A stretch of DNA of 45,197 bases from a virus: IMG/VR virus record IMGVR_UViG_3300004369_000731, positions 1-45,197 of that record. One strand, given 5' to 3'. The position numbers and the translations under genes were made by a program. The notes below the pieces were generated by a model. It had not been told where the DNA came from. It was given only the letters and a program-made list of their open reading frames with translations, and did no database searches. Below, one piece after another: positions 1-45,197 of this stretch; positions within the stretch are counted from its first letter, which is position 1; the number at the start of each line of letters is the position of its first letter.

Positions 1-300
1 GGTGGTGGTGGCTCTAGCGGCGGTTCCGGTGGTGCAGGTGGGGGCGGTAAAGGTGCGGGGACTAGTTCCGGACCTGTTAGCGGTTCACCAAATACAGGTG
101 GCGGTGGTGGTGGTGCTGGTGTTGGAACTACTACATTAAATGGTGCTGGTGGTGGATCTGGTATAGTTATTCTTCGTTATCCTAGCGTTTACACCATCAC
201 GCTCGGTGCAGGACTCACCGGCTCCACCGCTACCGATGGTGCTGACAACGTGACCACGATTACCGCAGGGTCGGACGCTGTTAGTTGGGCGGTCTCCTGA
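1..300 (+). CDS. Glycine-rich tail/receptor-binding protein, C-terminal part (5' truncated)
   Basis: The frame is open from the first base of the window to a TGA at 298-300, giving 99 residues of a protein whose start lies upstream. The first ~50 residues are almost pure Gly with Ala, Ser and Thr. Then comes the segment GGGSGIVILRYP, which is characteristic of glycine-rich domains that end phage tail and fibre proteins. A short beta-rich tail with alternating Thr, Gly and hydrophobic residues closes the protein. Known family members are adhesive or fibre-tip proteins on the virion. The specific role here is inferred from this C-terminal signature, because the N-terminal attachment part is missing. 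It is followed by a promoter and the lysis-like group. Confidence 0.7.
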   Translation, partial: GGGGSSGGSGGAGGGGKGAGTSSGPVSGSPNTGGGGGGAGVGTTTLNGAGGGSGIVILRYPSVYTITLGAGLTGSTATDGADNVTTITAGSDAVSWAVS

Positions 301-334
301 TGGCTCACTACGCATTTCTTGACTAAAACATTTC

Positions 335-343
335 TGCTATACT
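335..343 (+). promoter_or_regulatory. Extended -10 promoter upstream of endolysin
   Basis: TGCTATACT (extended -10: TG at 335-336, TATACT at 338-343) lies in the 69-nt gap between the glycine-rich gene and the endolysin. A weak -35 (TTCTTG at 316-321) is 16 nt upstream. The same TGCTATACT string recurs at 7624-7632 and as TGCTATAAT at 44429-44437. Promoter activity is inferred. Confidence 0.55.
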
Positions 344-369
344 AGTATTGAATGTTCAGGAGGAAAAAA

Positions 370-1383
370 ATGGGTAGACCGTATACTGGTTTTGATCAAA
401 TCGCTGGTGGTAAAAGAGCCGGGTTTGAAACTTTTATTGATCTTTTAGAGGCCCACTTTGGGTTATGGAATAACGGAACGTATGGTGTCCGTAAGAAGCG
501 TGGAAAGTCTTCGTATAGTGTTCACGCTACTGGCAGGGGCGGCGATCTTTCTTGGCGTGGTGCCCCGTATCGTGGTCCGGGTAATTATCAGGCTGCGGTG
601 AAGATGATGGATTTCCTTGCTGCTCATGCTGACGAGCTGTTTGTTGAAGCTATCTTTGATTATTATCCTGCTCCGCATGGTCGGGGCTGGAAGTGTGATC
701 GTGCAGCATGGCAGGTGTATGACAAGCCTGCTTTCTCTGGTGCGCCTGGAGGAGATTGGGTGCATGTTGAGGTAAGTAACGATAAGGCTGATGATCCCCA
801 GTATTACATTGATACGATGAAGCGTCTTCTTGGTGATCCTCCGAAGCCGGTTGTTCCTGCTCCTGCTCAGAAGACTCAGGTTCCTCCGCCTAACAAGTCG
901 CCTTGGTTCCAGCGTGGTTCTAAGGGTGAGGGTGTTAAGGAAGTTCAACGTATTGTTGGTGCTGATCCTGTAGACGGTGATTATGGGGCTAAAACCGAGG
1001 AAGCGGTAAAGGCTTATCAGGCTGATCATGATCTTCATGTGGATGGTATTTGGGGTCCAGGTTCCGAAAAGCATTCAAAGAATTGTGATTGTAAGGTTGA
1101 TGCTCCGGCTCCAGCCGATGCTCCTGCTCCTGCTCCAGAAGCCCCTCAGAAGGCCCCAGAAGCCCCTCAGAGCGCTTCTATGAAGTATCCCGGCCCACCA
1201 ATGATCAAGGTCGGTTCTTTAGAGAACGAGGCTGTGAAATTGATTCAGGCTAAGGTTGGTGCTAAAGTAGACGGAAATTATGGCCCACAAACCCGACAGA
1301 TGGTGCGCAACTGGCAGGCCGCTAATAGTTGCAAATCTGATGGCATTGTCGGTCCTTCTACTTGGAAGGCGATGTTCGGCTGA
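370..1383 (+). CDS. Endolysin: M15-like peptidase domain plus two peptidoglycan-binding repeats
   Basis: The product is 337 aa. I chose ATG 370 over the in-frame ATG at 352 because AGGAGG at 358-363 sits 6 nt before 370. The N-terminal domain (about residues 1-155) has a zinc-peptidase signature of the M15/VanY type: S-V-H52-A-T-G55-R-G-G-D59, matching SxHxxGxAxD except for the Ala, and a later W-V-H132 supplying the third metal ligand. Two PG_binding_1-like repeats follow, at about 180-240 and 275-337, each containing a D-G-x-Y/W-G-x-x-T/S pattern. A Pro/Ala-rich linker (APAPADAPAPAP-like) separates them. The likely role is cleavage of peptide cross-bridges in the host wall at lysis, with the repeats anchoring the enzyme to peptidoglycan. 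The peptidase class is inferred from the motif. The gene overlaps the following membrane gene by one base. Confidence 0.82.
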   Translation: MGRPYTGFDQIAGGKRAGFETFIDLLEAHFGLWNNGTYGVRKKRGKSSYSVHATGRGGDLSWRGAPYRGPGNYQAAVKMMDFLAAHADELFVEAIFDYYPAPHGRGWKCDRAAWQVYDKPAFSGAPGGDWVHVEVSNDKADDPQYYIDTMKRLLGDPPKPVVPAPAQKTQVPPPNKSPWFQRGSKGEGVKEVQRIVGADPVDGDYGAKTEEAVKAYQADHDLHVDGIWGPGSEKHSKNCDCKVDAPAPADAPAPAPEAPQKAPEAPQSASMKYPGPPMIKVGSLENEAVKLIQAKVGAKVDGNYGPQTRQMVRNWQAANSCKSDGIVGPSTWKAMFG

Positions 1384-1607
1384 TGAAAGAGAAGATAATG
1401 TACGTACTTTCTCTAGGGGTTATGGTAGCAATTATGGTTGCCATTGTAGGTGATTATGTGGTTGCTGGCATACAGACCTCCATGACAGGTGAGCCAGCCG
1501 ATGTCTCTAAAGATGTTATGACTCTTGTTCAAACTGCCCTTGGTGGTGTAATCGGTATTATTGGTGGATATTTTGGAGCTAAAGGTTCCAAGGATGATAA
1601 AGATTGA
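1383..1607 (+). CDS. Small membrane protein, holin candidate
   Basis: The product is 74 aa, read from the ATG at 1383, whose A is the last base of the endolysin stop (TGATG). A TTG 21 nt upstream is possible but has no better ribosome site. There are two hydrophobic segments, about residues 4-28 (YVLSLGVMVAIMVAIVGDYV) and 44-65 (Gly/Ile-rich, LGGVIGIIGGYFGA), and a short charged tail (KGSKDDKD). Two membrane spans, a polar C-terminus and translational coupling to an endolysin are typical of holins. No sequence family is recognised, so the function rests on topology and neighbourhood. Other small membrane proteins at 4097, 22489 and 25121 compete for the holin role. Confidence 0.6.
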   Translation: MKEKIMYVLSLGVMVAIMVAIVGDYVVAGIQTSMTGEPADVSKDVMTLVQTALGGVIGIIGGYFGAKGSKDDKD

Positions 1608-1969
1608 TGATGCGCTATTTCTATGCGGCTAAAGTAGCCCGCGTAGTTGATGGCGACACAATTGATTTTATGATTGATCTTGGTTTTGGTATCTATCATA
1701 AAGTTCGTGTCCGCCTATATGGTGTTAACACTCCTGAAACAAGAACCCGTGATGAGTTAGAGAAGGCTGCGGGTCTTGCTGCCAAGGATTATGTGTATGA
1801 CTGGCTATCTGGCCATGAAGAAGTGTATGTTAAGACAATAAAAGATGAAGGCGGAAAGTACGGTCGTATCTTGGGGTTTGTCTACTCCGATCCAGAACTA
1901 CAGGTTTGTTTAAACGATGATTTAATTGATTCTGGTCATGGAGTATCTTACTATGGCGGTAAGCGCTAA
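1607..1969 (+). CDS. Staphylococcal-nuclease-like (thermonuclease) protein
   Basis: The product is 120 aa. The start is ATG 1607, overlapping the previous stop, with AAGG about 15 nt upstream; TTG 1604 and ATG 1610 are alternatives. Three SNase hallmarks are visible in order: VVDGDTID (first Ca2+-binding Asp), VRLYGVNTPE (catalytic Arg and Glu) and KYGRIL (second catalytic Arg). Relative to the S. aureus enzyme, the Ca2+-ligand Asp before Thr-Pro-Glu is Asn here. Length is close to the ~140-aa SNase core, and no clear signal peptide precedes it. Family members hydrolyse DNA or RNA to 3'-phosphonucleotides. In a phage this could degrade host DNA, but the role is inferred. It ends 40 nt before a secreted-protein gene. 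Confidence 0.85.
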   Translation: MMRYFYAAKVARVVDGDTIDFMIDLGFGIYHKVRVRLYGVNTPETRTRDELEKAAGLAAKDYVYDWLSGHEEVYVKTIKDEGGKYGRILGFVYSDPELQVCLNDDLIDSGHGVSYYGGKR

Positions 1970-1981
1970 ACTATAGATTTA

Positions 1982-2004
1982 ATAGTCTAGATGATAGTCT
2001 AGAT
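1982..2004 (+). repeat. Two tandem 11-mers ATAGTCTAGAT with 12-nt period
   Basis: ATAGTCTAGAT occurs at 1982-1992 and 1994-2004, each containing the palindrome TCTAGA, in an AT-rich 40-nt gap. The second copy ends 5 nt before the start codon at 2010. There is no Shine-Dalgarno sequence before that ATG, so the repeats probably combine operator and promoter function; this is inferred. Confidence 0.55.
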
Positions 2005-2009
2005 ATATA

Positions 2010-4100
2010 ATGTCATGGTTTAGACCAAGTAAAACAAAGTATTTACCACTTATCTCTGTTGTTTCGGTAATACTGTTTAGCTTGTTTCCATCTATTGTTA
2101 ATGCGTCTTCATACACAGTTACTCAAGAGTCTGAGTGGACGTTTGCTCTGAATGAGGCTCAAACTGTGTACATCTACGGCAACTCCAACAGGGCCTGTAA
2201 CGAGCCTGGGGCCGACCCGTACCTGTGGCTATACGACGATGGCCCTGAAACAACTGGGACGCTGATCGCCCAAGATGATGACGGTAACCACAACTTCAAT
2301 GATCAGTGTGTTTCTTCAAAAATTGTTGCGAACCTGAACGCTGGGGATTATCTGATTCGGGCCGGGTATTGCTGCAATCAACGAGGGTTGGGATACGACG
2401 GGCCTGACTACGAACTGGTCATTACAGACGTTGAGCTGTACGGCGGACCCGCAACAACAACTACCACGACAATAACATCCAGCACGACCACGACGACGAT
2501 TCCGCAGACTGTCGGCGCACCAACAAATCTCAGCCTTAGCGTCGATTACGCCAACGGAACTGTGACCGTTGACTGGGATGCGCCAACTGACGGAACTCTC
2601 AGCCCAGAACGGTACGCCATCGGCTTTGGTCTCAATGACGAAGGTAACGCTGGTCCTTACGGGATCGCCACGGGGAATGTTGGCGATGCAAACGCTCTCA
2701 ATACCGAGTACACGTTCAACGCTTCTTATTTGCAGGCGATTTTTAGTGAAGCGCACGGCTTGTTTAACGTGATGATCCGTTCCGACGATGACACAAATGC
2801 GGTGTATTCGTCGTGGACTCCTGTGTCATCAGTGACGATCCGGAACATGCCGGATTCCGTAGACAGCACCACGATTTCTCAGGTGTACGGTTCTGGCCTG
2901 TCTTTAAGTTGGACGCCATCAACAGACGGTTTCGTTGATTCCGTTTACTACAAAATCCGTTATGACCAGAACGGTGAAGTCGTAAATGAAACCGCAAACA
3001 TCACGGAGACCGGCTACGCCATTCCGTACTCTGACATATCTGATGGCACGTGGTGGTTTAGCGTGCTGTCTTGTGGGTCAGAAGGTGACTGTAATGCTGG
3101 TGGTACAATAGAAGTAAACGTTTTTGATGAGGCAACATGGGACTCAAGCACTACCACGACAACTACTACAACAAGTACTACCACAACAAGTACGACAACA
3201 ACGTCTACAACAACGTCTACCACCACGACAACCACCACCTTGCCTCCACCCCCACTGGTGGCCCAGCCTTCGTCGCCCACGCCTCCGGCTACCACAACGA
3301 CCACAACCACTACGGTCGCCCCAACCTCGACTTCCTCAACAACGACCTCTACTACGACAACAACGACGACCCTCCCGCCCACAACGACGACGACTACCTC
3401 TACCACACTGCCCCCGACGACAACGGTTTTAACGACTACGACGAGTACGACGATCCCGCCGACTACGAGCACCTTACCTACTACTACGACAGTTAGTCCA
3501 ACAACGACTGTTGCTCCAACAACAACTGCTCCTCGGACAACCACCACCTCTATTCCTAGGCCGACAACTACAACAACTTTGCCGGTATTTGAGACTCAGC
3601 AAGAAGAAGAGGTATCTACTGCTTTAACAAGTATGGGCTTTGAAGTTAGGCCGGAGCAGATAAAAGAAATTGATCAAGCTGAACTTAAAGTTATTCAGTC
3701 GGTAGATTTTATTGATGTAAAACTTGCCGAAGACCTTATTGATGTCTTAGACGGTGAAATAACTATAGAAGAGATTGACAGCCTTATTCAAGATGAAAAT
3801 TTTGATGAACTACCAGATGAGGCTATTAATGTTATTGTTGACTCTTTAAACGAAACAAGCGATGATATTAAGGAGGAGTTTGAAGATAACGTAAATATTT
3901 TTGGTGATGACAATTATGACGACTATGTTCCGGCTGGGTCTGTTGTAGATACTGCTACGAGAAGAACTGTTGTGGCTGTCACTGCCGCTACTGCCGCTGC
4001 CACAGGCGCTGCGGCTGGCCCTAAGCCTTCAGGTGGATCTGGTGGAGGAGGCGGTGGGTCTGAAGGGCCTAAGAGAAGGTCCAGAGGAGGACGCAGATGA
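2010..4100 (+). CDS. Secreted Thr-rich multidomain surface protein (PPC-like, two FnIII-like domains)
   Basis: The product is 696 aa. A signal peptide occupies residues 1-32 (basic N-terminus, LPLISVVSVILFSLFPSI core, cleavage near VNA-SS). Residues ~33-145 resemble a pre-peptidase C-terminal (PPC) beta-domain, with DPYLWLYDD, AQDDDGNHN and LNAGDYLIRAGY. A short Thr linker leads to two fibronectin-III-like domains (~168-275 and ~282-372). A ~150-residue Thr/Pro low-complexity linker follows (~380-527), then an acidic helical region (~530-645). The protein ends with an Ala-rich hydrophobic stretch, a Gly run and a basic tail (PKRRSRGGRR). This plan looks like a secreted cell-surface protein of an actinobacterium rather than a virion part. 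It could be a captured host gene, an adhesin or a surface-modifying protein. Function is unknown. It overlaps the next gene by 4 nt. Confidence 0.65.
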   Translation: MSWFRPSKTKYLPLISVVSVILFSLFPSIVNASSYTVTQESEWTFALNEAQTVYIYGNSNRACNEPGADPYLWLYDDGPETTGTLIAQDDDGNHNFNDQCVSSKIVANLNAGDYLIRAGYCCNQRGLGYDGPDYELVITDVELYGGPATTTTTTITSSTTTTTIPQTVGAPTNLSLSVDYANGTVTVDWDAPTDGTLSPERYAIGFGLNDEGNAGPYGIATGNVGDANALNTEYTFNASYLQAIFSEAHGLFNVMIRSDDDTNAVYSSWTPVSSVTIRNMPDSVDSTTISQVYGSGLSLSWTPSTDGFVDSVYYKIRYDQNGEVVNETANITETGYAIPYSDISDGTWWFSVLSCGSEGDCNAGGTIEVNVFDEATWDSSTTTTTTTTSTTTTSTTTTSTTTSTTTTTTTLPPPPLVAQPSSPTPPATTTTTTTTVAPTSTSSTTTSTTTTTTTLPPTTTTTTSTTLPPTTTVLTTTTSTTIPPTTSTLPTTTTVSPTTTVAPTTTAPRTTTTSIPRPTTTTTLPVFETQQEEEVSTALTSMGFEVRPEQIKEIDQAELKVIQSVDFIDVKLAEDLIDVLDGEITIEEIDSLIQDENFDELPDEAINVIVDSLNETSDDIKEEFEDNVNIFGDDNYDDYVPAGSVVDTATRRTVVAVTAATAAATGAAAGPKPSGGSGGGGGGSEGPKRRSRGGRR
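3148..3570 (+). repeat. Low-complexity ACN (Thr/Pro) codon repeat
   Basis: About 420 bp of imperfect ACA/ACG/ACT triplet repeat encodes Thr runs broken by Ser and Pro-Pro. Its reverse complement reads as poly-Val and its +1 and +2 frames as Asn/Asp-, Tyr- or Gln/Arg-rich, so spurious ORFs appear in the other frames. Such tracts are prone to length change by slippage or recombination. Confidence 0.85.
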
Positions 4101-4282
4101 TAAAGAAAGCACTAAGAAAAATACTAAAAGAAGCATACTCACTAGCTTGGACACTCGCCGGTACCGGTCTTGTTTTAATCACTCTGTCAGGAAGTGTGCA
4201 GTTTTGGGGCACAATTATTAGCCTTATTGCTCTAGGCATACACTTACTTGCTGTTGCTTTTCTTTCGGATGACGATTTGTAA
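4097..4282 (+). CDS. Small membrane protein, unknown (holin-like topology)
   Basis: The product is 61 aa, starting with an ATGA overlap on the secreted-protein gene. A basic amphipathic N-terminus (MIKKALRKILKEAY) is followed by two hydrophobic segments, about residues 16-34 and 37-57, with almost no loop between them, and an acidic tail (SDDDL). AGAGGAGGACGCAG just upstream provides a good ribosome site. The topology suits a holin or a membrane anchor acting with the preceding secreted protein, to which it is translationally coupled. I recognise no family. Confidence 0.6.
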   Translation: MIKKALRKILKEAYSLAWTLAGTGLVLITLSGSVQFWGTIISLIALGIHLLAVAFLSDDDL

Positions 4283-4308
4283 TCGTATCCTTGTAGCCGG
4301 TTTTTAGG

Positions 4309-4314
4309 TATAAT
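4309..4314 (+). promoter_or_regulatory. -10 element (TATAAT) ahead of Cys-rich micro-ORF and neck genes
   Basis: A consensus TATAAT at 4309-4314 lies in the only sizeable gap (4283-4337) before the neck genes. No good -35 is visible at 16-18 nt, and no TG extension. An AT-rich stretch follows, then AGGGAG (4328-4333), which would be the ribosome site of the micro-ORF at 4338. Confidence 0.5.
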
Positions 4315-4337
4315 GTAATATATACATAGGGAGACAT

Positions 4338-4415
4338 GTGAGGAATAAGTCTTGTAGTTGCGGTTGCGAATGTTCACAGCATTGCGATTGTGGTTGCTAT
4401 GATTGCGACTGCTGA
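4338..4415 (+). CDS. Cys-rich 25-aa micro-protein (metallothionein-like or polycysteine leader)
   Basis: GTG at 4338 is preceded by AGGGAG at 4328-4333 (4-nt spacing) and a TATAAT at 4309. The frame ends at TGA 4413-4415, 12 nt before the next gene. The 25 residues contain nine cysteines, at positions 6, 8, 10, 12, 16, 18, 20, 23 and 25, mostly as C-x-C pairs (CSCGCEC, then CDCGCYDCDC), with one His. Dense C-x-C spacing is typical of metallothionein-like metal binding. Alternatively, polycysteine leader ORFs are known in mycobacteria as cysteine-responsive attenuators of downstream genes. Position at the head of an operon fits that as well. Translation is inferred from the ribosome site. There is no database match I can name. 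Confidence 0.6.
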   Translation: MRNKSCSCGCECSQHCDCGCYDCDC

Positions 4416-4427
4416 ATGGAGAATTAA

Positions 4428-5351
4428 ATGGATGATGTAAAGATTGATACAGCGAAAACTCTTACTCTGACCTTGCCGTCAGATGCTGACAGCAATACTG
4501 TATCTGTGGTTTTAACGCATGAGTTTGGCGATGTGGTGCAGGCTGCTACGAACGCCACAAGATCGTCTGAGGGTGTTTATACGATCACCTTTGGTCAGGC
4601 GGCTTCTGGCATTTATGCTTTGAATTCTGCCGGTAAGCATAGAGCTGATTTTACATACTCTATTTCTGGTACCGAGTACGTACAATCTCAATACATCAAT
4701 GTGTACACTCCTTATATTGCTTGGTCAGAGTTTTTGACAAATCATCCCGAGTTGTCTGCTTTTGAAACACAATTTGATTCAATTGAGAAAAGAGCAAGAA
4801 ATATAATAAACACTTATTGTGGTCAAGAATTTGAGCACTATCCTGAAAAATCTTTTACTCTAGATGGTACAAATCATAAGAATATTCATCTACCTATTCC
4901 AATCGCTACTCTAAGAAAAGTTACGATGAACTCTGGGGATTCTGATTCTGAAGTGATTCATGATTCTACCGATGCTTCTTTGAACAACATTGAAAAAGTT
5001 CGTCAACCTTTCCATTTTGAGTCATCTTACTACATTAGATTTAAAGCAAATATTGTTCAAACCAACACTTCTCGTTTACTTGGTAAGACCTTTAAAGAGC
5101 ATTCTGATTACAAGATTGAAGGCGACTTTGGTTGGAGATACGTACCCAATAACGTAAGACAAGCGGCGGATCTAATTATTGCTGATCTTATGAATGATGA
5201 TTCTGAATATCGTCGTCATGGAATCACTAGTGTAGACATGGACACTGTGCGCTTTTCAATGAAGTCAAGCTTCTATGAATCAACAGGGAACATTGAAGCA
5301 GATGTTCTTTTGACTGACTATACACTGTTTGTGATGGACTATGTTACCTGA
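4428..5351 (+). CDS. Head-tail adaptor (connector) protein, gp6-like, with N-terminal Ig-like domain
   Basis: The product is 307 aa; GGAG 8 nt before the ATG. Residues ~1-95 form a beta-rich domain (alternating TLTLTLP, YTITF, ADFTYSISG). Residues ~100-307 resemble the helical adaptor family of HK97 gp6 type. That match rests on the phrase DYKIEGDFGWRYVPNNVRQAADLIIADLMN near residues 228-265, equivalent to the usual G-x-W/FG-Y-x-x-VP-x-x-V-x-x-A-A motif. Family members form the ring that sits under the portal. The three small genes that follow are the expected neck and terminator proteins in the usual order. The N-terminal domain is an addition to the usual ~100-200-aa adaptor. Confidence 0.7.
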   Translation: MDDVKIDTAKTLTLTLPSDADSNTVSVVLTHEFGDVVQAATNATRSSEGVYTITFGQAASGIYALNSAGKHRADFTYSISGTEYVQSQYINVYTPYIAWSEFLTNHPELSAFETQFDSIEKRARNIINTYCGQEFEHYPEKSFTLDGTNHKNIHLPIPIATLRKVTMNSGDSDSEVIHDSTDASLNNIEKVRQPFHFESSYYIRFKANIVQTNTSRLLGKTFKEHSDYKIEGDFGWRYVPNNVRQAADLIIADLMNDDSEYRRHGITSVDMDTVRFSMKSSFYESTGNIEADVLLTDYTLFVMDYVT

Positions 5352-5731
5352 TGGCTTACAGAACTTATCTCAAGTTTCACCATAAGTGTGATATTTACTC
5401 AAGAACTATTACGACAAATGCTGCCGGTCAAAAAGTCGGTTCCTTTACTGTAAGTAATTCTTCGACTCCTTGCTTCTTTCAGTCCGTTGCCTCAGAAAGA
5501 AGAGTTGCCCCGTATGTGGATAACGTTGATGAATTTGAGGTAATTATTCCTCATATGTACGCTTCGTATGTTTCTTATGGTGGACGTATTGAGAACATTG
5601 TTGATAGGTATGGAAATGTTATATATGCTGGTCCATTTGAAATAATTGAAATATCAAAGAGAACCGGATTTAATGGTAAAGTGACTCATGTTTTAGTAAG
5701 AATTAGACTTGTCGTTGAGGTTGGTTCCTGA
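5351..5731 (+). CDS. Head-closure / head-tail joining protein
   Basis: The product is 126 aa, starting at a TGATG junction with the adaptor stop. The sequence is a small beta-rich protein: HHKCDIYSRTITTNAAGQKVGSF near the N-terminus, EFEVIIPHMYASYVSYGGRI in the middle, and a final strand VLVRIRLVVEV. This layout (Cys-Asp-Ile-Tyr-x-Arg, a mid beta-barrel, late long strands) matches stopper or head-closure proteins of siphovirus necks. The assignment depends equally on size and on position after the adaptor and before a gp10-like protein. Confidence 0.62.
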   Translation: MAYRTYLKFHHKCDIYSRTITTNAAGQKVGSFTVSNSSTPCFFQSVASERRVAPYVDNVDEFEVIIPHMYASYVSYGGRIENIVDRYGNVIYAGPFEIIEISKRTGFNGKVTHVLVRIRLVVEVGS

Positions 5732-6339
5732 TGGCTAAAGGAACTTTTTCAGTTGAACTAGATCCAAAATCAGTAGCTGGGCTGACTGCTTTAGCAAATA
5801 ATATTGCAGTCTACCCAAATAGAATAAATAGAGCTAAAAATAGAGCAACTAATAGAGCAGTTAAGAAAATAAGAAGAACCTTAGAAAGCAATTATGGGTA
5901 TAAGATTGTAAAGTACATAGAGATTATTTCTGTAAATGGTGCAAATAAATCAACTGTTAAAGTTAAAATTCCTAGAGCAGAAGCTAGTTCTGGTGAAAAA
6001 CAGTCAGCGAGAAATGCGGCGCTTTGGGTGTTGAATATTAAACTGAATGGCCGCAGGGCTTATAGGAGTAAAAAGAAGGGTACATCCCCATACGTTTTGC
6101 GTGAGGGTTCGCAGGGCAAATATCCTAAAGTTCTTTGGTCTTGGAGAGTTCCAGCAAAATCATACAGTTATGAATTTAGAAGAACTATTAAGACTGAGCC
6201 TCTTGCAATATTGAATAGAATGTTTAAAGAGGAATTGACAAAAGAGGGTTTTGGTCCAAGAGGTGGAGCCGTTGGTGTTAGGGGAGATTCTGCTCCCTCA
6301 CTCGCTAGCGGTCCAAAGCAGTTTAGGGGTAAGAGATGA
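5731..6339 (+). CDS. Neck/tail-completion protein, HK97 gp10-like
   Basis: The product is 202 aa, strongly basic, with a helical N-terminal half (RINRAKNRATNRAVKKIRRTLESNYG) followed by beta strands, then a Gly/Pro-rich flexible C-terminus. The motif of a long helix leading to A-V-K-K-I-R is typical of the gp10-like minor tail or neck family. The gene is coupled to the closure gene by TGATG and overlaps the next by 4 nt. Its place between closure and tail-terminator genes supports the call. Confidence 0.6.
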   Translation: MAKGTFSVELDPKSVAGLTALANNIAVYPNRINRAKNRATNRAVKKIRRTLESNYGYKIVKYIEIISVNGANKSTVKVKIPRAEASSGEKQSARNAALWVLNIKLNGRRAYRSKKKGTSPYVLREGSQGKYPKVLWSWRVPAKSYSYEFRRTIKTEPLAILNRMFKEELTKEGFGPRGGAVGVRGDSAPSLASGPKQFRGKR

Positions 6340-6761
6340 CAATTAGTAATATTGGAATTTATGATATTAACGCATATTTAAGAGATGATTCTACTGTCCA
6401 GTCCATTGCTGGGAAGACAATGAGTTTTTTCCCAATAGTGGGCGACGGATCTGAGACGGCCCCCTTTGTTGTGTATACGATTGCACCATCAATACCTACA
6501 CCGGAAGCTTGGTGGAACAGGTATGATGCGGTTAGTTATTCTATCTATGATACAAATATTGATAGGATGTTAAGAATAGGTGAGAGATTTATCTATCTTC
6601 TTGGTAAGGGTGACGAAATCTCTCAGCCTGGTGGAAAGGAAGGTACCGATGTTCGTTTGCTTTCCACTTATTTTGTAGATTCTAGCGTAGAGGATGCTAT
6701 TGAGAAAGATGGCTGGTTTACCATGAATCTAGACTTCATAATCTATTTCGTACCAAATTGA
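6336..6761 (+). CDS. Tail terminator / completion protein
   Basis: The product is 141 aa; ribosome site AGGGG 6-7 nt before ATG 6336, ATGA overlap with the previous gene. It shows the alpha/beta pattern of tail-terminator (gpU/gp17-like) proteins: an N-terminal helix (IYDINAYLRDDSTVQSIAG), a strand with APFVVYTIAPSIPTPEAWW, then Y-S-I-Y-D-T-N and a closing strand WFTMNLDFIIYFVPN. Proteins of this family cap the tail tube and set its final length. Its position immediately before the tail tube gene is the usual one. Confidence 0.65.
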   Translation: MTISNIGIYDINAYLRDDSTVQSIAGKTMSFFPIVGDGSETAPFVVYTIAPSIPTPEAWWNRYDAVSYSIYDTNIDRMLRIGERFIYLLGKGDEISQPGGKEGTDVRLLSTYFVDSSVEDAIEKDGWFTMNLDFIIYFVPN

Positions 6762-6766
6762 TATGG

Positions 6767-6775
6767 TATTATAAT
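6767..6775 (+). promoter_or_regulatory. -10 element for a leaderless gene
   Basis: TATAAT at 6770-6775 (or the extended TGGTATTAT at 6764-6772) ends 5-8 nt before the ATG at 6781. Transcription would begin at or within a few bases of that ATG. There is no Shine-Dalgarno sequence, so the downstream gene is probably leaderless. Confidence 0.5.
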
Positions 6776-6780
6776 AGAAT

Positions 6781-6978
6781 ATGAAGTATACTACAATTAC
6801 ATACGTCGGAAGATCTGGAGGCGGTTTCTTCGCAAGGGTCGGGAAAATCGTTTACGAATTCGAATGGCAAAAGGGTTTAGGAATTGGAAGTAAGCCCGGA
6901 GAAGTGCGTCCAGAGCACGTAAAAAAGATCGCTAAATGGCGTGATAAAAAGGGCAAAAGAATTTTTGTTCTTGAATAG
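6781..6978 (+). CDS. Small conserved-looking phage protein, unknown
   Basis: The product is 65 aa, basic, read from an ATG with no ribosome site but a -10 element directly upstream. The sequence divides into a beta-hairpin (TTITYVGRSGGGFFARVGKIVYEFEW) and a short helical tail (RPEHVKKIAKWRDKKGKR) ending in a strand IFVLE. The EFEW, then Val-Pro/Arg-x-x-x-A-x-K-x-x-K-W-R-D pattern recurs in small proteins near phage head and tail genes, as far as I recall. Its location between tail terminator and tail tube makes a structural or assembly role likely. No function can be assigned. Confidence 0.55.
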   Translation: MKYTTITYVGRSGGGFFARVGKIVYEFEWQKGLGIGSKPGEVRPEHVKKIAKWRDKKGKRIFVLE

Positions 6979-6990
6979 GAGGATTAAAAA

Positions 6991-7584
6991 ATGCCGGGTT
7001 CAAGCTCAGTAAATACCGCAAATATCGTGGTGGGCGAGGCTGAAGTCAAGGTTGGTGGGTCAAACACCAGCATGACTAACAGCGACTTTGATGCCCTTAC
7101 TTCGGTAGGTGCAACTCAGGAGGGCGTTGAGATTTCTTGGGAGCCAGACATGGTTGACATCGAAGTTGACCAGTATGGTGACGCTGCTAAAGTTATTCAG
7201 TCAAGAGTTAAGGTCATGCTTAAGACCACTCTTGCCGAGGCCACTCTTAACAACCTCGCTCTCGCTTGGTCTTACGACCAAGACGATGATGGCGCTGACG
7301 TTCTCGTTAACAACGATGGCGCTAGTACTAAGACTTTCATGTTCGGTGTACAGAACGTATACCCGTATGAGAAGGCTGTTCAGATCGTGGGTAACGCCCC
7401 CGGTTCGAGCGCCGCTACCACTCGTACCCGTAAGTTCAACACCAAGCGTGCAATTTCGTTTGAGTCTTCAAGCATTGCGATGAAGCGTGCAGAGGCCACT
7501 ACCTTTGCCGTTTCGTTCCGAATCCTGCCTGTCTCTGCTGACACCAGCTATGAGTATGGCAAGATTATCGACGCTACTGCCTGA
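6991..7584 (+). CDS. Major tail (tube) protein
   Basis: The product is 197 aa with a strong ribosome site (AGGAGG, 9 nt spacing). The order of elements is that of siphovirus tail tube proteins. Near the N-terminus is GEAEVKVGG with G-A-T-Q-E-G-V-E-I-S-W-E; then DMVDIEVDQYGDAAKVIQ, in which E/D-V-D-Q-x-G-x is the most conserved block; then KVMLKTTLAEATLNNLALAW and a final beta sheet FAVSFRILPV. The gene uses many more C-ending codons (aac, acc, gac, ctc) than its neighbours, which is common for the most highly expressed phage genes. A terminator follows directly, as expected for a high-copy structural gene. Confidence 0.82.
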   Translation: MPGSSSVNTANIVVGEAEVKVGGSNTSMTNSDFDALTSVGATQEGVEISWEPDMVDIEVDQYGDAAKVIQSRVKVMLKTTLAEATLNNLALAWSYDQDDDGADVLVNNDGASTKTFMFGVQNVYPYEKAVQIVGNAPGSSAATTRTRKFNTKRAISFESSSIAMKRAEATTFAVSFRILPVSADTSYEYGKIIDATA

Positions 7585-7612
7585 TAAAAAATAGTCATAA
7601 TTCACGGGGTAG

Positions 7613-7650
7613 ACCCTCCGGTATGCTATACTGCATATTCGGAGGGTTTT
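7613..7650 (+). terminator. Rho-independent terminator with -10 element in its apex
   Basis: ACCCTCCG (7613-7620) pairs with CGGAGGGT (7640-7647). Inside, TATGC (7622-7626) pairs with GCATA (7633-7637), leaving TATACT as the loop. TTTT and CCTCTT follow. It would stop transcription after the tail tube gene. The apex also holds the extended -10 TGCTATACT listed separately. Confidence 0.75.
7624..7632 (+). promoter_or_regulatory. Extended -10 promoter inside the terminator loop
   Basis: TGCTATACT is identical to the element at 335-343. Transcription from it would start around 7639, inside the descending arm of the hairpin, so its own transcript cannot form the terminator. It would serve the chaperone genes from 7679, which have AAGGAG at 7669-7674. 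Confidence 0.55.
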
Positions 7651-7678
7651 CCTCTTACTAGGACATTTAAGGAGAAAG

Positions 7679-7984
7679 ATGGCACAGAATAAAGATCTGC
7701 ATGGCGGTACTGAAATCGTCTTTGCGGATGGAGTCAAGAGAGTTATTAGACCTCTTACTATTAGACAACTTCGCAAGTTTATGAAGGTTGCGAATCAGTT
7801 AAAGACTGACGAGGGTGAAATGTCTGATGAGGACATTGACAAGATGGTTGAGGCAGCAGGTATTGCGCTAGCAAAGATTGAGCCTGAGATCGCTGAAGAC
7901 CCAGAGGCTCTTGAGGATATTCTTGATCTTCGCTGCTTTGGTGAACTTATGAACGCTGCCATGGGTGGCGACCCAAATCAGTAG
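7679..7984 (+). CDS. Tail assembly chaperone (G-type product)
   Basis: The product is 101 aa, AAGGAG 4 nt before ATG 7679. The N-terminus is beta-rich (EIVFADGVKRVIRPLTIRQLRKFMKV), which is characteristic of the tail assembly chaperone family, followed by acidic helices. It lies between the tail tube and tape measure genes, the position of gpG in lambda-like tails. The protein is expected to coat and fold the tape measure during tail assembly and to be absent from the finished virion. A slippery heptamer overlaps its last codons and yields a longer product (7679-8301). Confidence 0.82.
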   Translation: MAQNKDLHGGTEIVFADGVKRVIRPLTIRQLRKFMKVANQLKTDEGEMSDEDIDKMVEAAGIALAKIEPEIAEDPEALEDILDLRCFGELMNAAMGGDPNQ

Positions 7985-8301
7985 AGGGCGAGGGCGGGGA
8001 GCCTCTAGATTGGGATAATTTACCCCTTCTTAAATATGAGGCGGAACTACTTGTTAGATGTGGTGCATGGCAAAACATCTACGAGATGGAAGATATTCTT
8101 ACATTAGATGAACTATTCATCCTGTATCGCGCTGCAAACAATGATTTTCAGATGTCAATGAAGGCTACCGCTGCTGCTCAGGGTGCTGACATTGATTGGG
8201 AATACGATTGGTATGATCCTGAGCCGCCTAAGCCTGCTGAAGTGATTGAGAGTAATGACCTTAGATTCATGCCTATTGGTCTTGGATATGAAGGCGGTTA
8301 G
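7679..8301 (+). CDS. Tail assembly chaperone GT-type fusion made by -1 frameshift
   Basis: Reading shifts by -1 at CCCAAAT (7972-7978) and continues through Ser-Val-Glu-Gly-Glu in the frame that stays open from 7945 to the TAG/TGA-free end at 8301. The fusion would be about 207 aa. The T extension contains LLKYEAELLVRCGAWQ, EDILTLDELFILYRA and DWEYDWYDPEPPKP. An internal ATG at 8086 begins only partway through this extension and has no ribosome site, so an independent small gene is unlikely. Programmed frameshifting between G and T is conserved among long-tailed phages; the ratio of the two products matters for tail assembly. The frameshift itself is inferred from sequence. Confidence 0.78.
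7972..7978 (+). other. Programmed -1 ribosomal frameshift site CCCAAAT
   Basis: In the zero frame the codons are GAC-CCA-AAT-CAG-TAG. CCCAAAT obeys X XXY YYZ, so both tRNAs re-pair after a -1 slip. It lies 4 nt before the zero-frame stop at 7982-7984. Confidence 0.8.
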
Positions 8302-8304
8302 TCG

Positions 8305-8333
8305 TTGCTTTATTTGTAACAAAATGAGATAAT
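8305..8333 (+). promoter_or_regulatory. Promoter candidate before the tape measure gene
   Basis: TTGCTT at 8305-8310, a 17-nt spacer and GATAAT at 8328-8333 (with TG at 8325-8326, an extended -10) end 15 nt before ATG 8349. That ATG has only a weak GGTGA ribosome site. Confidence 0.5.
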
Positions 8334-8348
8334 TGGTATTGGTGACCT

Positions 8349-11300
8349 ATGGCTGATAACAATCTAGATTTTAACATTAGAGTCAACAATGCTGAGCAGT
8401 TAAAGAATCTTTCAAGTACTTTAAGAAGTCTAGTTATGGCCACAAATGGCCAAGCTGTTGCTGCTAAGAATCTAGATGCTCGTCAAAGGGCTTTAAGTTC
8501 TGCTTTAGGTATTACCACTAAAGGCATAGGTGAGCACGCTAAGAGCGTAAAAGAGGCGGTAAGAAATCAGTCCGCTTTGGGAGCAGAAAGTAAGAGGCTC
8601 CGACAGGATATTAAAAGACTTAAAGACGGCACCATTCAAGTAAATGGTTCTAGTCGTCAAATGGTTTCAAATCTTAAAAGCATGTCTAGAGCCATGCGTG
8701 GAATTAAAGCGCGTGCTTTAGTTTCTGACTTAAGATCTCTTTCTCTTCAGATCAAGAAAGCCGGTAAAGACGCACAGTTCGTTGGTCGAAGCCTTATTAT
8801 TGGTTTGACTACTCCTCTGTTAACTTTTGCTAATAGGGGTTTGGATGCCTTCAAGTCTTTGGACAGAGAACTTGTAAGGATGAGAAAAATCCTTGGTCCG
8901 GGGTTTGAAAACTTTGGTTTAACAGGCAATGAAGTTGCGCAGTTCAAAGAACTTGGTTTTGCCGTAGATGATGTCGCAACAAAACTTGACGCAATTAAAA
9001 AGGTTAATAGGGATCTTAGCAACGAGTTTGGTATTTCTAGAGATGTAATTACCGCTGTTACTGGCGACTTTGCTGAACTTGGTATTAATGCAGCAGACGC
9101 TCTTGCCGGTCTAACTAAGTTGTCAACTGAAGTATCTATCTTGGGTACTATGGACATGGCGGAATCTCAGGGTCTAGTCCAGACAATGTTCCTTGGCACT
9201 ATGCGTGCTATGGACCAAATGGGTGTTCAATTTGAAAATGCTGCTGATAAGCAGCGCAAAGCATTGCAGTCTGTGACTGCACAGATGTACCTGTTTAACG
9301 CTATTGAGAACACCACAGCTTTGTCATTCCGTGATATGGCAACTGCTTTGCCTGAAGTTACATCCGCCACGGTGCAGTTTGGTTTAAGTTTTACTGAGGC
9401 AGCAGCTTTGCTTGCACCCATGAAGGCCGCTGGTATTGATGTTTCAACTGCTGCTAACGGCATCAAAGTATCTCTACAGAGAATGGTGGCCCCAACCGGT
9501 GTGGCTATTACGGAAATGGAAAGACTTGAGGCTGCTTTTGGTGCCGCTAATCCACAGATGGCGCAAGCCTTTGATGATATTCAAGGTGTAGGAATGAAGG
9601 CCATTCAGGGTCTTATTGACGTTACAAGAGTTCTTCAAGAAGAGACTGGTCAAGAGGGCGTACTAAAATTCTACTCTAAACTATTCCAGAAGCGTCAAGG
9701 TCCAAGAATGCTTCTTGCCATGCAAGACTTTGTGACGTTCCAGAAAGAACTTGAAGACGGCTCGACTGCCGCTGGTCAGTTTGCAGACCAGATGAACAGA
9801 ATTATTGGGAGTGCTAATCGTGCTGGCGGGGCAACACTTCCTTTAATTAAGAATGTTGAAGATCTTTCTGCAGTATCAAAGATTGCTGTTGCTCAAGTAG
9901 GCGATGTTTTACCGACTCTTGGTCGTGCAGTAACAGAGGCTGATAAAGAGGCTGCTAGGCAGGCTCGTCGTGAACTAAGAGAATATATCTCTTCGGAAAG
10001 AGAAAAGGGTCGTGAGGTTATTGAGGAAATTACCAGTGAGGCTGGTAAGGCCATGGTTATCCAGTTGGCTGGTGCATCCAGCGCTATGGATATTGCCAAT
10101 CAGGAGTTGCAGACCGCAAAAGATTCTGCTGCTGTATCTATTGATAGAATCAAGATTTCTTTGAAGAATGTCGCTACTGACATGATTCAAACGTTAGAGC
10201 CTGCTTTTATCAGGATTGCTGACGCTATGCGAGGGTTTGCTGATCGTGTAGCAAATATGCCGGATGGTATTAAGAGATTTGTTATTGCTATTGGAGGCAT
10301 GGTCGCTGCCTTGGGTCCTCTGGTGTTCATCTTTGGTCAGTTAAAACTTGCTACTGGCGTTATGGGTGGTGCGCTATTTAAATTGCTGCCTACAAATAAA
10401 ATTTTAACTGCTGAGATGGCGGCAACTACGCCACAGCTTTTACATTTGAGAAAAGGTCTAATTATGAGCGGGGATGGCATTGTTAATGCTAATGGCCGCT
10501 TTAGAACATTTATTGCTACTTTAGCAGGTGGTAAAGGCCCAATGTCCGGCTTTGCTAGGCAGTTTGGTCGAATGACTGGAACTTTAAAGAAAGATATTAC
10601 TGCCGCTGCTGATGTTAGAGCGGCTGTTGAAGATGCTAGACCGGGTTCTTTAGCTGGAATTCAAAGGATTGTTACTGCTCAAAATGCGGTGGTTGATTCT
10701 ACAGTAAAAGCTGGCGCTCAGGTAGCAAGTGCTATAACAACTGCTGGTAATCAAGCGGCTGCTTCTATTACCGCTGCTAGTGGTGGTGCTAAAGGTGCGG
10801 CTGCATCTAAGGCTGCGACTGGTTTTGCTGCAATGGGTGCCGCTCCGACAGCGACTCAGCAAGCTGCTGCGGCTGCTAAAGCACCAGTTTTAAGTCCTTT
10901 AAAGCAACAGGTCGTAAGAAGAAAGGCTCTTATTGATCAAGAAAAAGATTTTCTTTTAAGATCAGCTAAGCGTAAAATAACTGATTTTGATCCTGTAGAC
11001 CCTGGTGCCCCTTTGGGTCCAAAGAAAGATTTTGTTCAAGGCAGAATGCTTGCTCAAGGTCAAAACCCATATGCACAATTGCGTGGTGGTGCTGCTGTAA
11101 AAAGAGCAAAAATTAGAAGAGCAGCTGAAGCTGAATATGATGATCTCTTAAAGAAGAGAAATCGTATTTTAATGCAAAATATTAACAAACAGAAGGCTTT
11201 GACAACATTAGAACAAAAAGCTAGAAATAATGTTAAAGCAAGAGAAGCTCGGGCAGCGGCGGCTGGTGCACAAAATGCCCAGTTGACTGCTGATGCAAAT

Positions 11301-14300
11301 AAAAAAATCGCTAATCAAACTAAGGCAAGAGCAAAGGCTGCAGGTAGAAGAGCGGCGCAAGATAAAGTTTATGCCCAGTCTGGTGTCACAAGAGCGCCGT
11401 CTGGAAAGTTTATGCGGGGCGGGAAGGTTATTAGTGAAGCTCAGGCACAGAGGATTGCTATGGGTGGTCCTAGAGGTCGTCTTACTGCTGCAACTCAAAC
11501 AGTTTCTGCTACGATGTCTAAGCGTGCTTCTAGAGTTTCAGAAGGCAGGATCAGCAGGGGAATCAAGGCAATTGGTCGTGGTACTGAGGCTGAGAGGGCA
11601 CTTGTCAGACAAAGTCAGATTGCTAAAGGTGCGGGTGGGGATTCTCTTCGTACAATTCGTGGTCAAAGAATTAAGTCTGGCATTGCAACTCGCGCTGCTA
11701 GCATCACTGGTGTTGATAAGTCGCTAACTAAGATTAAAGATTTAAACAAGCAGGCTAGTTTGCTTGGCACAAAGGGTCCTGGTGCCTTTAAGAAGATGAG
11801 CGTATTTGCCGGTCCTTCTGCAAAGAGAATGGGCGGACTTACTAGTAAGATACTGCTTGGTTCAAAAGCTTTAGATTTGTTTAAGATTTCTTCTTTGAAG
11901 GCTAGTGTTGGAATGAAGGTTATGCATGTTAAGAGCATGTTGACTTTTGCTTCCATTAAAAGCGGCGCTATGGGTGCAGCAAAATCTGTTTTCAATCTTG
12001 GTAATGTTATGAAAGTTGCTATGCTTGGCTTTGGTGGTGCCGCTATTATGGCAATATTGGCTGGCATTGCTGCTGCTGTTTTAATTGTTATCAAGAACTT
12101 TGACAAGATTAGAGAAGATGTTGAGCCTGGTATCCAAATTTTGAAGGTTGCACTCACTGCTCTGAAAGATACTGGTATGGCATTATTAACACCATTCCTT
12201 GATCTGTTTGCTGCCATGAGTGGTGGATCTGAAGGTGCTTCTCAAAAAGCTGAAGGTATTGCCGCAACGTTTAATAAAATTAGCGCGTTTGTTTTGAAAG
12301 CAGCAAATACGTTTAAGTCTTTTGTGGAAACTTATGTTGTTCCTTTTGTTAGAAAAGCGCTAGGCGCTTTGATGACTATTATTAAAGGCTTTAAGAGAAT
12401 TATTCAAGGTGTATTTAATCTTAAAGATAATTTTGCTCTTGGTTTTGAGCAGATTAAGCAGGGTGTTGCGAAAGTCTTTAGAGGTCTTATTGAGTTCTTC
12501 TTGGGGACTTTTGCTCCTGCTATGGTCAACGTTCTTGCCGCTGCTCTGAAGATAGTGTTTAGATTGTTCTTGCAACTTATTGAGAATCTACCCAAGATTC
12601 TTGCTGTTGGTCTCAAACTATTCTTAGAGTTTAGAATGCTTGTTATTAAAGTATTCAAGTTCCTTATTATGGGTGCTTTGAAACTTTTGGCAAAACTTCC
12701 GTCTGGTCTTGGTAAAGTTCTGGACGGTGCCCTAGACTTGTTCGCCAGCTTTGTTGAATCAGTTATTGGATTTATAAGAAATATCCCATTTGTGGGTGAC
12801 AAGATTGTTGATGGTGTAACTGGTGGTATCCGTGGACTTGGTGGTGTATTTACGCAAATGGGTGATCTTGCGTCTGCTGGTTTGGGTGCTGCTGTTAATG
12901 CTGTTGATGGTGTTCTTGATAAATTAATTGATGGCATGGATGCTGCAACCGATTTCATCGGTGATAAAGCAATGGATCTTGGTAGCTTCTTGAGTGAAAA
13001 GATTGGTGCCGCTCTTGAAGGTGTTCCTGAAAAATTTGATGGAATGGTTGATGGTATTAAAGATATTGCTCTTGATAAACTTGCTGAGTTTGCTCCTAAG
13101 CCTGTAGCTGAGGGTGCTGGTAAGGAATTCATGGAGGGTGTTGGCAAGGGTGCTGAAGAGGAAGCGGAAGAGATTTCTGATGAAATTTATGAGCCTCTTG
13201 TTGATGCTGGTGGCGATGCTGGCGCTGAGGCCGGTGAAGATTTTGCTAAGAAATTTGCTGACGCCTTTAAAGATTTGAAGCAAAAATTTGTTGACCTTGT
13301 TGGTGACTTTTTAACTAACAAGATAAGTGAAGTTGCTTCTGATTTGACTGATGCTCTTGAGAAGCAAAGAGATGCGGCTCTTGCTGTATTTGATGATCAA
13401 CTTGATATTCTAGATAAGGTCGCTCAGGCAGAAGAGTCTCTTCTTAGGCAGAAAGAATTTATTGCTAATAAGAAGAAACTTATTGATGATAGAGAACTTG
13501 CCCGACAGAATTACAATAGAGAGAGGGCGCTTGCTATTTATGAGGGCCGCATTGACGACGCCAGAATGCTTGGGCTTGAGGATGAGAAGTCTCAAAAGGA
13601 GCACGCTCAAAGTCTTGATGATCTTCAGGCTGATCGTAATAAAGAACTTCGTAAAGAAAACTTAGAATTCTTAAGGGATCAGATTAAAGAGGCTCGTAAA
13701 GAGGCTGAGGATTTCTTTAAGGAGCAAGTCAAGGCTTTCCAAGAAGCATCAAAAGAGATAACCAAGTTCTCACCGCAGACTATTAATGACTATGAGAAGC
13801 AGCTTAATGCATTGAAAGATGAGGCTACAAAGTTTGCTGGCGCAAATGCTAAAGAGTTTGAAAACACTTTTAACAAGATGCGTGACAAGATTAGAACTAA
13901 CATGCCGAATAAGGTTGTTGGTGTATTTGAAGAAAATCTAGATGATCTTGTAGCAGAGGCTAGATCTAAGTATGGTCTTAACGAAGAGTCAGACAGCGTA
14001 ATTGGCGCAACCCTTTCAATGCTCGCCATGATGGGCGACACCATTGGTTCTGATGTAGGTGTTAGCACTAATTGGAACTTCCTTCTTGAAGGGATGAAGG
14101 AAGAGATTCTTGATACCGGTACAGGTAGCATTGCTGAAGTTATTGCAAATTATGGTCCACAGGCAATGTTGGCTAAGGCTATTGAGTTTGCTGAAGAGAC
14201 TATTCTTCATGGGTGGCGTGGAACTATTGATCATATTATGTCTGCTGTTGATGGTCTTGCTGGAATGATGGACCCAATGCTTAAGGAAATTCTTGAGGCT

Positions 14301-15062
14301 CAACTTGCTTTTGAGGCTCTTCGTGATGCTGCAAATGCCGCCGCCGCTGCTTCTGCTGCTGCTGGTGGAGGCGGTGGAGGCGCACCTCAGGGTGGTCAAT
14401 CAAGCGTTGTTAGAACGCCCGCCCAGATTGCTGCTGAAGCAGCAAGACTGTATGAAATCGAGTCTGCCGCTAACCCGTCTATTGCTGGTTATCTAGTTAA
14501 GTCTAAGGTTGAGGCTATGGAGCGTGCTTCTGGTTTAAGCAGGGCTGCTACTGCAACACTAGGTTATATGAGAAACAGGCAGGCTCAAGTTGCTGTTCCT
14601 CAGCAAACAACTAGGACTACGGCTCAGAGCGCAATTGATGCATCTATTACTAACGCTCTCACTCTTGCTAGTTGGACTAACAAGCAAACGTCATATGGTC
14701 CTCTTATGAGAGCATACGGTGGATATGTGCCAGGGTTTAAGTCTTCTGGTATTCCAACAATGCTTCATGGTGGGGAGTATGTGCTAAACGCTAAAGCTGT
14801 GCAGAATATGGGTCGTGCCGCTCTTGATGTTATGAATAATACAAGATTCAGCACACCAACAAGTATGTCTGGTCAGGGTGCCGTAACAACTGTTAATAAG
14901 ACTGAGAATATTAACATTTATGTTGACAACTTTATTGGGGAAGAAAGATGGTTTGAGACCATGATGGATACTTATAATATTAAGGTAAAGCCCATCAAGG
15001 AAAAGTCAAGGGGTGAGGAGGCTAGAGTCTTTAGCTCTTACAACTACAGGACTGGCAGATAA
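8349..15062 (+). CDS. Tape measure protein
   Basis: The product is 2237 aa and by far the longest gene. It is helical and Ala/Lys-rich, beginning with coiled-coil-like segments. It has hydrophobic stretches near residues 643-665 (IAIGGMVAALGPLVFIF) and 1220-1250 (LGFGGAAIMAILAGIAAAVL), an Ala-rich basic region (~780-1100), a charged coiled coil (~1665-1800) and a Gly/Ala linker (~1998-2015). Near residues 2120-2150 it has GGYVPGFKSSGIPTMLHGGEYVLNA, split here as GGYVPGF and the well-known MLHGGEYVLNA motif of tape measure C-termini. The protein sets tail length. At roughly 0.15 nm per residue a tail of about 330 nm is expected, which is long. It follows the chaperones and precedes the baseplate genes, the canonical order. 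Confidence 0.93.
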   Translation: MADNNLDFNIRVNNAEQLKNLSSTLRSLVMATNGQAVAAKNLDARQRALSSALGITTKGIGEHAKSVKEAVRNQSALGAESKRLRQDIKRLKDGTIQVNGSSRQMVSNLKSMSRAMRGIKARALVSDLRSLSLQIKKAGKDAQFVGRSLIIGLTTPLLTFANRGLDAFKSLDRELVRMRKILGPGFENFGLTGNEVAQFKELGFAVDDVATKLDAIKKVNRDLSNEFGISRDVITAVTGDFAELGINAADALAGLTKLSTEVSILGTMDMAESQGLVQTMFLGTMRAMDQMGVQFENAADKQRKALQSVTAQMYLFNAIENTTALSFRDMATALPEVTSATVQFGLSFTEAAALLAPMKAAGIDVSTAANGIKVSLQRMVAPTGVAITEMERLEAAFGAANPQMAQAFDDIQGVGMKAIQGLIDVTRVLQEETGQEGVLKFYSKLFQKRQGPRMLLAMQDFVTFQKELEDGSTAAGQFADQMNRIIGSANRAGGATLPLIKNVEDLSAVSKIAVAQVGDVLPTLGRAVTEADKEAARQARRELREYISSEREKGREVIEEITSEAGKAMVIQLAGASSAMDIANQELQTAKDSAAVSIDRIKISLKNVATDMIQTLEPAFIRIADAMRGFADRVANMPDGIKRFVIAIGGMVAALGPLVFIFGQLKLATGVMGGALFKLLPTNKILTAEMAATTPQLLHLRKGLIMSGDGIVNANGRFRTFIATLAGGKGPMSGFARQFGRMTGTLKKDITAAADVRAAVEDARPGSLAGIQRIVTAQNAVVDSTVKAGAQVASAITTAGNQAAASITAASGGAKGAAASKAATGFAAMGAAPTATQQAAAAAKAPVLSPLKQQVVRRKALIDQEKDFLLRSAKRKITDFDPVDPGAPLGPKKDFVQGRMLAQGQNPYAQLRGGAAVKRAKIRRAAEAEYDDLLKKRNRILMQNINKQKALTTLEQKARNNVKAREARAAAAGAQNAQLTADANKKIANQTKARAKAAGRRAAQDKVYAQSGVTRAPSGKFMRGGKVISEAQAQRIAMGGPRGRLTAATQTVSATMSKRASRVSEGRISRGIKAIGRGTEAERALVRQSQIAKGAGGDSLRTIRGQRIKSGIATRAASITGVDKSLTKIKDLNKQASLLGTKGPGAFKKMSVFAGPSAKRMGGLTSKILLGSKALDLFKISSLKASVGMKVMHVKSMLTFASIKSGAMGAAKSVFNLGNVMKVAMLGFGGAAIMAILAGIAAAVLIVIKNFDKIREDVEPGIQILKVALTALKDTGMALLTPFLDLFAAMSGGSEGASQKAEGIAATFNKISAFVLKAANTFKSFVETYVVPFVRKALGALMTIIKGFKRIIQGVFNLKDNFALGFEQIKQGVAKVFRGLIEFFLGTFAPAMVNVLAAALKIVFRLFLQLIENLPKILAVGLKLFLEFRMLVIKVFKFLIMGALKLLAKLPSGLGKVLDGALDLFASFVESVIGFIRNIPFVGDKIVDGVTGGIRGLGGVFTQMGDLASAGLGAAVNAVDGVLDKLIDGMDAATDFIGDKAMDLGSFLSEKIGAALEGVPEKFDGMVDGIKDIALDKLAEFAPKPVAEGAGKEFMEGVGKGAEEEAEEISDEIYEPLVDAGGDAGAEAGEDFAKKFADAFKDLKQKFVDLVGDFLTNKISEVASDLTDALEKQRDAALAVFDDQLDILDKVAQAEESLLRQKEFIANKKKLIDDRELARQNYNRERALAIYEGRIDDARMLGLEDEKSQKEHAQSLDDLQADRNKELRKENLEFLRDQIKEARKEAEDFFKEQVKAFQEASKEITKFSPQTINDYEKQLNALKDEATKFAGANAKEFENTFNKMRDKIRTNMPNKVVGVFEENLDDLVAEARSKYGLNEESDSVIGATLSMLAMMGDTIGSDVGVSTNWNFLLEGMKEEILDTGTGSIAEVIANYGPQAMLAKAIEFAEETILHGWRGTIDHIMSAVDGLAGMMDPMLKEILEAQLAFEALRDAANAAAAASAAAGGGGGGAPQGGQSSVVRTPAQIAAEAARLYEIESAANPSIAGYLVKSKVEAMERASGLSRAATATLGYMRNRQAQVAVPQQTTRTTAQSAIDASITNALTLASWTNKQTSYGPLMRAYGGYVPGFKSSGIPTMLHGGEYVLNAKAVQNMGRAALDVMNNTRFSTPTSMSGQGAVTTVNKTENINIYVDNFIGEERWFETMMDTYNIKVKPIKEKSRGEEARVFSSYNYRTGR

Positions 15063-15481
15063 TGGCTGCTATCTCCAACCAGCAAACGGCTCTTGCTGTA
15101 TTTGTTACGATCAATGGTACTGAGCTAACTAACCACAACAGAACAGTATCTATTGCTGAAGAAGTTAATGCTTCTGATACAGAGACCGCTGCCGGTAGGA
15201 TAAGAAGATTTTATAGACCTAATAAGAGATCTATGTCCTTTCAGTTTACGTATCTACCAAATACGGAAGAAAAAACTGCTGACGGTAGGGTTGCAAGAAA
15301 TTTTATTGAGAATCTGGTTAGAACTGCTCCAAAGGTGTTGGTTAATTATAAAGATGATCCAACGGGACCAAACAAACAATTTTATGGGTTTATAACTTCA
15401 TATAGTGAATCTATTATTAGAAGGGATCTTGCTACACAATGTACTTATTATGACGTACAATTTAATATTGAGGAAGTTTAA
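15062..15481 (+). CDS. Minor tail / distal tail component (short paralogue)
   Basis: The product is 139 aa, coupled to the tape measure stop (TAATG). It is beta-rich with TINGTELTNHNRTVSI near the start, a basic RRFYRPNKRSMSFQF block, and the ending SYSESIIRRDLATQCTYYDVQFNIEEV. The same layout recurs in the last ~135 residues of the next gene, so the two are paralogues. The position right after the tape measure suggests a distal-tail or tail-tip adaptor protein. I cannot name a precise family. Confidence 0.62.
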   Translation: MAAISNQQTALAVFVTINGTELTNHNRTVSIAEEVNASDTETAAGRIRRFYRPNKRSMSFQFTYLPNTEEKTADGRVARNFIENLVRTAPKVLVNYKDDPTGPNKQFYGFITSYSESIIRRDLATQCTYYDVQFNIEEV

Positions 15482-17085
15482 TGAGTCAGTGGAGCCAGCC
15501 TACATATTCGTTAACTCTTGACGTTACTGGCATTCGCTTTTATGGCGATGATGTAACCATTGTTACTGCTGAAGCATCGGTTTCTGGTGAATGTAATGTA
15601 ACCGCAACAGGAACTGAAATTCCATTCGGAACAATTGTTTGTACTGGAACAGTTGCCGCTTCTGCTTCTGGAACAAAGATTGCTTACGCCGCTGCGTCGC
15701 CCAGCATTGATTGTACTGTAATTGCGGATCTGTCTGAACGCCAAGACGCTCTGCTTGTTGTAAGTGGAGAAGTAACGGTTGCTGTTTCGGCCCTTAAGAT
15801 TCCTGGTATTGCTGAGTCTTTGAGTGGCGAGGCGACCGTTGCTGTTGATGCTGAGAAGACTGCGTTTGCAACCTCAACGGTTGATGGTGAAGGAACTGTC
15901 AGCGCAGTAGGGACAGAGATTGCTTTTGCTCAGTCTGCTATTTCTATAGAGAGCGACACCACAGCGACGGCTTATGAAATTCAATATGCTGCACCAAATC
16001 TTGACGGTAATGCAATTGTTGTAACTGTAGCAGCAGAAATTCTTTATGCCCTTGTTGCTCCGAGTGCCAGCGTAAGCGTTACGGTATCTGCTCTTAAAGA
16101 AGTTTATGCTAGTTCATCTTCAACTTCTGAGTCTGATGTTGTAGCAACAGCGACAGAGATTCTTAGAGGTGAAAGTCAAATTGATGCATCCAGCAATGTA
16201 TCAGTCACCGCGCTAGAAATTTTGTTTGGTACGGTTTCTTCTTCTGGAGAGGCTTCTGCTCAGACAGATTCAACCAGATTTGCTTTAATAAACAATTCTG
16301 TATCTGGTGATTCCAATGCAAGCATTTCTGCTTTAGAAATACTTTTTGCTTCTATAGATATTGCATCTGAATCCGACTCTTCAACTTCTGTTTCTAAGAT
16401 AGCGTATTCTAACAGCAATATTGTAATAACAAGTGATGTTGTAACTTCTCCAATAAAGATTGCTTATGCTTTGTCTGATAGCGCAAGCGAATCCAATGTT
16501 ACTGCTGTTGGAACAGAGATTCTATTTGCCTCTGTATCGGTTTCGGGTCTTGTTATTACGGTAACTGTTGGGCAAGAAATACTCTATATCAGCCCGCAAC
16601 CCACTGGTGCCGCGTCAGTTCTTTCAGTTAGCGCAATTAGATTTAGCCCAAGCATAGTTGAAGATACACAACAAATTAGGCCATTGATGTTGATTGATGG
16701 CAAACCTTTAACTGAGCATAATAGGCAGACTAGTGTGACTCTTGTGGATTCTTTTGTAGAAAATAAGAATTGGAATTCAACCAGATCTAGGTACTACAAG
16801 ACTGCTTCACCAAGAAAGACTTTTTCTATCAACTGGTCAAATCTACCTAGCAAGAGGGATCAGACTGTTGATCTGAAGTTTGGTCGTGACAAGATAAGAG
16901 AGATTGCATCCGATCCAGATGTCCATGTTGTAAAATTCTTGGAGATGGATAGTGATGGAACAACACCATACACCGAAACGGAGTATAATGTTATAGTCAA
17001 AAGTTATAGTGAAAATTTGATTCGCAGAGAAGTTGAGACTGGAATGTATTTATGGGATTGCAGCCTGCAACTTGAGGAAGTGTAA
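15481..17085 (+). CDS. Minor tail protein with eighteen 20-residue beta repeats and a tail-tip domain
   Basis: The product is 534 aa, coupled by TAATG. Residues 31-390 are eighteen consecutive 20-residue units with no insertion or deletion. A typical unit reads x-x-x-SGE-x-x-V-x-A-x-x-TEILFA: polar at the start, with Glu-Ile-Leu-Phe/Tyr-Ala at the end. Residues 11-30 look like a degenerate extra unit. Residues ~400-534 match the preceding 139-aa protein (GxxLTxHNR near the start, SYSExxIRR and a final EEV), so this gene is a tail-tip domain carrying a repeat domain on its N-terminus. The repeats probably stack as a beta-solenoid or fibre-like rod projecting from the tail tip. Contact with the host surface is inferred. 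Confidence 0.65.
   Translation: MSQWSQPTYSLTLDVTGIRFYGDDVTIVTAEASVSGECNVTATGTEIPFGTIVCTGTVAASASGTKIAYAAASPSIDCTVIADLSERQDALLVVSGEVTVAVSALKIPGIAESLSGEATVAVDAEKTAFATSTVDGEGTVSAVGTEIAFAQSAISIESDTTATAYEIQYAAPNLDGNAIVVTVAAEILYALVAPSASVSVTVSALKEVYASSSSTSESDVVATATEILRGESQIDASSNVSVTALEILFGTVSSSGEASAQTDSTRFALINNSVSGDSNASISALEILFASIDIASESDSSTSVSKIAYSNSNIVITSDVVTSPIKIAYALSDSASESNVTAVGTEILFASVSVSGLVITVTVGQEILYISPQPTGAASVLSVSAIRFSPSIVEDTQQIRPLMLIDGKPLTEHNRQTSVTLVDSFVENKNWNSTRSRYYKTASPRKTFSINWSNLPSKRDQTVDLKFGRDKIREIASDPDVHVVKFLEMDSDGTTPYTETEYNVIVKSYSENLIRREVETGMYLWDCSLQLEEV
15571..16650 (+). repeat. Eighteen tandem 60-bp units encoding 20-residue beta repeats
   Basis: The units begin at 15571 and repeat every 60 bp to 16650 in phase with codons. 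Each ends with a motif related to TEILFA (for example GTEIPFG, GTEIAFA, AAEILYA, ALEILFG, GTEILFA, GQEILYI). Amino-acid pattern is conserved better than DNA sequence, pointing to an old array kept by selection. Confidence 0.8.
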
Positions 17086-20000
17086 TGATAACAAAAGATA
17101 TTTACAATAACAATCTAAGTTCTACGTTTTCTTCTAAGACTACCTCTGCGTCACAACGCTTGAAGCCTAAAGTTGTTATTGATTGGATGGATAGTCGCCA
17201 TTTAACTAATTTGACCGCTTCCACAGACGATCCACACTCAAACACCGCTCAGGGTAGTATTGGATACTTTTTTGCTCCAAAACAAGCTGTTAATGGACTT
17301 GAGAGGCAATCGTACACTTGGGGTGTTGCCGGGGCTAAAGATGTTAATGGCAAAGTTATTAGAGCAGATGGCACATGGTTTGCTATGCCGCCAGATAACA
17401 GTGACAATTATGAATTTGGATGGTGGTCCGGTACGACCTCCACGGCAAATACTCACTCTACGTATTCTGGTTATCAGTTTAGCTCTAATCCAACAGTATC
17501 TTTTGACTTTGATTCAAGAAAATGTAATATTGTCAGAGTAGTTACATCGGAATATTACGGTCAAATTGACACCTACAGAGTAACGGTAAGGAGTTCTGAC
17601 TCCGGTGCCCCCGACCCTATTTATTCAGAGGTCGGGACTATTGCGGATGGTTCATATTACCGTGATCACATTATTGCCTCAGAAGATTCGACTCAGACTA
17701 TTTACAAAGTTGAAATTGAAGTCCTAACAACTAAGAATCCAGAAGATTATGCCAGACTTCAAGAAGTTAATATTTTACTAAAGAATGATATTTCTGATTA
17801 CGTTATTGATTACACTTTAAATAAAACAAGGGATTTGCACGAAACCAGCTTACCTATTGCTGGTTCAAGCACTGGCACTCTAAGTATTAATTTAGACAAT
17901 ACTGGTAAAGATTTTAATCTTATTAGCAATTCTGGGTCTTACGGATCAATGATGCGAAAAGATCTAAAAGTCTATGCAACGACTGGGTGGCAAATTGAGA
18001 AGAACAGCAGTGAGTACGTAGATAAACATTTAACTGCGAATGCTTCTGCTGCATCAACTACATTGACAGTTAATAATGTTGACGACTTACCAGAGGGAGG
18101 AGTTGGTAACTATTTTGTAATGATTATAGATCCAGACTCTTCTAATGAGGAAATAATTTTGTGTACAGATACAACTGGTACATACACAATAAATGTAAAT
18201 CAGAGAGGGTTTAACAACACAACTGCTAGAAGCCACGCTGCTGGAACTACTGTTAGATTTGAGACATTTGAGTATCCTGCTTTCATGGAGGCTTATATTG
18301 ATGAATGGAGTTCTTCTAGTGACTCTATGGCTGTCTCTATTTCTGCTATGGACTGGTCAAAATTTATGTCAGAGAAAGTTATCTCAAAGGGATTCTTCCT
18401 AGACAGAGTTACTGTTCCTGATGGTGTTGAAAACCTTTTGATGATATCAAACTTTCCCAAAGCAGATATTGAAAGTTTGAACAAGTTTAATTTAACTGCA
18501 AAAAAGAAAGATGCGATCCTACACTTTGACTTTAATGAAGAAACTAGAGATAGGGCTAATAATGCCATAACGGTTTCTGATGGTCTTAGATCTAGATTCT
18601 TTGCTATGCCGTCGGACGCTTTGAATAAAGTTAAAGATATTAAGGCTGACGCTTTAGATAGAAAGCTCTCTGAACTTGAAAAAGCTTTAGAAATACCTGT
18701 ATTTATATCTCCTGATTTTGTTGATAATTCTTCTGATATTTCTAGCAACTCAAGCCTTGCAATAGATTTGCAAAACTTTACTTTTACAAATAATGCTGGG
18801 AATACAGTCAGTGAATATTACAACGCTGTTTTTGATGGGTTCTATGTACCGATTGAATCAGGAGACCAAGTGGTTTCTATTGATATTGCCCACGGCGGGA
18901 TAAGGATTTATTTAGATGATAACCTAATTCTTAATGAATGGAGAAACCATGTAACTAACCCATCGACACCAGAAACTGTACAGTCTGAAATTATCAACTT
19001 GACTGCTGGCAAAGCATACAAGATGAGAATTGAAGTTTTTCATTCTAAAGCTTATGTCTCCGGTGAGAACTTTACAATGCTTCTTCAGTATCAATTATCT
19101 GGTGGATCAATATCTGATGTTTATGCTTCTGATTTTAAAACTGTTGCTGTACTAGACAAGATTGGTTCTAGGGATGCATCGTTCTCACAACTTACTGGTG
19201 GTAATCCAACCCCAGATAGAAACAAGCAGGCAAATTATGCTCTGTATCTTGGTGGTGGAGATATTGGAATCACAGGTGGTATGATATCTGCGGCTGAAAA
19301 CTTTGCGGCAAGGTTGGGTTCTGGCAAGTATATAAGAATGCCATATGATTCATCTTGGAACATAATGAACTCTTCCAGCAATAATTATACTGGTAAATGG
19401 TCATTTGAAATATATATGAAACCAACGGAGGCATTCTCTGGCGATGGTGAGTATTTAAGCACTTGGGCAAACGCTTCACCAACTGCTGGATTTGAATTCT
19501 ATTCTAACAGTTCTTCTAATGGGTTTAAAATTATTACCTCTTCTGGCACAGAATCTGTTTCTTCTGCAACGGCTTTGTCTACTTCTGACTGGTCGCACCT
19601 GACCGTCACTTTTGATGGAACGACGCTCTTGTACTACGTGAACGGGCAATTAGAGGACTCTACGGCCCTATCTGGGACAATAACCGACTGGTCTGGGTCG
19701 GATGCGACATTTGGTGGGCGCGGGGCAAGTTTTACCGAACTATCTGGCGAGAATGCCCCATCTACCACTAGAGATATTTACTTTGATGAGTTCCTTATTT
19801 ATAGAAAAGCTTTAACTGCTTCAGAGGTGGCGAACAGGTATATCGAAACGCAGATGCAACCGTTGACAACTTATCCTTTCCTGTATGGTAATGAGGCCAC
19901 AATACGAGATATTGTTGATCAAATAACTCTTGCCGATCTTGGCAGGTTCTACATTGATGAAGAAAATATTGCTAGATATGAGCATTTCTACAGATTCTTT

Positions 20001-20984
20001 GAGAGTTCTATTGATCAGCACGCTAATACTCAGTTATCTATTAATGATAGTAATGCAATAATTAATGCTGAATACAATGTTCAGTTACAGGCTAATAGGG
20101 TTGTTGTAAAGATTGCTGGTCTGTCTTCTAATCTTGTCGGTGTTCAGGGGCTTTGGAGGGCAGATGACCCTACAACGCTTGCTGTTGTGAATCTTGAAGA
20201 AACTATTACCGCGTCGGATACTAGTATGTACGTATCAACTACTAGCGATCCTCCTTTCTTTAAAGCTGGCTATCTTGTAATTGATAATGAAATTATTAAA
20301 TATAGTGGAAAGACTCAAAATTCATTCTTAAATCTTGAAAGAGGAAAGTTTGGCACTACCGCCGCATCACACACTGCTAATTCTGCTGTTAGAGAAGCAA
20401 GATACTGGGATCTTACATACGATAAAGCTCCTGCATATCAAGTAAAAGATCCTTTCATTACCGGAATTAGATTTGAAGAACCAAATCAAATTGACATTTT
20501 AAGATGGGTGCCGGGTAACTATGGTGCTGAACTCATACTTGCTGCAAACGCTAATGTGGATAAGAACACTTTTGTCTTTGCTGAGGGCACCAACCCGCTG
20601 ACAGAGAAGGTGTCATTTACTTCGATTGCTGGGATACCTGTTCTTCTTACAGATCAGTCAAGTCAGATTAAAGAACAAGTTGCAGAATTAAGCGATAACA
20701 TTAGGCTTTATGGTCTAAAAGAAATTGTTATTGAGAACATTTTTATTACAGAGTTTGATCACGGTCAAAAAATTGCGGACTTCATTATTGGTAAAATGAG
20801 CAATCCTGTTCCAATCTTAAATGTTACAACTATACCAACTCCTCGACTTAAAGTTGGTGATCGTATACGCATCACGAATATGGACGCATTTGATATAATT
20901 AATGGGGACTATTGGGTGGTATCAAAAGAGTACACATATAGCGAGTCCCCGTCTCAACAGATGATGTTAAGGAAGGTTGTCTAA
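17085..20984 (+). CDS. Large minor tail protein with PA14-like and LamG-like domains
   Basis: The product is 1299 aa, TAATG-coupled. The N-terminal ~250 residues are beta-rich with a discoidin-like look (VSFDFDSRKCNIVRVV, YRVTVRSSDSG). Residues ~575-690 resemble a PA14 domain, with GGIRIYLDDNLILNEW and LTAGKAYKMRIEVFHSKAY. Residues ~735-920 resemble a LamG/concanavalin-like sandwich, with WSFEIYMKPTEAFS, WSHLTVTFDGTTLLYYVNGQ and FDEFLIYRKALTASEV. The last ~350 residues contain further beta structure and end with a segment about residues 1240-1299 (PRLKVGDRIRITNMDAF, DYWVVSKEYTYSES) typical of tail-hub-type proteins. PA14 and LamG folds bind carbohydrates, so recognition of host glycans at the tail tip is the likely role. 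Part of the LamG region (19560-19760) is richer in C and G than its flanks. Confidence 0.72.
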   Translation: MITKDIYNNNLSSTFSSKTTSASQRLKPKVVIDWMDSRHLTNLTASTDDPHSNTAQGSIGYFFAPKQAVNGLERQSYTWGVAGAKDVNGKVIRADGTWFAMPPDNSDNYEFGWWSGTTSTANTHSTYSGYQFSSNPTVSFDFDSRKCNIVRVVTSEYYGQIDTYRVTVRSSDSGAPDPIYSEVGTIADGSYYRDHIIASEDSTQTIYKVEIEVLTTKNPEDYARLQEVNILLKNDISDYVIDYTLNKTRDLHETSLPIAGSSTGTLSINLDNTGKDFNLISNSGSYGSMMRKDLKVYATTGWQIEKNSSEYVDKHLTANASAASTTLTVNNVDDLPEGGVGNYFVMIIDPDSSNEEIILCTDTTGTYTINVNQRGFNNTTARSHAAGTTVRFETFEYPAFMEAYIDEWSSSSDSMAVSISAMDWSKFMSEKVISKGFFLDRVTVPDGVENLLMISNFPKADIESLNKFNLTAKKKDAILHFDFNEETRDRANNAITVSDGLRSRFFAMPSDALNKVKDIKADALDRKLSELEKALEIPVFISPDFVDNSSDISSNSSLAIDLQNFTFTNNAGNTVSEYYNAVFDGFYVPIESGDQVVSIDIAHGGIRIYLDDNLILNEWRNHVTNPSTPETVQSEIINLTAGKAYKMRIEVFHSKAYVSGENFTMLLQYQLSGGSISDVYASDFKTVAVLDKIGSRDASFSQLTGGNPTPDRNKQANYALYLGGGDIGITGGMISAAENFAARLGSGKYIRMPYDSSWNIMNSSSNNYTGKWSFEIYMKPTEAFSGDGEYLSTWANASPTAGFEFYSNSSSNGFKIITSSGTESVSSATALSTSDWSHLTVTFDGTTLLYYVNGQLEDSTALSGTITDWSGSDATFGGRGASFTELSGENAPSTTRDIYFDEFLIYRKALTASEVANRYIETQMQPLTTYPFLYGNEATIRDIVDQITLADLGRFYIDEENIARYEHFYRFFESSIDQHANTQLSINDSNAIINAEYNVQLQANRVVVKIAGLSSNLVGVQGLWRADDPTTLAVVNLEETITASDTSMYVSTTSDPPFFKAGYLVIDNEIIKYSGKTQNSFLNLERGKFGTTAASHTANSAVREARYWDLTYDKAPAYQVKDPFITGIRFEEPNQIDILRWVPGNYGAELILAANANVDKNTFVFAEGTNPLTEKVSFTSIAGIPVLLTDQSSQIKEQVAELSDNIRLYGLKEIVIENIFITEFDHGQKIADFIIGKMSNPVPILNVTTIPTPRLKVGDRIRITNMDAFDIINGDYWVVSKEYTYSESPSQQMMLRKVV

Positions 20985-22471
20985 TGGCAAGAACGTCTAG
21001 CTTTTCTTCTACAACTCCAACTTCAGAAAGCAATATTGCTTTTTTTGCTGCCGGTGGTCATAATCATGACGGACAGAACTCTAGTTTAATTGATGCTTCA
21101 AAGTACTCTATTTTTGATTTTGATCAAGGTTTGATTCCTACTAACTCAGAAAGAGCTCAAGCTCAACAAAGAAATAAGATTAATTTTGAAGATAATATTA
21201 AAGACATTTTAAGAACTGCCGGAATTGAGCTTAGTGCTAATTCTATTAATGCTACACAGATTATTGCCGGTTCAATCACTTCGACAGAAATTGCTGCAAA
21301 TACTATTACAACTAATAACTTAGTAAGTGATATATTGCAATCAAGCAATTATAGTTATACTTCTGGTGTTTTTTCCAATGCTGGTACATTTATAGATTTA
21401 GCAGATGGATCAATTTATTCTAAAAATTTTGCAATTGATAGCAGTGGTAATGCTTATTTTACTGGAGATATTAGTGGTTCAAGTGGCAACTTTAGTGGCA
21501 CTTTAACAGGTGCAACTTTGACCGGTTCAACCATAAGTGGCGCAACAATATCCGGTGGAACCATTGATATTGGTGGGGCAGATGCAACCTCTTTCCACGT
21601 TGATTCTTCAGGAAATATGTGGCTTGGAAATGCCGCTTACGCCTCTGCTCCATTTAAAGTTTCTAGCGGTGGTGCTCTTACCGCAACTAGCGCAACTATA
21701 ACCGGAGCAATTAATGCTACATCTGGCACATTCTCTGGAAGCATTACATCTAGCGCAACTATCTCTGGTGGTACCTTGACGGGTACTACTATTACAGGTA
21801 GCACGCTTTCTGCTGGGAATCCGAGCGCTAATGGTGTAGATATAACACCTACTGAAGTAAAAATAAATACAACAGGTTCAGGTGGTGCTAGTGCAAGGCT
21901 TGTGTTTAACACAAATTCGGGTTCTGGAACAAATCAAATTTACTCAGACAAACAAATAGAAATTGCTTCTGGTGGCGGCGGTGGTAGAACATTTGTTACA
22001 ATAGGTAATACTGGTGGTGGATCAATAGGGCCTGTCAGTCTAACTTGCAGTTCGTTTAATAGCACTGGTCCTAAAAGCTTCGTAATTCAGCACCCTCTAT
22101 ATGAAAATAAATTATTAGTTCATGCAGCAATTGAAGGCCCATCGGTAGATGTTTTTTATAGAGGAAACGCTACATTAGTAAATGGTGAGGCTTCTGTTCA
22201 GTTACCAGATTATTTTGAAGCTCTTTGCAAGAGTGGCAATAGAACTGTAATAATTACACCTAAGTTATCAGATTTAGGAACTGTTTGCCACATGGCTGCT
22301 TCATCAGTATTAAATGGTCAATTTTCTGTTAAATGCCAGTCTTGTCTAGAAGGGTGTAGTCATCAATTTGATTGGTTAGTAATTGCTGAAAGAGAAGCTG
22401 ATATTGAAGTTGAGCCTTTAAAATCAGATTTTTCTATCAATTTAGGAAATAGTCTGCCCGATGAGGCTTAG
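20984..22471 (+). CDS. Tail fibre protein with pentapeptide-like repeats and Cys-containing C-terminal domain
   Basis: The product is 495 aa, TAATG-coupled. After an N-terminal attachment region, residues ~85-120 and 165-285 carry five-residue repeats of the form T-I/L-S/T-G-x (for example TLTGATLTGSTISGATISG), which build parallel beta-helix or fibre shafts. The C-terminal domain (~365-495) starts KSFVIQHPLYENKLLVHAAIEGPS and continues with VFYRGNATLVNGEASVQLPDYFEAL, a tip domain I associate with phage and bacterial fibre-like proteins. It contains a local Cys group (V-K-C-x-x-C-x-x-x-C) that may bind metal. The role is host receptor binding. Confidence 0.75.
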   Translation: MARTSSFSSTTPTSESNIAFFAAGGHNHDGQNSSLIDASKYSIFDFDQGLIPTNSERAQAQQRNKINFEDNIKDILRTAGIELSANSINATQIIAGSITSTEIAANTITTNNLVSDILQSSNYSYTSGVFSNAGTFIDLADGSIYSKNFAIDSSGNAYFTGDISGSSGNFSGTLTGATLTGSTISGATISGGTIDIGGADATSFHVDSSGNMWLGNAAYASAPFKVSSGGALTATSATITGAINATSGTFSGSITSSATISGGTLTGTTITGSTLSAGNPSANGVDITPTEVKINTTGSGGASARLVFNTNSGSGTNQIYSDKQIEIASGGGGGRTFVTIGNTGGGSIGPVSLTCSSFNSTGPKSFVIQHPLYENKLLVHAAIEGPSVDVFYRGNATLVNGEASVQLPDYFEALCKSGNRTVIITPKLSDLGTVCHMAASSVLNGQFSVKCQSCLEGCSHQFDWLVIAEREADIEVEPLKSDFSINLGNSLPDEA

Positions 22472-22488
22472 ACTAAGAAAGGATGTTT

Positions 22489-22761
22489 ATGTATAATATT
22501 ATTATAAGGCTTATGAGTCAGTTTAAATCCATATTTACAAGAGTTCTTGCAGTTTTTGCTGCATCCGCTCTTAGCGTTATTGGCGCTGGTGCTATTGCTG
22601 GGATTGAACTGTGGAAAGCCGCTCTAATGGCCGGTATCGGTGGTACCGCTACCGTTGTTGAAGCTCTTGCTAGGGCTTACATGGACGACGGGGTGCTAGA
22701 CAAAAACGAAATCAATGCGGCCTTTAGAAAGGTTGATAAGCGCTCTACTTCAGAAACTTAA
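22489..22761 (+). CDS. Holin candidate, r1t-like
   Basis: The product is 90 aa from ATG 22489, with AAAGG at 22478-22482; ATG 22483 and ATG 22513 are in-frame alternatives. A basic N-terminus is followed by two hydrophobic segments separated by a short turn (RVLAVFAASALSVIGAGAIA and WKAALMAGIGGTATVVEALA), then an acidic/basic tail with DDGVLDKNEINAAFRKVDKR. The hydrophobic pair followed by D-G-x-L-x-x-x-E-I-N-A-A-F is the pattern I associate with r1t-type holins of actinophages. It lies immediately after the fibre gene, whereas the endolysin is at 370, so the lysis genes would be split. Confidence 0.65.
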   Translation: MYNIIIRLMSQFKSIFTRVLAVFAASALSVIGAGAIAGIELWKAALMAGIGGTATVVEALARAYMDDGVLDKNEINAAFRKVDKRSTSET

Positions 22762-22767
22762 TTAGTG

Positions 22768-22773
22768 TATAAT
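22768..22773 (+). promoter_or_regulatory. -10 element before tail protein gene 22784
   Basis: TATAAT at 22768-22773 is followed 10 nt later by ATG 22784, with GAGG in between. The transcript leader would be only a few bases long. No strong -35 is visible. Confidence 0.5.
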
Positions 22774-22783
22774 AAGAGGTAGT

Positions 22784-23440
22784 ATGGCTTACGAGAACTA
22801 TAACTTTGTCTCTTGGACTACTGGCACGCCCATAACCGGGGAGCGCCTTGCTCAAGTTTCTACCAATATTGAGCAGGTAAAAGATGCCACTGATGATAAA
22901 CCTCAGGGGATCATCAAGTTTAAACAAGACTCGACCAACACTTCGTCATTTTCTGATTACACTGAACATGAATTAATTAAACTTGCTGACGAGTCAGGCA
23001 GTAGTGGGCCAGATAATCGTGTTAGTGTAGATGGCAATAGGTATTATAAAGTTTGTTTGTCATTCCCAGGCTTTTATATTAAAGGCAAAGGAATGGAGGA
23101 CTCTACGTATAAAGTAAGAATGTATTCTGGTACTTTTGGTGGAGCGAATACACTTATTACAACGTATTCTTTTAGCCCTCACACTTTTGATTTCTTTGAT
23201 ACCGCATCAAACGCTTCTACTTTACAGACCACTATAAAGTCAACAGGTTATGATACAATTCTGGGTTCTGGTAGCTACAGTTATGTCCTTGCTTCTAACT
23301 CTTCTGGTTTAACCGGAGAGTCCTTCTTTGTGACTGTTGACAGAGACCAAGGAACAAGTACAACTAATGCTCCAGATTACTTTATTAGGGCAAACAACTC
23401 TTCAATTCAGTTCTACATTGAAGATGTTGGCGGAGTCTGA
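22784..23440 (+). CDS. Minor tail / fibre-associated protein
   Basis: The product is 218 aa. The start is SWTTGTPITGERLAQVSTNIEQVKDATDDKPQGIIKF in sense; the pattern W-x-x-G-x-P-I-T-x-x-R-L followed by a short helix and A-P/K-P-Q-G-I-I is one I recognise from actinophage proteins encoded after tail genes. The rest is beta-rich (YYKVCLSFPGFYIKG, YKVRMYSGTFGG, SSIQFYIEDVGGV), as in a fibre head or baseplate decoration. The gene has its own -10 element and is joined to the following HNH gene by TGATG. Confidence 0.6.
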   Translation: MAYENYNFVSWTTGTPITGERLAQVSTNIEQVKDATDDKPQGIIKFKQDSTNTSSFSDYTEHELIKLADESGSSGPDNRVSVDGNRYYKVCLSFPGFYIKGKGMEDSTYKVRMYSGTFGGANTLITTYSFSPHTFDFFDTASNASTLQTTIKSTGYDTILGSGSYSYVLASNSSGLTGESFFVTVDRDQGTSTTNAPDYFIRANNSSIQFYIEDVGGV

Positions 23441-23877
23441 TGCCTCCAAGAAGCGGTCTTGTCTCTCAAAGAAAAGATATTAGCTGGAAAGAAGGAAACC
23501 CTACGGGGAAATTTAGCGCTAACTTTAATGGCGGTAAGTATATTGATGATAAGGGTTATGTAAAGATTCTTCGTCCTGATCACCCTAAGAATATTCGCGG
23601 CTACATCTATGAGCATAGAGCTGTCATTGAACAATATCTTGGTCGTATGCTCCAGCCTTGGGAGACAGTCCATCATATTAATGAGGTAAAGACTGATAAT
23701 CGGGTCGAGAATTTGTTTCTTTGTACTGTACCAGAACACAGTGCTATTCACCGTGAAGGTAAGCGTCCCTCTGAGTCTCACAGGAACAAGATGAGGGAGG
23801 TTGCTAAGAACAACAAGCCTCATCTTAAGAAGAAGAATATCGGTAAAAAATTGCCCAGAGAAAAATTCGTTTCGTGA
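23440..23877 (+). CDS. HNH endonuclease (HNH_3 type) with NUMOD3-like tail
   Basis: The product is 145 aa, basic. Residues ~55-110 form an HNH core: YIYEHRAVIEQYLGR leading to VHHINEVKTDNRVENLFL, with His-His, Asn at DNR-x-E-N-L and the later H (SAIHR). The C-terminus has S-E-S-H-R-N-K-M-R-E-V-A-K-N-N-K, resembling a NUMOD3 DNA-binding repeat. Such proteins are usually free-standing homing-type nucleases, although HNH proteins can also help packaging. Packaging is less likely here because the terminase genes are 18 kb away. It is coupled to the tail gene by TGATG and probably a mobile insertion between tail and regulatory genes. Confidence 0.8.
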   Translation: MPPRSGLVSQRKDISWKEGNPTGKFSANFNGGKYIDDKGYVKILRPDHPKNIRGYIYEHRAVIEQYLGRMLQPWETVHHINEVKTDNRVENLFLCTVPEHSAIHREGKRPSESHRNKMREVAKNNKPHLKKKNIGKKLPREKFVS

Positions 23878-23938
23878 CCACAGACCCCACTAGAGGTGAT
23901 ACCATGTGTACACTGTCTTATACGTAGTGGGAGATTTC

Positions 23939-25108
23939 ATGAAGTATTGTGAAGCAGAAGGGTGTAACCTTGAGTTTACGCCTAACTCGTCTAACCAGAA
24001 GTATGCACACCCTACTTGTCGCAAGACTTTAGATAGTCTTGGGGTTTGTAGATACCGTAAAGAGAATGGACTGGTAGAAATGCCTAAAGATATTATTTCT
24101 GGTGATACACCAGAATCGGATTCAGAATTGCGTATTGCTTACGCTAAACTTCTTCAGGAGTATGAGAAGGTCAAGACTAAGAAGGATGATCTTGTTGATG
24201 CTGTTTATCGGGCAGCTCTTGATGATGGAGTTAATACTCAGCTTAAGCCAGTCAAGGCTCCGCCTAAAGATAAAAGAAAGGGCAAGACCGAAGAGGTTGC
24301 TGTCGCTGTAATTGCTGACTGGCAGTTGGCAAAGGTGACTCCTGATTACAACTCTCAGGTCTGTGAGGAGCGTATCGAACAGTACGCTCAGAAGGTTATT
24401 GATCTTACTGAGATTCAACGGGCTGACCATCCTGTAAAGAAGATTCATGTTTGGGCTTTGGGTGATATTGTTGAGGGAGAACTTATCTTCCCCGGTCAGT
24501 CTTTCTTGGTAGATGGAGGTCTTTACAGACAGGTTACGGTCGATGGGCCTCGTATCATTAAAAACTTTCTAACAAAGATGTTGGAAAACTTTGATGAAGT
24601 GGTGTTTACAGGTGTAATTGGTAATCACGGAGCCATTGGTGGCAGGTCTAGGCGTGACCATGACCCCGAGACAAATGCTGACAGAATGCTGTATCGTATA
24701 GTACAATGGATGTTTGAGAAGGAAAAACGGATTTCTTTTAATATTCCAGATGGTCGGGGTGAAAAGCATTGGTTTGCTGTCCCGCAGATTGGAAACTACA
24801 GAAGTCTACTATGCCACGGAGACCAGTTCAATGGATTATCCTCTTTCTACTCGTTTCAAAAGAAAGTTTACGGGTGGAAAGTTGGAGCACTTGGGGAGGA
24901 CTTTGACGATGTATACCTTGGACACTGGCACACGCCAACTAAGATGACATTTAACACTATCCAAGTAAGAGTCTCAGGCAGTCCTGAATCTACAAACACT
25001 TACGCTATGGAAAGTCTGGCGGCTATCGGTAGACCTTCTCAGCCTTTGATGTTTGTTCACCCTGATAAGGGTATAGTCACAGCAGAATATAACTGCTGGT
25101 TAGACTAA
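23939..25108 (+). CDS. Calcineurin-like metallophosphoesterase with N-terminal zinc-binding segment
   Basis: The product is 389 aa from ATG 23939, with GGGAG 6 nt upstream; the in-frame GTG at 23906 lacks a ribosome site. Residues 4-32 form a C-x4-C...H-x2-C segment likely to hold zinc. The phosphoesterase core has IADWQLAK (~123, with Gln in place of the usual His of DxH), GDIVEGE (~174), GNHG (~226), HGD (~291) and GHWH (~327), in the correct order. Family members hydrolyse phosphodiesters or phosphomonoesters with two metal ions, and phage copies are often linked to DNA processing or host regulation. The substrate is unknown. It is followed by a small membrane gene with a strong AGGAGG. 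Confidence 0.8.
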   Translation: MKYCEAEGCNLEFTPNSSNQKYAHPTCRKTLDSLGVCRYRKENGLVEMPKDIISGDTPESDSELRIAYAKLLQEYEKVKTKKDDLVDAVYRAALDDGVNTQLKPVKAPPKDKRKGKTEEVAVAVIADWQLAKVTPDYNSQVCEERIEQYAQKVIDLTEIQRADHPVKKIHVWALGDIVEGELIFPGQSFLVDGGLYRQVTVDGPRIIKNFLTKMLENFDEVVFTGVIGNHGAIGGRSRRDHDPETNADRMLYRIVQWMFEKEKRISFNIPDGRGEKHWFAVPQIGNYRSLLCHGDQFNGLSSFYSFQKKVYGWKVGALGEDFDDVYLGHWHTPTKMTFNTIQVRVSGSPESTNTYAMESLAAIGRPSQPLMFVHPDKGIVTAEYNCWLD

Positions 25109-25120
25109 GGAGGAAAATAT

Positions 25121-25315
25121 ATGAATTTATCAGCGGCACACAAGAGGCTTATTGCCTCATACGGACGTAGCGTTTTAGGCGCTGCGCTAGCAACGTACAC
25201 CGCAACTAACGATTGGAAGATGGCTCTTAACGCTCTTTGGGCGGCTCTCGTTCCTGTCGCTATCAGGTTCTTGAATCCTGCCGATCACTCGTTTGGCAAG
25301 AATGCTCAAGACTGA
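25121..25315 (+). CDS. Small membrane protein, unknown (holin-like)
   Basis: The product is 64 aa behind AAGGAGG. It has a basic N-terminus, an Ala-rich hydrophobic segment (SVLGAALATYTATNDW) and a second one (ALNALWAALVPVAIRFL), then NPADHSFGKNAQD. The phrase A-L-V-P-V-x-x-R-x-L-N-P-x-D-x-x-F-G is one I recall from small actinophage membrane proteins annotated as holins or of unknown function. Role unproven. Confidence 0.6.
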   Translation: MNLSAAHKRLIASYGRSVLGAALATYTATNDWKMALNALWAALVPVAIRFLNPADHSFGKNAQD

Positions 25316-25358
25316 TAACTAAAAATTGAATGTAGATAGCCCCTCCGCTCGAAAGGCA

Positions 25359-25367
25359 TGGTAAAAT
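25359..25367 (+). promoter_or_regulatory. Extended -10 (TGGTAAAAT) for leaderless zinc-ribbon gene
   Basis: TGGTAAAAT at 25359-25367 ends 6 nt before ATG 25374. There is no ribosome site next to that ATG, so a leaderless start is likely. A 9-nt inverted repeat (AGCCCCTCC at 25338-25346, GGAGGGGCT at 25416-25424) flanks the start. Confidence 0.5.
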
Positions 25368-25373
25368 AATCAT

Positions 25374-25571
25374 ATGGATATTAAATCCAAGATACCATTA
25401 AAATGCTCTTCTTGTGGAGGGGCTAAATACATTGACGAGCCTTTTTTGATTCATGACACTTGGTTTGTTGATGTTGTCTGTCTTGCTTGTGGACATTCAA
25501 AGGACATTGAGGTAACAAGACTGAGGGAACTTTTGGACAAGTTGGAGAAGGCGAGCAAAGTTGTTAACTGA
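25374..25571 (+). CDS. Zinc-ribbon protein, unknown
   Basis: The product is 65 aa. Two Cys pairs, C-S-S-C near residue 11 and C-L-A-C near residue 36, about 22 residues apart, make a classic zinc ribbon. The C-terminal part is a charged helix (TRLRELLDKLEKASK). The ribbon could bind DNA, RNA or a protein partner such as RNA polymerase. Proximity to the MerR-like and WhiB-like genes suggests a regulatory role, but there is no direct evidence. Confidence 0.65.
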   Translation: MDIKSKIPLKCSSCGGAKYIDEPFLIHDTWFVDVVCLACGHSKDIEVTRLRELLDKLEKASKVVN

Positions 25572-26025
25572 TAAGATAATTATTAACAAGATATACGTCT
25601 ATTCTGGCGTGTTGCACAAGGTTAAGAAGATTCACAAGAATAGCAATAAGGTCTTTTTGCAAAACATGGTTGATAACGAAGAAATTGTTATCCCACTGAA
25701 GGGATCAGAAATTCTTCTTTCCCGTGTATACACCATTGGTGAGGTCGCTAAGATCGTTGACAGGCGGTCCGACACTATAAGAAAGTACGAGAAGAGGGGG
25801 CTTATTCCTAAGCCTGTTTCAATAGACGAGGACTATCCGTCCTACAAGGGTTGGAGATTCTACACATCAGGGGACGTTTATGATATTGTATCCTTTTTCT
25901 CAGATAGAACGCCTGGTCGTCCGGTTAAGAAAGAAGAGGTATCAAGGTCTGATGTGAGAGGTAAAATCAAACATTTGAACCAGCAAGTTAAACTTACGAA
26001 TAGGAGCTTTATAAATGCAAAGTGA
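25561..26025 (+). CDS. MerR-family-like HTH transcriptional regulator
   Basis: The product is 154 aa from TTG 25561, 9 nt after GGAGAAGG and overlapping the previous gene. A short N-terminal beta domain (~1-55) precedes a MerR-type winged helix starting near residue 57: YTIGEVAKIVDRRSDTIRKYEKRGLIPKP, then WRFYTSGDVYDI. The T-I-G-E-V-A, R-x-x-T-I-R-x-Y-E and R-x-Y/F-x-x-x-D-V pieces are standard. The C-terminal tail is basic. There is no long dimerisation coiled coil or metal-binding tail, so it may be an excisionase-like or phage-type regulator. It is encoded three genes before a WhiB-like protein in the same operon. Confidence 0.78.
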   Translation: MLTDKIIINKIYVYSGVLHKVKKIHKNSNKVFLQNMVDNEEIVIPLKGSEILLSRVYTIGEVAKIVDRRSDTIRKYEKRGLIPKPVSIDEDYPSYKGWRFYTSGDVYDIVSFFSDRTPGRPVKKEEVSRSDVRGKIKHLNQQVKLTNRSFINAK

Positions 26026-26215
26026 AGTAGAAATTTGGGCATCTATCGGTATTACAAAGAATCTTGGTAACTATGAGTCACTAAGACTTGATGCCGGTGC
26101 GAGAGTAAAGGCTTCATCTGAAAATGATGAGCAGGCTTGGGCTAATCTGTGGAGTGCTGTTGACGAACAGATTGAGGCTAAGCTTCGGGAGTTAGATAGT
26201 GAGTCAGGGGGGTGA
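26015..26215 (+). CDS. Small acidic actinophage protein, unknown
   Basis: The product is 66 aa; AGGAG 8 nt before ATG 26015, overlapping the MerR-like gene. It begins EVEIWASIGITKNLGNYESLRLDAGAR and ends in an acidic helix with WANLWSAVDEQIEAKLREL. The phrase G-x-T-x-N-L-G-N-Y-E-S-L-R-x-D-A-G occurs in small proteins of unknown function in phages, to my recollection. It may be a small adaptor, but no function can be claimed. Confidence 0.6.
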   Translation: MQSEVEIWASIGITKNLGNYESLRLDAGARVKASSENDEQAWANLWSAVDEQIEAKLRELDSESGG

Positions 26216-26498
26216 TTGGGGAATAAAGGCGTTATGCCGATTTGATCCCAATCCCCATAAATGGCTGTCCCCAAGAAGGCATGAGATTGAAGAAGCCAGA
26301 GAAATCTGTCATAAATGTACTGTAAGGCCAGAATGTTTGTTTGCAGCAGTTTACGAAGGAGACTTTGTTGGAGTCAATGCTGGTTTGACAGAAATAGAGT
26401 ATCTTATGAAGACTTGGGAAGAGGTGGAATTTGAGCATGAAACTAACTGGCGAAAGTCTGATCGACTTATTCAAGACTTATTCAGAGAAATCCTCTAA
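26199..26498 (+). CDS. WhiB-family iron-sulfur transcription factor
   Basis: The product is 99 aa from GTG 26199, 8 nt after GGGAG, overlapping the previous gene by 17 nt. Four cysteines at 13, 37, 40 and 46 follow the WhiB pattern C-n-C-x2-C-x5-C and would ligate a [4Fe-4S] cluster; C-R-F-D-P-x-x-x-x-W around residues 13-22 is also typical. The beta-turn usually written G-V/I-W-G-G is G-V-N-A-G here, which could change contact with the primary sigma factor. Known members bind sigma-A region 4 and alter host promoter choice, and phage copies can act as dominant regulators. This is the strongest evidence for an actinobacterial host. Confidence 0.88.
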   Translation: MSQGGDWGIKALCRFDPNPHKWLSPRRHEIEEAREICHKCTVRPECLFAAVYEGDFVGVNAGLTEIEYLMKTWEEVEFEHETNWRKSDRLIQDLFREIL

Positions 26499-26742
26499 AC
26501 TTTTTATACCGGATTCGCCCCGTCAGGACGATGTTGCTGATAGTCTGGCAAAGCATTATGACGGCGACCTGTTGAGGAAGGCGGTGATGTGGTATATTGA
26601 CAACAGGCCGGGGCCATTCCTGATTTTTGACTTTGCAATTGAGTCTAGGGAGATGGTCGATAAGATTAAGTACGAGAACGAGGCTAAGTCTCGTTTTCAA
26701 GATATCGTAGCCGAAACTCGCAAGAGAATGGAAAATTCTTGA
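26437..26742 (+). CDS. Unknown protein upstream of helicase; possible helicase loader
   Basis: The product is 101 aa from ATG 26437 (TTG 26431 is possible; GAGGTGG at 26421-26427). It is helical and charged: SLIDLFKTYSEKSSKLF, then DDVADSLAKHYDGDLLRKAVMWYIDNRPGPFLIFDFAIES and a basic-acidic C-terminal helix. It overlaps the WhiB gene by 62 nt and the helicase gene by 4 nt (TTGA). Small helical proteins directly before DnaB genes are often loaders or helicase partners. That is the only ground for the suggestion. Confidence 0.5.
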   Translation: MKLTGESLIDLFKTYSEKSSKLFIPDSPRQDDVADSLAKHYDGDLLRKAVMWYIDNRPGPFLIFDFAIESREMVDKIKYENEAKSRFQDIVAETRKRMENS

Positions 26743-27959
26743 ACTACGAAATAAAGTTATTGAATTCCATTATTGACACAGGTGATTACGTAGATGCAGT
26801 CAATAGTGGTGTTGAAAATGTATTCATTGAGTACAGAGATGTTTGGAACTTTATTGTTGGTCATTATGATGACCATAGCAAGGTTCCTTCTAAAGACACT
26901 GTAAAGTCTCACTTCTCTGACTTTGAATTCTTTAGCACACCTGAGCCTCTCGCATATTACGTTGATGAGGCTAAGAAGGAGTCCCTTTCTTTTCAGGCGA
27001 GACAGGTTATTGCTAAAGCGCACTCTTTGATAGGAGAGGTGGGTCCTAAAGATGCGCTTTCGTATCTTATGGAGAACACATCCAAGCTATATAAGTTCTC
27101 CAGTAGTCTTAAGGACACCGATTTGGTTAGTGAGTGGAGAGATCGTTTTGATGATCTTAAAGAGCGCTCACTGAACCCTGATAAACAATATATTGGCATT
27201 CCTAGTGGCATCGAAGTTATTGACAAGACTTTTGGTGGCTGGCAAGAGGGCGACTTTGTTGTCCTTTTAGGATGGACCGGTGTTGGTAAGTCATTCATAG
27301 CTAGGCTATTTGCTGTTAATGCTTGGAAGGCTGGCTATCGACCTATGATTATCTCCCTAGAGATGAATAAGAAGCAGGAAGGCCAGCGGCTCGATACTCT
27401 TCTTAACAATGGGGAGGGTCATTTTACTAACACTGATTTGATTAAGGCTAACCCTGCGATTGTTGATACGTATGAGTCGTGGGCCGAGGCTACTTTTAGT
27501 GGAAAGCAGCCGATCTATCTGATTACTTCAGAGGGCTTAGAGACTGCTGACCAAAATATGGTTCAAGCTAAGATTGATCAATATCAGCCAGACATGGTGA
27601 TTCTTGACTATCACGGCTTGTTTGATGACTCGTCAGGAGCTAGAAATGAGACTGAGAAGGCTAAGAATCTTTCTAAGGCGTTCAAGCGAATTGCTGTTAA
27701 GAACAACATCCCTATTATCGACGTTGCTGCTGTTACTATGGCTGACGGTCACGGTGATAGGCCACCTGAGTTGGAAGAAGTGGCATGGTCAAAGCAGTTA
27801 GCCTATGACGCCGACCTTGTTCTTGCTATCCATAGGGACTTTAATTCAGATCTGTTTCAGGTCGTATCTAGAAAAGTTAGAAGAGCGACACAGTTTGGTT
27901 TTTATCTAAGATGGAACCTAGAGACAGGGAAGTGGGGTGAGGAATGGGACGTAGGGTGA
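26739..27959 (+). CDS. dnaB: DnaB-like replicative helicase
   Basis: The product is 406 aa from TTG 26739 (TTGA overlap). The N-terminal ~130 residues are helical, like the DnaB N-domain but short. The RecA-like core starts with IPSGIEVIDKTFGGWQEGD, followed by Walker A GWTGVGKSF (~178), SLEMNKKQEGQRLDTL, Walker B MVILDYHGLF (~286) and K-x-L-S-K-A-F-K-R-I-A-V. A basic loop R-K-V-R-R lies near the C-terminus. At 406 aa it is a little shorter than bacterial DnaB (~450-470). It should unwind the phage fork and work with the primase encoded directly downstream. Confidence 0.88.
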   Translation: MNYEIKLLNSIIDTGDYVDAVNSGVENVFIEYRDVWNFIVGHYDDHSKVPSKDTVKSHFSDFEFFSTPEPLAYYVDEAKKESLSFQARQVIAKAHSLIGEVGPKDALSYLMENTSKLYKFSSSLKDTDLVSEWRDRFDDLKERSLNPDKQYIGIPSGIEVIDKTFGGWQEGDFVVLLGWTGVGKSFIARLFAVNAWKAGYRPMIISLEMNKKQEGQRLDTLLNNGEGHFTNTDLIKANPAIVDTYESWAEATFSGKQPIYLITSEGLETADQNMVQAKIDQYQPDMVILDYHGLFDDSSGARNETEKAKNLSKAFKRIAVKNNIPIIDVAAVTMADGHGDRPPELEEVAWSKQLAYDADLVLAIHRDFNSDLFQVVSRKVRRATQFGFYLRWNLETGKWGEEWDVG

Positions 27960-28141
27960 TGGATGACGTTGTTTACACTCTTAATGGCGAAGCCGCTGAT
28001 ATTGAAACAATAGTAAGACTTCGTACTTGGATGGAGGATGAAGTTCGCTCTGAGAGGGGCGAGTTTTCTAAGACTAAGTTGTACACGGATTACATTCAAG
28101 AAAGAGAAATCTTTGAATTCAAGATTGTATTCTACAAGTAA
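27944..28141 (+). CDS. Small protein, unknown, between helicase and primase
   Basis: The product is 65 aa from ATG 27944; ATG 27959, whose A is the last base of the helicase stop, is an equally good start giving 60 aa. It reads MDDVVYTLNGEAADIETIVRLRTWMEDEVRSERGEF and then an aromatic, basic end (YIQEREIFEFKIVFYK). Acidic helical structure is predicted. It overlaps both neighbours. No family is recognised. Confidence 0.5.
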   Translation: MGRRVMDDVVYTLNGEAADIETIVRLRTWMEDEVRSERGEFSKTKLYTDYIQEREIFEFKIVFYK

Positions 28142-29036
28142 CATAGAAAGAGATGTCCTTGAACTGCTGAGCAGTCAAGGCGTTGAGGTTCACAATCAGT
28201 CTGGTAGCGAAGTTGCTATCTATTGTCCATTCCACGACAACCATAACAGTCCTGCCTGTTATATAAATACGAAGACGGGCCTGTGGCAGTGCTTTAATCC
28301 CTCTTGTGGAAAGAAGGGAAACTTTAGGCAACTCTACAAGCATATGACAGGTAAGACCTATGGTCGGGAATGGATACTTGATCCTGTTAACTTACAGAGA
28401 GAGCTTGATTTATCTCTGGCTTTTAGAGAAGATCAGGAACTGTCTACCGATAATGTAGAAATTGATTACGACAGTGATGAAGTTTCTAAGTTACAGTCGG
28501 TGGTCGATAGGGGGTATAGTTTAGAAACGCTAGAGTATTTTGAGATAGGATACTCTAAAGTTAAAGATAGGATTGTTATCCCTGTCAGGGATACGCAATA
28601 CAAGCTTGTGGGGTTGATAGGTCGTGCTATTCACGAATGGCAAGAACCTAGGTACCTATATAATAAAGGTTTTAAAAGAGCAGATGTACTTTTCAATATT
28701 CAGAATGCTAAGAGGTTTGATTCTGTAATTGTTTGTGAAGGAAGTCTGGATGCTATGAAGGTTTCTCAGGCTGGCTACAGAAATGTTGTGGCTACACTTG
28801 GGGCTAAGGTCTCAGCTAATCAGGTCAAGATGATCAGAAAATATTTTGACTCAGTGATCATATTTTCTGACAATGACGACGCTGGAGCGGAGATGCGGAG
28901 TGCTATAATAGATCAGTGTCGTGGGAAGGAACTGGCAACAGTATCCATACCTGACGGGCTTAAAGATCCCGGCGACATGACTCAAGAACAAATAGTTCAC
29001 GCAATTGAAAATAGAAAATTACACACAGGAGATTAA
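28113..29036 (+). CDS. DnaG-like primase (CHC2 zinc finger and TOPRIM)
   Basis: The product is 307 aa if TTG 28113 is used (AAGAAAGAGAAA upstream); TTG 28125 is possible, and a longer in-frame extension into the previous gene is less likely. A zinc finger near residues 38-70 reads C-P-F-H...C-F-N-P-S-C, as in CHC2 primases. The TOPRIM core has VIVCEGSLDAMK (~205, catalytic Glu) and IFSDNDDAGAEM (~250, the D-x-D metal site). There is no C-terminal helicase-interaction domain of the usual size, so the protein is a compact primase. It should make RNA primers for the DnaE-type polymerase encoded at 31430. Confidence 0.85.
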   Translation: MNSRLYSTSNIERDVLELLSSQGVEVHNQSGSEVAIYCPFHDNHNSPACYINTKTGLWQCFNPSCGKKGNFRQLYKHMTGKTYGREWILDPVNLQRELDLSLAFREDQELSTDNVEIDYDSDEVSKLQSVVDRGYSLETLEYFEIGYSKVKDRIVIPVRDTQYKLVGLIGRAIHEWQEPRYLYNKGFKRADVLFNIQNAKRFDSVIVCEGSLDAMKVSQAGYRNVVATLGAKVSANQVKMIRKYFDSVIIFSDNDDAGAEMRSAIIDQCRGKELATVSIPDGLKDPGDMTQEQIVHAIENRKLHTGD

Positions 29037-29037
29037 A

Positions 29038-29682
29038 ATGACATTTACAAGCATTAAAACATTAAAAGACATTGAGAAGAATATTCCACAGAAGTCCGGT
29101 GGTGGTGGGGGAGCAAAGAAGTTCTTCAACCTTCAGTCGGGCGATACATATAAGATTAGATTTCGTCAGGAACTTACTGAGGATTCTAAGAACTTTGATG
29201 AAGAGGCCGGTACCGGTATCATTGTTCCGGTTATCACTTCACCGATTAACTGGAAGTGGCGCTGCGCTTCTACTGCCCAGTCCGCCGAGCATGGTTACCG
29301 TTGTTGGGCCTCTGAGCAAATCGGTCAGGATGGCCGTTGGAAGCCTAAGCCTCACCTTCTCATCAACATTGCTGTTGAGATTGATGGCACTTGGGAGCCT
29401 CGTATTCTTGATACGACCTTTAACCAACGTCACATTGGTCTTATCCTTATGGAGTACGCTAAGGAGTTTGGTAGCATTGTGAATCAGAACTTTAAGTACA
29501 GCCGTACTGGTTCTGGTGCTCAGGATACTAACTATAGCCTTATTCCTTTGGGTGAGAGTGAAGCGGATGCTTCTATTGCTGATCTTCAGATGCATCAGCT
29601 AGATAACGTCTATATGACGCTTGGTTACGATAAGCAGAAGCAGTTCCTCACTACTGGTGAGTTGAACTCTGACAGTTGGTGA
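29038..29682 (+). CDS. Single-stranded DNA-binding protein, gp32-like (phage OB fold)
   Basis: The product is 214 aa from ATG 29038, with AGGAG 8 nt upstream, directly after the primase stop. It begins with a flexible region with five consecutive Gly, then FFNLQSGDTYKIRFRQEL and a region with WRCASTAQSAEHGYRCWASEQ, where gp32-like phage proteins carry a Cys-rich zinc site (two Cys remain). PHLLINIAVEIDGTWEPRILDTTFNQ follows as an OB-fold strand set. The C-terminus is mildly acidic. Its codon choice is more C-rich than its neighbours, as expected for an abundant protein. Role: protection of ssDNA during replication and recombination. Confidence 0.72.
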   Translation: MTFTSIKTLKDIEKNIPQKSGGGGGAKKFFNLQSGDTYKIRFRQELTEDSKNFDEEAGTGIIVPVITSPINWKWRCASTAQSAEHGYRCWASEQIGQDGRWKPKPHLLINIAVEIDGTWEPRILDTTFNQRHIGLILMEYAKEFGSIVNQNFKYSRTGSGAQDTNYSLIPLGESEADASIADLQMHQLDNVYMTLGYDKQKQFLTTGELNSDSW

Positions 29683-29705
29683 TTCCGACAGTGCGATTGT
29701 GATTT

Positions 29706-29759
29706 TAAGGGGCGGTGCGTTCTTGCATTGTTCGCTTTGCCTATTTGGGACGCCCCTTA
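29706..29759 (+). terminator. Stem-loop between SSB and nucleotidase genes (possible terminator)
   Basis: TAAGGGGCG (29706-29714) pairs exactly with CGCCCCTTA (29751-29759) across a 36-nt loop, followed by TTTCA. It lies in the 96-nt non-coding gap after the ssDNA-binding protein gene, and directly before a block of unlike base composition. The U-tract is weak, so a role in attenuation or mRNA stability is equally possible. Confidence 0.45.
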
Positions 29760-29778
29760 TTTCACTAGAAAGGTTGTG

Positions 29779-30297
29779 ATGGCTAATATTTGCCTAGATG
29801 TTGATGGTGTCGTTGCCGACTTGGTTGGCGGGATCAATAGAGAACTAGATAAGCGTGGCTTGCCAGATTTTGATTATGCTCATTGGGTTGTGGGTGTGTT
29901 TGAGGATGAGTTGACGCAGGAGATTTTTGGTGAGGCTACGTTTTGGAAGAATTTGAAGCCTTTTGTTGATTCTTGGTATCAGTTGGGTGAGTGGTGGGAT
30001 CAGGGTCATGATATTTTTTTGGTGACTGCTCGTTATTCTGATGCGGCTAGGCGTGTGTTGTTGCCGTGGTTGGATGATTGGAGGTTGCAGTATTCTCAGG
30101 TGTTTTTTGCTGAGATGGGTTCTAAGTTGGAGGTTGTTCGTGGGCTTGATCCTGTGGTGATGGTTGAGGATAATCCTTATGAGGTTCGTGCGTTGAGGGA
30201 GGGTGGTGTTGATTGTTTGTTGATGCGGGCTTGGTATAATTCGGAGTTTTGGGAGGATTTTCCTTCTGTTGGTGCTTTATCGGAGGTTGTTCTGTGA
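29779..30297 (+). CDS. HAD-fold 5'-(deoxy)ribonucleotidase-like protein
   Basis: The product is 172 aa from ATG 29779, behind AAAGG; a longer in-frame reading to 29728 lacks a ribosome site. HAD motif I is at the N-terminus: CLDVDGVVADL, with nucleophile D7 and D9. A T in FLVTARYS is motif II, a Lys in SKLEVV motif III, and VMVEDNPYEV motif IV. The short cap with aromatic residues (FEDELTQEIFGEATFWKNL) is typical of the NT5C-like family. Such enzymes dephosphorylate nucleoside monophosphates and could adjust the nucleotide pool. From here on the top strand is C-poor and G/T-rich, unlike the preceding genes. Confidence 0.75.
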   Translation: MANICLDVDGVVADLVGGINRELDKRGLPDFDYAHWVVGVFEDELTQEIFGEATFWKNLKPFVDSWYQLGEWWDQGHDIFLVTARYSDAARRVLLPWLDDWRLQYSQVFFAEMGSKLEVVRGLDPVVMVEDNPYEVRALREGGVDCLLMRAWYNSEFWEDFPSVGALSEVVL

Positions 30298-31433
30298 AGT
30301 TTGGTTCGTTGTTTGCTGGTGTTGGTGGTTTTGATTTGGGTTTTGAGGCTGCTGGTTTTGAGTGTTGCTGGCAGGTTGAGTGGGATAAGTATTGTCAGGA
30401 GGTGTTGGGGTTTAGGTGGCCTGATGTTCCTAAGTTTGGGGATATTCGGGGTGTTTCTGGTTATGATTTGGAGCCTGTGGATGTTATTACGTATGGGTTT
30501 CCTTGTCAGGATTTGAGTATTGCTGGTCATCAGGCTGGCCTTGATGGTGAGCGTTCTGGTTTGTTTTTTGAAGCTATTCGTATTATTAAGGAGATGAGAG
30601 ATGCAACAGATGGACAATTCCCAAAGGTCGCTATCGCAGAGAATGTCACAGGGTTGCTCTCTGCCGACGGAGGATCTGCGATGGGGAGATGCCTTGACAC
30701 GCTGGCCGAAGCAGGGGCATTGGCAATCGAGTGGTGTGTCTTGGACTCGCAATGGTTCGGAGTTCCCCAGAGACGGAAGCGGGTGTTCCTTGCCTCTGTC
30801 TTCGATTCTGTTGCGGCCAGAAGATGTTGCGGAGAAATTTTTTCTGTCGCAGAAAGCGGCGCAGGGTATCCTGAACAGGTCGGAGCGGAGGGGGAAGAAG
30901 TTGCCGGATTTGTTGAGGGTGGCTCTGGAAACGTTGGTACGTTCAGACTCTTGAGTTTTGGTGAGTATGTTGATGATGGTACGTCTTCGACTGTTCAGGC
31001 TAGGGATTATAAGTATGCTACTGATTTGGTGACTTTTGTTAAGTCTAGGAGGGCGCAGACGAGTGAGGATTTTGAGACTTGGGTTGAGGGTGGTCCTGCT
31101 CCTACGTTGAATCAGTTTGATCTTGGTGATACGAGGTCTACTGTGGCTGTGTTGTCTTTTGATACGAAGTTTGGTTCTAATGCTAATGTGTTTGAGAATG
31201 TTTCTCCGACGTTGAAGGCGAGTCAGGGGTCTCCGAGTTTTGTTGATGGGGTTTCTACTAGGAGGCTTACTCCTGTGGAGTGTGAGCGTTTGATGGGGTG
31301 GCCTGATGATCATACGAAGTTTCGGGCTGATGGTAAGGTAACTTCTGATTCTCAGAGGTTTAAGATGTGTGGTAATGGGGTTGTTGCTCCTGTTGCTGGT
31401 TGGGTTGCTAAGAGTATTGCGAGGGTTTTGTGA
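30294..31433 (+). CDS. DNA (cytosine-5) methyltransferase
   Basis: The product is 379 aa from GTG 30294 (GTGA overlap; GGAGG 8 nt upstream). Canonical C5-MTase motifs are visible in order: I, SLFAGVGGFDLGFEAAGF (SAM site); IV, GFPCQDLS with the catalytic Cys; VI, IAENVTGLL; VIII, VPQRRKRVF; and IX/X near the C-terminus (LTPVECERLMGWP, CGNGVVAPVAGWVAKSI). A target-recognition region lies around residues 165-290. The enzyme should methylate cytosine in phage DNA, probably for protection from host restriction. Bases 30601-30954 also encode a second frame, listed separately, and differ in composition from the rest of the gene. Confidence 0.9.
   Translation: MKFGSLFAGVGGFDLGFEAAGFECCWQVEWDKYCQEVLGFRWPDVPKFGDIRGVSGYDLEPVDVITYGFPCQDLSIAGHQAGLDGERSGLFFEAIRIIKEMRDATDGQFPKVAIAENVTGLLSADGGSAMGRCLDTLAEAGALAIEWCVLDSQWFGVPQRRKRVFLASVFDSVAARRCCGEIFSVAESGAGYPEQVGAEGEEVAGFVEGGSGNVGTFRLLSFGEYVDDGTSSTVQARDYKYATDLVTFVKSRRAQTSEDFETWVEGGPAPTLNQFDLGDTRSTVAVLSFDTKFGSNANVFENVSPTLKASQGSPSFVDGVSTRRLTPVECERLMGWPDDHTKFRADGKVTSDSQRFKMCGNGVVAPVAGWVAKSIARVL
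30601..30954 (+). CDS. Nested +1-frame ORF inside the methyltransferase (candidate overlapping gene)
   Basis: ATG 30601 is 7 nt after AAGGAG (30588-30593), and the frame runs 117 codons to TGA 30952-30954. The N-terminal half is polar (MQQMDNSQRSLSQRM). The second half reads like a folded basic protein, with SGCSLPLSSILL, VAEKFFLSQKAAQGIL, NRSERRGKKLPDLLRVALE. From memory this second half resembles segments of phage proteins associated with cytosine methyltransferases. By hand count C is about 22% over 30601-30900 against about 10% over 30301-30600. A shift that begins at the nested start fits double coding constraint. Alternatively this is a recombined patch in the methyltransferase and the frame is a by-product. 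Confidence 0.55.
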   Translation: MQQMDNSQRSLSQRMSQGCSLPTEDLRWGDALTRWPKQGHWQSSGVSWTRNGSEFPRDGSGCSLPLSSILLRPEDVAEKFFLSQKAAQGILNRSERRGKKLPDLLRVALETLVRSDS

Positions 31434-34400
31434 CGGATTTTGTTCATTTGCATTGTCATAGCGAGTATTCGCTTTTGGATGGTATGTCTCGTCCTGAGGA
31501 TATTGCTCGTATTGCGTCGTCTAATGGCCAGTTTGCGGCGGCTATTACTGATCATGGGACGATGGGGGGTGTGTTGAAGTTTCAGGATGCTTGTGATGCG
31601 TCTGGTGTGCGTCCGTTGTTTGGTATTGAGGCGTATTTTGTGCCGTCTATTGAGTCGGATTCTGATTCTAAGTATGAGCGGTTTCATTTGATTTTGCTGG
31701 CGAAGAATAATGCTGGTTTGCAGAAGTTGTTTAAGGCTAATCAGGTGGGCTGGAAGGATAATTTTTATTATAAGCCTCGTATGGATTTTGCTTTGCTGGA
31801 AGAGCTTGTTGATGATGATATTGTGGCTTTGTCTGGTTGTATGGGTGGTGCGATTTCTAAGGCGATTGAGCGTGGTGATGATGCTGAGGCGGAGCGTTTG
31901 TCTGAGCGGTTTATCAAAATTTTTGGTGATGACTTTTATTATGAGGTTCAGGCGTGGAATCCTGTGTCGTTGAATGAGAAGTTGATTGATCTTGCTGGGT
32001 CGTTCAATAAGAAGGTTGTTGCTACTGCTGATTGTCATTTTCCTTCTGCTCATGATGCTCATGATGAGGAAGTGTTGTTGATGGTTTCTCAGTATCCGTC
32101 GTTGAATGCTGGTCAGGTTCGTCATGCTAAGGAGAATCTGTCTGGTGGCGGTACTGTTACGGATAAGATAAACAGGATGTATCCTGACAGGTTTTTGCGG
32201 TTTGATGAGATTAAGCCGTATGTTGCTCCTGCTGACGAAGTATTGTCTTGGTTTGCGGATAAAGGTTTTAATAATCCTGAGTATCTTGAGAATACGATTG
32301 AGGTTGCTGATAAGTGTTCGGCTCGTATTGAGAAGCGTAAGAATTTGTTGCCGAAGTATATTAAGGCTTTGGATTCCGATGATTATCTTCGTGAGATATG
32401 CGAGTTTGCTTTGTCAGAGAAGGGGCTGGATGATGATGTGTATCGTGATCGTCTTGCTTCTGAGTTGGAGATCATTAAGGGGCTTGGTTTCTCTGATTAT
32501 TTCTTGATGGTTTGGGATTTGGTGAAGTGGGCTGACGCTAATGATGTTGGTCGTGGTACTGGTCGTGGTTCGGTCGGTGGTAGCTTGATCGCTTTTGTCT
32601 TAGATATTTCTAAGGTTGACCCCATCAAGTACAATCTGTTGTTTGCTCGCTTTATTAACCCTGATCGTAATGACTATCCTGATATTGATTTGGACTTTGA
32701 GGATAAGCAGCGTGATCGTGTTAAGCAGTATCTTGCTGAGCGGTGGGGTGAGGACAATGTTGCAGCTATTGCGACTTATGGTGTGTTTAAGCCGAAGTCT
32801 GTGATTAAAGATGTTGCCCGCGTCTTTCAGGTTCCTTTTGATGAGACGAATAGTGTGACTCCGTTCTTTGAGACTTTGGAAGAGTTGCAGGCTACCGATA
32901 AGGGTAAGACGTTTATTAAGAAGTATCCTGAGGTGTTGCCGGTTGCTCAAAAGTTGGAGGGCCGTATTCGTAATACTGGTATTCATGCGGCTGGCATGGT
33001 GGTGTCTTCGGTTCCTTTGACTGAGATTTGTCCTGTGGAGACTCGCAAGGGGACTACTGGCGAGGGTCGTGCTCCTGTCACTTCTTTTGACATGGAGGAC
33101 GCTGAGGCGGTTGGTTTGATTAAGGTTGATATTCTTGGTTTGAAGACTGTTTCTGTGATTAAGGATTGTATTTCTAAGATTAAGGAGATTCATGGTGTTG
33201 ATGTTACTGAAGCATCGCTGGGTCTTGATGATCCAGAAGTGTTCAAAAATTTCAATGAGGGCAACACTGTCGGTGTGTTTCAAGCTGATGCTGCTGCTTA
33301 TAGGAACCTTATTGAGCGTATGGGGATTGATGATTTTAATGATTTGGTTGTTTCTAATGCGCTAGTTCGGCCAGGGGCTTTGCTTTCTCAGGGGCAGACG
33401 TATATTGACTGTAAGAAGGGTGAGGCTAACCCTAAGTATCCTCATGAGGTTGTAAAAGACATTCTTGAAGAGACTTACGGAACGGTCATCTTTCAGGAGC
33501 AGTTGATGCAGATGGCCGTGGTGCTAGCGGGCTTTTCTTGGTCTGAGGCTGACAAGCTTCGTAAGATTATTGGTAAGAAGCGTGATGCGGCTGGGTTTGA
33601 TGAGTATAGGGAGAAGTTCTGTAACAACGAGTATTTGACTCGTAAGCAGTCTGAGAAGATTTGGGCTGACTTTGAACTTGCGGCTTTGTATATGTTCAAT
33701 AAGTCGCACGCTGTTGCTTATTCGATGTTGTCGTATCAGACGATGTGGTTGAAGATTAACTACCCAAAGGAATTTGTGTGGTCAATGCTGTACAACGAGT
33801 CTGAGAAAGGCAAGATTACTGCTTATCTTATGGAAGCAAGTCGTCTTGGTATTGCTGTCCTTCCGCCAGATGTTAACTTGTCTGGTGAGTCTTTCTCTAT
33901 TGATGATGAAGGTATCCGGTTTGGTTTGAGAAATGTTTTAAGCTGCGGAAACACTGCGATTGAGGAAATATTTAAGCATCGACCATTCGAGTCTTTTGAT
34001 GAGTTTACTAACAAGTGCAGTAAGCGTCATGTTAAGGCTCCGCTTAGGGAGAACTTGGATAAGGTGGGTGCCTTTGCAAGTATGGGTTATGAGTCGGCTT
34101 ATGATCATGAGCGGTATTATCTCCCAATTCTGGGTTTTGCTATCGGTATGGGTTCGTCGTCTAATGAGATGGATGAGGTGGTGGAGCCGATTGAGGGCTT
34201 CCATGAGATTTACTCAGAACTGCGTCTGGTGAAGGCTGTGGTTCGTTCTACGAAGAAGACGCCCAAATACCTCAGGGTAGAAATAGAAGATCAGACTGCC
34301 TCTACGACTGTGTTTTGTGACAGGAACTCTGAGATTGCTAACAGAGACTTTATGTACTGCCTCATAGGTGACAGAACGATGCATATGTTCTGCGATGCTT

Positions 34401-34810
34401 ATGATTATGTTGGAACAGAACTTTACGATCTGACCATGCTTGTTCGTAAAGGCAAGGATCATGAGTATTCATGGCTGTATGAAACGGGTCTTGGTGATTC
34501 TTCAGATGAACGTAGCCTGTTGTATATCTTTAGCACAAGGACGTTTACAACGTCTAAGGGTAAAGATATGTGCAACTTCTACGCTTGGGACGGAGAGAAG
34601 ATTATCAAGGTCGTAGTTTTTCCGTTCTTGTACGGAAAAATGCGTCATTTATTCGGAAAAACCGGATGGCACGCTGCTAAACTAAAAGGAGTGAAGGACT
34701 TGGAAGCGGCGGCTCGTCTTGATTCGTACACTTTAGATAACGAGAACTCACTTATCACTATTGACAACTACATCGAAAGAAAGGGTTTAGTCAGAGAGAA
34801 TGTCAGTTAA
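31430..34810 (+). CDS. dnaE: DNA polymerase III alpha subunit (DnaE-type, C-family)
   Basis: The product is 1126 aa from GTG 31430 (GTGA overlap; GAGGG upstream), nearly the length of bacterial DnaE (~1160). The PHP domain opens with VHLHCHSEYSLLDGMSRPED and contains ITDHGTMGG and ADCHFPSAHDAHDEEVLL. The palm has GRGTGRGSVGGSLIAF (~377) and YPDIDLDFED (~415, the catalytic D-x-D), with the third Asp in KVDILGLKTVSVI (~567). A fingers/HhH-like region with SHAVAYSMLSYQTMWLK follows (~760). An OB-like region is likely near 930-1080. It should be the phage replicase. No proofreading subunit is encoded in the window. The first ~2.8 kb is C-poor and G/T-rich, changing near 34240 to the composition of the following genes. 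Confidence 0.9.
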   Translation: MTDFVHLHCHSEYSLLDGMSRPEDIARIASSNGQFAAAITDHGTMGGVLKFQDACDASGVRPLFGIEAYFVPSIESDSDSKYERFHLILLAKNNAGLQKLFKANQVGWKDNFYYKPRMDFALLEELVDDDIVALSGCMGGAISKAIERGDDAEAERLSERFIKIFGDDFYYEVQAWNPVSLNEKLIDLAGSFNKKVVATADCHFPSAHDAHDEEVLLMVSQYPSLNAGQVRHAKENLSGGGTVTDKINRMYPDRFLRFDEIKPYVAPADEVLSWFADKGFNNPEYLENTIEVADKCSARIEKRKNLLPKYIKALDSDDYLREICEFALSEKGLDDDVYRDRLASELEIIKGLGFSDYFLMVWDLVKWADANDVGRGTGRGSVGGSLIAFVLDISKVDPIKYNLLFARFINPDRNDYPDIDLDFEDKQRDRVKQYLAERWGEDNVAAIATYGVFKPKSVIKDVARVFQVPFDETNSVTPFFETLEELQATDKGKTFIKKYPEVLPVAQKLEGRIRNTGIHAAGMVVSSVPLTEICPVETRKGTTGEGRAPVTSFDMEDAEAVGLIKVDILGLKTVSVIKDCISKIKEIHGVDVTEASLGLDDPEVFKNFNEGNTVGVFQADAAAYRNLIERMGIDDFNDLVVSNALVRPGALLSQGQTYIDCKKGEANPKYPHEVVKDILEETYGTVIFQEQLMQMAVVLAGFSWSEADKLRKIIGKKRDAAGFDEYREKFCNNEYLTRKQSEKIWADFELAALYMFNKSHAVAYSMLSYQTMWLKINYPKEFVWSMLYNESEKGKITAYLMEASRLGIAVLPPDVNLSGESFSIDDEGIRFGLRNVLSCGNTAIEEIFKHRPFESFDEFTNKCSKRHVKAPLRENLDKVGAFASMGYESAYDHERYYLPILGFAIGMGSSSNEMDEVVEPIEGFHEIYSELRLVKAVVRSTKKTPKYLRVEIEDQTASTTVFCDRNSEIANRDFMYCLIGDRTMHMFCDAYDYVGTELYDLTMLVRKGKDHEYSWLYETGLGDSSDERSLLYIFSTRTFTTSKGKDMCNFYAWDGEKIIKVVVFPFLYGKMRHLFGKTGWHAAKLKGVKDLEAAARLDSYTLDNENSLITIDNYIERKGLVRENVS

Positions 34811-35504
34811 GTCATTCAAGATCACTAACGACTACGGTAGCATCGACTACTACATAAATGATGAAGAGATGGTCAAACAGATTACACCCAATCTGTTTTT
34901 TGAGCAGCAGTATGTTGAGAAGTGGCTGGCTCCGATTATTGAGAAATCAAGCGTCGCCTTAGATATTGGTGCTCATTGTGGCTCTCATACTCTGATGTAC
35001 AAGAAGATAAATCCAGACATAAGCATCTACGCTTTTGAGCCTCAGTCTATGATGTACGATTTGCTGTGTAAAAATATCATCAGCAATCAACTGATCAATG
35101 TCGCCTGCTATAACAAAGCTGTAGGCAATGTTTCTGGCACAGTCGAGATGAACAGTTACGCATTTGATGGTCAGAACTCAACAGAACAGATTGAGTACGG
35201 AACAAGTAATCTTTACAATCTTGCTGGCCTAGAGATTGGTCATGGGGGTGAGTCGGTGGAAATGGTCACAATTGATGACTACGATTTCCCAGAAGTTGAC
35301 TTTATGAAGATTGATGTTGAAGGTTATGAGCCTCTTGTCTTAGAGGGTGCTATCAATACGATTAAAAGATGTAGGCCGATTATTAGTTACGAATTAAACA
35401 GCAAGCGTGCTGATGGTGTTACAAGAAGCTCCCATGAGATTTTGACCAACATTGGTTACGCTTGTAGAAATGTTTGGGGCGATAACTGGTTAGCAATTTA
35501 CTAA
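34800..35504 (+). CDS. FkbM-family methyltransferase
   Basis: The product is 234 aa, overlapping the polymerase by 11 nt with AGAGAG upstream. A Rossmann-type SAM site is VALDIGAHCGSHTLMY (~52-67), followed by YAFEPQSMMYDLL (acidic loop) and the late FkbM signature MKIDVEGYEPLVLEGA (~173-188). Family members usually O-methylate sugars or polyketides. In this phage, with two glycosyltransferases in the window, methylation of a glycan on the virion, on DNA or on the host surface is plausible. The substrate cannot be read from sequence. Confidence 0.82.
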   Translation: MSVKSFKITNDYGSIDYYINDEEMVKQITPNLFFEQQYVEKWLAPIIEKSSVALDIGAHCGSHTLMYKKINPDISIYAFEPQSMMYDLLCKNIISNQLINVACYNKAVGNVSGTVEMNSYAFDGQNSTEQIEYGTSNLYNLAGLEIGHGGESVEMVTIDDYDFPEVDFMKIDVEGYEPLVLEGAINTIKRCRPIISYELNSKRADGVTRSSHEILTNIGYACRNVWGDNWLAIY

Positions 35505-35517
35505 TTTAAGGAGAGAA

Positions 35518-36450
35518 ATGTTATTTATTGATAAGAGAAAAGGGGACATGGTACCCGCTCATGAAATTATTCCAACGCCTAGCATTGGTCTTAATCGTGC
35601 CCTTGGTGGTGGTCTATACACTGGTGCTACCCATCTTTTTTGGGGGACACCATCCGTAGGTAAGACTACGATGTGTTTTAGGATTGTCGCTCAAGCTCAA
35701 CAGATGGGCTACAGGCCGGTAATTGTTGATTCTGAGTATTCGTATTCAGAAGAGTATGCTGGTAAGTGCGGTATTGATACTGACGATGTTGTACTGATTC
35801 AGTCCACCGTAGTAGAAGACATTCTTAGGCACTTGATTGGGTACCTTAATCATCCAGATGAGAAGCATATCTTCTTGTTTGATAGTTTGTCTAATATTAT
35901 AAAAGAAGAATTCTATGATAAGCCTGATGGCGGTAAGGCTATGGGTTTGCAGGCACGCTCTCAGGGCTACTTCTTGCAGAAGCTGGTTAATCATCTGCAC
36001 AAGGAGAAGAATATTATGCTCTTTGTGGCCCATCAGACTGTAGACCTAAGTGGCATGTACGCTGTGATCAAGGCAAAAATGGGTAACACTGTTCATCACA
36101 ATATGCACAACATTATCAAGTTGTTCTTGTCTATGTCTCAAAAAGAGATGGAGAGAGAAGACAGGACAAACAAGATCACAAGTCAGCGTGCGACTTGGAC
36201 AATTGAGAAAACTAAGCAACTACCCACAATCGGTACTCAGGGATACTACTATGTGCTCCCACAGGAAGGCAGGATTGACGTAGAGCGAGAACTCATTGAG
36301 ATGGCTGTTGAGAACGACATAATCCAGCGTAGAGGTGCTTGGTATAGCTTTGGTGATCAGCGTTGGAATGGTTCTAGCAACATTGAGTTGACCTTTGAGC
36401 AGCAAGAGCAAATTTACGATCAACTAGTTGGAGCAACAAATGAAGCGTGA
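35518..36450 (+). CDS. RecA-like recombinase / ATPase
   Basis: The product is 310 aa behind AAGGAG. The core starts ITP-type TPSIGLNRALGGGLYTGATHLFWG, with Walker A GTPSVGKTT (~43), then VIVDSEYSYSEEY (catalytic Glu region), Walker B HIFLFDSLSN (~120), and a region with VAHQTVDLSG (Gln in motif M4). The length is close to RecA, but the C-terminal DNA-binding domain is replaced by a short winged-helix-like end (VERELIEMAVENDIIQRRGAWYSF), as in other phage RecA/UvsX-like proteins. It probably drives strand exchange alongside the Cas4-like nuclease and RuvC-like resolvase encoded downstream. Confidence 0.8.
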   Translation: MLFIDKRKGDMVPAHEIIPTPSIGLNRALGGGLYTGATHLFWGTPSVGKTTMCFRIVAQAQQMGYRPVIVDSEYSYSEEYAGKCGIDTDDVVLIQSTVVEDILRHLIGYLNHPDEKHIFLFDSLSNIIKEEFYDKPDGGKAMGLQARSQGYFLQKLVNHLHKEKNIMLFVAHQTVDLSGMYAVIKAKMGNTVHHNMHNIIKLFLSMSQKEMEREDRTNKITSQRATWTIEKTKQLPTIGTQGYYYVLPQEGRIDVERELIEMAVENDIIQRRGAWYSFGDQRWNGSSNIELTFEQQEQIYDQLVGATNEA

Positions 36451-36739
36451 CGAGAATCAAGAGGCTAAGCGCGATAAGGCTAAGCCTGTAAAGAACTCCG
36501 GTCGGGGCTTTAGGAAGGGTGATGCTACTTTTCACCGGTTCCTTTTAGACTATAAGCATAACGGCAACACTTTTACTTTGAGTCGTGCTGCTTGGATTAA
36601 GCATCGTAAAGATGCTTGGAGAAGTCAATACAGATATCCTTGTATTTCTGTTGTTTTGGGAGAAGATTCCGATACTAAGGTTGCTATAATTGACTGGGAA
36701 GTTTTTAAGGAGTTGATACGTGACTCAGATTACGAATGA
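36440..36739 (+). CDS. Unknown protein, possible small PD-(D/E)XK-type nuclease
   Basis: The product is 99 aa from ATG 36440 (GGAG 6 nt upstream; TTG 36428 possible). A basic N-terminus leads to HRFLLDYKHNGNTFTLSRAAWIKHRKDAW, in which D-Y-K could be part of a D...D/E-x-K active site. A strand CISVVLGEDSDTKVAIIDWEVFKEL follows. The D-Y-K-(H/N)...S-F-S-L...W pattern recurs in small phage proteins near recombination genes, from memory. It lies between the RecA-like and Cas4-like genes. The nuclease assignment is tentative. Confidence 0.45.
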   Translation: MKRDENQEAKRDKAKPVKNSGRGFRKGDATFHRFLLDYKHNGNTFTLSRAAWIKHRKDAWRSQYRYPCISVVLGEDSDTKVAIIDWEVFKELIRDSDYE

Positions 36740-36893
36740 GGAACTGTTTCAGATGGCATTTTATTATGCTGTCGGAATTATTAGCGGGATGGAATATTAC
36801 GAAGATATCCCCGAGCCAGACCTTGTGGATGGTATTCTACAAAGAGCAGAAGATATCATCTTGGAACAACGTAGAAATCATGAAGAAGGTTGA
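36720..36893 (+). CDS. Small acidic protein, unknown
   Basis: The product is 57 aa from GTG 36720, preceded by AAGGAG (36707-36712) at 7-nt spacing, a near-ideal ribosome site. It is acidic and helical: MAFYYAVGIISGMEYYEDIPEPDLVDGILQ, then EDIILEQRRNHEEG. It overlaps the previous gene by 20 nt and the next by 14 nt, as is common in this operon. An out-of-frame reading of the same bases from 36736 is the artificial extension of the membrane gene at 36880. Confidence 0.68.
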   Translation: MTQITNEELFQMAFYYAVGIISGMEYYEDIPEPDLVDGILQRAEDIILEQRRNHEEG

Positions 36894-37134
36894 GAAGCAC
36901 GGCATTTTGGGTTGGATTGCAACAGCGGTTGTCGTATTTATTTATGACTACTGGGCAATACATGGTAAGCATCAAACAATGTCTAGTGCATTTAAGAATG
37001 GCCTCTCTAGAAAGACTACGGTGTTTCCAACGTTTGTGGGCTGGGCGATTTTGACATGGCATCTATTTAGGCCGGATTTTTTGAGAAAGACAGATTTATT
37101 TTCACTTATAGTAGATAGGAACGTTGTTGAGTAA
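36880..37134 (+). CDS. Small membrane protein, unknown
   Basis: The product is 84 aa. I chose ATG 36880 rather than 36736, because the 36736 extension is the shadow of a well-supported gene in another frame. ILGWIATAVVVFIYDYWAI is a membrane segment (~8-27), a basic loop follows (K-H-Q-T-M-S-S-A-F-K), then TFVGWAILTWHLF (~55-67). Two spans with a D-Y-W-A motif and W-H-L-F near the second are features of small actinophage membrane proteins, as I recall. The function is unknown; a holin or envelope role cannot be excluded. Confidence 0.65.
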   Translation: MKKVEKHGILGWIATAVVVFIYDYWAIHGKHQTMSSAFKNGLSRKTTVFPTFVGWAILTWHLFRPDFLRKTDLFSLIVDRNVVE

Positions 37135-37447
37135 TTTTTTCATAGACATAGACAGAATATCTGAACTTATGGGCGACCAGGCTGACGAGTTCATTGAGTG
37201 CATGAAGATAGTGCAAGATATCATTGATCGACCTGAAACATATGTTGGTGGTCAAGCAATTAGGTACGCTAATCAACTTGCGGCGTATAGAACGACTATG
37301 ATTATTAAGTCTCAGATGTATAAGCGCAAGTCGTCAATGATGGTTGAAGAAGACAAGTTTACCAATGATATTTGGAAGACTATGTACGAAGCTTTGGGCG
37401 AAAACATTAACGTATTAAAACTAGCTGCTAGAACAGGAGTTTCATGA
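37127..37447 (+). CDS. Helical protein upstream of Cas4-like nuclease, unknown
   Basis: The product is 106 aa from TTG 37127, 6 nt after AGGA (TTG 37124 possible). It is all-helical: RISELMGDQADEFIECMKIVQDII, then QAIRYANQLAAYRTTMIIKSQMY and EEDKFTNDIWKTMYEALGENINVLKLAARTG. The last segment resembles small phage proteins found next to RecB/Cas4-like nucleases and may be a partner of the downstream enzyme. Four-nucleotide overlap with that gene supports co-translation. Function is otherwise unknown. Confidence 0.58.
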   Translation: MSNFFIDIDRISELMGDQADEFIECMKIVQDIIDRPETYVGGQAIRYANQLAAYRTTMIIKSQMYKRKSSMMVEEDKFTNDIWKTMYEALGENINVLKLAARTGVS

Positions 37448-38202
37448 AGTCATTAGGTGCATTGCGAAAGACAGAAGAAAAAAAAGCTATTGTTGAGTCT
37501 GAGCAACTTACCGGCTCTCAGATGGAAGATTGGTTAGTTGAGAATATTGATGTAGATCTTCAGAAACGCAACGAGCCGGTTTATAAGAAAGTAGATTATT
37601 TTAGACCAAGTAGCACTAATCAGTGTGCAAGATACTGGTATTATATGTTTGATGGAGTCACCTACACGCCTTCGTTTTCTTCTCAGACTTATCGCATCTT
37701 TGACAATGGCCATGCTGTCCACGATAGGCTATATTCTTATCTTGATAGTATGGGTATTCTTGTCGCCTCTGAGATACCGATCTCAAATGAAGACCCACCA
37801 ATTCAAGGAACAGCCGATGGGATCATCGAACTGGACGGTAAGAAACTAATTGAGTTAAAGTCAATCTCATCTGAGGGCTTTCATTACCGCCAGTTGGCAC
37901 ACAAGCCCAGCGATGATCATGTGCGTCAAGCTAACTTGTACATGCACTGTCTTGGTTTAGAATCTGGATTTGTAATTTACGAGAATAAGAATAATCAACA
38001 AATTTTACCTATCTATATTGAACGTGACGACGCTTTTCTTGATAAACTATTTAAGAAGTATAGGAAGATTCATCAAAGCGTAAAAGATGGAGTTATTCCT
38101 GATCGTCCTTATAAAAGGACATCAAAGCACTGCGCTAATTGTGATTTAGCAAAATTGTGCTGGTCGGAAGGCAACGTTGAGCAAGAGTTCGAGTCATTTT
38201 GA
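37444..38202 (+). CDS. Cas4/RecB-like exonuclease with Fe-S cluster
   Basis: The product is 252 aa, ATGA overlap. The nuclease core has H-A-V-H-D-R-L near residue 90, G-T-A-D-G-I near 124, and LIELKSIS (E-x-K) near 137, which is the PD-(D/E)XK catalytic set. Q at RQANLYMHCLG matches the later conserved motif. Cys61 and a C-terminal C-A-N-C-x5-C (about 229-237) provide the four ligands of a [4Fe-4S] cluster, as in Cas4 and AddB. Phage Cas4-like exonucleases process DNA ends for recombination. The neighbouring RecA-like and RuvC-like genes fit that role. Confidence 0.82.
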   Translation: MKSLGALRKTEEKKAIVESEQLTGSQMEDWLVENIDVDLQKRNEPVYKKVDYFRPSSTNQCARYWYYMFDGVTYTPSFSSQTYRIFDNGHAVHDRLYSYLDSMGILVASEIPISNEDPPIQGTADGIIELDGKKLIELKSISSEGFHYRQLAHKPSDDHVRQANLYMHCLGLESGFVIYENKNNQQILPIYIERDDAFLDKLFKKYRKIHQSVKDGVIPDRPYKRTSKHCANCDLAKLCWSEGNVEQEFESF

Positions 38203-38500
38203 ACCGATACCATGTAGGAACAAGGAGTGCGGAAGAATCTTTGTACCAAAAACGTACAATGCGATCTTTTGTTCCCCAGATTGCAGAAGAATTGTCACAA
38301 ACAAGAAACTACTTGACAATTACTACAAAAACAAAGAAAAGAAGAATTCTAAGAGGACTTGCGAAACTAGAGACTGTAGTACTATACTTTCCTCTTACAA
38401 TAAAGAAGATATTTGCGAAAGGTGCAAGAGAGAACGATACATAGAAAGACTTGTCTCTTGGGGCTGGGATGAGAGGAGCCTGAGGGATGAGTATCGTTAG
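38177..38500 (+). CDS. Zinc-finger protein, unknown
   Basis: The product is 107 aa from TTG 38177, with GGAAGG 5 nt upstream. Two cysteine groups are visible: C-R-N-K-E-C-G-R-I-F-V-P...F-C-S-P-D-C near residues 13-35, and C-E-T-R-D-C...C-E-R-C near 62-84. The first is of a type that binds zinc in phage and bacterial DNA-binding proteins. The rest is basic and helical, ending in WGWDERSLRDEYR. It overlaps the nuclease by 26 nt and the RuvC-like gene by 14 nt. Confidence 0.6.
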   Translation: MSKSSSHFEPIPCRNKECGRIFVPKTYNAIFCSPDCRRIVTNKKLLDNYYKNKEKKNSKRTCETRDCSTILSSYNKEDICERCKRERYIERLVSWGWDERSLRDEYR

Positions 38501-39074
38501 GGTTGTTAATCAAATTAAGAGTATTCGTCTTTTAGCGGTAGATCCTGCTTCTCATTCACTTGCTTGGTCAGTTGTCGATCTCGGATGGAACAAGTTCTCG
38601 GTAGTTGCAACCGGAAAGATTGACTTTAAATCTCAAAAAGAAGTCTCTAACAAGTTTTCAGCTATTAGGCAGGGTTTGAAAGAAGTATGCGAGGAACACA
38701 AACCGACACATGCCGCTATAGAGCAATCCGTCTATATTCAGAACTTTCAGTCAAGCAGGATTCTTTCTTATATTATTGGATACTCATGGGGGGTGTTGGA
38801 TGACTACTGTGGCGATGTTTGCGATATCAATCCTCTTATCTGGAAAAATAAAATTGGGTACAAGAACGTTTCCAAGGATGACAAAAAGGAAATTGAGAAG
38901 AAGTATGGGGCTAAGGGTCTTCAAAAAAGACTTACTGATGAGCGCAAGACTCGGGTGAAAAGAATCATTGAGGCTCAGGTGGGTTGTTCTACAGATGATG
39001 ACGACATAAACGACTCGCTGGGCATTGCGCTATGGTATTATGTAGATCGTGGCTACGGAACCGTACAAGGATAA
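38487..39074 (+). CDS. RuvC-like Holliday-junction resolvase
   Basis: The product is 195 aa; GAGG upstream of ATG 38487. An RNase H-like fold is indicated by the three acidic positions: D19 in LLAVDPASHSLAW, E79 in HAAIEQSVYIQNF and a C-terminal D-D-D-D-I-N-D-S-L-G-I-A-L where D-x-x-D-A/S-L-x-x-A is expected. The region IGYSWGVLDDYCGDVCDINPLIWKNKIG matches the RuvC stretch with Ser/Asn/P. It should cut four-way junctions produced by recombination or replication so the DNA can be packaged. Confidence 0.82.
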   Translation: MSIVRVVNQIKSIRLLAVDPASHSLAWSVVDLGWNKFSVVATGKIDFKSQKEVSNKFSAIRQGLKEVCEEHKPTHAAIEQSVYIQNFQSSRILSYIIGYSWGVLDDYCGDVCDINPLIWKNKIGYKNVSKDDKKEIEKKYGAKGLQKRLTDERKTRVKRIIEAQVGCSTDDDDINDSLGIALWYYVDRGYGTVQG

Positions 39075-39345
39075 GCAGTGGCTGTACGACCATTATGTCA
39101 AGCGTCGTATGAACTTAACGGATATCTGTAAGAGGCTTAAAGAGAGTTACAATATTGAGGTTACCCCTCAGGCAGTTTATAACTGGGTTAAAAAGTATGA
39201 TCTTCTTAAGTACAGAGGTAAAGGTCGAAATCTGGGTCAGACAAGCATGAGGAGGCCCAAGTCTCCAATGCAGCAGGCTGTAGAAAAGAAGCGTCGTGAG
39301 ATGCAAAAAATTAATAGACAAAGAAAGAAAGGTAGAGGAATTTGA
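39049..39345 (+). CDS. Helix-turn-helix DNA-binding protein
   Basis: The product is 98 aa from GTG 39049, overlapping the resolvase by 26 nt; no clear ribosome site. Residues ~8-50 read DKQWLYDHYVKRRMNLTDICKRL...VTPQAVYNWVKKYDLLKYRG, a homeodomain-like HTH of the kind found in transposase, resolvase and small-terminase proteins: a first helix with acidic-aromatic residues, then a second with AVYNWVKKY. A very basic tail follows (RRPKSPMQQAVEKKRREMQKINRQRKKGRGI). It probably binds DNA non-specifically through the tail and specifically via the HTH. The target is unknown. Confidence 0.65.
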   Translation: MATEPYKDKQWLYDHYVKRRMNLTDICKRLKESYNIEVTPQAVYNWVKKYDLLKYRGKGRNLGQTSMRRPKSPMQQAVEKKRREMQKINRQRKKGRGI

Positions 39346-40094
39346 GAAGATCTGTTAACACTAAAGATATTGCAACTTTTGCAAAGCTTGATATGATTTA
39401 CAATCAAGTTAGATTGTTGGAGGCTAAGCAGAATCAGACGGAGTATAAATGTCTTGGTTCTGGTAAGTGCTGTTCCATCGGTCTGAATATCCACATGGCT
39501 GAATGTGCAAGTATTGCTTTCAACCTTCGTCAGCAATATTATCTTTACATGGAAGATAAGGGCATGGATTATGCTGATGAATGGATGAGCAGCGTAGTTG
39601 ATGCTCTCAAGGAGGCCATGTATGATGAGGACTGGCAGGTCGGTGGTGAGACTACTCGCAAGTGTGTGTTCTTTAAGGATGGCTGCACGATCTATGGGTT
39701 CAGGCCGATGGTTTGTAGGACGTTCGGAACTATTAGCGCAGTTGATGATTATTGCCCTAGGATTAGAAATTCGCATGGTCAGATTGATTACTTTGCTGGT
39801 GAAGGTGTAAGAAAGATTATTACTGCTTTTCAGGATCTTCTGAAGGAGTACACATCAGATAAGCATGAGAATTACGATATGGTTGTCTACATGCCACTTG
39901 GTGTTCTTTCATTTCTTTTGACTACTGAAGAGTTGGAAGAGTTGTCTAAGAACACAGACGACAAGTTCTGGAAGGCTGTTCCTGGGTGGTTTAACTATAG
40001 AGTTCAGTACACGAAGGAGCATGGATACGATAGAGAGTACCTTAACGACCAGGCTGTTTCTATTGGTAAAAAGCTTGTATTCTCTGAGGAATAA
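39342..40094 (+). CDS. YkgJ-like cysteine-cluster protein
   Basis: The product is 250 aa from TTG 39342 (TTGA overlap; AGAGG upstream). Two Cys groups are visible: YKCLGSGKCCSIG (~35-47) and KCVFFKDGCTIYGFRPMVCRTFG (~106-128). This C-x5-C-C...C-x5-C-x-I/Y-x-x-R-P-x-x-C-R arrangement defines the YkgJ/UPF0153 family, thought to bind iron or zinc. The biochemical role is unknown even in bacteria. The C-terminal half is helical and acidic. It ends the tightly packed replication-recombination operon; the next 99 nt are non-coding. Confidence 0.75.
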   Translation: MRRSVNTKDIATFAKLDMIYNQVRLLEAKQNQTEYKCLGSGKCCSIGLNIHMAECASIAFNLRQQYYLYMEDKGMDYADEWMSSVVDALKEAMYDEDWQVGGETTRKCVFFKDGCTIYGFRPMVCRTFGTISAVDDYCPRIRNSHGQIDYFAGEGVRKIITAFQDLLKEYTSDKHENYDMVVYMPLGVLSFLLTTEELEELSKNTDDKFWKAVPGWFNYRVQYTKEHGYDREYLNDQAVSIGKKLVFSEE

Positions 40095-40104
40095 TTTTAA
40101 CAAA

Positions 40105-40128
40105 AACGATCAAACGATCACTAACGAT
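40105..40128 (+). repeat. Iteron-like AACGAT repeats
   Basis: AACGATCA occurs at 40105-40112 and 40113-40120, followed by AACGAT at 40123-40128. The three copies lie in the AT-rich 99-nt gap (40095-40193) after the replication operon. Such repeats may bind a repressor or initiator protein; a weak TTGAAC (40154-40159)/TATTTT (40175-40180) pair follows. Confidence 0.5.
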
Positions 40129-40193
40129 AAAAATATCTGATACCATACCTGCGTTGAACATTGTAGTCCCGATTTATTTTGAAGGGGGGTTGA

Positions 40194-40319
40194 ATGCAGA
40201 TAAAGATTGTTAACGAGACTTTAGAAAAAGTCTCTGAGAACGAATCTTTTACTATTTACAGAGTAATTGAAGATGCAGAACAAGATTTGCTGGAGAACGC
40301 TGTCGAAGAGCAAGGCTGA
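40194..40319 (+). CDS. 41-aa acidic micro-ORF overlapping the glycosyltransferase start
   Basis: ATG 40194 is preceded by GAAGGGGGG (40180-40188), the strongest ribosome site in the gap. The product, 41 aa, is acidic: MQIKIVNETLEKVSENESF and DAEQDLLENAVEEQG. It overlaps the glycosyltransferase gene by 47 nt in another frame. It might be a real small protein or a translated leader that delivers ribosomes to the downstream start, which lacks a good ribosome site of its own. Unknown function. Confidence 0.5.
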   Translation: MQIKIVNETLEKVSENESFTIYRVIEDAEQDLLENAVEEQG

Positions 40320-41340
40320 CGGCTACGGTTATGCGTCATGGAAGATCTCCTCTGGGTTGAGAGGCTTGGCAATGCCAGTCTTTTACCCAGAGGAACTTTC
40401 ATGTTATAAGGGCATTTCTGAGCGGAGCATAAATATCTCTCTTGATACAGGTCTTACCTATCAGTCCATACCTGACTTTGACAATATTGATATTATGATT
40501 AACAATACTTTGCCTGTTGATTATAAGATCACACCTTCTTACAACATTGGTTTTAGTTATTGGGAGACTGATACTTTGCCTCCTAGCTGGAAATCAAGAA
40601 TTTTAGAGTGCGATGAGGTATGGACTACTTCATCTTGGGCTAGAGATGTGTTCATTAACAATACTGGCCACAGTAATGTTCATTCTTTTGATCTTGGTGT
40701 TAACACTGAAATATTCCAGCCGAGTTTAGAAACTGTCTCGGATAAAGGTTTTATTTTTACTCATGTTGGAAGTCCTTCACTAAGAAAAAACACACAAATG
40801 GCAGTTGATGCTTTTGTTAAGACTTTTGGAACTAATAAGGACTTCAAGCTGATTATCAAGTCAATTGGTCCTCCTGATGCTAGGTATCGTGTGGGCGGGA
40901 TGAATTTGGGTGCTATTTCTCAGCGTCCTAGGATTGAGGTAATAGATTATGAGATTTCAGAGCATGAACTTGCTGATTTGTATAGAAAGACTGATTGTTT
41001 GATTTACCCAACAATGGGTGAGGGGTGGGGCATGATACCATTTAATGCTATTGCATGTGGTACGCCTACTATTTGTACGAATGCTACTGCTTGCACCGAG
41101 TACGCGGAAATGTCCGTACCTTTAGATTTTACTTGGTCTAGTCAAGGTACTTCTGGTATTTATGCTGGCGGCAAATGGGCTTATCCAGACTTTGATGATC
41201 TATGTGATAAGATGAGGTACGTTGTAGATAATTACGATCAAGTTAAGCAGAAGACGTTAAAATCTGCTAAAATTATTCATAAGGAATATTCTTGGGATAG
41301 AGTAATCCAACGCTACAAGGAGCGTCTGTGTCAGATATAG
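40273..41340 (+). CDS. GT-B glycosyltransferase (GT4-like)
   Basis: The product is 355 aa from ATG 40273; TTG 40267 is possible, and neither has a clear ribosome site. The C-terminal half has the GT4 pattern: FTHVGSPSLRKNTQMAVDAF (G-x-x-x-x-K-N), KLIIKSIG, VIDYEISEHELADLYRKTDCLIYPT, and EGWGMIPFNAIACGTPTI (~250-267), where E-G-x-G...A-x-A-C-G-T-P is the nucleotide-sugar-binding motif. The N-terminal half is an acceptor-type domain with YWETDTLPPSW and WTTSSWARDVF. It transfers a sugar to an unknown acceptor, possibly DNA, a tail protein or a host glycan. The other glycosyltransferase lies at the end of the window. Confidence 0.82.
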   Translation: MQNKICWRTLSKSKADGYGYASWKISSGLRGLAMPVFYPEELSCYKGISERSINISLDTGLTYQSIPDFDNIDIMINNTLPVDYKITPSYNIGFSYWETDTLPPSWKSRILECDEVWTTSSWARDVFINNTGHSNVHSFDLGVNTEIFQPSLETVSDKGFIFTHVGSPSLRKNTQMAVDAFVKTFGTNKDFKLIIKSIGPPDARYRVGGMNLGAISQRPRIEVIDYEISEHELADLYRKTDCLIYPTMGEGWGMIPFNAIACGTPTICTNATACTEYAEMSVPLDFTWSSQGTSGIYAGGKWAYPDFDDLCDKMRYVVDNYDQVKQKTLKSAKIIHKEYSWDRVIQRYKERLCQI

Positions 41341-41912
41341 AGCCTACTGCGAAGCCTGCAATTGTTAGCATTATTAGGGATATCGAAGAAGCCGGAATTC
41401 TTCACATCAAAGGCTACAGCAATCATGAGATTGCATCTTTACTATCTGTAAACGTTAACAAGGTAAAAGAATATATTGGAGAGTACAAGAAGCTAATACA
41501 ACACCAGGCTGATCAAGATCCTTATTTTCTTGAAAAGTTACAATACAACACCATTAAGGCTCTTGATGAGTTTGATCAAATTAGCAAGGAAGCGTGGGAG
41601 ACTGTTTCTATTGCTACAGATCATGGAATGATTGCCCAGAGAATTCAGGCTCTCAAACTTGCCGGTGACATTGCAACCAAGAAGGCTCAGTTGCATAAGT
41701 TGATGAGTACTGCTAACAACGCTGACGCTGATTATATTCAACGAATGCAGAAGGCTGAGAACGTTAATCAGATACTGTCAAAAGTTCTACGCGATGTTAT
41801 TTCTAAGTATCCAGAAATTGCAGAAGAGGTTCGCAAAGAACTTGCTGTTGCTTTTGAGATCATGTCCGAGACTGAAGTTGAAGAAGAATCGGTTGTCGTA
41901 GAAAAGTACTAG
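41328..41912 (+). CDS. terS: Terminase small subunit candidate
   Basis: The product is 194 aa from GTG 41328, AAGGAG 7 nt upstream, overlapping the glycosyltransferase by 13 nt. An HTH is likely near residues 26-55 (LHIKGYSNHEIASLLSVNVNKVKEYIGEYKKL); the remaining protein is helical with coiled-coil character (FLEKLQYNTIKALDEFDQ, LKLAGDIATKKAQLHKLM) and an acidic C-terminus. DNA-binding HTH followed by an oligomerising helical region, and direct linkage to the large terminase gene, are the reasons for the call. Confidence 0.62.
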   Translation: MSDIEPTAKPAIVSIIRDIEEAGILHIKGYSNHEIASLLSVNVNKVKEYIGEYKKLIQHQADQDPYFLEKLQYNTIKALDEFDQISKEAWETVSIATDHGMIAQRIQALKLAGDIATKKAQLHKLMSTANNADADYIQRMQKAENVNQILSKVLRDVISKYPEIAEEVRKELAVAFEIMSETEVEEESVVVEKY

Positions 41913-41970
41913 GCCAGCCGATTGAGGGTTGGTGCTCAAATAAAGGTTTTAAAAAGAGTTAAGAGAGAAA

Positions 41971-43698
41971 ATGTCAGACATCTTTGGTATCAATCTAGAA
42001 CTGAAAGACTTCGACCGTCTTCTAAAGCAAGAAGATCTGGAAGAAGAGCCTGTTTCTATTCAGACTTTTGTTCAGGATAGAAAGTATCTTGGGCTACCAG
42101 AACTATCCCCTATTCAGTTAGAGATCGTGCGCCATAGCACGCAGATATTCAAAGAGAAGACGCTACAGAAGCTCTATGGTGAAGAGGCTGGCACTGAGTG
42201 GTATAACAAATATACCGACAATGAAGTTATCTGCATGTTAGGTAAAGGTAGCGGTAAGGATCACTGCGCACGTATTTCAATCGCTTATACGGCGTATTTG
42301 CTTCATTGTCTTAGAGATCCGTTGTCGTACTTCGGTAAGGCGAATGGTGTCTATATTGACCTCCTGAACCTCGCTGTGAACGCTCAGCAGGCGCAGAGGG
42401 TTTTCTTTGAACCATTGAAGAACCTTATGCTGTCTTCGCCTTTCTTTAATGACGTTGGGTTTGAACCGAGAGTTTCTGAAATCTTTTTCTTCTCTAGACC
42501 GGTGAGATGTTTCTCTGGTCACTCTGAAAGTGAAGGTTGGGAAGGTTACGAAGTATTGACTGTAATCCTTGACGAAATTGCTGCGTTCAAGACTGATGCA
42601 GAGTTGCGAGGAGAAGTTAGGTCTAAGGGTTCGGCGTCAGCAATTTATAATATGAGTAAGTTGTCTGTCATGTCTCGTTTCCCCGAAGTTGGGAAAGTTA
42701 TTCTTCTTTCATTCCCGCGTTACAAAGGTGACTTTATTCAGACAAGATTTATCAATGCGAATGAGAAGAATGAGCCTAAGACTTGGACTATCAAAGCTGC
42801 TACATGGGAAGTTAATCCAACTATTGAGAGGCATCAGTTGGAGTCAGAATACATTCGTAATCCGATTGAGGCTAGGGCTAGATTTGAGTGTGAGCCGCCT
42901 AACATGGAAGATGCATACTTCCGTGATCCTGAACTAGTTAGGAAAGCTTTTAATTACGCGGATAGCCCAGTTGATGAAGATGATGGTTCTTTTAAAAAGT
43001 GGTTTAATGGGACTGATGGTCGAACAAGATTCATTCATGTGGACCTCGCTTTGAAACGAGATAGGGCTGCTTTGTGTATGGTACATAGTCCAGGAATGAA
43101 AGAGATTCAGACTTCAATAGGAGTTGAGAGACTCCCTGTAGTCAACATGGATCTTGTTTACTCTTGGGAAGCTAGTGTTGGAAATGAAATCAACTTTGCT
43201 TCAGTAAGACAGTTGATTGTTGATTTGTGTCGCAAGTTTGATGTTGCTCTTGTTACATTCGACCGCTGGCAGTCTGTTGAGATGATTCAGTCACTTAAGG
43301 CTCAGGGTATCAACGCGGACTTTCATAGCGTAAAGAAGACAGACTATGACACTCTTCTAACAGCGATTTATGACACTAGGTTGCGAGGTTATTGGAATGA
43401 GATTCTTGTGGAGGAAGAGTTATTAAAGCTGAGATTGTTCGGTAATAACAAGATTGATCACCCCGCTACTGGTTCTAAGGACTTGGCTGACGCTCTTGCT
43501 GGGGCTACTGCGTCTTGTGTAAAAAATATTGCGATTACTGAGGAAGTGGACATTGAAATAATGTATCCTAATAAGGAATACGATTTCGATGAAGATGTTC
43601 CAGAGTTTGGAACCGTGAGAAGGTTCAATGCTGGCACAGGTGAATTCGAAAACGGTTTTGATAAGAAAGAAGGTGGGTTATGGCTAGAAAGTCTGTAA
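41971..43698 (+). CDS. terL: Terminase large subunit
   Basis: The product is 575 aa. The ATPase domain has a Walker A-like MLGKGSGKD (~89-97; Asp where Ser/Thr is usual), Walker B LTVILDEIAAF (~195-206) with the catalytic Glu, and a coupling region YNMSKLSVMSRFPEVGK. The nuclease domain has FIHVDLALKRDRAALCMVH (~354), FDRWQS (~430) and KDLADALAGA (~503), supplying the Asp residues of an RNase H-like nuclease. It cuts and pumps DNA into the procapsid. Portal and capsid genes, usually next, are not found downstream within the window, where two small genes and a terminator follow. Confidence 0.9.
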   Translation: MSDIFGINLELKDFDRLLKQEDLEEEPVSIQTFVQDRKYLGLPELSPIQLEIVRHSTQIFKEKTLQKLYGEEAGTEWYNKYTDNEVICMLGKGSGKDHCARISIAYTAYLLHCLRDPLSYFGKANGVYIDLLNLAVNAQQAQRVFFEPLKNLMLSSPFFNDVGFEPRVSEIFFFSRPVRCFSGHSESEGWEGYEVLTVILDEIAAFKTDAELRGEVRSKGSASAIYNMSKLSVMSRFPEVGKVILLSFPRYKGDFIQTRFINANEKNEPKTWTIKAATWEVNPTIERHQLESEYIRNPIEARARFECEPPNMEDAYFRDPELVRKAFNYADSPVDEDDGSFKKWFNGTDGRTRFIHVDLALKRDRAALCMVHSPGMKEIQTSIGVERLPVVNMDLVYSWEASVGNEINFASVRQLIVDLCRKFDVALVTFDRWQSVEMIQSLKAQGINADFHSVKKTDYDTLLTAIYDTRLRGYWNEILVEEELLKLRLFGNNKIDHPATGSKDLADALAGATASCVKNIAITEEVDIEIMYPNKEYDFDEDVPEFGTVRRFNAGTGEFENGFDKKEGGLWLESL

Positions 43699-43874
43699 AC
43701 ATTCAGGAATTGACTCAGGTTGATCCGCAAGCGATTATTTCTTCACTTGCTCAAGAAAATGCCTCGCTTCGTCTTGACCTTTTGATCAAGCAGTCTGTGA
43801 TAGATAAGATGGCTAATTTGATCAAGGAGCTGGCTGATGATTCTGATGAAGACTTGGATAACGGCTCGTTCTAA
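43680..43874 (+). CDS. Small coiled-coil protein, unknown
   Basis: The product is 64 aa from ATG 43680, AAGGTGG just upstream, overlapping the terminase gene by 19 nt. Residues ~18-52 form heptad-like helix (AIISSLAQENASLRLDLLIKQ, then VIDKMANLIKELAD), and the C-terminus is acidic (DDSDEDLDNGSF). It could assist packaging or dimerise with another small protein. No family recognised. Confidence 0.6.
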   Translation: MARKSVNIQELTQVDPQAIISSLAQENASLRLDLLIKQSVIDKMANLIKELADDSDEDLDNGSF

Positions 43875-43902
43875 AGACTGTTGCGCCCTGAGATGAGTCT
43901 TT
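43873..43902 (+). terminator. Weak stem-loop after coiled-coil gene
   Basis: AAAGACT (43873-43879) pairs with AGTCTTT (43896-43902) around a 16-nt loop, followed by AAAAAG and TTTT. The stem is short and A/T-rich; terminator activity is uncertain. Confidence 0.3.
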
Positions 43903-43979
43903 AAAAAGTTTTCTGGAATCTTTTTGCTACTGCAACGACGGCTCGTCAGGGACGATACAATAGGTGCCACTAGGAAGAA

Positions 43980-43996
43980 CGACCGATGGCCGGTCG
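43980..43996 (+). other. Leader hairpin before gene 44023
   Basis: CGACCG (43980-43985) pairs with CGGTCG (43991-43996) around ATGGC. It lies 18 nt before the AGGAG of the gene at 44023 and downstream of a weak TACAAT (43956-43961). It may stabilise the transcript. Confidence 0.4.
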
Positions 43997-44022
43997 GGAC
44001 TAGTGTTCAACAGGAGAACAAT

Positions 44023-44370
44023 ATGTTCAACATTCAGAAGGTAGATCATTTCCCTGAGATTACCCGTGAGGGTAGAGTTTCGGAAGAACTTCAGGCAATT
44101 GTTGATTGCTTGACTGCTTCCGCTACTAACGGTGAGCGTTTCTGCATTGAGGGAATTGAGGCAGGTAATGCTTACAATTCGATGCAACAGCGTATTCGTG
44201 CGCAGGCTAAGAAGTTGGGTTACAAGGTTATCATTCGTTTTGATAAGAATGAGAACAAGCTTTACTTCAAGGCGACTAGCGCAACTGGTAGCGCAAAGGT
44301 TCCGACTACTGGTGTGACTGCTTATGAGGCTGGTGCTAAGACCTCAAAGCGTACCGCTAACGCTTCCTGA
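44023..44370 (+). CDS. Small abundant-type protein, unknown
   Basis: The product is 115 aa from ATG 44023 with AGGAG 7 nt upstream; a longer frame start at 43924 has no support. It has an acidic-hydrophobic first half (VDHFPEITREGRVSEELQAIVDCLTASATN), then basic helix-strand-strand (YNSMQQRIRAQAKKLGYKVIIRFDKNENKLYFKATS), and an Ala/Thr/Lys tail. This could be a small DNA-binding or virion-associated protein. The monocistronic arrangement, a leader hairpin and a strong double terminator suggest high expression. No function can be named. Confidence 0.65.
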   Translation: MFNIQKVDHFPEITREGRVSEELQAIVDCLTASATNGERFCIEGIEAGNAYNSMQQRIRAQAKKLGYKVIIRFDKNENKLYFKATSATGSAKVPTTGVTAYEAGAKTSKRTANAS

Positions 44371-44380
44371 TAACGTAAAT

Positions 44381-44398
44381 AAAAACCTAAAGGTTTTT
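44381..44398 (+). terminator. A/U hairpin, first of a terminator pair
   Basis: AAAAACCT (44381-44388) pairs with AGGTTTTT (44391-44398). Run of T closes the stem. It begins 10 nt after the stop of the gene at 44023. Confidence 0.55.
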
Positions 44399-44399
44399 G

Positions 44400-44429
44400 A
44401 CCCCCGGCGCAAGCCGGGGGTTTTTTTTT
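44400..44429 (+). terminator. Strong rho-independent terminator with GCAA tetraloop
   Basis: CCCCCGGC (44401-44408) pairs with GCCGGGGG (44413-44420) around GCAA, a GNRA tetraloop, and nine T residues follow (44421-44429). This is the best terminator in the window. The promoter TGCTATAAT starts at its last T. Confidence 0.9.
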
Positions 44430-44437
44430 GCTATAAT
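44429..44437 (+). promoter_or_regulatory. Extended -10 (TGCTATAAT) abutting the terminator
   Basis: TGCTATAAT overlaps the final T of the terminator tract and lies 6 nt before the GTG at 44444. The gene it serves has no ribosome site and is probably leaderless. Confidence 0.6.
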
Positions 44438-44443
44438 TTCGGT

Positions 44444-45197
44444 GTGCTCGAAAGAACAGAACAAAAGATTGAAATTAGCCATGACCAAGTTTCTGGATGG
44501 CATCCATTAATTGCTGTACCTTGTTACGATCAACAAGTGACCGAACCTTTCTATATGTCGTCCATAAAGATGGCGATGGGGTTTAAAGAGATTGGTCTTA
44601 ATTTTGCGATAAGCACTATTTCTGATTCTCTCATAAACCGTGCAAGAAACAATCTTATTGCTAAGTTCATGTCAAATCCAGAGTTTACTCACATAATGTT
44701 TATAGATGCAGACATTGGTTTTGATTATGAAGACATCATAAAGCTTCTGTGGCACGACAAGGAAATTATTACAGGCTCTTACCCGATTAAGTCAATTAGG
44801 TGGCATAAAGTCTCTGATTTAGTCAAGTCAGGAATAGAACCAAAAGATCTTCTTGCTAAAAGTTTGAGGTATGTTGTCAATCCAGTAAAGAATAACAAGG
44901 GTGTTGTTCAGGTTGATAATGGTGCTATCAATATTTATGACGCGGGTACTGGGTTCATGTTGATTCAGCGTAGTGTCATTGAGAAGATGATTAGAGAATA
45001 TCCGCATCTCAAGTTTAGAGATGATACTGGTTCACTTTCTGAAGAGGAAAAGAAGTGGACGTATGCTTTCTTCAATTCTTACATTGATTCTGATGGCCGG
45101 TTCCTATCAGAAGATTATGGTTTCTGTAGGTACTGGCAAGATATTGACGGTGACGTTTGGGTCGATCCAAGTATTGATATGTTACACCTGGGTAGGA
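44444..45197 (+). CDS. GT-A glycosyltransferase (3' end beyond window)
   Basis: The frame is open from GTG 44444 to the window end, 251 codons. There is no Shine-Dalgarno sequence, but a TATAAT ends 6 nt before the GTG, so a leaderless transcript is likely. Residues ~20-100 match a GT-A fold: LIAVPCYDQQVTEPF, INRARNNLIAKF and THIMFIDADIGF, with D88-A-D90 as the metal-binding D-x-D. A later aromatic motif near DAGTGFMLIQRSVIEKM resembles the region that follows the D-x-D in this family. A sugar is probably transferred to a phage or host acceptor. It may act with the GT4-like enzyme and the FkbM methyltransferase. Confidence 0.8.
   Translation, partial: MLERTEQKIEISHDQVSGWHPLIAVPCYDQQVTEPFYMSSIKMAMGFKEIGLNFAISTISDSLINRARNNLIAKFMSNPEFTHIMFIDADIGFDYEDIIKLLWHDKEIITGSYPIKSIRWHKVSDLVKSGIEPKDLLAKSLRYVVNPVKNNKGVVQVDNGAINIYDAGTGFMLIQRSVIEKMIREYPHLKFRDDTGSLSEEEKKWTYAFFNSYIDSDGRFLSEDYGFCRYWQDIDGDVWVDPSIDMLHLGR

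Follow-up and report, generated by a model that had tools for sequence, protein, structure and literature searches.

The window analysed here, the whole 45,197-nucleotide stretch of viral record IMGVR_UViG_3300004369_000731, holds a 25-codon reading frame with nine cysteines immediately before a gene for the virion neck. This raises the questions of whether so short a frame is a gene at all and, if it is, whether it acts through its peptide or merely through being translated.

The reading frame and its surroundings

The initial annotation had described a GTG-initiated ORF of 25 codons and nine cysteines, preceded by an AGGGAG and a TATAAT and separated by 12 nt from the next gene, and all of these features were borne out when the DNA was read again (Table 1). 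The translated peptide is VRNKSCSCGCECSQHCDCGCYDCDC (36% Cys), and its ORF is the most Cys-rich of the 597 small ORFs (15 to 60 aa) in the window; the ATG after the 12-nt gap, at 4428, is that of the adaptor gene. A sigma-70 consensus scan found no -35 element to match the TATAAT, which is therefore regarded only as a putative promoter element. With just 25 codons and a GTG start, the frame could be taken to have arisen by chance in a short stretch between genes, but none of 200 order-2 Markov sequences of window length contained an ORF with at least nine Cys at 30% or more, and the family conservation and purifying selection described below also speak against chance. The comparative data refute this explanation, to which we give next to no credence.

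Table 1. Features at and around the Cys ORF in the window
Feature	Position	Strand	Details
Endolysin gene, in the cassette preceding the Cys ORF	352..1383	+	PHROG endolysin matches; PG_binding_1 1.2e-23
Small membrane protein gene, upstream	4097..4282	+	phrog_29041 4e-07
TATAAT, -10-like element	4309..4314	+	context TTTTTAGGTATAATG; read directly
AGGGAG, Shine-Dalgarno-like, for the Cys ORF	4328..4333	+	read from sequence
Nine-cysteine peptide gene	4338..4415	+	25 aa; GTG start 4338-4340, TGA stop 4413-4415
Head-tail adaptor (connector) gene, directly downstream	4428..5351	+	phrog_442 head-tail adaptor 5e-10

The adaptor is 25% identical, over 97%, to proteins annotated as head-to-tail adaptors in Streptomyces phages. 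The host may belong to the Actinomycetota, judging solely from these phages as the nearest cultured adaptor relatives; a scan of GTDB genomes with the connector found no relative. The endolysin combines an M15-like motif, SVHATGRGGD...WVHVE (read from sequence), with peptidoglycan-binding domains. The small membrane protein is a conserved neighbor in the lysis/stalk cassette of relatives, and its homologue shares a cassette with an M15-like lysin in the loci of context B, defined below. Positions 2010-4100 of the window encode a protein of 696 aa that contains long tracts rich in Thr (TTTTTT...) and whose C-terminus is basic and rich in Gly, and its homologues sit at the same place in most carriers of the Cys ORF. 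Farther away, at 39342-40094, lies the gene for what is possibly a second metal-handling protein, whose CxxCxxCC domain is a putative chelator of zinc or iron (PF03692, 3.7e-06). The phage also encodes an FkbM-type methyltransferase, a GT4-like glycosyltransferase, and a C-5 cytosine methylase (34800-35504, 40267-41340, and 30249-31433).

Distribution at the lysis/virion junction

Conservation of the frame and its Cys positions in related phages had been set beforehand as the decisive comparison, and the ORF came through it, with no frame breaks found. The bias-free route was to search viral contigs with the adaptor protein and then to read the DNA upstream, so that the cysteines played no part in the search. 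The Cys ORF proved to be intact in loci L001-L003, whose adaptors are 89-93% identical to that of the window, and in L011-L017 (68-83%), in every case with all nine Cys at identical spacing and 10-27 nt before the adaptor. An AAGGAG occupies the Shine-Dalgarno position in L001-L003, L012, and L016. L011 and L013/L014 have no such site, and their ATG lies about 6 nt past the TATAAT (in L011 at about 2898-2914), so that their mRNA would be leaderless. Farther afield, in L018-L080, the DNA that precedes the adaptor is unrelated (L058 ends there). The TTAGGTATAAT element is kept in L002, L011, and L013, and also in the L004-L010 clade (adaptor 84% identical), which has the adaptor's GCTGAATGGAG ribosome site and no Cys ORF. 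Loss of the ORF is the simpler reading of this clade, because L011-L014 and more distant lineages carry it, and the loss implies that the ORF is dispensable. The clade amounts to a natural knockout, with a deletion upstream of the adaptor (for example, at 2870-3000 in L010). No relocated copy was found in its two large contigs, no family member elsewhere in the 25 related contigs without an ORF at the connector, and no decayed or frame-shifted copies were seen.

The family was delimited with a strict pattern, K-x-C-x-C-x-C-x-C-x3-C-x-C-G-C-x2-C-x-C-stop, which matches 66 viral contigs, each match being a plausible short gene that adjoins one of two virion genes; it matches nothing in 84,980 bacterial and archaeal species genomes. 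Members are 25-33 aa long, with or without a short N-terminal extension (one has a longer apparent N-terminus), and no indels occur within the nine-Cys pattern across the family. Among the matches listed, a first, looser pattern gave mostly out-of-frame artefacts of repeat-rich DNA. When the pattern was relaxed or widened, no true member turned up in which the spacing differed or the chain continued past the last Cys; the wider patterns picked up just repeat-rich DNA read out of frame and a few Cys-rich stretches that are unrelated. Two longer phage proteins, in L257 (242 aa ORF) and L252 (113 aa ORF), have dense C-x-C tails, e.g., DCNCDCDCMCDCSCDCECDCDCSGCDCSC, which are possibly unrelated metallothionein-like domains. 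A tblastn search of cultured phages with the peptide gave no match, a weak negative because low-complexity filtering may have hidden the peptide.

The gene occurs in two contexts. Context A comprises 22 loci, the window among them, and has the adaptor gene next; in context B (45 loci, one of which ends before the next gene) the gene that follows encodes a protein of 109-113 aa that resembles the LtfC beta-sandwich family (PF23926 at 7e-05, below its cut-off; phrog_3304 and phrog_1084). A beta-sandwich domain common to both downstream proteins was considered and is not claimed, the profile comparison giving a probability of 1%. The ORF ends 0-34 nt (median, 8) before the next gene. It is mostly preceded by a lysis/stalk cassette that comprises a stalk protein rich in Thr, small membrane proteins, an M15-like lysin with the motif SVHATGxxxD...W.H.E, and sometimes a nuclease. 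In most members the Cys ORF directly follows the lysis gene, often overlapping its stop codon, and in 24 loci the ORF start lies on the lysin stop codon. This arrangement leaves no room for a promoter, so the earlier placement of the ORF at the head of the neck-gene operon holds for the window and its close relatives and not for most of the family.

Among 80 loci found with the M15-like lysin, the peptide is present in 17, absent from 62, and cut by the contig end in one; it occurs in every one of the 17 loci that have an LtfC-like gene after the lysin and in no locus with another gene there. The LtfC-like gene search found the peptide in 23 of 80 loci, and all copies from both searches are intact; loci within one search are mutually related, so none of these counts represents independent events. 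Many of the 57 LtfC-like loci without the peptide follow a different, VanY-like M15 lysin, and they often show an AT-rich, promoter-like stretch before the gene. Among L355-L418, loci without the Cys ORF often have, some 30 nt ahead of the LtfC-like gene, a promoter/ribosome site that is rich in AT and resembles TTTGATAATATCTTATAGGAG. The Cys ORF is thus an accessory gene of the lysis/virion junction, since L004-L010 live without it and it is missing beside most relatives of either downstream gene, and it is not bound to one lysin, nor obligatorily to either virion gene.

These distributions bear on the suggestion that the peptide carries a metal cluster for one specific partner, either as zinc donor to, or inhibitor of, the adjoining M15-type zinc lysin or as a metal-stabilised part of the neck. 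In its favor, most carriers encode an M15-like lysin a short way upstream, with at least two different M15-like types represented, and what follows the ORF is without exception a virion gene, for the adaptor or the LtfC-like protein. However, the 62 M15-like lysin loci without the ORF (one further contig is cut within it) weigh against a lysin partner, as do carriers with another type of lysin or none in view, namely, L086 (a GH25/DUF1906-like lysin, typed by eye), L222 (a peptidoglycan-binding protein), and L017 (a fibre-like gene), and both virion genes often occur without the Cys ORF. We consider a dedicated partner of either kind unlikely, and the zinc lysin was rejected as a general explanation of the gene's location.

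Selection on the peptide and on the RNA

Selection was examined in 38 distinct core DNA sequences, which encode 33 distinct core peptides. Among the 38 sequences, TGC and TGT both occur at each of the nine Cys positions. K4, C6, C8, C10, C12, C16, C18, G19, C20, C23, and C25 are invariant; the strict pattern itself forces K4, the Cys, and G19, and the connector, lysin, and LtfC searches show the same residues unforced. G9 is nearly invariant and R2 mostly conserved, and an acidic residue stands at position 14 in 36 and at position 21 in 37 of the 38 core sequences. The pN/pS ratio is 0.20 overall and 0.47 at the non-Cys codons, where the pattern forces only K4 and G19, and third codon positions hold 8247 of the 12943 pairwise differences. 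Nine cysteines at exact spacing in every copy imply a real protein, and, judged from the aligned copies, the Cys ORF is a real conserved gene under purifying selection on its protein. Very short phage genes, below the usual length cut-off of annotation, can thus be strongly conserved.

Signals in the RNA were weak by comparison. The transcript from 4320 to 4460 folds no better than shuffled versions of itself (z -1.0), a consensus fold shows compensatory change in only 1 of 19 pairs, and in 26 of 300 trials of synonymous permutation across the family mean energies were at least as low. Rfam returned only a sub-threshold snoRNA match, and the gap between the ORF and the next gene contains no terminator or T-run. 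An RNA attenuator was rejected, since the fold, the alignment fold, and the synonymous-permutation test are all weak.

The initial annotation had also proposed a polycysteine leader that senses cysteine supply. In a leader of this kind, as reported for leaderless polycysteine ORFs of mycobacteria, ribosomes stalling on Cys codons would alter expression of the downstream neck gene, and the peptide itself would have no role. Several features fit such a leader. The Cys ORF comes first after the promoter-like site in the window and several relatives, L011 and L013/L014 are apparently leaderless, the phages may infect Actinomycetota, and the short gap to the next gene makes translational coupling plausible; a mild coupling effect on that gene is possible. 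However, the consensus contains no Cys-Cys (adjacent Cys occur only in a single sequence type, L126/L158/L162, which has an additional Cys15), and what is conserved besides the spacing is K4, G19, and mostly R2 and G9. The gap holds no attenuator-like signal and RNA folding is at chance level, many copies are operon internal and begin on the lysin stop codon, and the downstream gene is a virion gene and not a sulfur gene. L004-L010, moreover, keep the promoter-like element and the adaptor without the ORF. With neither a Cys run, a terminator, an RNA-structure signal apart from the constraint of coding, nor a sulfur gene downstream, the leader proposal finds no support, and we regard it as highly improbable.

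A predicted metal-thiolate peptide and known systems

The reading that we favor, and consider probable, is that the ORF is a translated late phage gene whose 25-33 aa peptide would bind Zn2+ and/or Cu+, both d10 ions, in one thiolate cluster. The peptide has the traits of metallothioneins: about one third of its residues are Cys, C-x-C motifs run throughout its 25-33 aa, and aromatic residues, besides His, are absent from most members, with one Tyr in the window peptide and one Tyr or Phe in a few others. It also has Gly and acidic spacers and is too short for a signal peptide. The nine fixed Cys positions, the purifying selection, and the synonymous drift of the Cys codons support, to the extent that sequence evidence allows, the alternative suggestion of the initial annotation, a minimal metallothionein-like protein. 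Such a peptide would be made in the reducing cytoplasm alongside the lysis and neck/tail genes, its late expression being suggested by these neighbors, and would work like a minimal metallothionein with a single thiolate cluster. Nine is the Cys number of the mammalian beta-domain cluster Zn3Cys9, and on that basis we would expect each peptide to bind about three ions if divalent and about four to six if monovalent. Its probable role is to buffer or scavenge metal, or to provide it to metalloproteins that are synthesised simultaneously. Translation, metal binding, this stoichiometry, and a benefit late in infection are all what we infer from the genomic evidence. No metal-responsive element was identified.

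Cys richness by itself fits redox use as well as metal binding, and the cysteines could instead serve as a thiol reservoir or form disulfides in a redox or thiol-stress peptide without stable metal binding. The dense C-x-C motifs, the acidic and Gly spacers, the exact spacing, and the lack of room for a signal peptide would favor metal thiolate over cytoplasmic disulfides, and a redox peptide seems to us very unlikely.

Searches of Pfam, NCBIfam, PHROGs, and PDB sequences at permissive E-values gave no match, short Cys-dense queries being poorly suited to profile searches. As the peptide has the spacing of neither the mammalian beta-domain nor the fungal Cu-metallothioneins and matches no curated family or solved structure, we call it metallothionein-like in its predicted action and do not place it in a known metallothionein family. 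To our knowledge, no phage-carried metallothionein is known, and full-text searches of the literature available found no description of one. It is quite possible, although we advance this more tentatively, that the family consists of miniature metallothioneins specific to phages, which would rank with the shortest known and might be the first from a bacteriophage. Deployed together with the lysis and neck genes as infection ends, they would control zinc or copper in the host or act for a partner, the zinc lysin or a neck protein. If true, a 25-residue peptide with nine fixed Cys would count among the smallest metal-cluster proteins in nature, easily synthesised and tested, and it would raise the question of why a metal buffer is wanted exactly at neck assembly and lysis.

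Among cultured phages, the Stanwilliamsviridae of Streptomyces (EGole and the related Lululemon) have a distant relative of the head-to-tail adaptor and the same order of neck and tail genes; between their adaptor and the gene after the major capsid gene, no Cys peptide is annotated and a lysis cassette is likewise absent. Bacterial metallothioneins of the SmtA type, and MymT of mycobacteria, which are actinobacteria, are small cytoplasmic Cys-rich metal-binding proteins. They are about 50 aa or longer, do not have the pattern of the phage peptide, and are host genes, and the phage peptide has no Pfam or NCBIfam match that would join it to them. The mammalian metallothionein beta-domain also differs from the phage peptide in its Cys spacing, and it is half of a two-domain protein, whereas the phage peptide stands alone and has no sequence family match.

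Polycysteine ORFs of mycobacteria are reported to be leaderless attenuators (Canestrari et al. 2020, via PMC9094748). They resemble the phage ORF in being short, Cys rich, and placed before an operon, and the phage ORF looks leaderless in a few relatives, only L011 and L013/L014; the window ORF has an AGGGAG and a leader, unlike the leaderless starts of the mycobacterial ORFs. The phage ORF further differs in having no poly-Cys run, a fixed spacing with other residues conserved as well, virion genes downstream, an often operon-internal position, and no attenuator structure.

The mammalian beta-domain forms a Zn3Cys9 cluster (PMC10243857). The domain is like the phage peptide in having nine Cys in about 20-30 residues, rich in C-x-C, and by analogy the peptide would be expected to have the capacity for one M3S9 cluster. 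The fungal Cu-metallothioneins of Neurospora and Agaricus have 26 aa and seven Cys, arranged as CXC-x5-CXC-x3-CXC-x2-C (PMC4755600). The phage peptide departs from this family 8 pattern, with nine Cys arranged as CxCxCxC-x3-CxCGC-x2-CxC and Cys at the C-terminus, but it is nearly the same length, is likewise built from C-x-C motifs, and by analogy would likewise be a single tiny cluster-forming peptide.

Follow-up and report, generated by a model that had tools for sequence, protein, structure and literature searches.

The sequence studied here, referred to below as the window, is the whole 45,197-nt stretch of virus DNA in IMG/VR record IMGVR_UViG_3300004369_000731, positions 1 to 45,197. It carries a C5-cytosine DNA methyltransferase gene (the outer gene; Table 1), packed tightly between a HAD-like gene, whose stop overlaps its GTG start (a position assigned from homologues), and a DNA polymerase III alpha-like gene. 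Its product matches the Pfam domain PF00145 over residues 1-376 (E 7e-62) and phrog_116 (E 6.6e-84), and it displays motifs I to X of the C5-cytosine DNA methyltransferases in order, including PCQ, ENV, VPQRRKRVF and RRLTPVECERLMG. Wholly inside this gene, a second open reading frame (the nested ORF) starts with an ATG at 30601 in the +1 frame and runs over 117 codons to a TGA at 30952-30954; another TGA closes the +1 frame just before this start. A preliminary description of the window had pointed out this ORF, the consensus AAGGAG 7 nt before its ATG and the ENV and VPQRRKRVF motifs kept by the outer frame across the same bases, all of which we recovered. Note that, from the window sequence alone, the openness of the nested frame is unremarkable, with 1.4 stops expected given the outer protein and codon usage and P(none)=0.23.

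Table 1. Positions of the genes and features at the methyltransferase locus (coordinates of the window)
Feature	Position	Strand	Basis and remarks
Upstream gene, DVDGVVADL motif, HAD/5'-nucleotidase-like	29728..30297	+	Judged by eye; stop overlaps methyltransferase start
Outer gene, C5-cytosine DNA methyltransferase, 379 aa	30294..31433	+	PF00145 and phrog_116 profile matches
Shine-Dalgarno AAGGAG of the nested gene	30588..30593	+	Read directly; 7 nt before ATG; overlaps outer-frame KE codons
Putative nested gene, 117-aa basic protein, +1 frame of the methyltransferase	30601..30954	+	Stop depletion, synonymous constraint, start/Shine-Dalgarno conservation, homologues in all outer-selected loci
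Nested N-terminal tail, predicted disordered	30601..30792	+	AF2 pLDDT 42-52 over residues 1-60; overlaps outer catalytic core (ENV, VPQRR)
Nested C-terminal core, predicted folded (VAEKFFLSQKAAQGILNRSERRGKKLPDLLRVALE...)	30793..30945	+	AF2 pLDDT 88-95 over residues 71-110; overlaps poorly predicted outer linker
Downstream gene, DNA polymerase III alpha-like	31430..34810	+	Judged by eye; start overlaps methyltransferase stop

We searched viral contigs with the outer protein only and obtained 80 loci, every one of which (80/80) holds a homologue of the nested protein in the +1 frame, as expected from the earlier proposal that the region is a recurrent case of dual coding. Stop codons were then counted over outer codons 103-218 in 73 loci for which the outer protein was the sole selection criterion, and compared with the expectation from synonymous reshuffling using each gene's own codon usage. 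The +1 frame displays 3 stops against 281 expected, with none at all in 71 of the 73 loci, so that the alternative outcome raised beforehand, stops in most homologues, is not seen. Depletion in the other forward frame and in other parts of the gene is not comparable: the +2 frame has 282 stops versus 353 expected, and the +1 frame has 219 versus 277 upstream of the nested region and 400 versus 411 downstream.

Synonymous change in the outer frame, the comparison suggested in the preliminary description, gave a concordant pattern. Over 2623 pairs, which are not independent (a minor concern given the effect sizes and the sharp borders), the synonymous ratio is 1.08-1.36 (~1.15 of the gene mean) everywhere outside 30594-30953; it drops to 0.55-0.97 in the N-terminal half of the overlap and to 0.14-0.58 from 30804 on, and the borders of the dip coincide with the ends of the nested ORF. 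Ratios over the core are 0.20-0.25 in 80 loci from bacterial genomes and 0.32-0.41 in 80 further viral loci, two sets found with nested-frame patterns and therefore supporting, non-independent evidence. The variability of the bases also follows the nested frame: over 30804-30954, outer codon position 1, which is nested position 3, is the most variable (1.25 bits) and outer position 3, which is nested position 2, the least (0.72 bits), as compared with 1.45-1.56 bits for position 3 elsewhere. Over the core bases, identity averages 66% for the nested protein versus 41% for the outer one and is higher for the nested protein in 2627 of 2627 pairs, while over the N-terminal half it is 48% versus 60%. 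In a control set of methyltransferases without the nested ORF, the synonymous ratio falls to 0.64-0.9 at conserved motifs, and a second control with few close pairs displays noisier dips. Since conserved motifs can lower the ratio without any ORF, the signal from the N-terminal half is weaker when taken alone; the constraint on the core is far beyond such dips.

The start signal is also conserved, as the preliminary description had proposed to check. A Shine-Dalgarno-like site followed by an in-frame ATG is present in 67 of 71 loci (11.0 expected), and strict AGGAG or GGAGG sites lie upstream of the nested ATG in 42 of the 71 (5.2 expected). From one lineage to another, the start shifts by a few codons, together with its ribosome site; several distant loci among L090-L104 have no ATG near the expected position. 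Overall, the nested ORF combines a frame open beyond expectation, a synonymous drop confined to the overlap and a conserved start with its ribosome site, as in overlapping genes, and the earlier impression that both frames are constrained holds.

Homologues of the nested protein are widespread. A tblastn search with the nested protein returned 121 phage records; with the consensus of its core, the count was 129 for phages and 532 for plasmids, the latter mostly P1-like; the phage records include the dmt gene of phage P1, mycobacteriophages, and streptococcal, vibrio and gut phages. As these matches lie mostly under genes annotated as methyltransferases, they agree with the resemblance to methyltransferase-linked phage proteins mentioned in the preliminary description. 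Seven records were checked for frame (L107-L113), and all have the match in +1 relative to the methyltransferase, with no annotation. The profile search that had been suggested for the nested protein found the 80 bacterial-genome loci (Proteobacteria, Acidobacteria, Planctomycetes, Bacteroidota, Firmicutes, Actinobacteria and others) and the 80 further viral loci; 160 of 160 overlap a methyltransferase in +1, and no free-standing nested homologue was found among them. Since 1335 phage records, a rough guide to frequency, match the outer protein, the full-length nested form would belong to a minority of phage C5 methyltransferases. Nearly all records that we inspected leave the nested gene unannotated, and the frame is called as a gene in a few only (P0095_51, Thibault gp104). 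The phrog_16143 profile matches 47 of 63 nested members (best E 2e-11), the member from the window weakly (E 0.0098).

The window also displays a local shift in composition, and the approximate C contents given earlier (about 10%, about 22%, then lower after 31000) are confirmed at 9.7% in 30301-30600, 21.7% in 30601-30900 and 13.2% in 31000-31430. At fourfold sites of the methyltransferase gene outside the nested ORF, T makes up 72%, G 26%, A 1% and C 1%, compared to T 26%, G 23%, A 27% and C 24% inside. A and C are almost lost from silent sites from ~29,880 to beyond 32,000, an effect fading by ~34,500. Because the nested frame makes silent outer sites amino-acid-changing, the C-rich stretch is spared from this regional codon bias. 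The same contrast between inside and outside is found in lineages L001, L002, L003 and L013, and the spared island is present in five related lineages; in L049 the bias outside is C-rich, yet the composition inside is similar to that of the other lineages. The mean composition over 86 loci hardly shifts at the nested region, which argues against a generally transferred patch. We thus discarded a recombined patch with borders independent of the nested frame, the alternative named beforehand: borders and composition follow the frame in several lineages. Nor does the composition shift mark the nested gene in general, given the 86-locus mean; it is visible only under strong codon bias. As a separate observation, the extreme strand asymmetry of silent sites over 29,880-34,500, in which A and C are nearly absent at fourfold and twofold sites, is common to L001, L002, L003 and L013; its left edge is sharp and lies inside the HAD-like gene, and it fades progressively over the length of the polymerase gene. 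It looks like a gradient of C-to-T plus A-to-G mutation, perhaps arising from single-strand exposure near a replication origin.

AlphaFold2 models were used to compare the two proteins. The catalytic domain of the outer protein is mostly confident and residues 88-178 are mostly well predicted; pLDDT is < 50 over residues 185-319 and falls from 46 to 25 over residues 181-220, bearing in mind that low pLDDT is a proxy for disorder only and that part of this low confidence reflects the variable target-recognition region. The nested core is modeled as a monomer with two helices (residues 84-97 and 103-114) and no strand. From these models, the folded part of each frame seems to coincide with the loose part of the other. 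With the nested model, Foldseek against the PDB gave nothing at E below 1, VIA-align hits did not exceed Z 3.4 (for the most part a single sigma-factor helical pair), and BFVD returned two family members only, Thibault gp104 and an annotated methyltransferase. By sequence, the nested protein has no match in the PDB or NCBIfam, and the C-terminal halves of nested proteins have none in Pfam. The Pfam ribbon-helix-helix family RHH_1 (CopG, PF01402) matches 4 of 63 nested members, with a best E of 6.5e-4, and does not match the window member.

The sequence of the core nevertheless bears on its origin. Its consensus, SLSxILExxxVPxKYYLSxKAxxGILRR, is similar to DILE..VDEKYYLS, a segment found downstream of motif VIII in other C5 methyltransferases, where it is read in frame 0; phmmer aligns this segment of IME-SA4, NTRLVDILEKDVDESYYLSEEK, with HhaI residues ~190-215. 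Comparing the nested core and the post-motif-VIII segment, hhalign gave a probability of 86%, P 5e-6 and a score of 35 over 30 columns only, whereas 30 column shuffles gave scores <= 16. The segment was not found in the own frame of window-type outer proteins. Among staphylococcal relatives, those retaining the segment in frame 0 have a different, shorter +1 ORF of 114 codons ending just after motif VIII (MTSQALQMNIFDYTEDK...; L283 1652-1993, L297-L308), with a synonymous ratio of 0.51 versus 1.24 and an AGGAGG-type site in most; a methyltransferase set without this ORF displays only a mild dip (0.89 versus 1.21). Given its resemblance to the in-frame segment, the nested core probably arose by frame displacement of a methyltransferase segment, next to a +1 frame that was already in use. 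The C-terminal part of the nested protein would thus have been displaced from a methyltransferase and not have arisen entirely de novo.

Several unusual arrangements were met among the related loci. In Mycobacterium phage Kazan, genes 90 and 89 (L280 1501-2028 and 1874-2500) split the methyltransferase, with a +1 overlap of ~150 nt around motif VIII, possibly a relative of the ancestral arrangement. In Mycobacterium phage Thibault (genes 102-105; L274 817-2618), the methyltransferase gene is interrupted by an inserted HNH endonuclease gene, across which the outer frame remains open, and the annotated gp104 corresponds to the C-terminal core of the nested protein. Streptococcus phage Javan355 (L281 1501-2628) has an intact methyltransferase frame, the first half of which is covered by a hypothetical gene annotated in antisense, and the nested +1 ORF is also present (1646-2152). 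The IME-SA4-related methyltransferases of L312-L325 have their N-terminal (185 codons) and C-terminal parts in different frames, in some with an extra ORF between. Finally, L097 and L094 have motif IX of the methyltransferase (RRLTPVECERLMG and similar sequences) in the nested frame, further downstream, from which an indel would have moved the tail of the enzyme into +1, a sequencing error being also possible.

Taken together, the comparisons make it very probable that the nested frame is a selected protein-coding gene with a methyltransferase-linked role of some kind, and we infer that it is translated. An internal translation start of its own would produce, from the methyltransferase gene, a small basic protein made of a helical C-terminal core preceded by a flexible N-terminal tail. 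The tail would share its bases with the rigid catalytic motifs of the enzyme, and the core with the loose linker that follows motif VIII. By frame displacement, the nested gene would have taken over the DILE..VDEKYYLS segment of the enzyme family. It is barely credible that there is no dual coding at all and that the region owes its features to recombination of a patch, to an RNA or DNA element or to the conservation of the outer protein. The composition shift is real, but it occurs in several lineages, with a similar composition inside despite an opposite bias outside; RNA folding of the region is unremarkable (z -1.53), the outer protein is less conserved than the nested one over the core, and the constraint follows the +1 frame, so that the comparative tests contradict this explanation unless the alignments are wrong. 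It is also very improbable that ribosomes reach the +1 frame by programmed frameshifting and make an enzyme with an alternative C-terminus instead of a separate protein. Such a product would restore the segment that canonical enzymes carry in cis; it would, however, be devoid of motifs IX-X. Openness and constraint start already at the nested ATG, long before motif VIII is reached, which makes frameshift access unlikely, the Shine-Dalgarno site and ATG are conserved, and in the window the TGA closes +1 just before the nested start.

Regarding the role of the protein, the nested gene was never found without a methyltransferase, and thus it most likely acts on or with the enzyme. From this association, from the inspected surroundings of the methyltransferases (see below) and from the relatedness of the core to the enzyme's own family, a small partner or regulator that is made alongside the methyltransferase and acts directly through it would be the likeliest role, though at somewhat less than even odds. 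A more specific and more doubtful version is that the methyltransferase is a two-polypeptide enzyme encoded in two overlapping frames, with the displaced segment supplied or controlled in trans by the nested protein. We consider it rather unlikely that the nested protein is a DNA-binding, ribbon-helix-helix-like autoregulator of the methyltransferase operon, with a role like that of Com in phage Mu or of restriction-modification controller proteins. The protein is basic, its two predicted core helices have the length and spacing of such a fold, the weak RHH_1 matches go in the same direction and the gene lies inside the one under its supposed control; against this, the monomer model lacks the strand, neither the structural searches nor Pfam with the C-terminal halves alone gave a match, and homology to the methyltransferase segment accounts for the core at least equally well. 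Less probable still is a role in counter-defence, directed at McrBC-type enzymes, which attack DNA containing 5-methylcytosine. It would fit the obligate pairing with phage and prophage C5 methyltransferases and the inspected loci, where orphan methyltransferases lie in phage genomes or prophage-like regions with no visible restriction partner (neighbours judged by eye). However, counter-defence genes usually also occur as stand-alone genes, whereas the nested gene is never alone among the 160 loci.

As in phiX174 and in Rz/Rz1 of phage lambda, a second same-strand protein would be read in another frame from its own start, with reduced synonymous change. Unlike these, the nested gene lies inside a DNA methyltransferase of dsDNA phages, is found in phages and prophages of many phyla, and has a core that appears to be a displaced piece of its host gene's own family. 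The canonical segment after motif VIII (HhaI ~190-215, IME-SA4 DILEKDVDESYYLS) is similar in sequence and is read in the enzyme's own frame, whereas the nested core is read in +1 and continues as KAxxGILxRxxRRGKxLP. Com/mom of phage Mu also pairs a small protein gene with an overlapping phage DNA-modification gene. Com, however, overlaps only part of its partner, while the nested gene lies wholly inside, and the nested protein has no Pfam match to such a family. In the databases, phrog_16143 ('DNA methyltransferase', a 139-position profile), P0095_51 and Thibault gp104 match or are the nested frame itself; they are labelled methyltransferase or hypothetical, and the overlap and the selection are not noted there. 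We found no earlier description of the methyltransferase/nested-gene overlap in open-access papers.

To our knowledge, dsDNA phages and prokaryotes rarely have long same-strand nested genes that are broadly and deeply conserved, and standard annotation misses them. The gene described here is found in dmt of phage P1, in hundreds of P1-like plasmids, and in phages and prophages of many phyla. It raises the questions of how two folds may share one sequence, how a gene may be born from a known domain by frame displacement and whether phage C5 methyltransferases have a built-in partner, all of which could be tested in phage P1.
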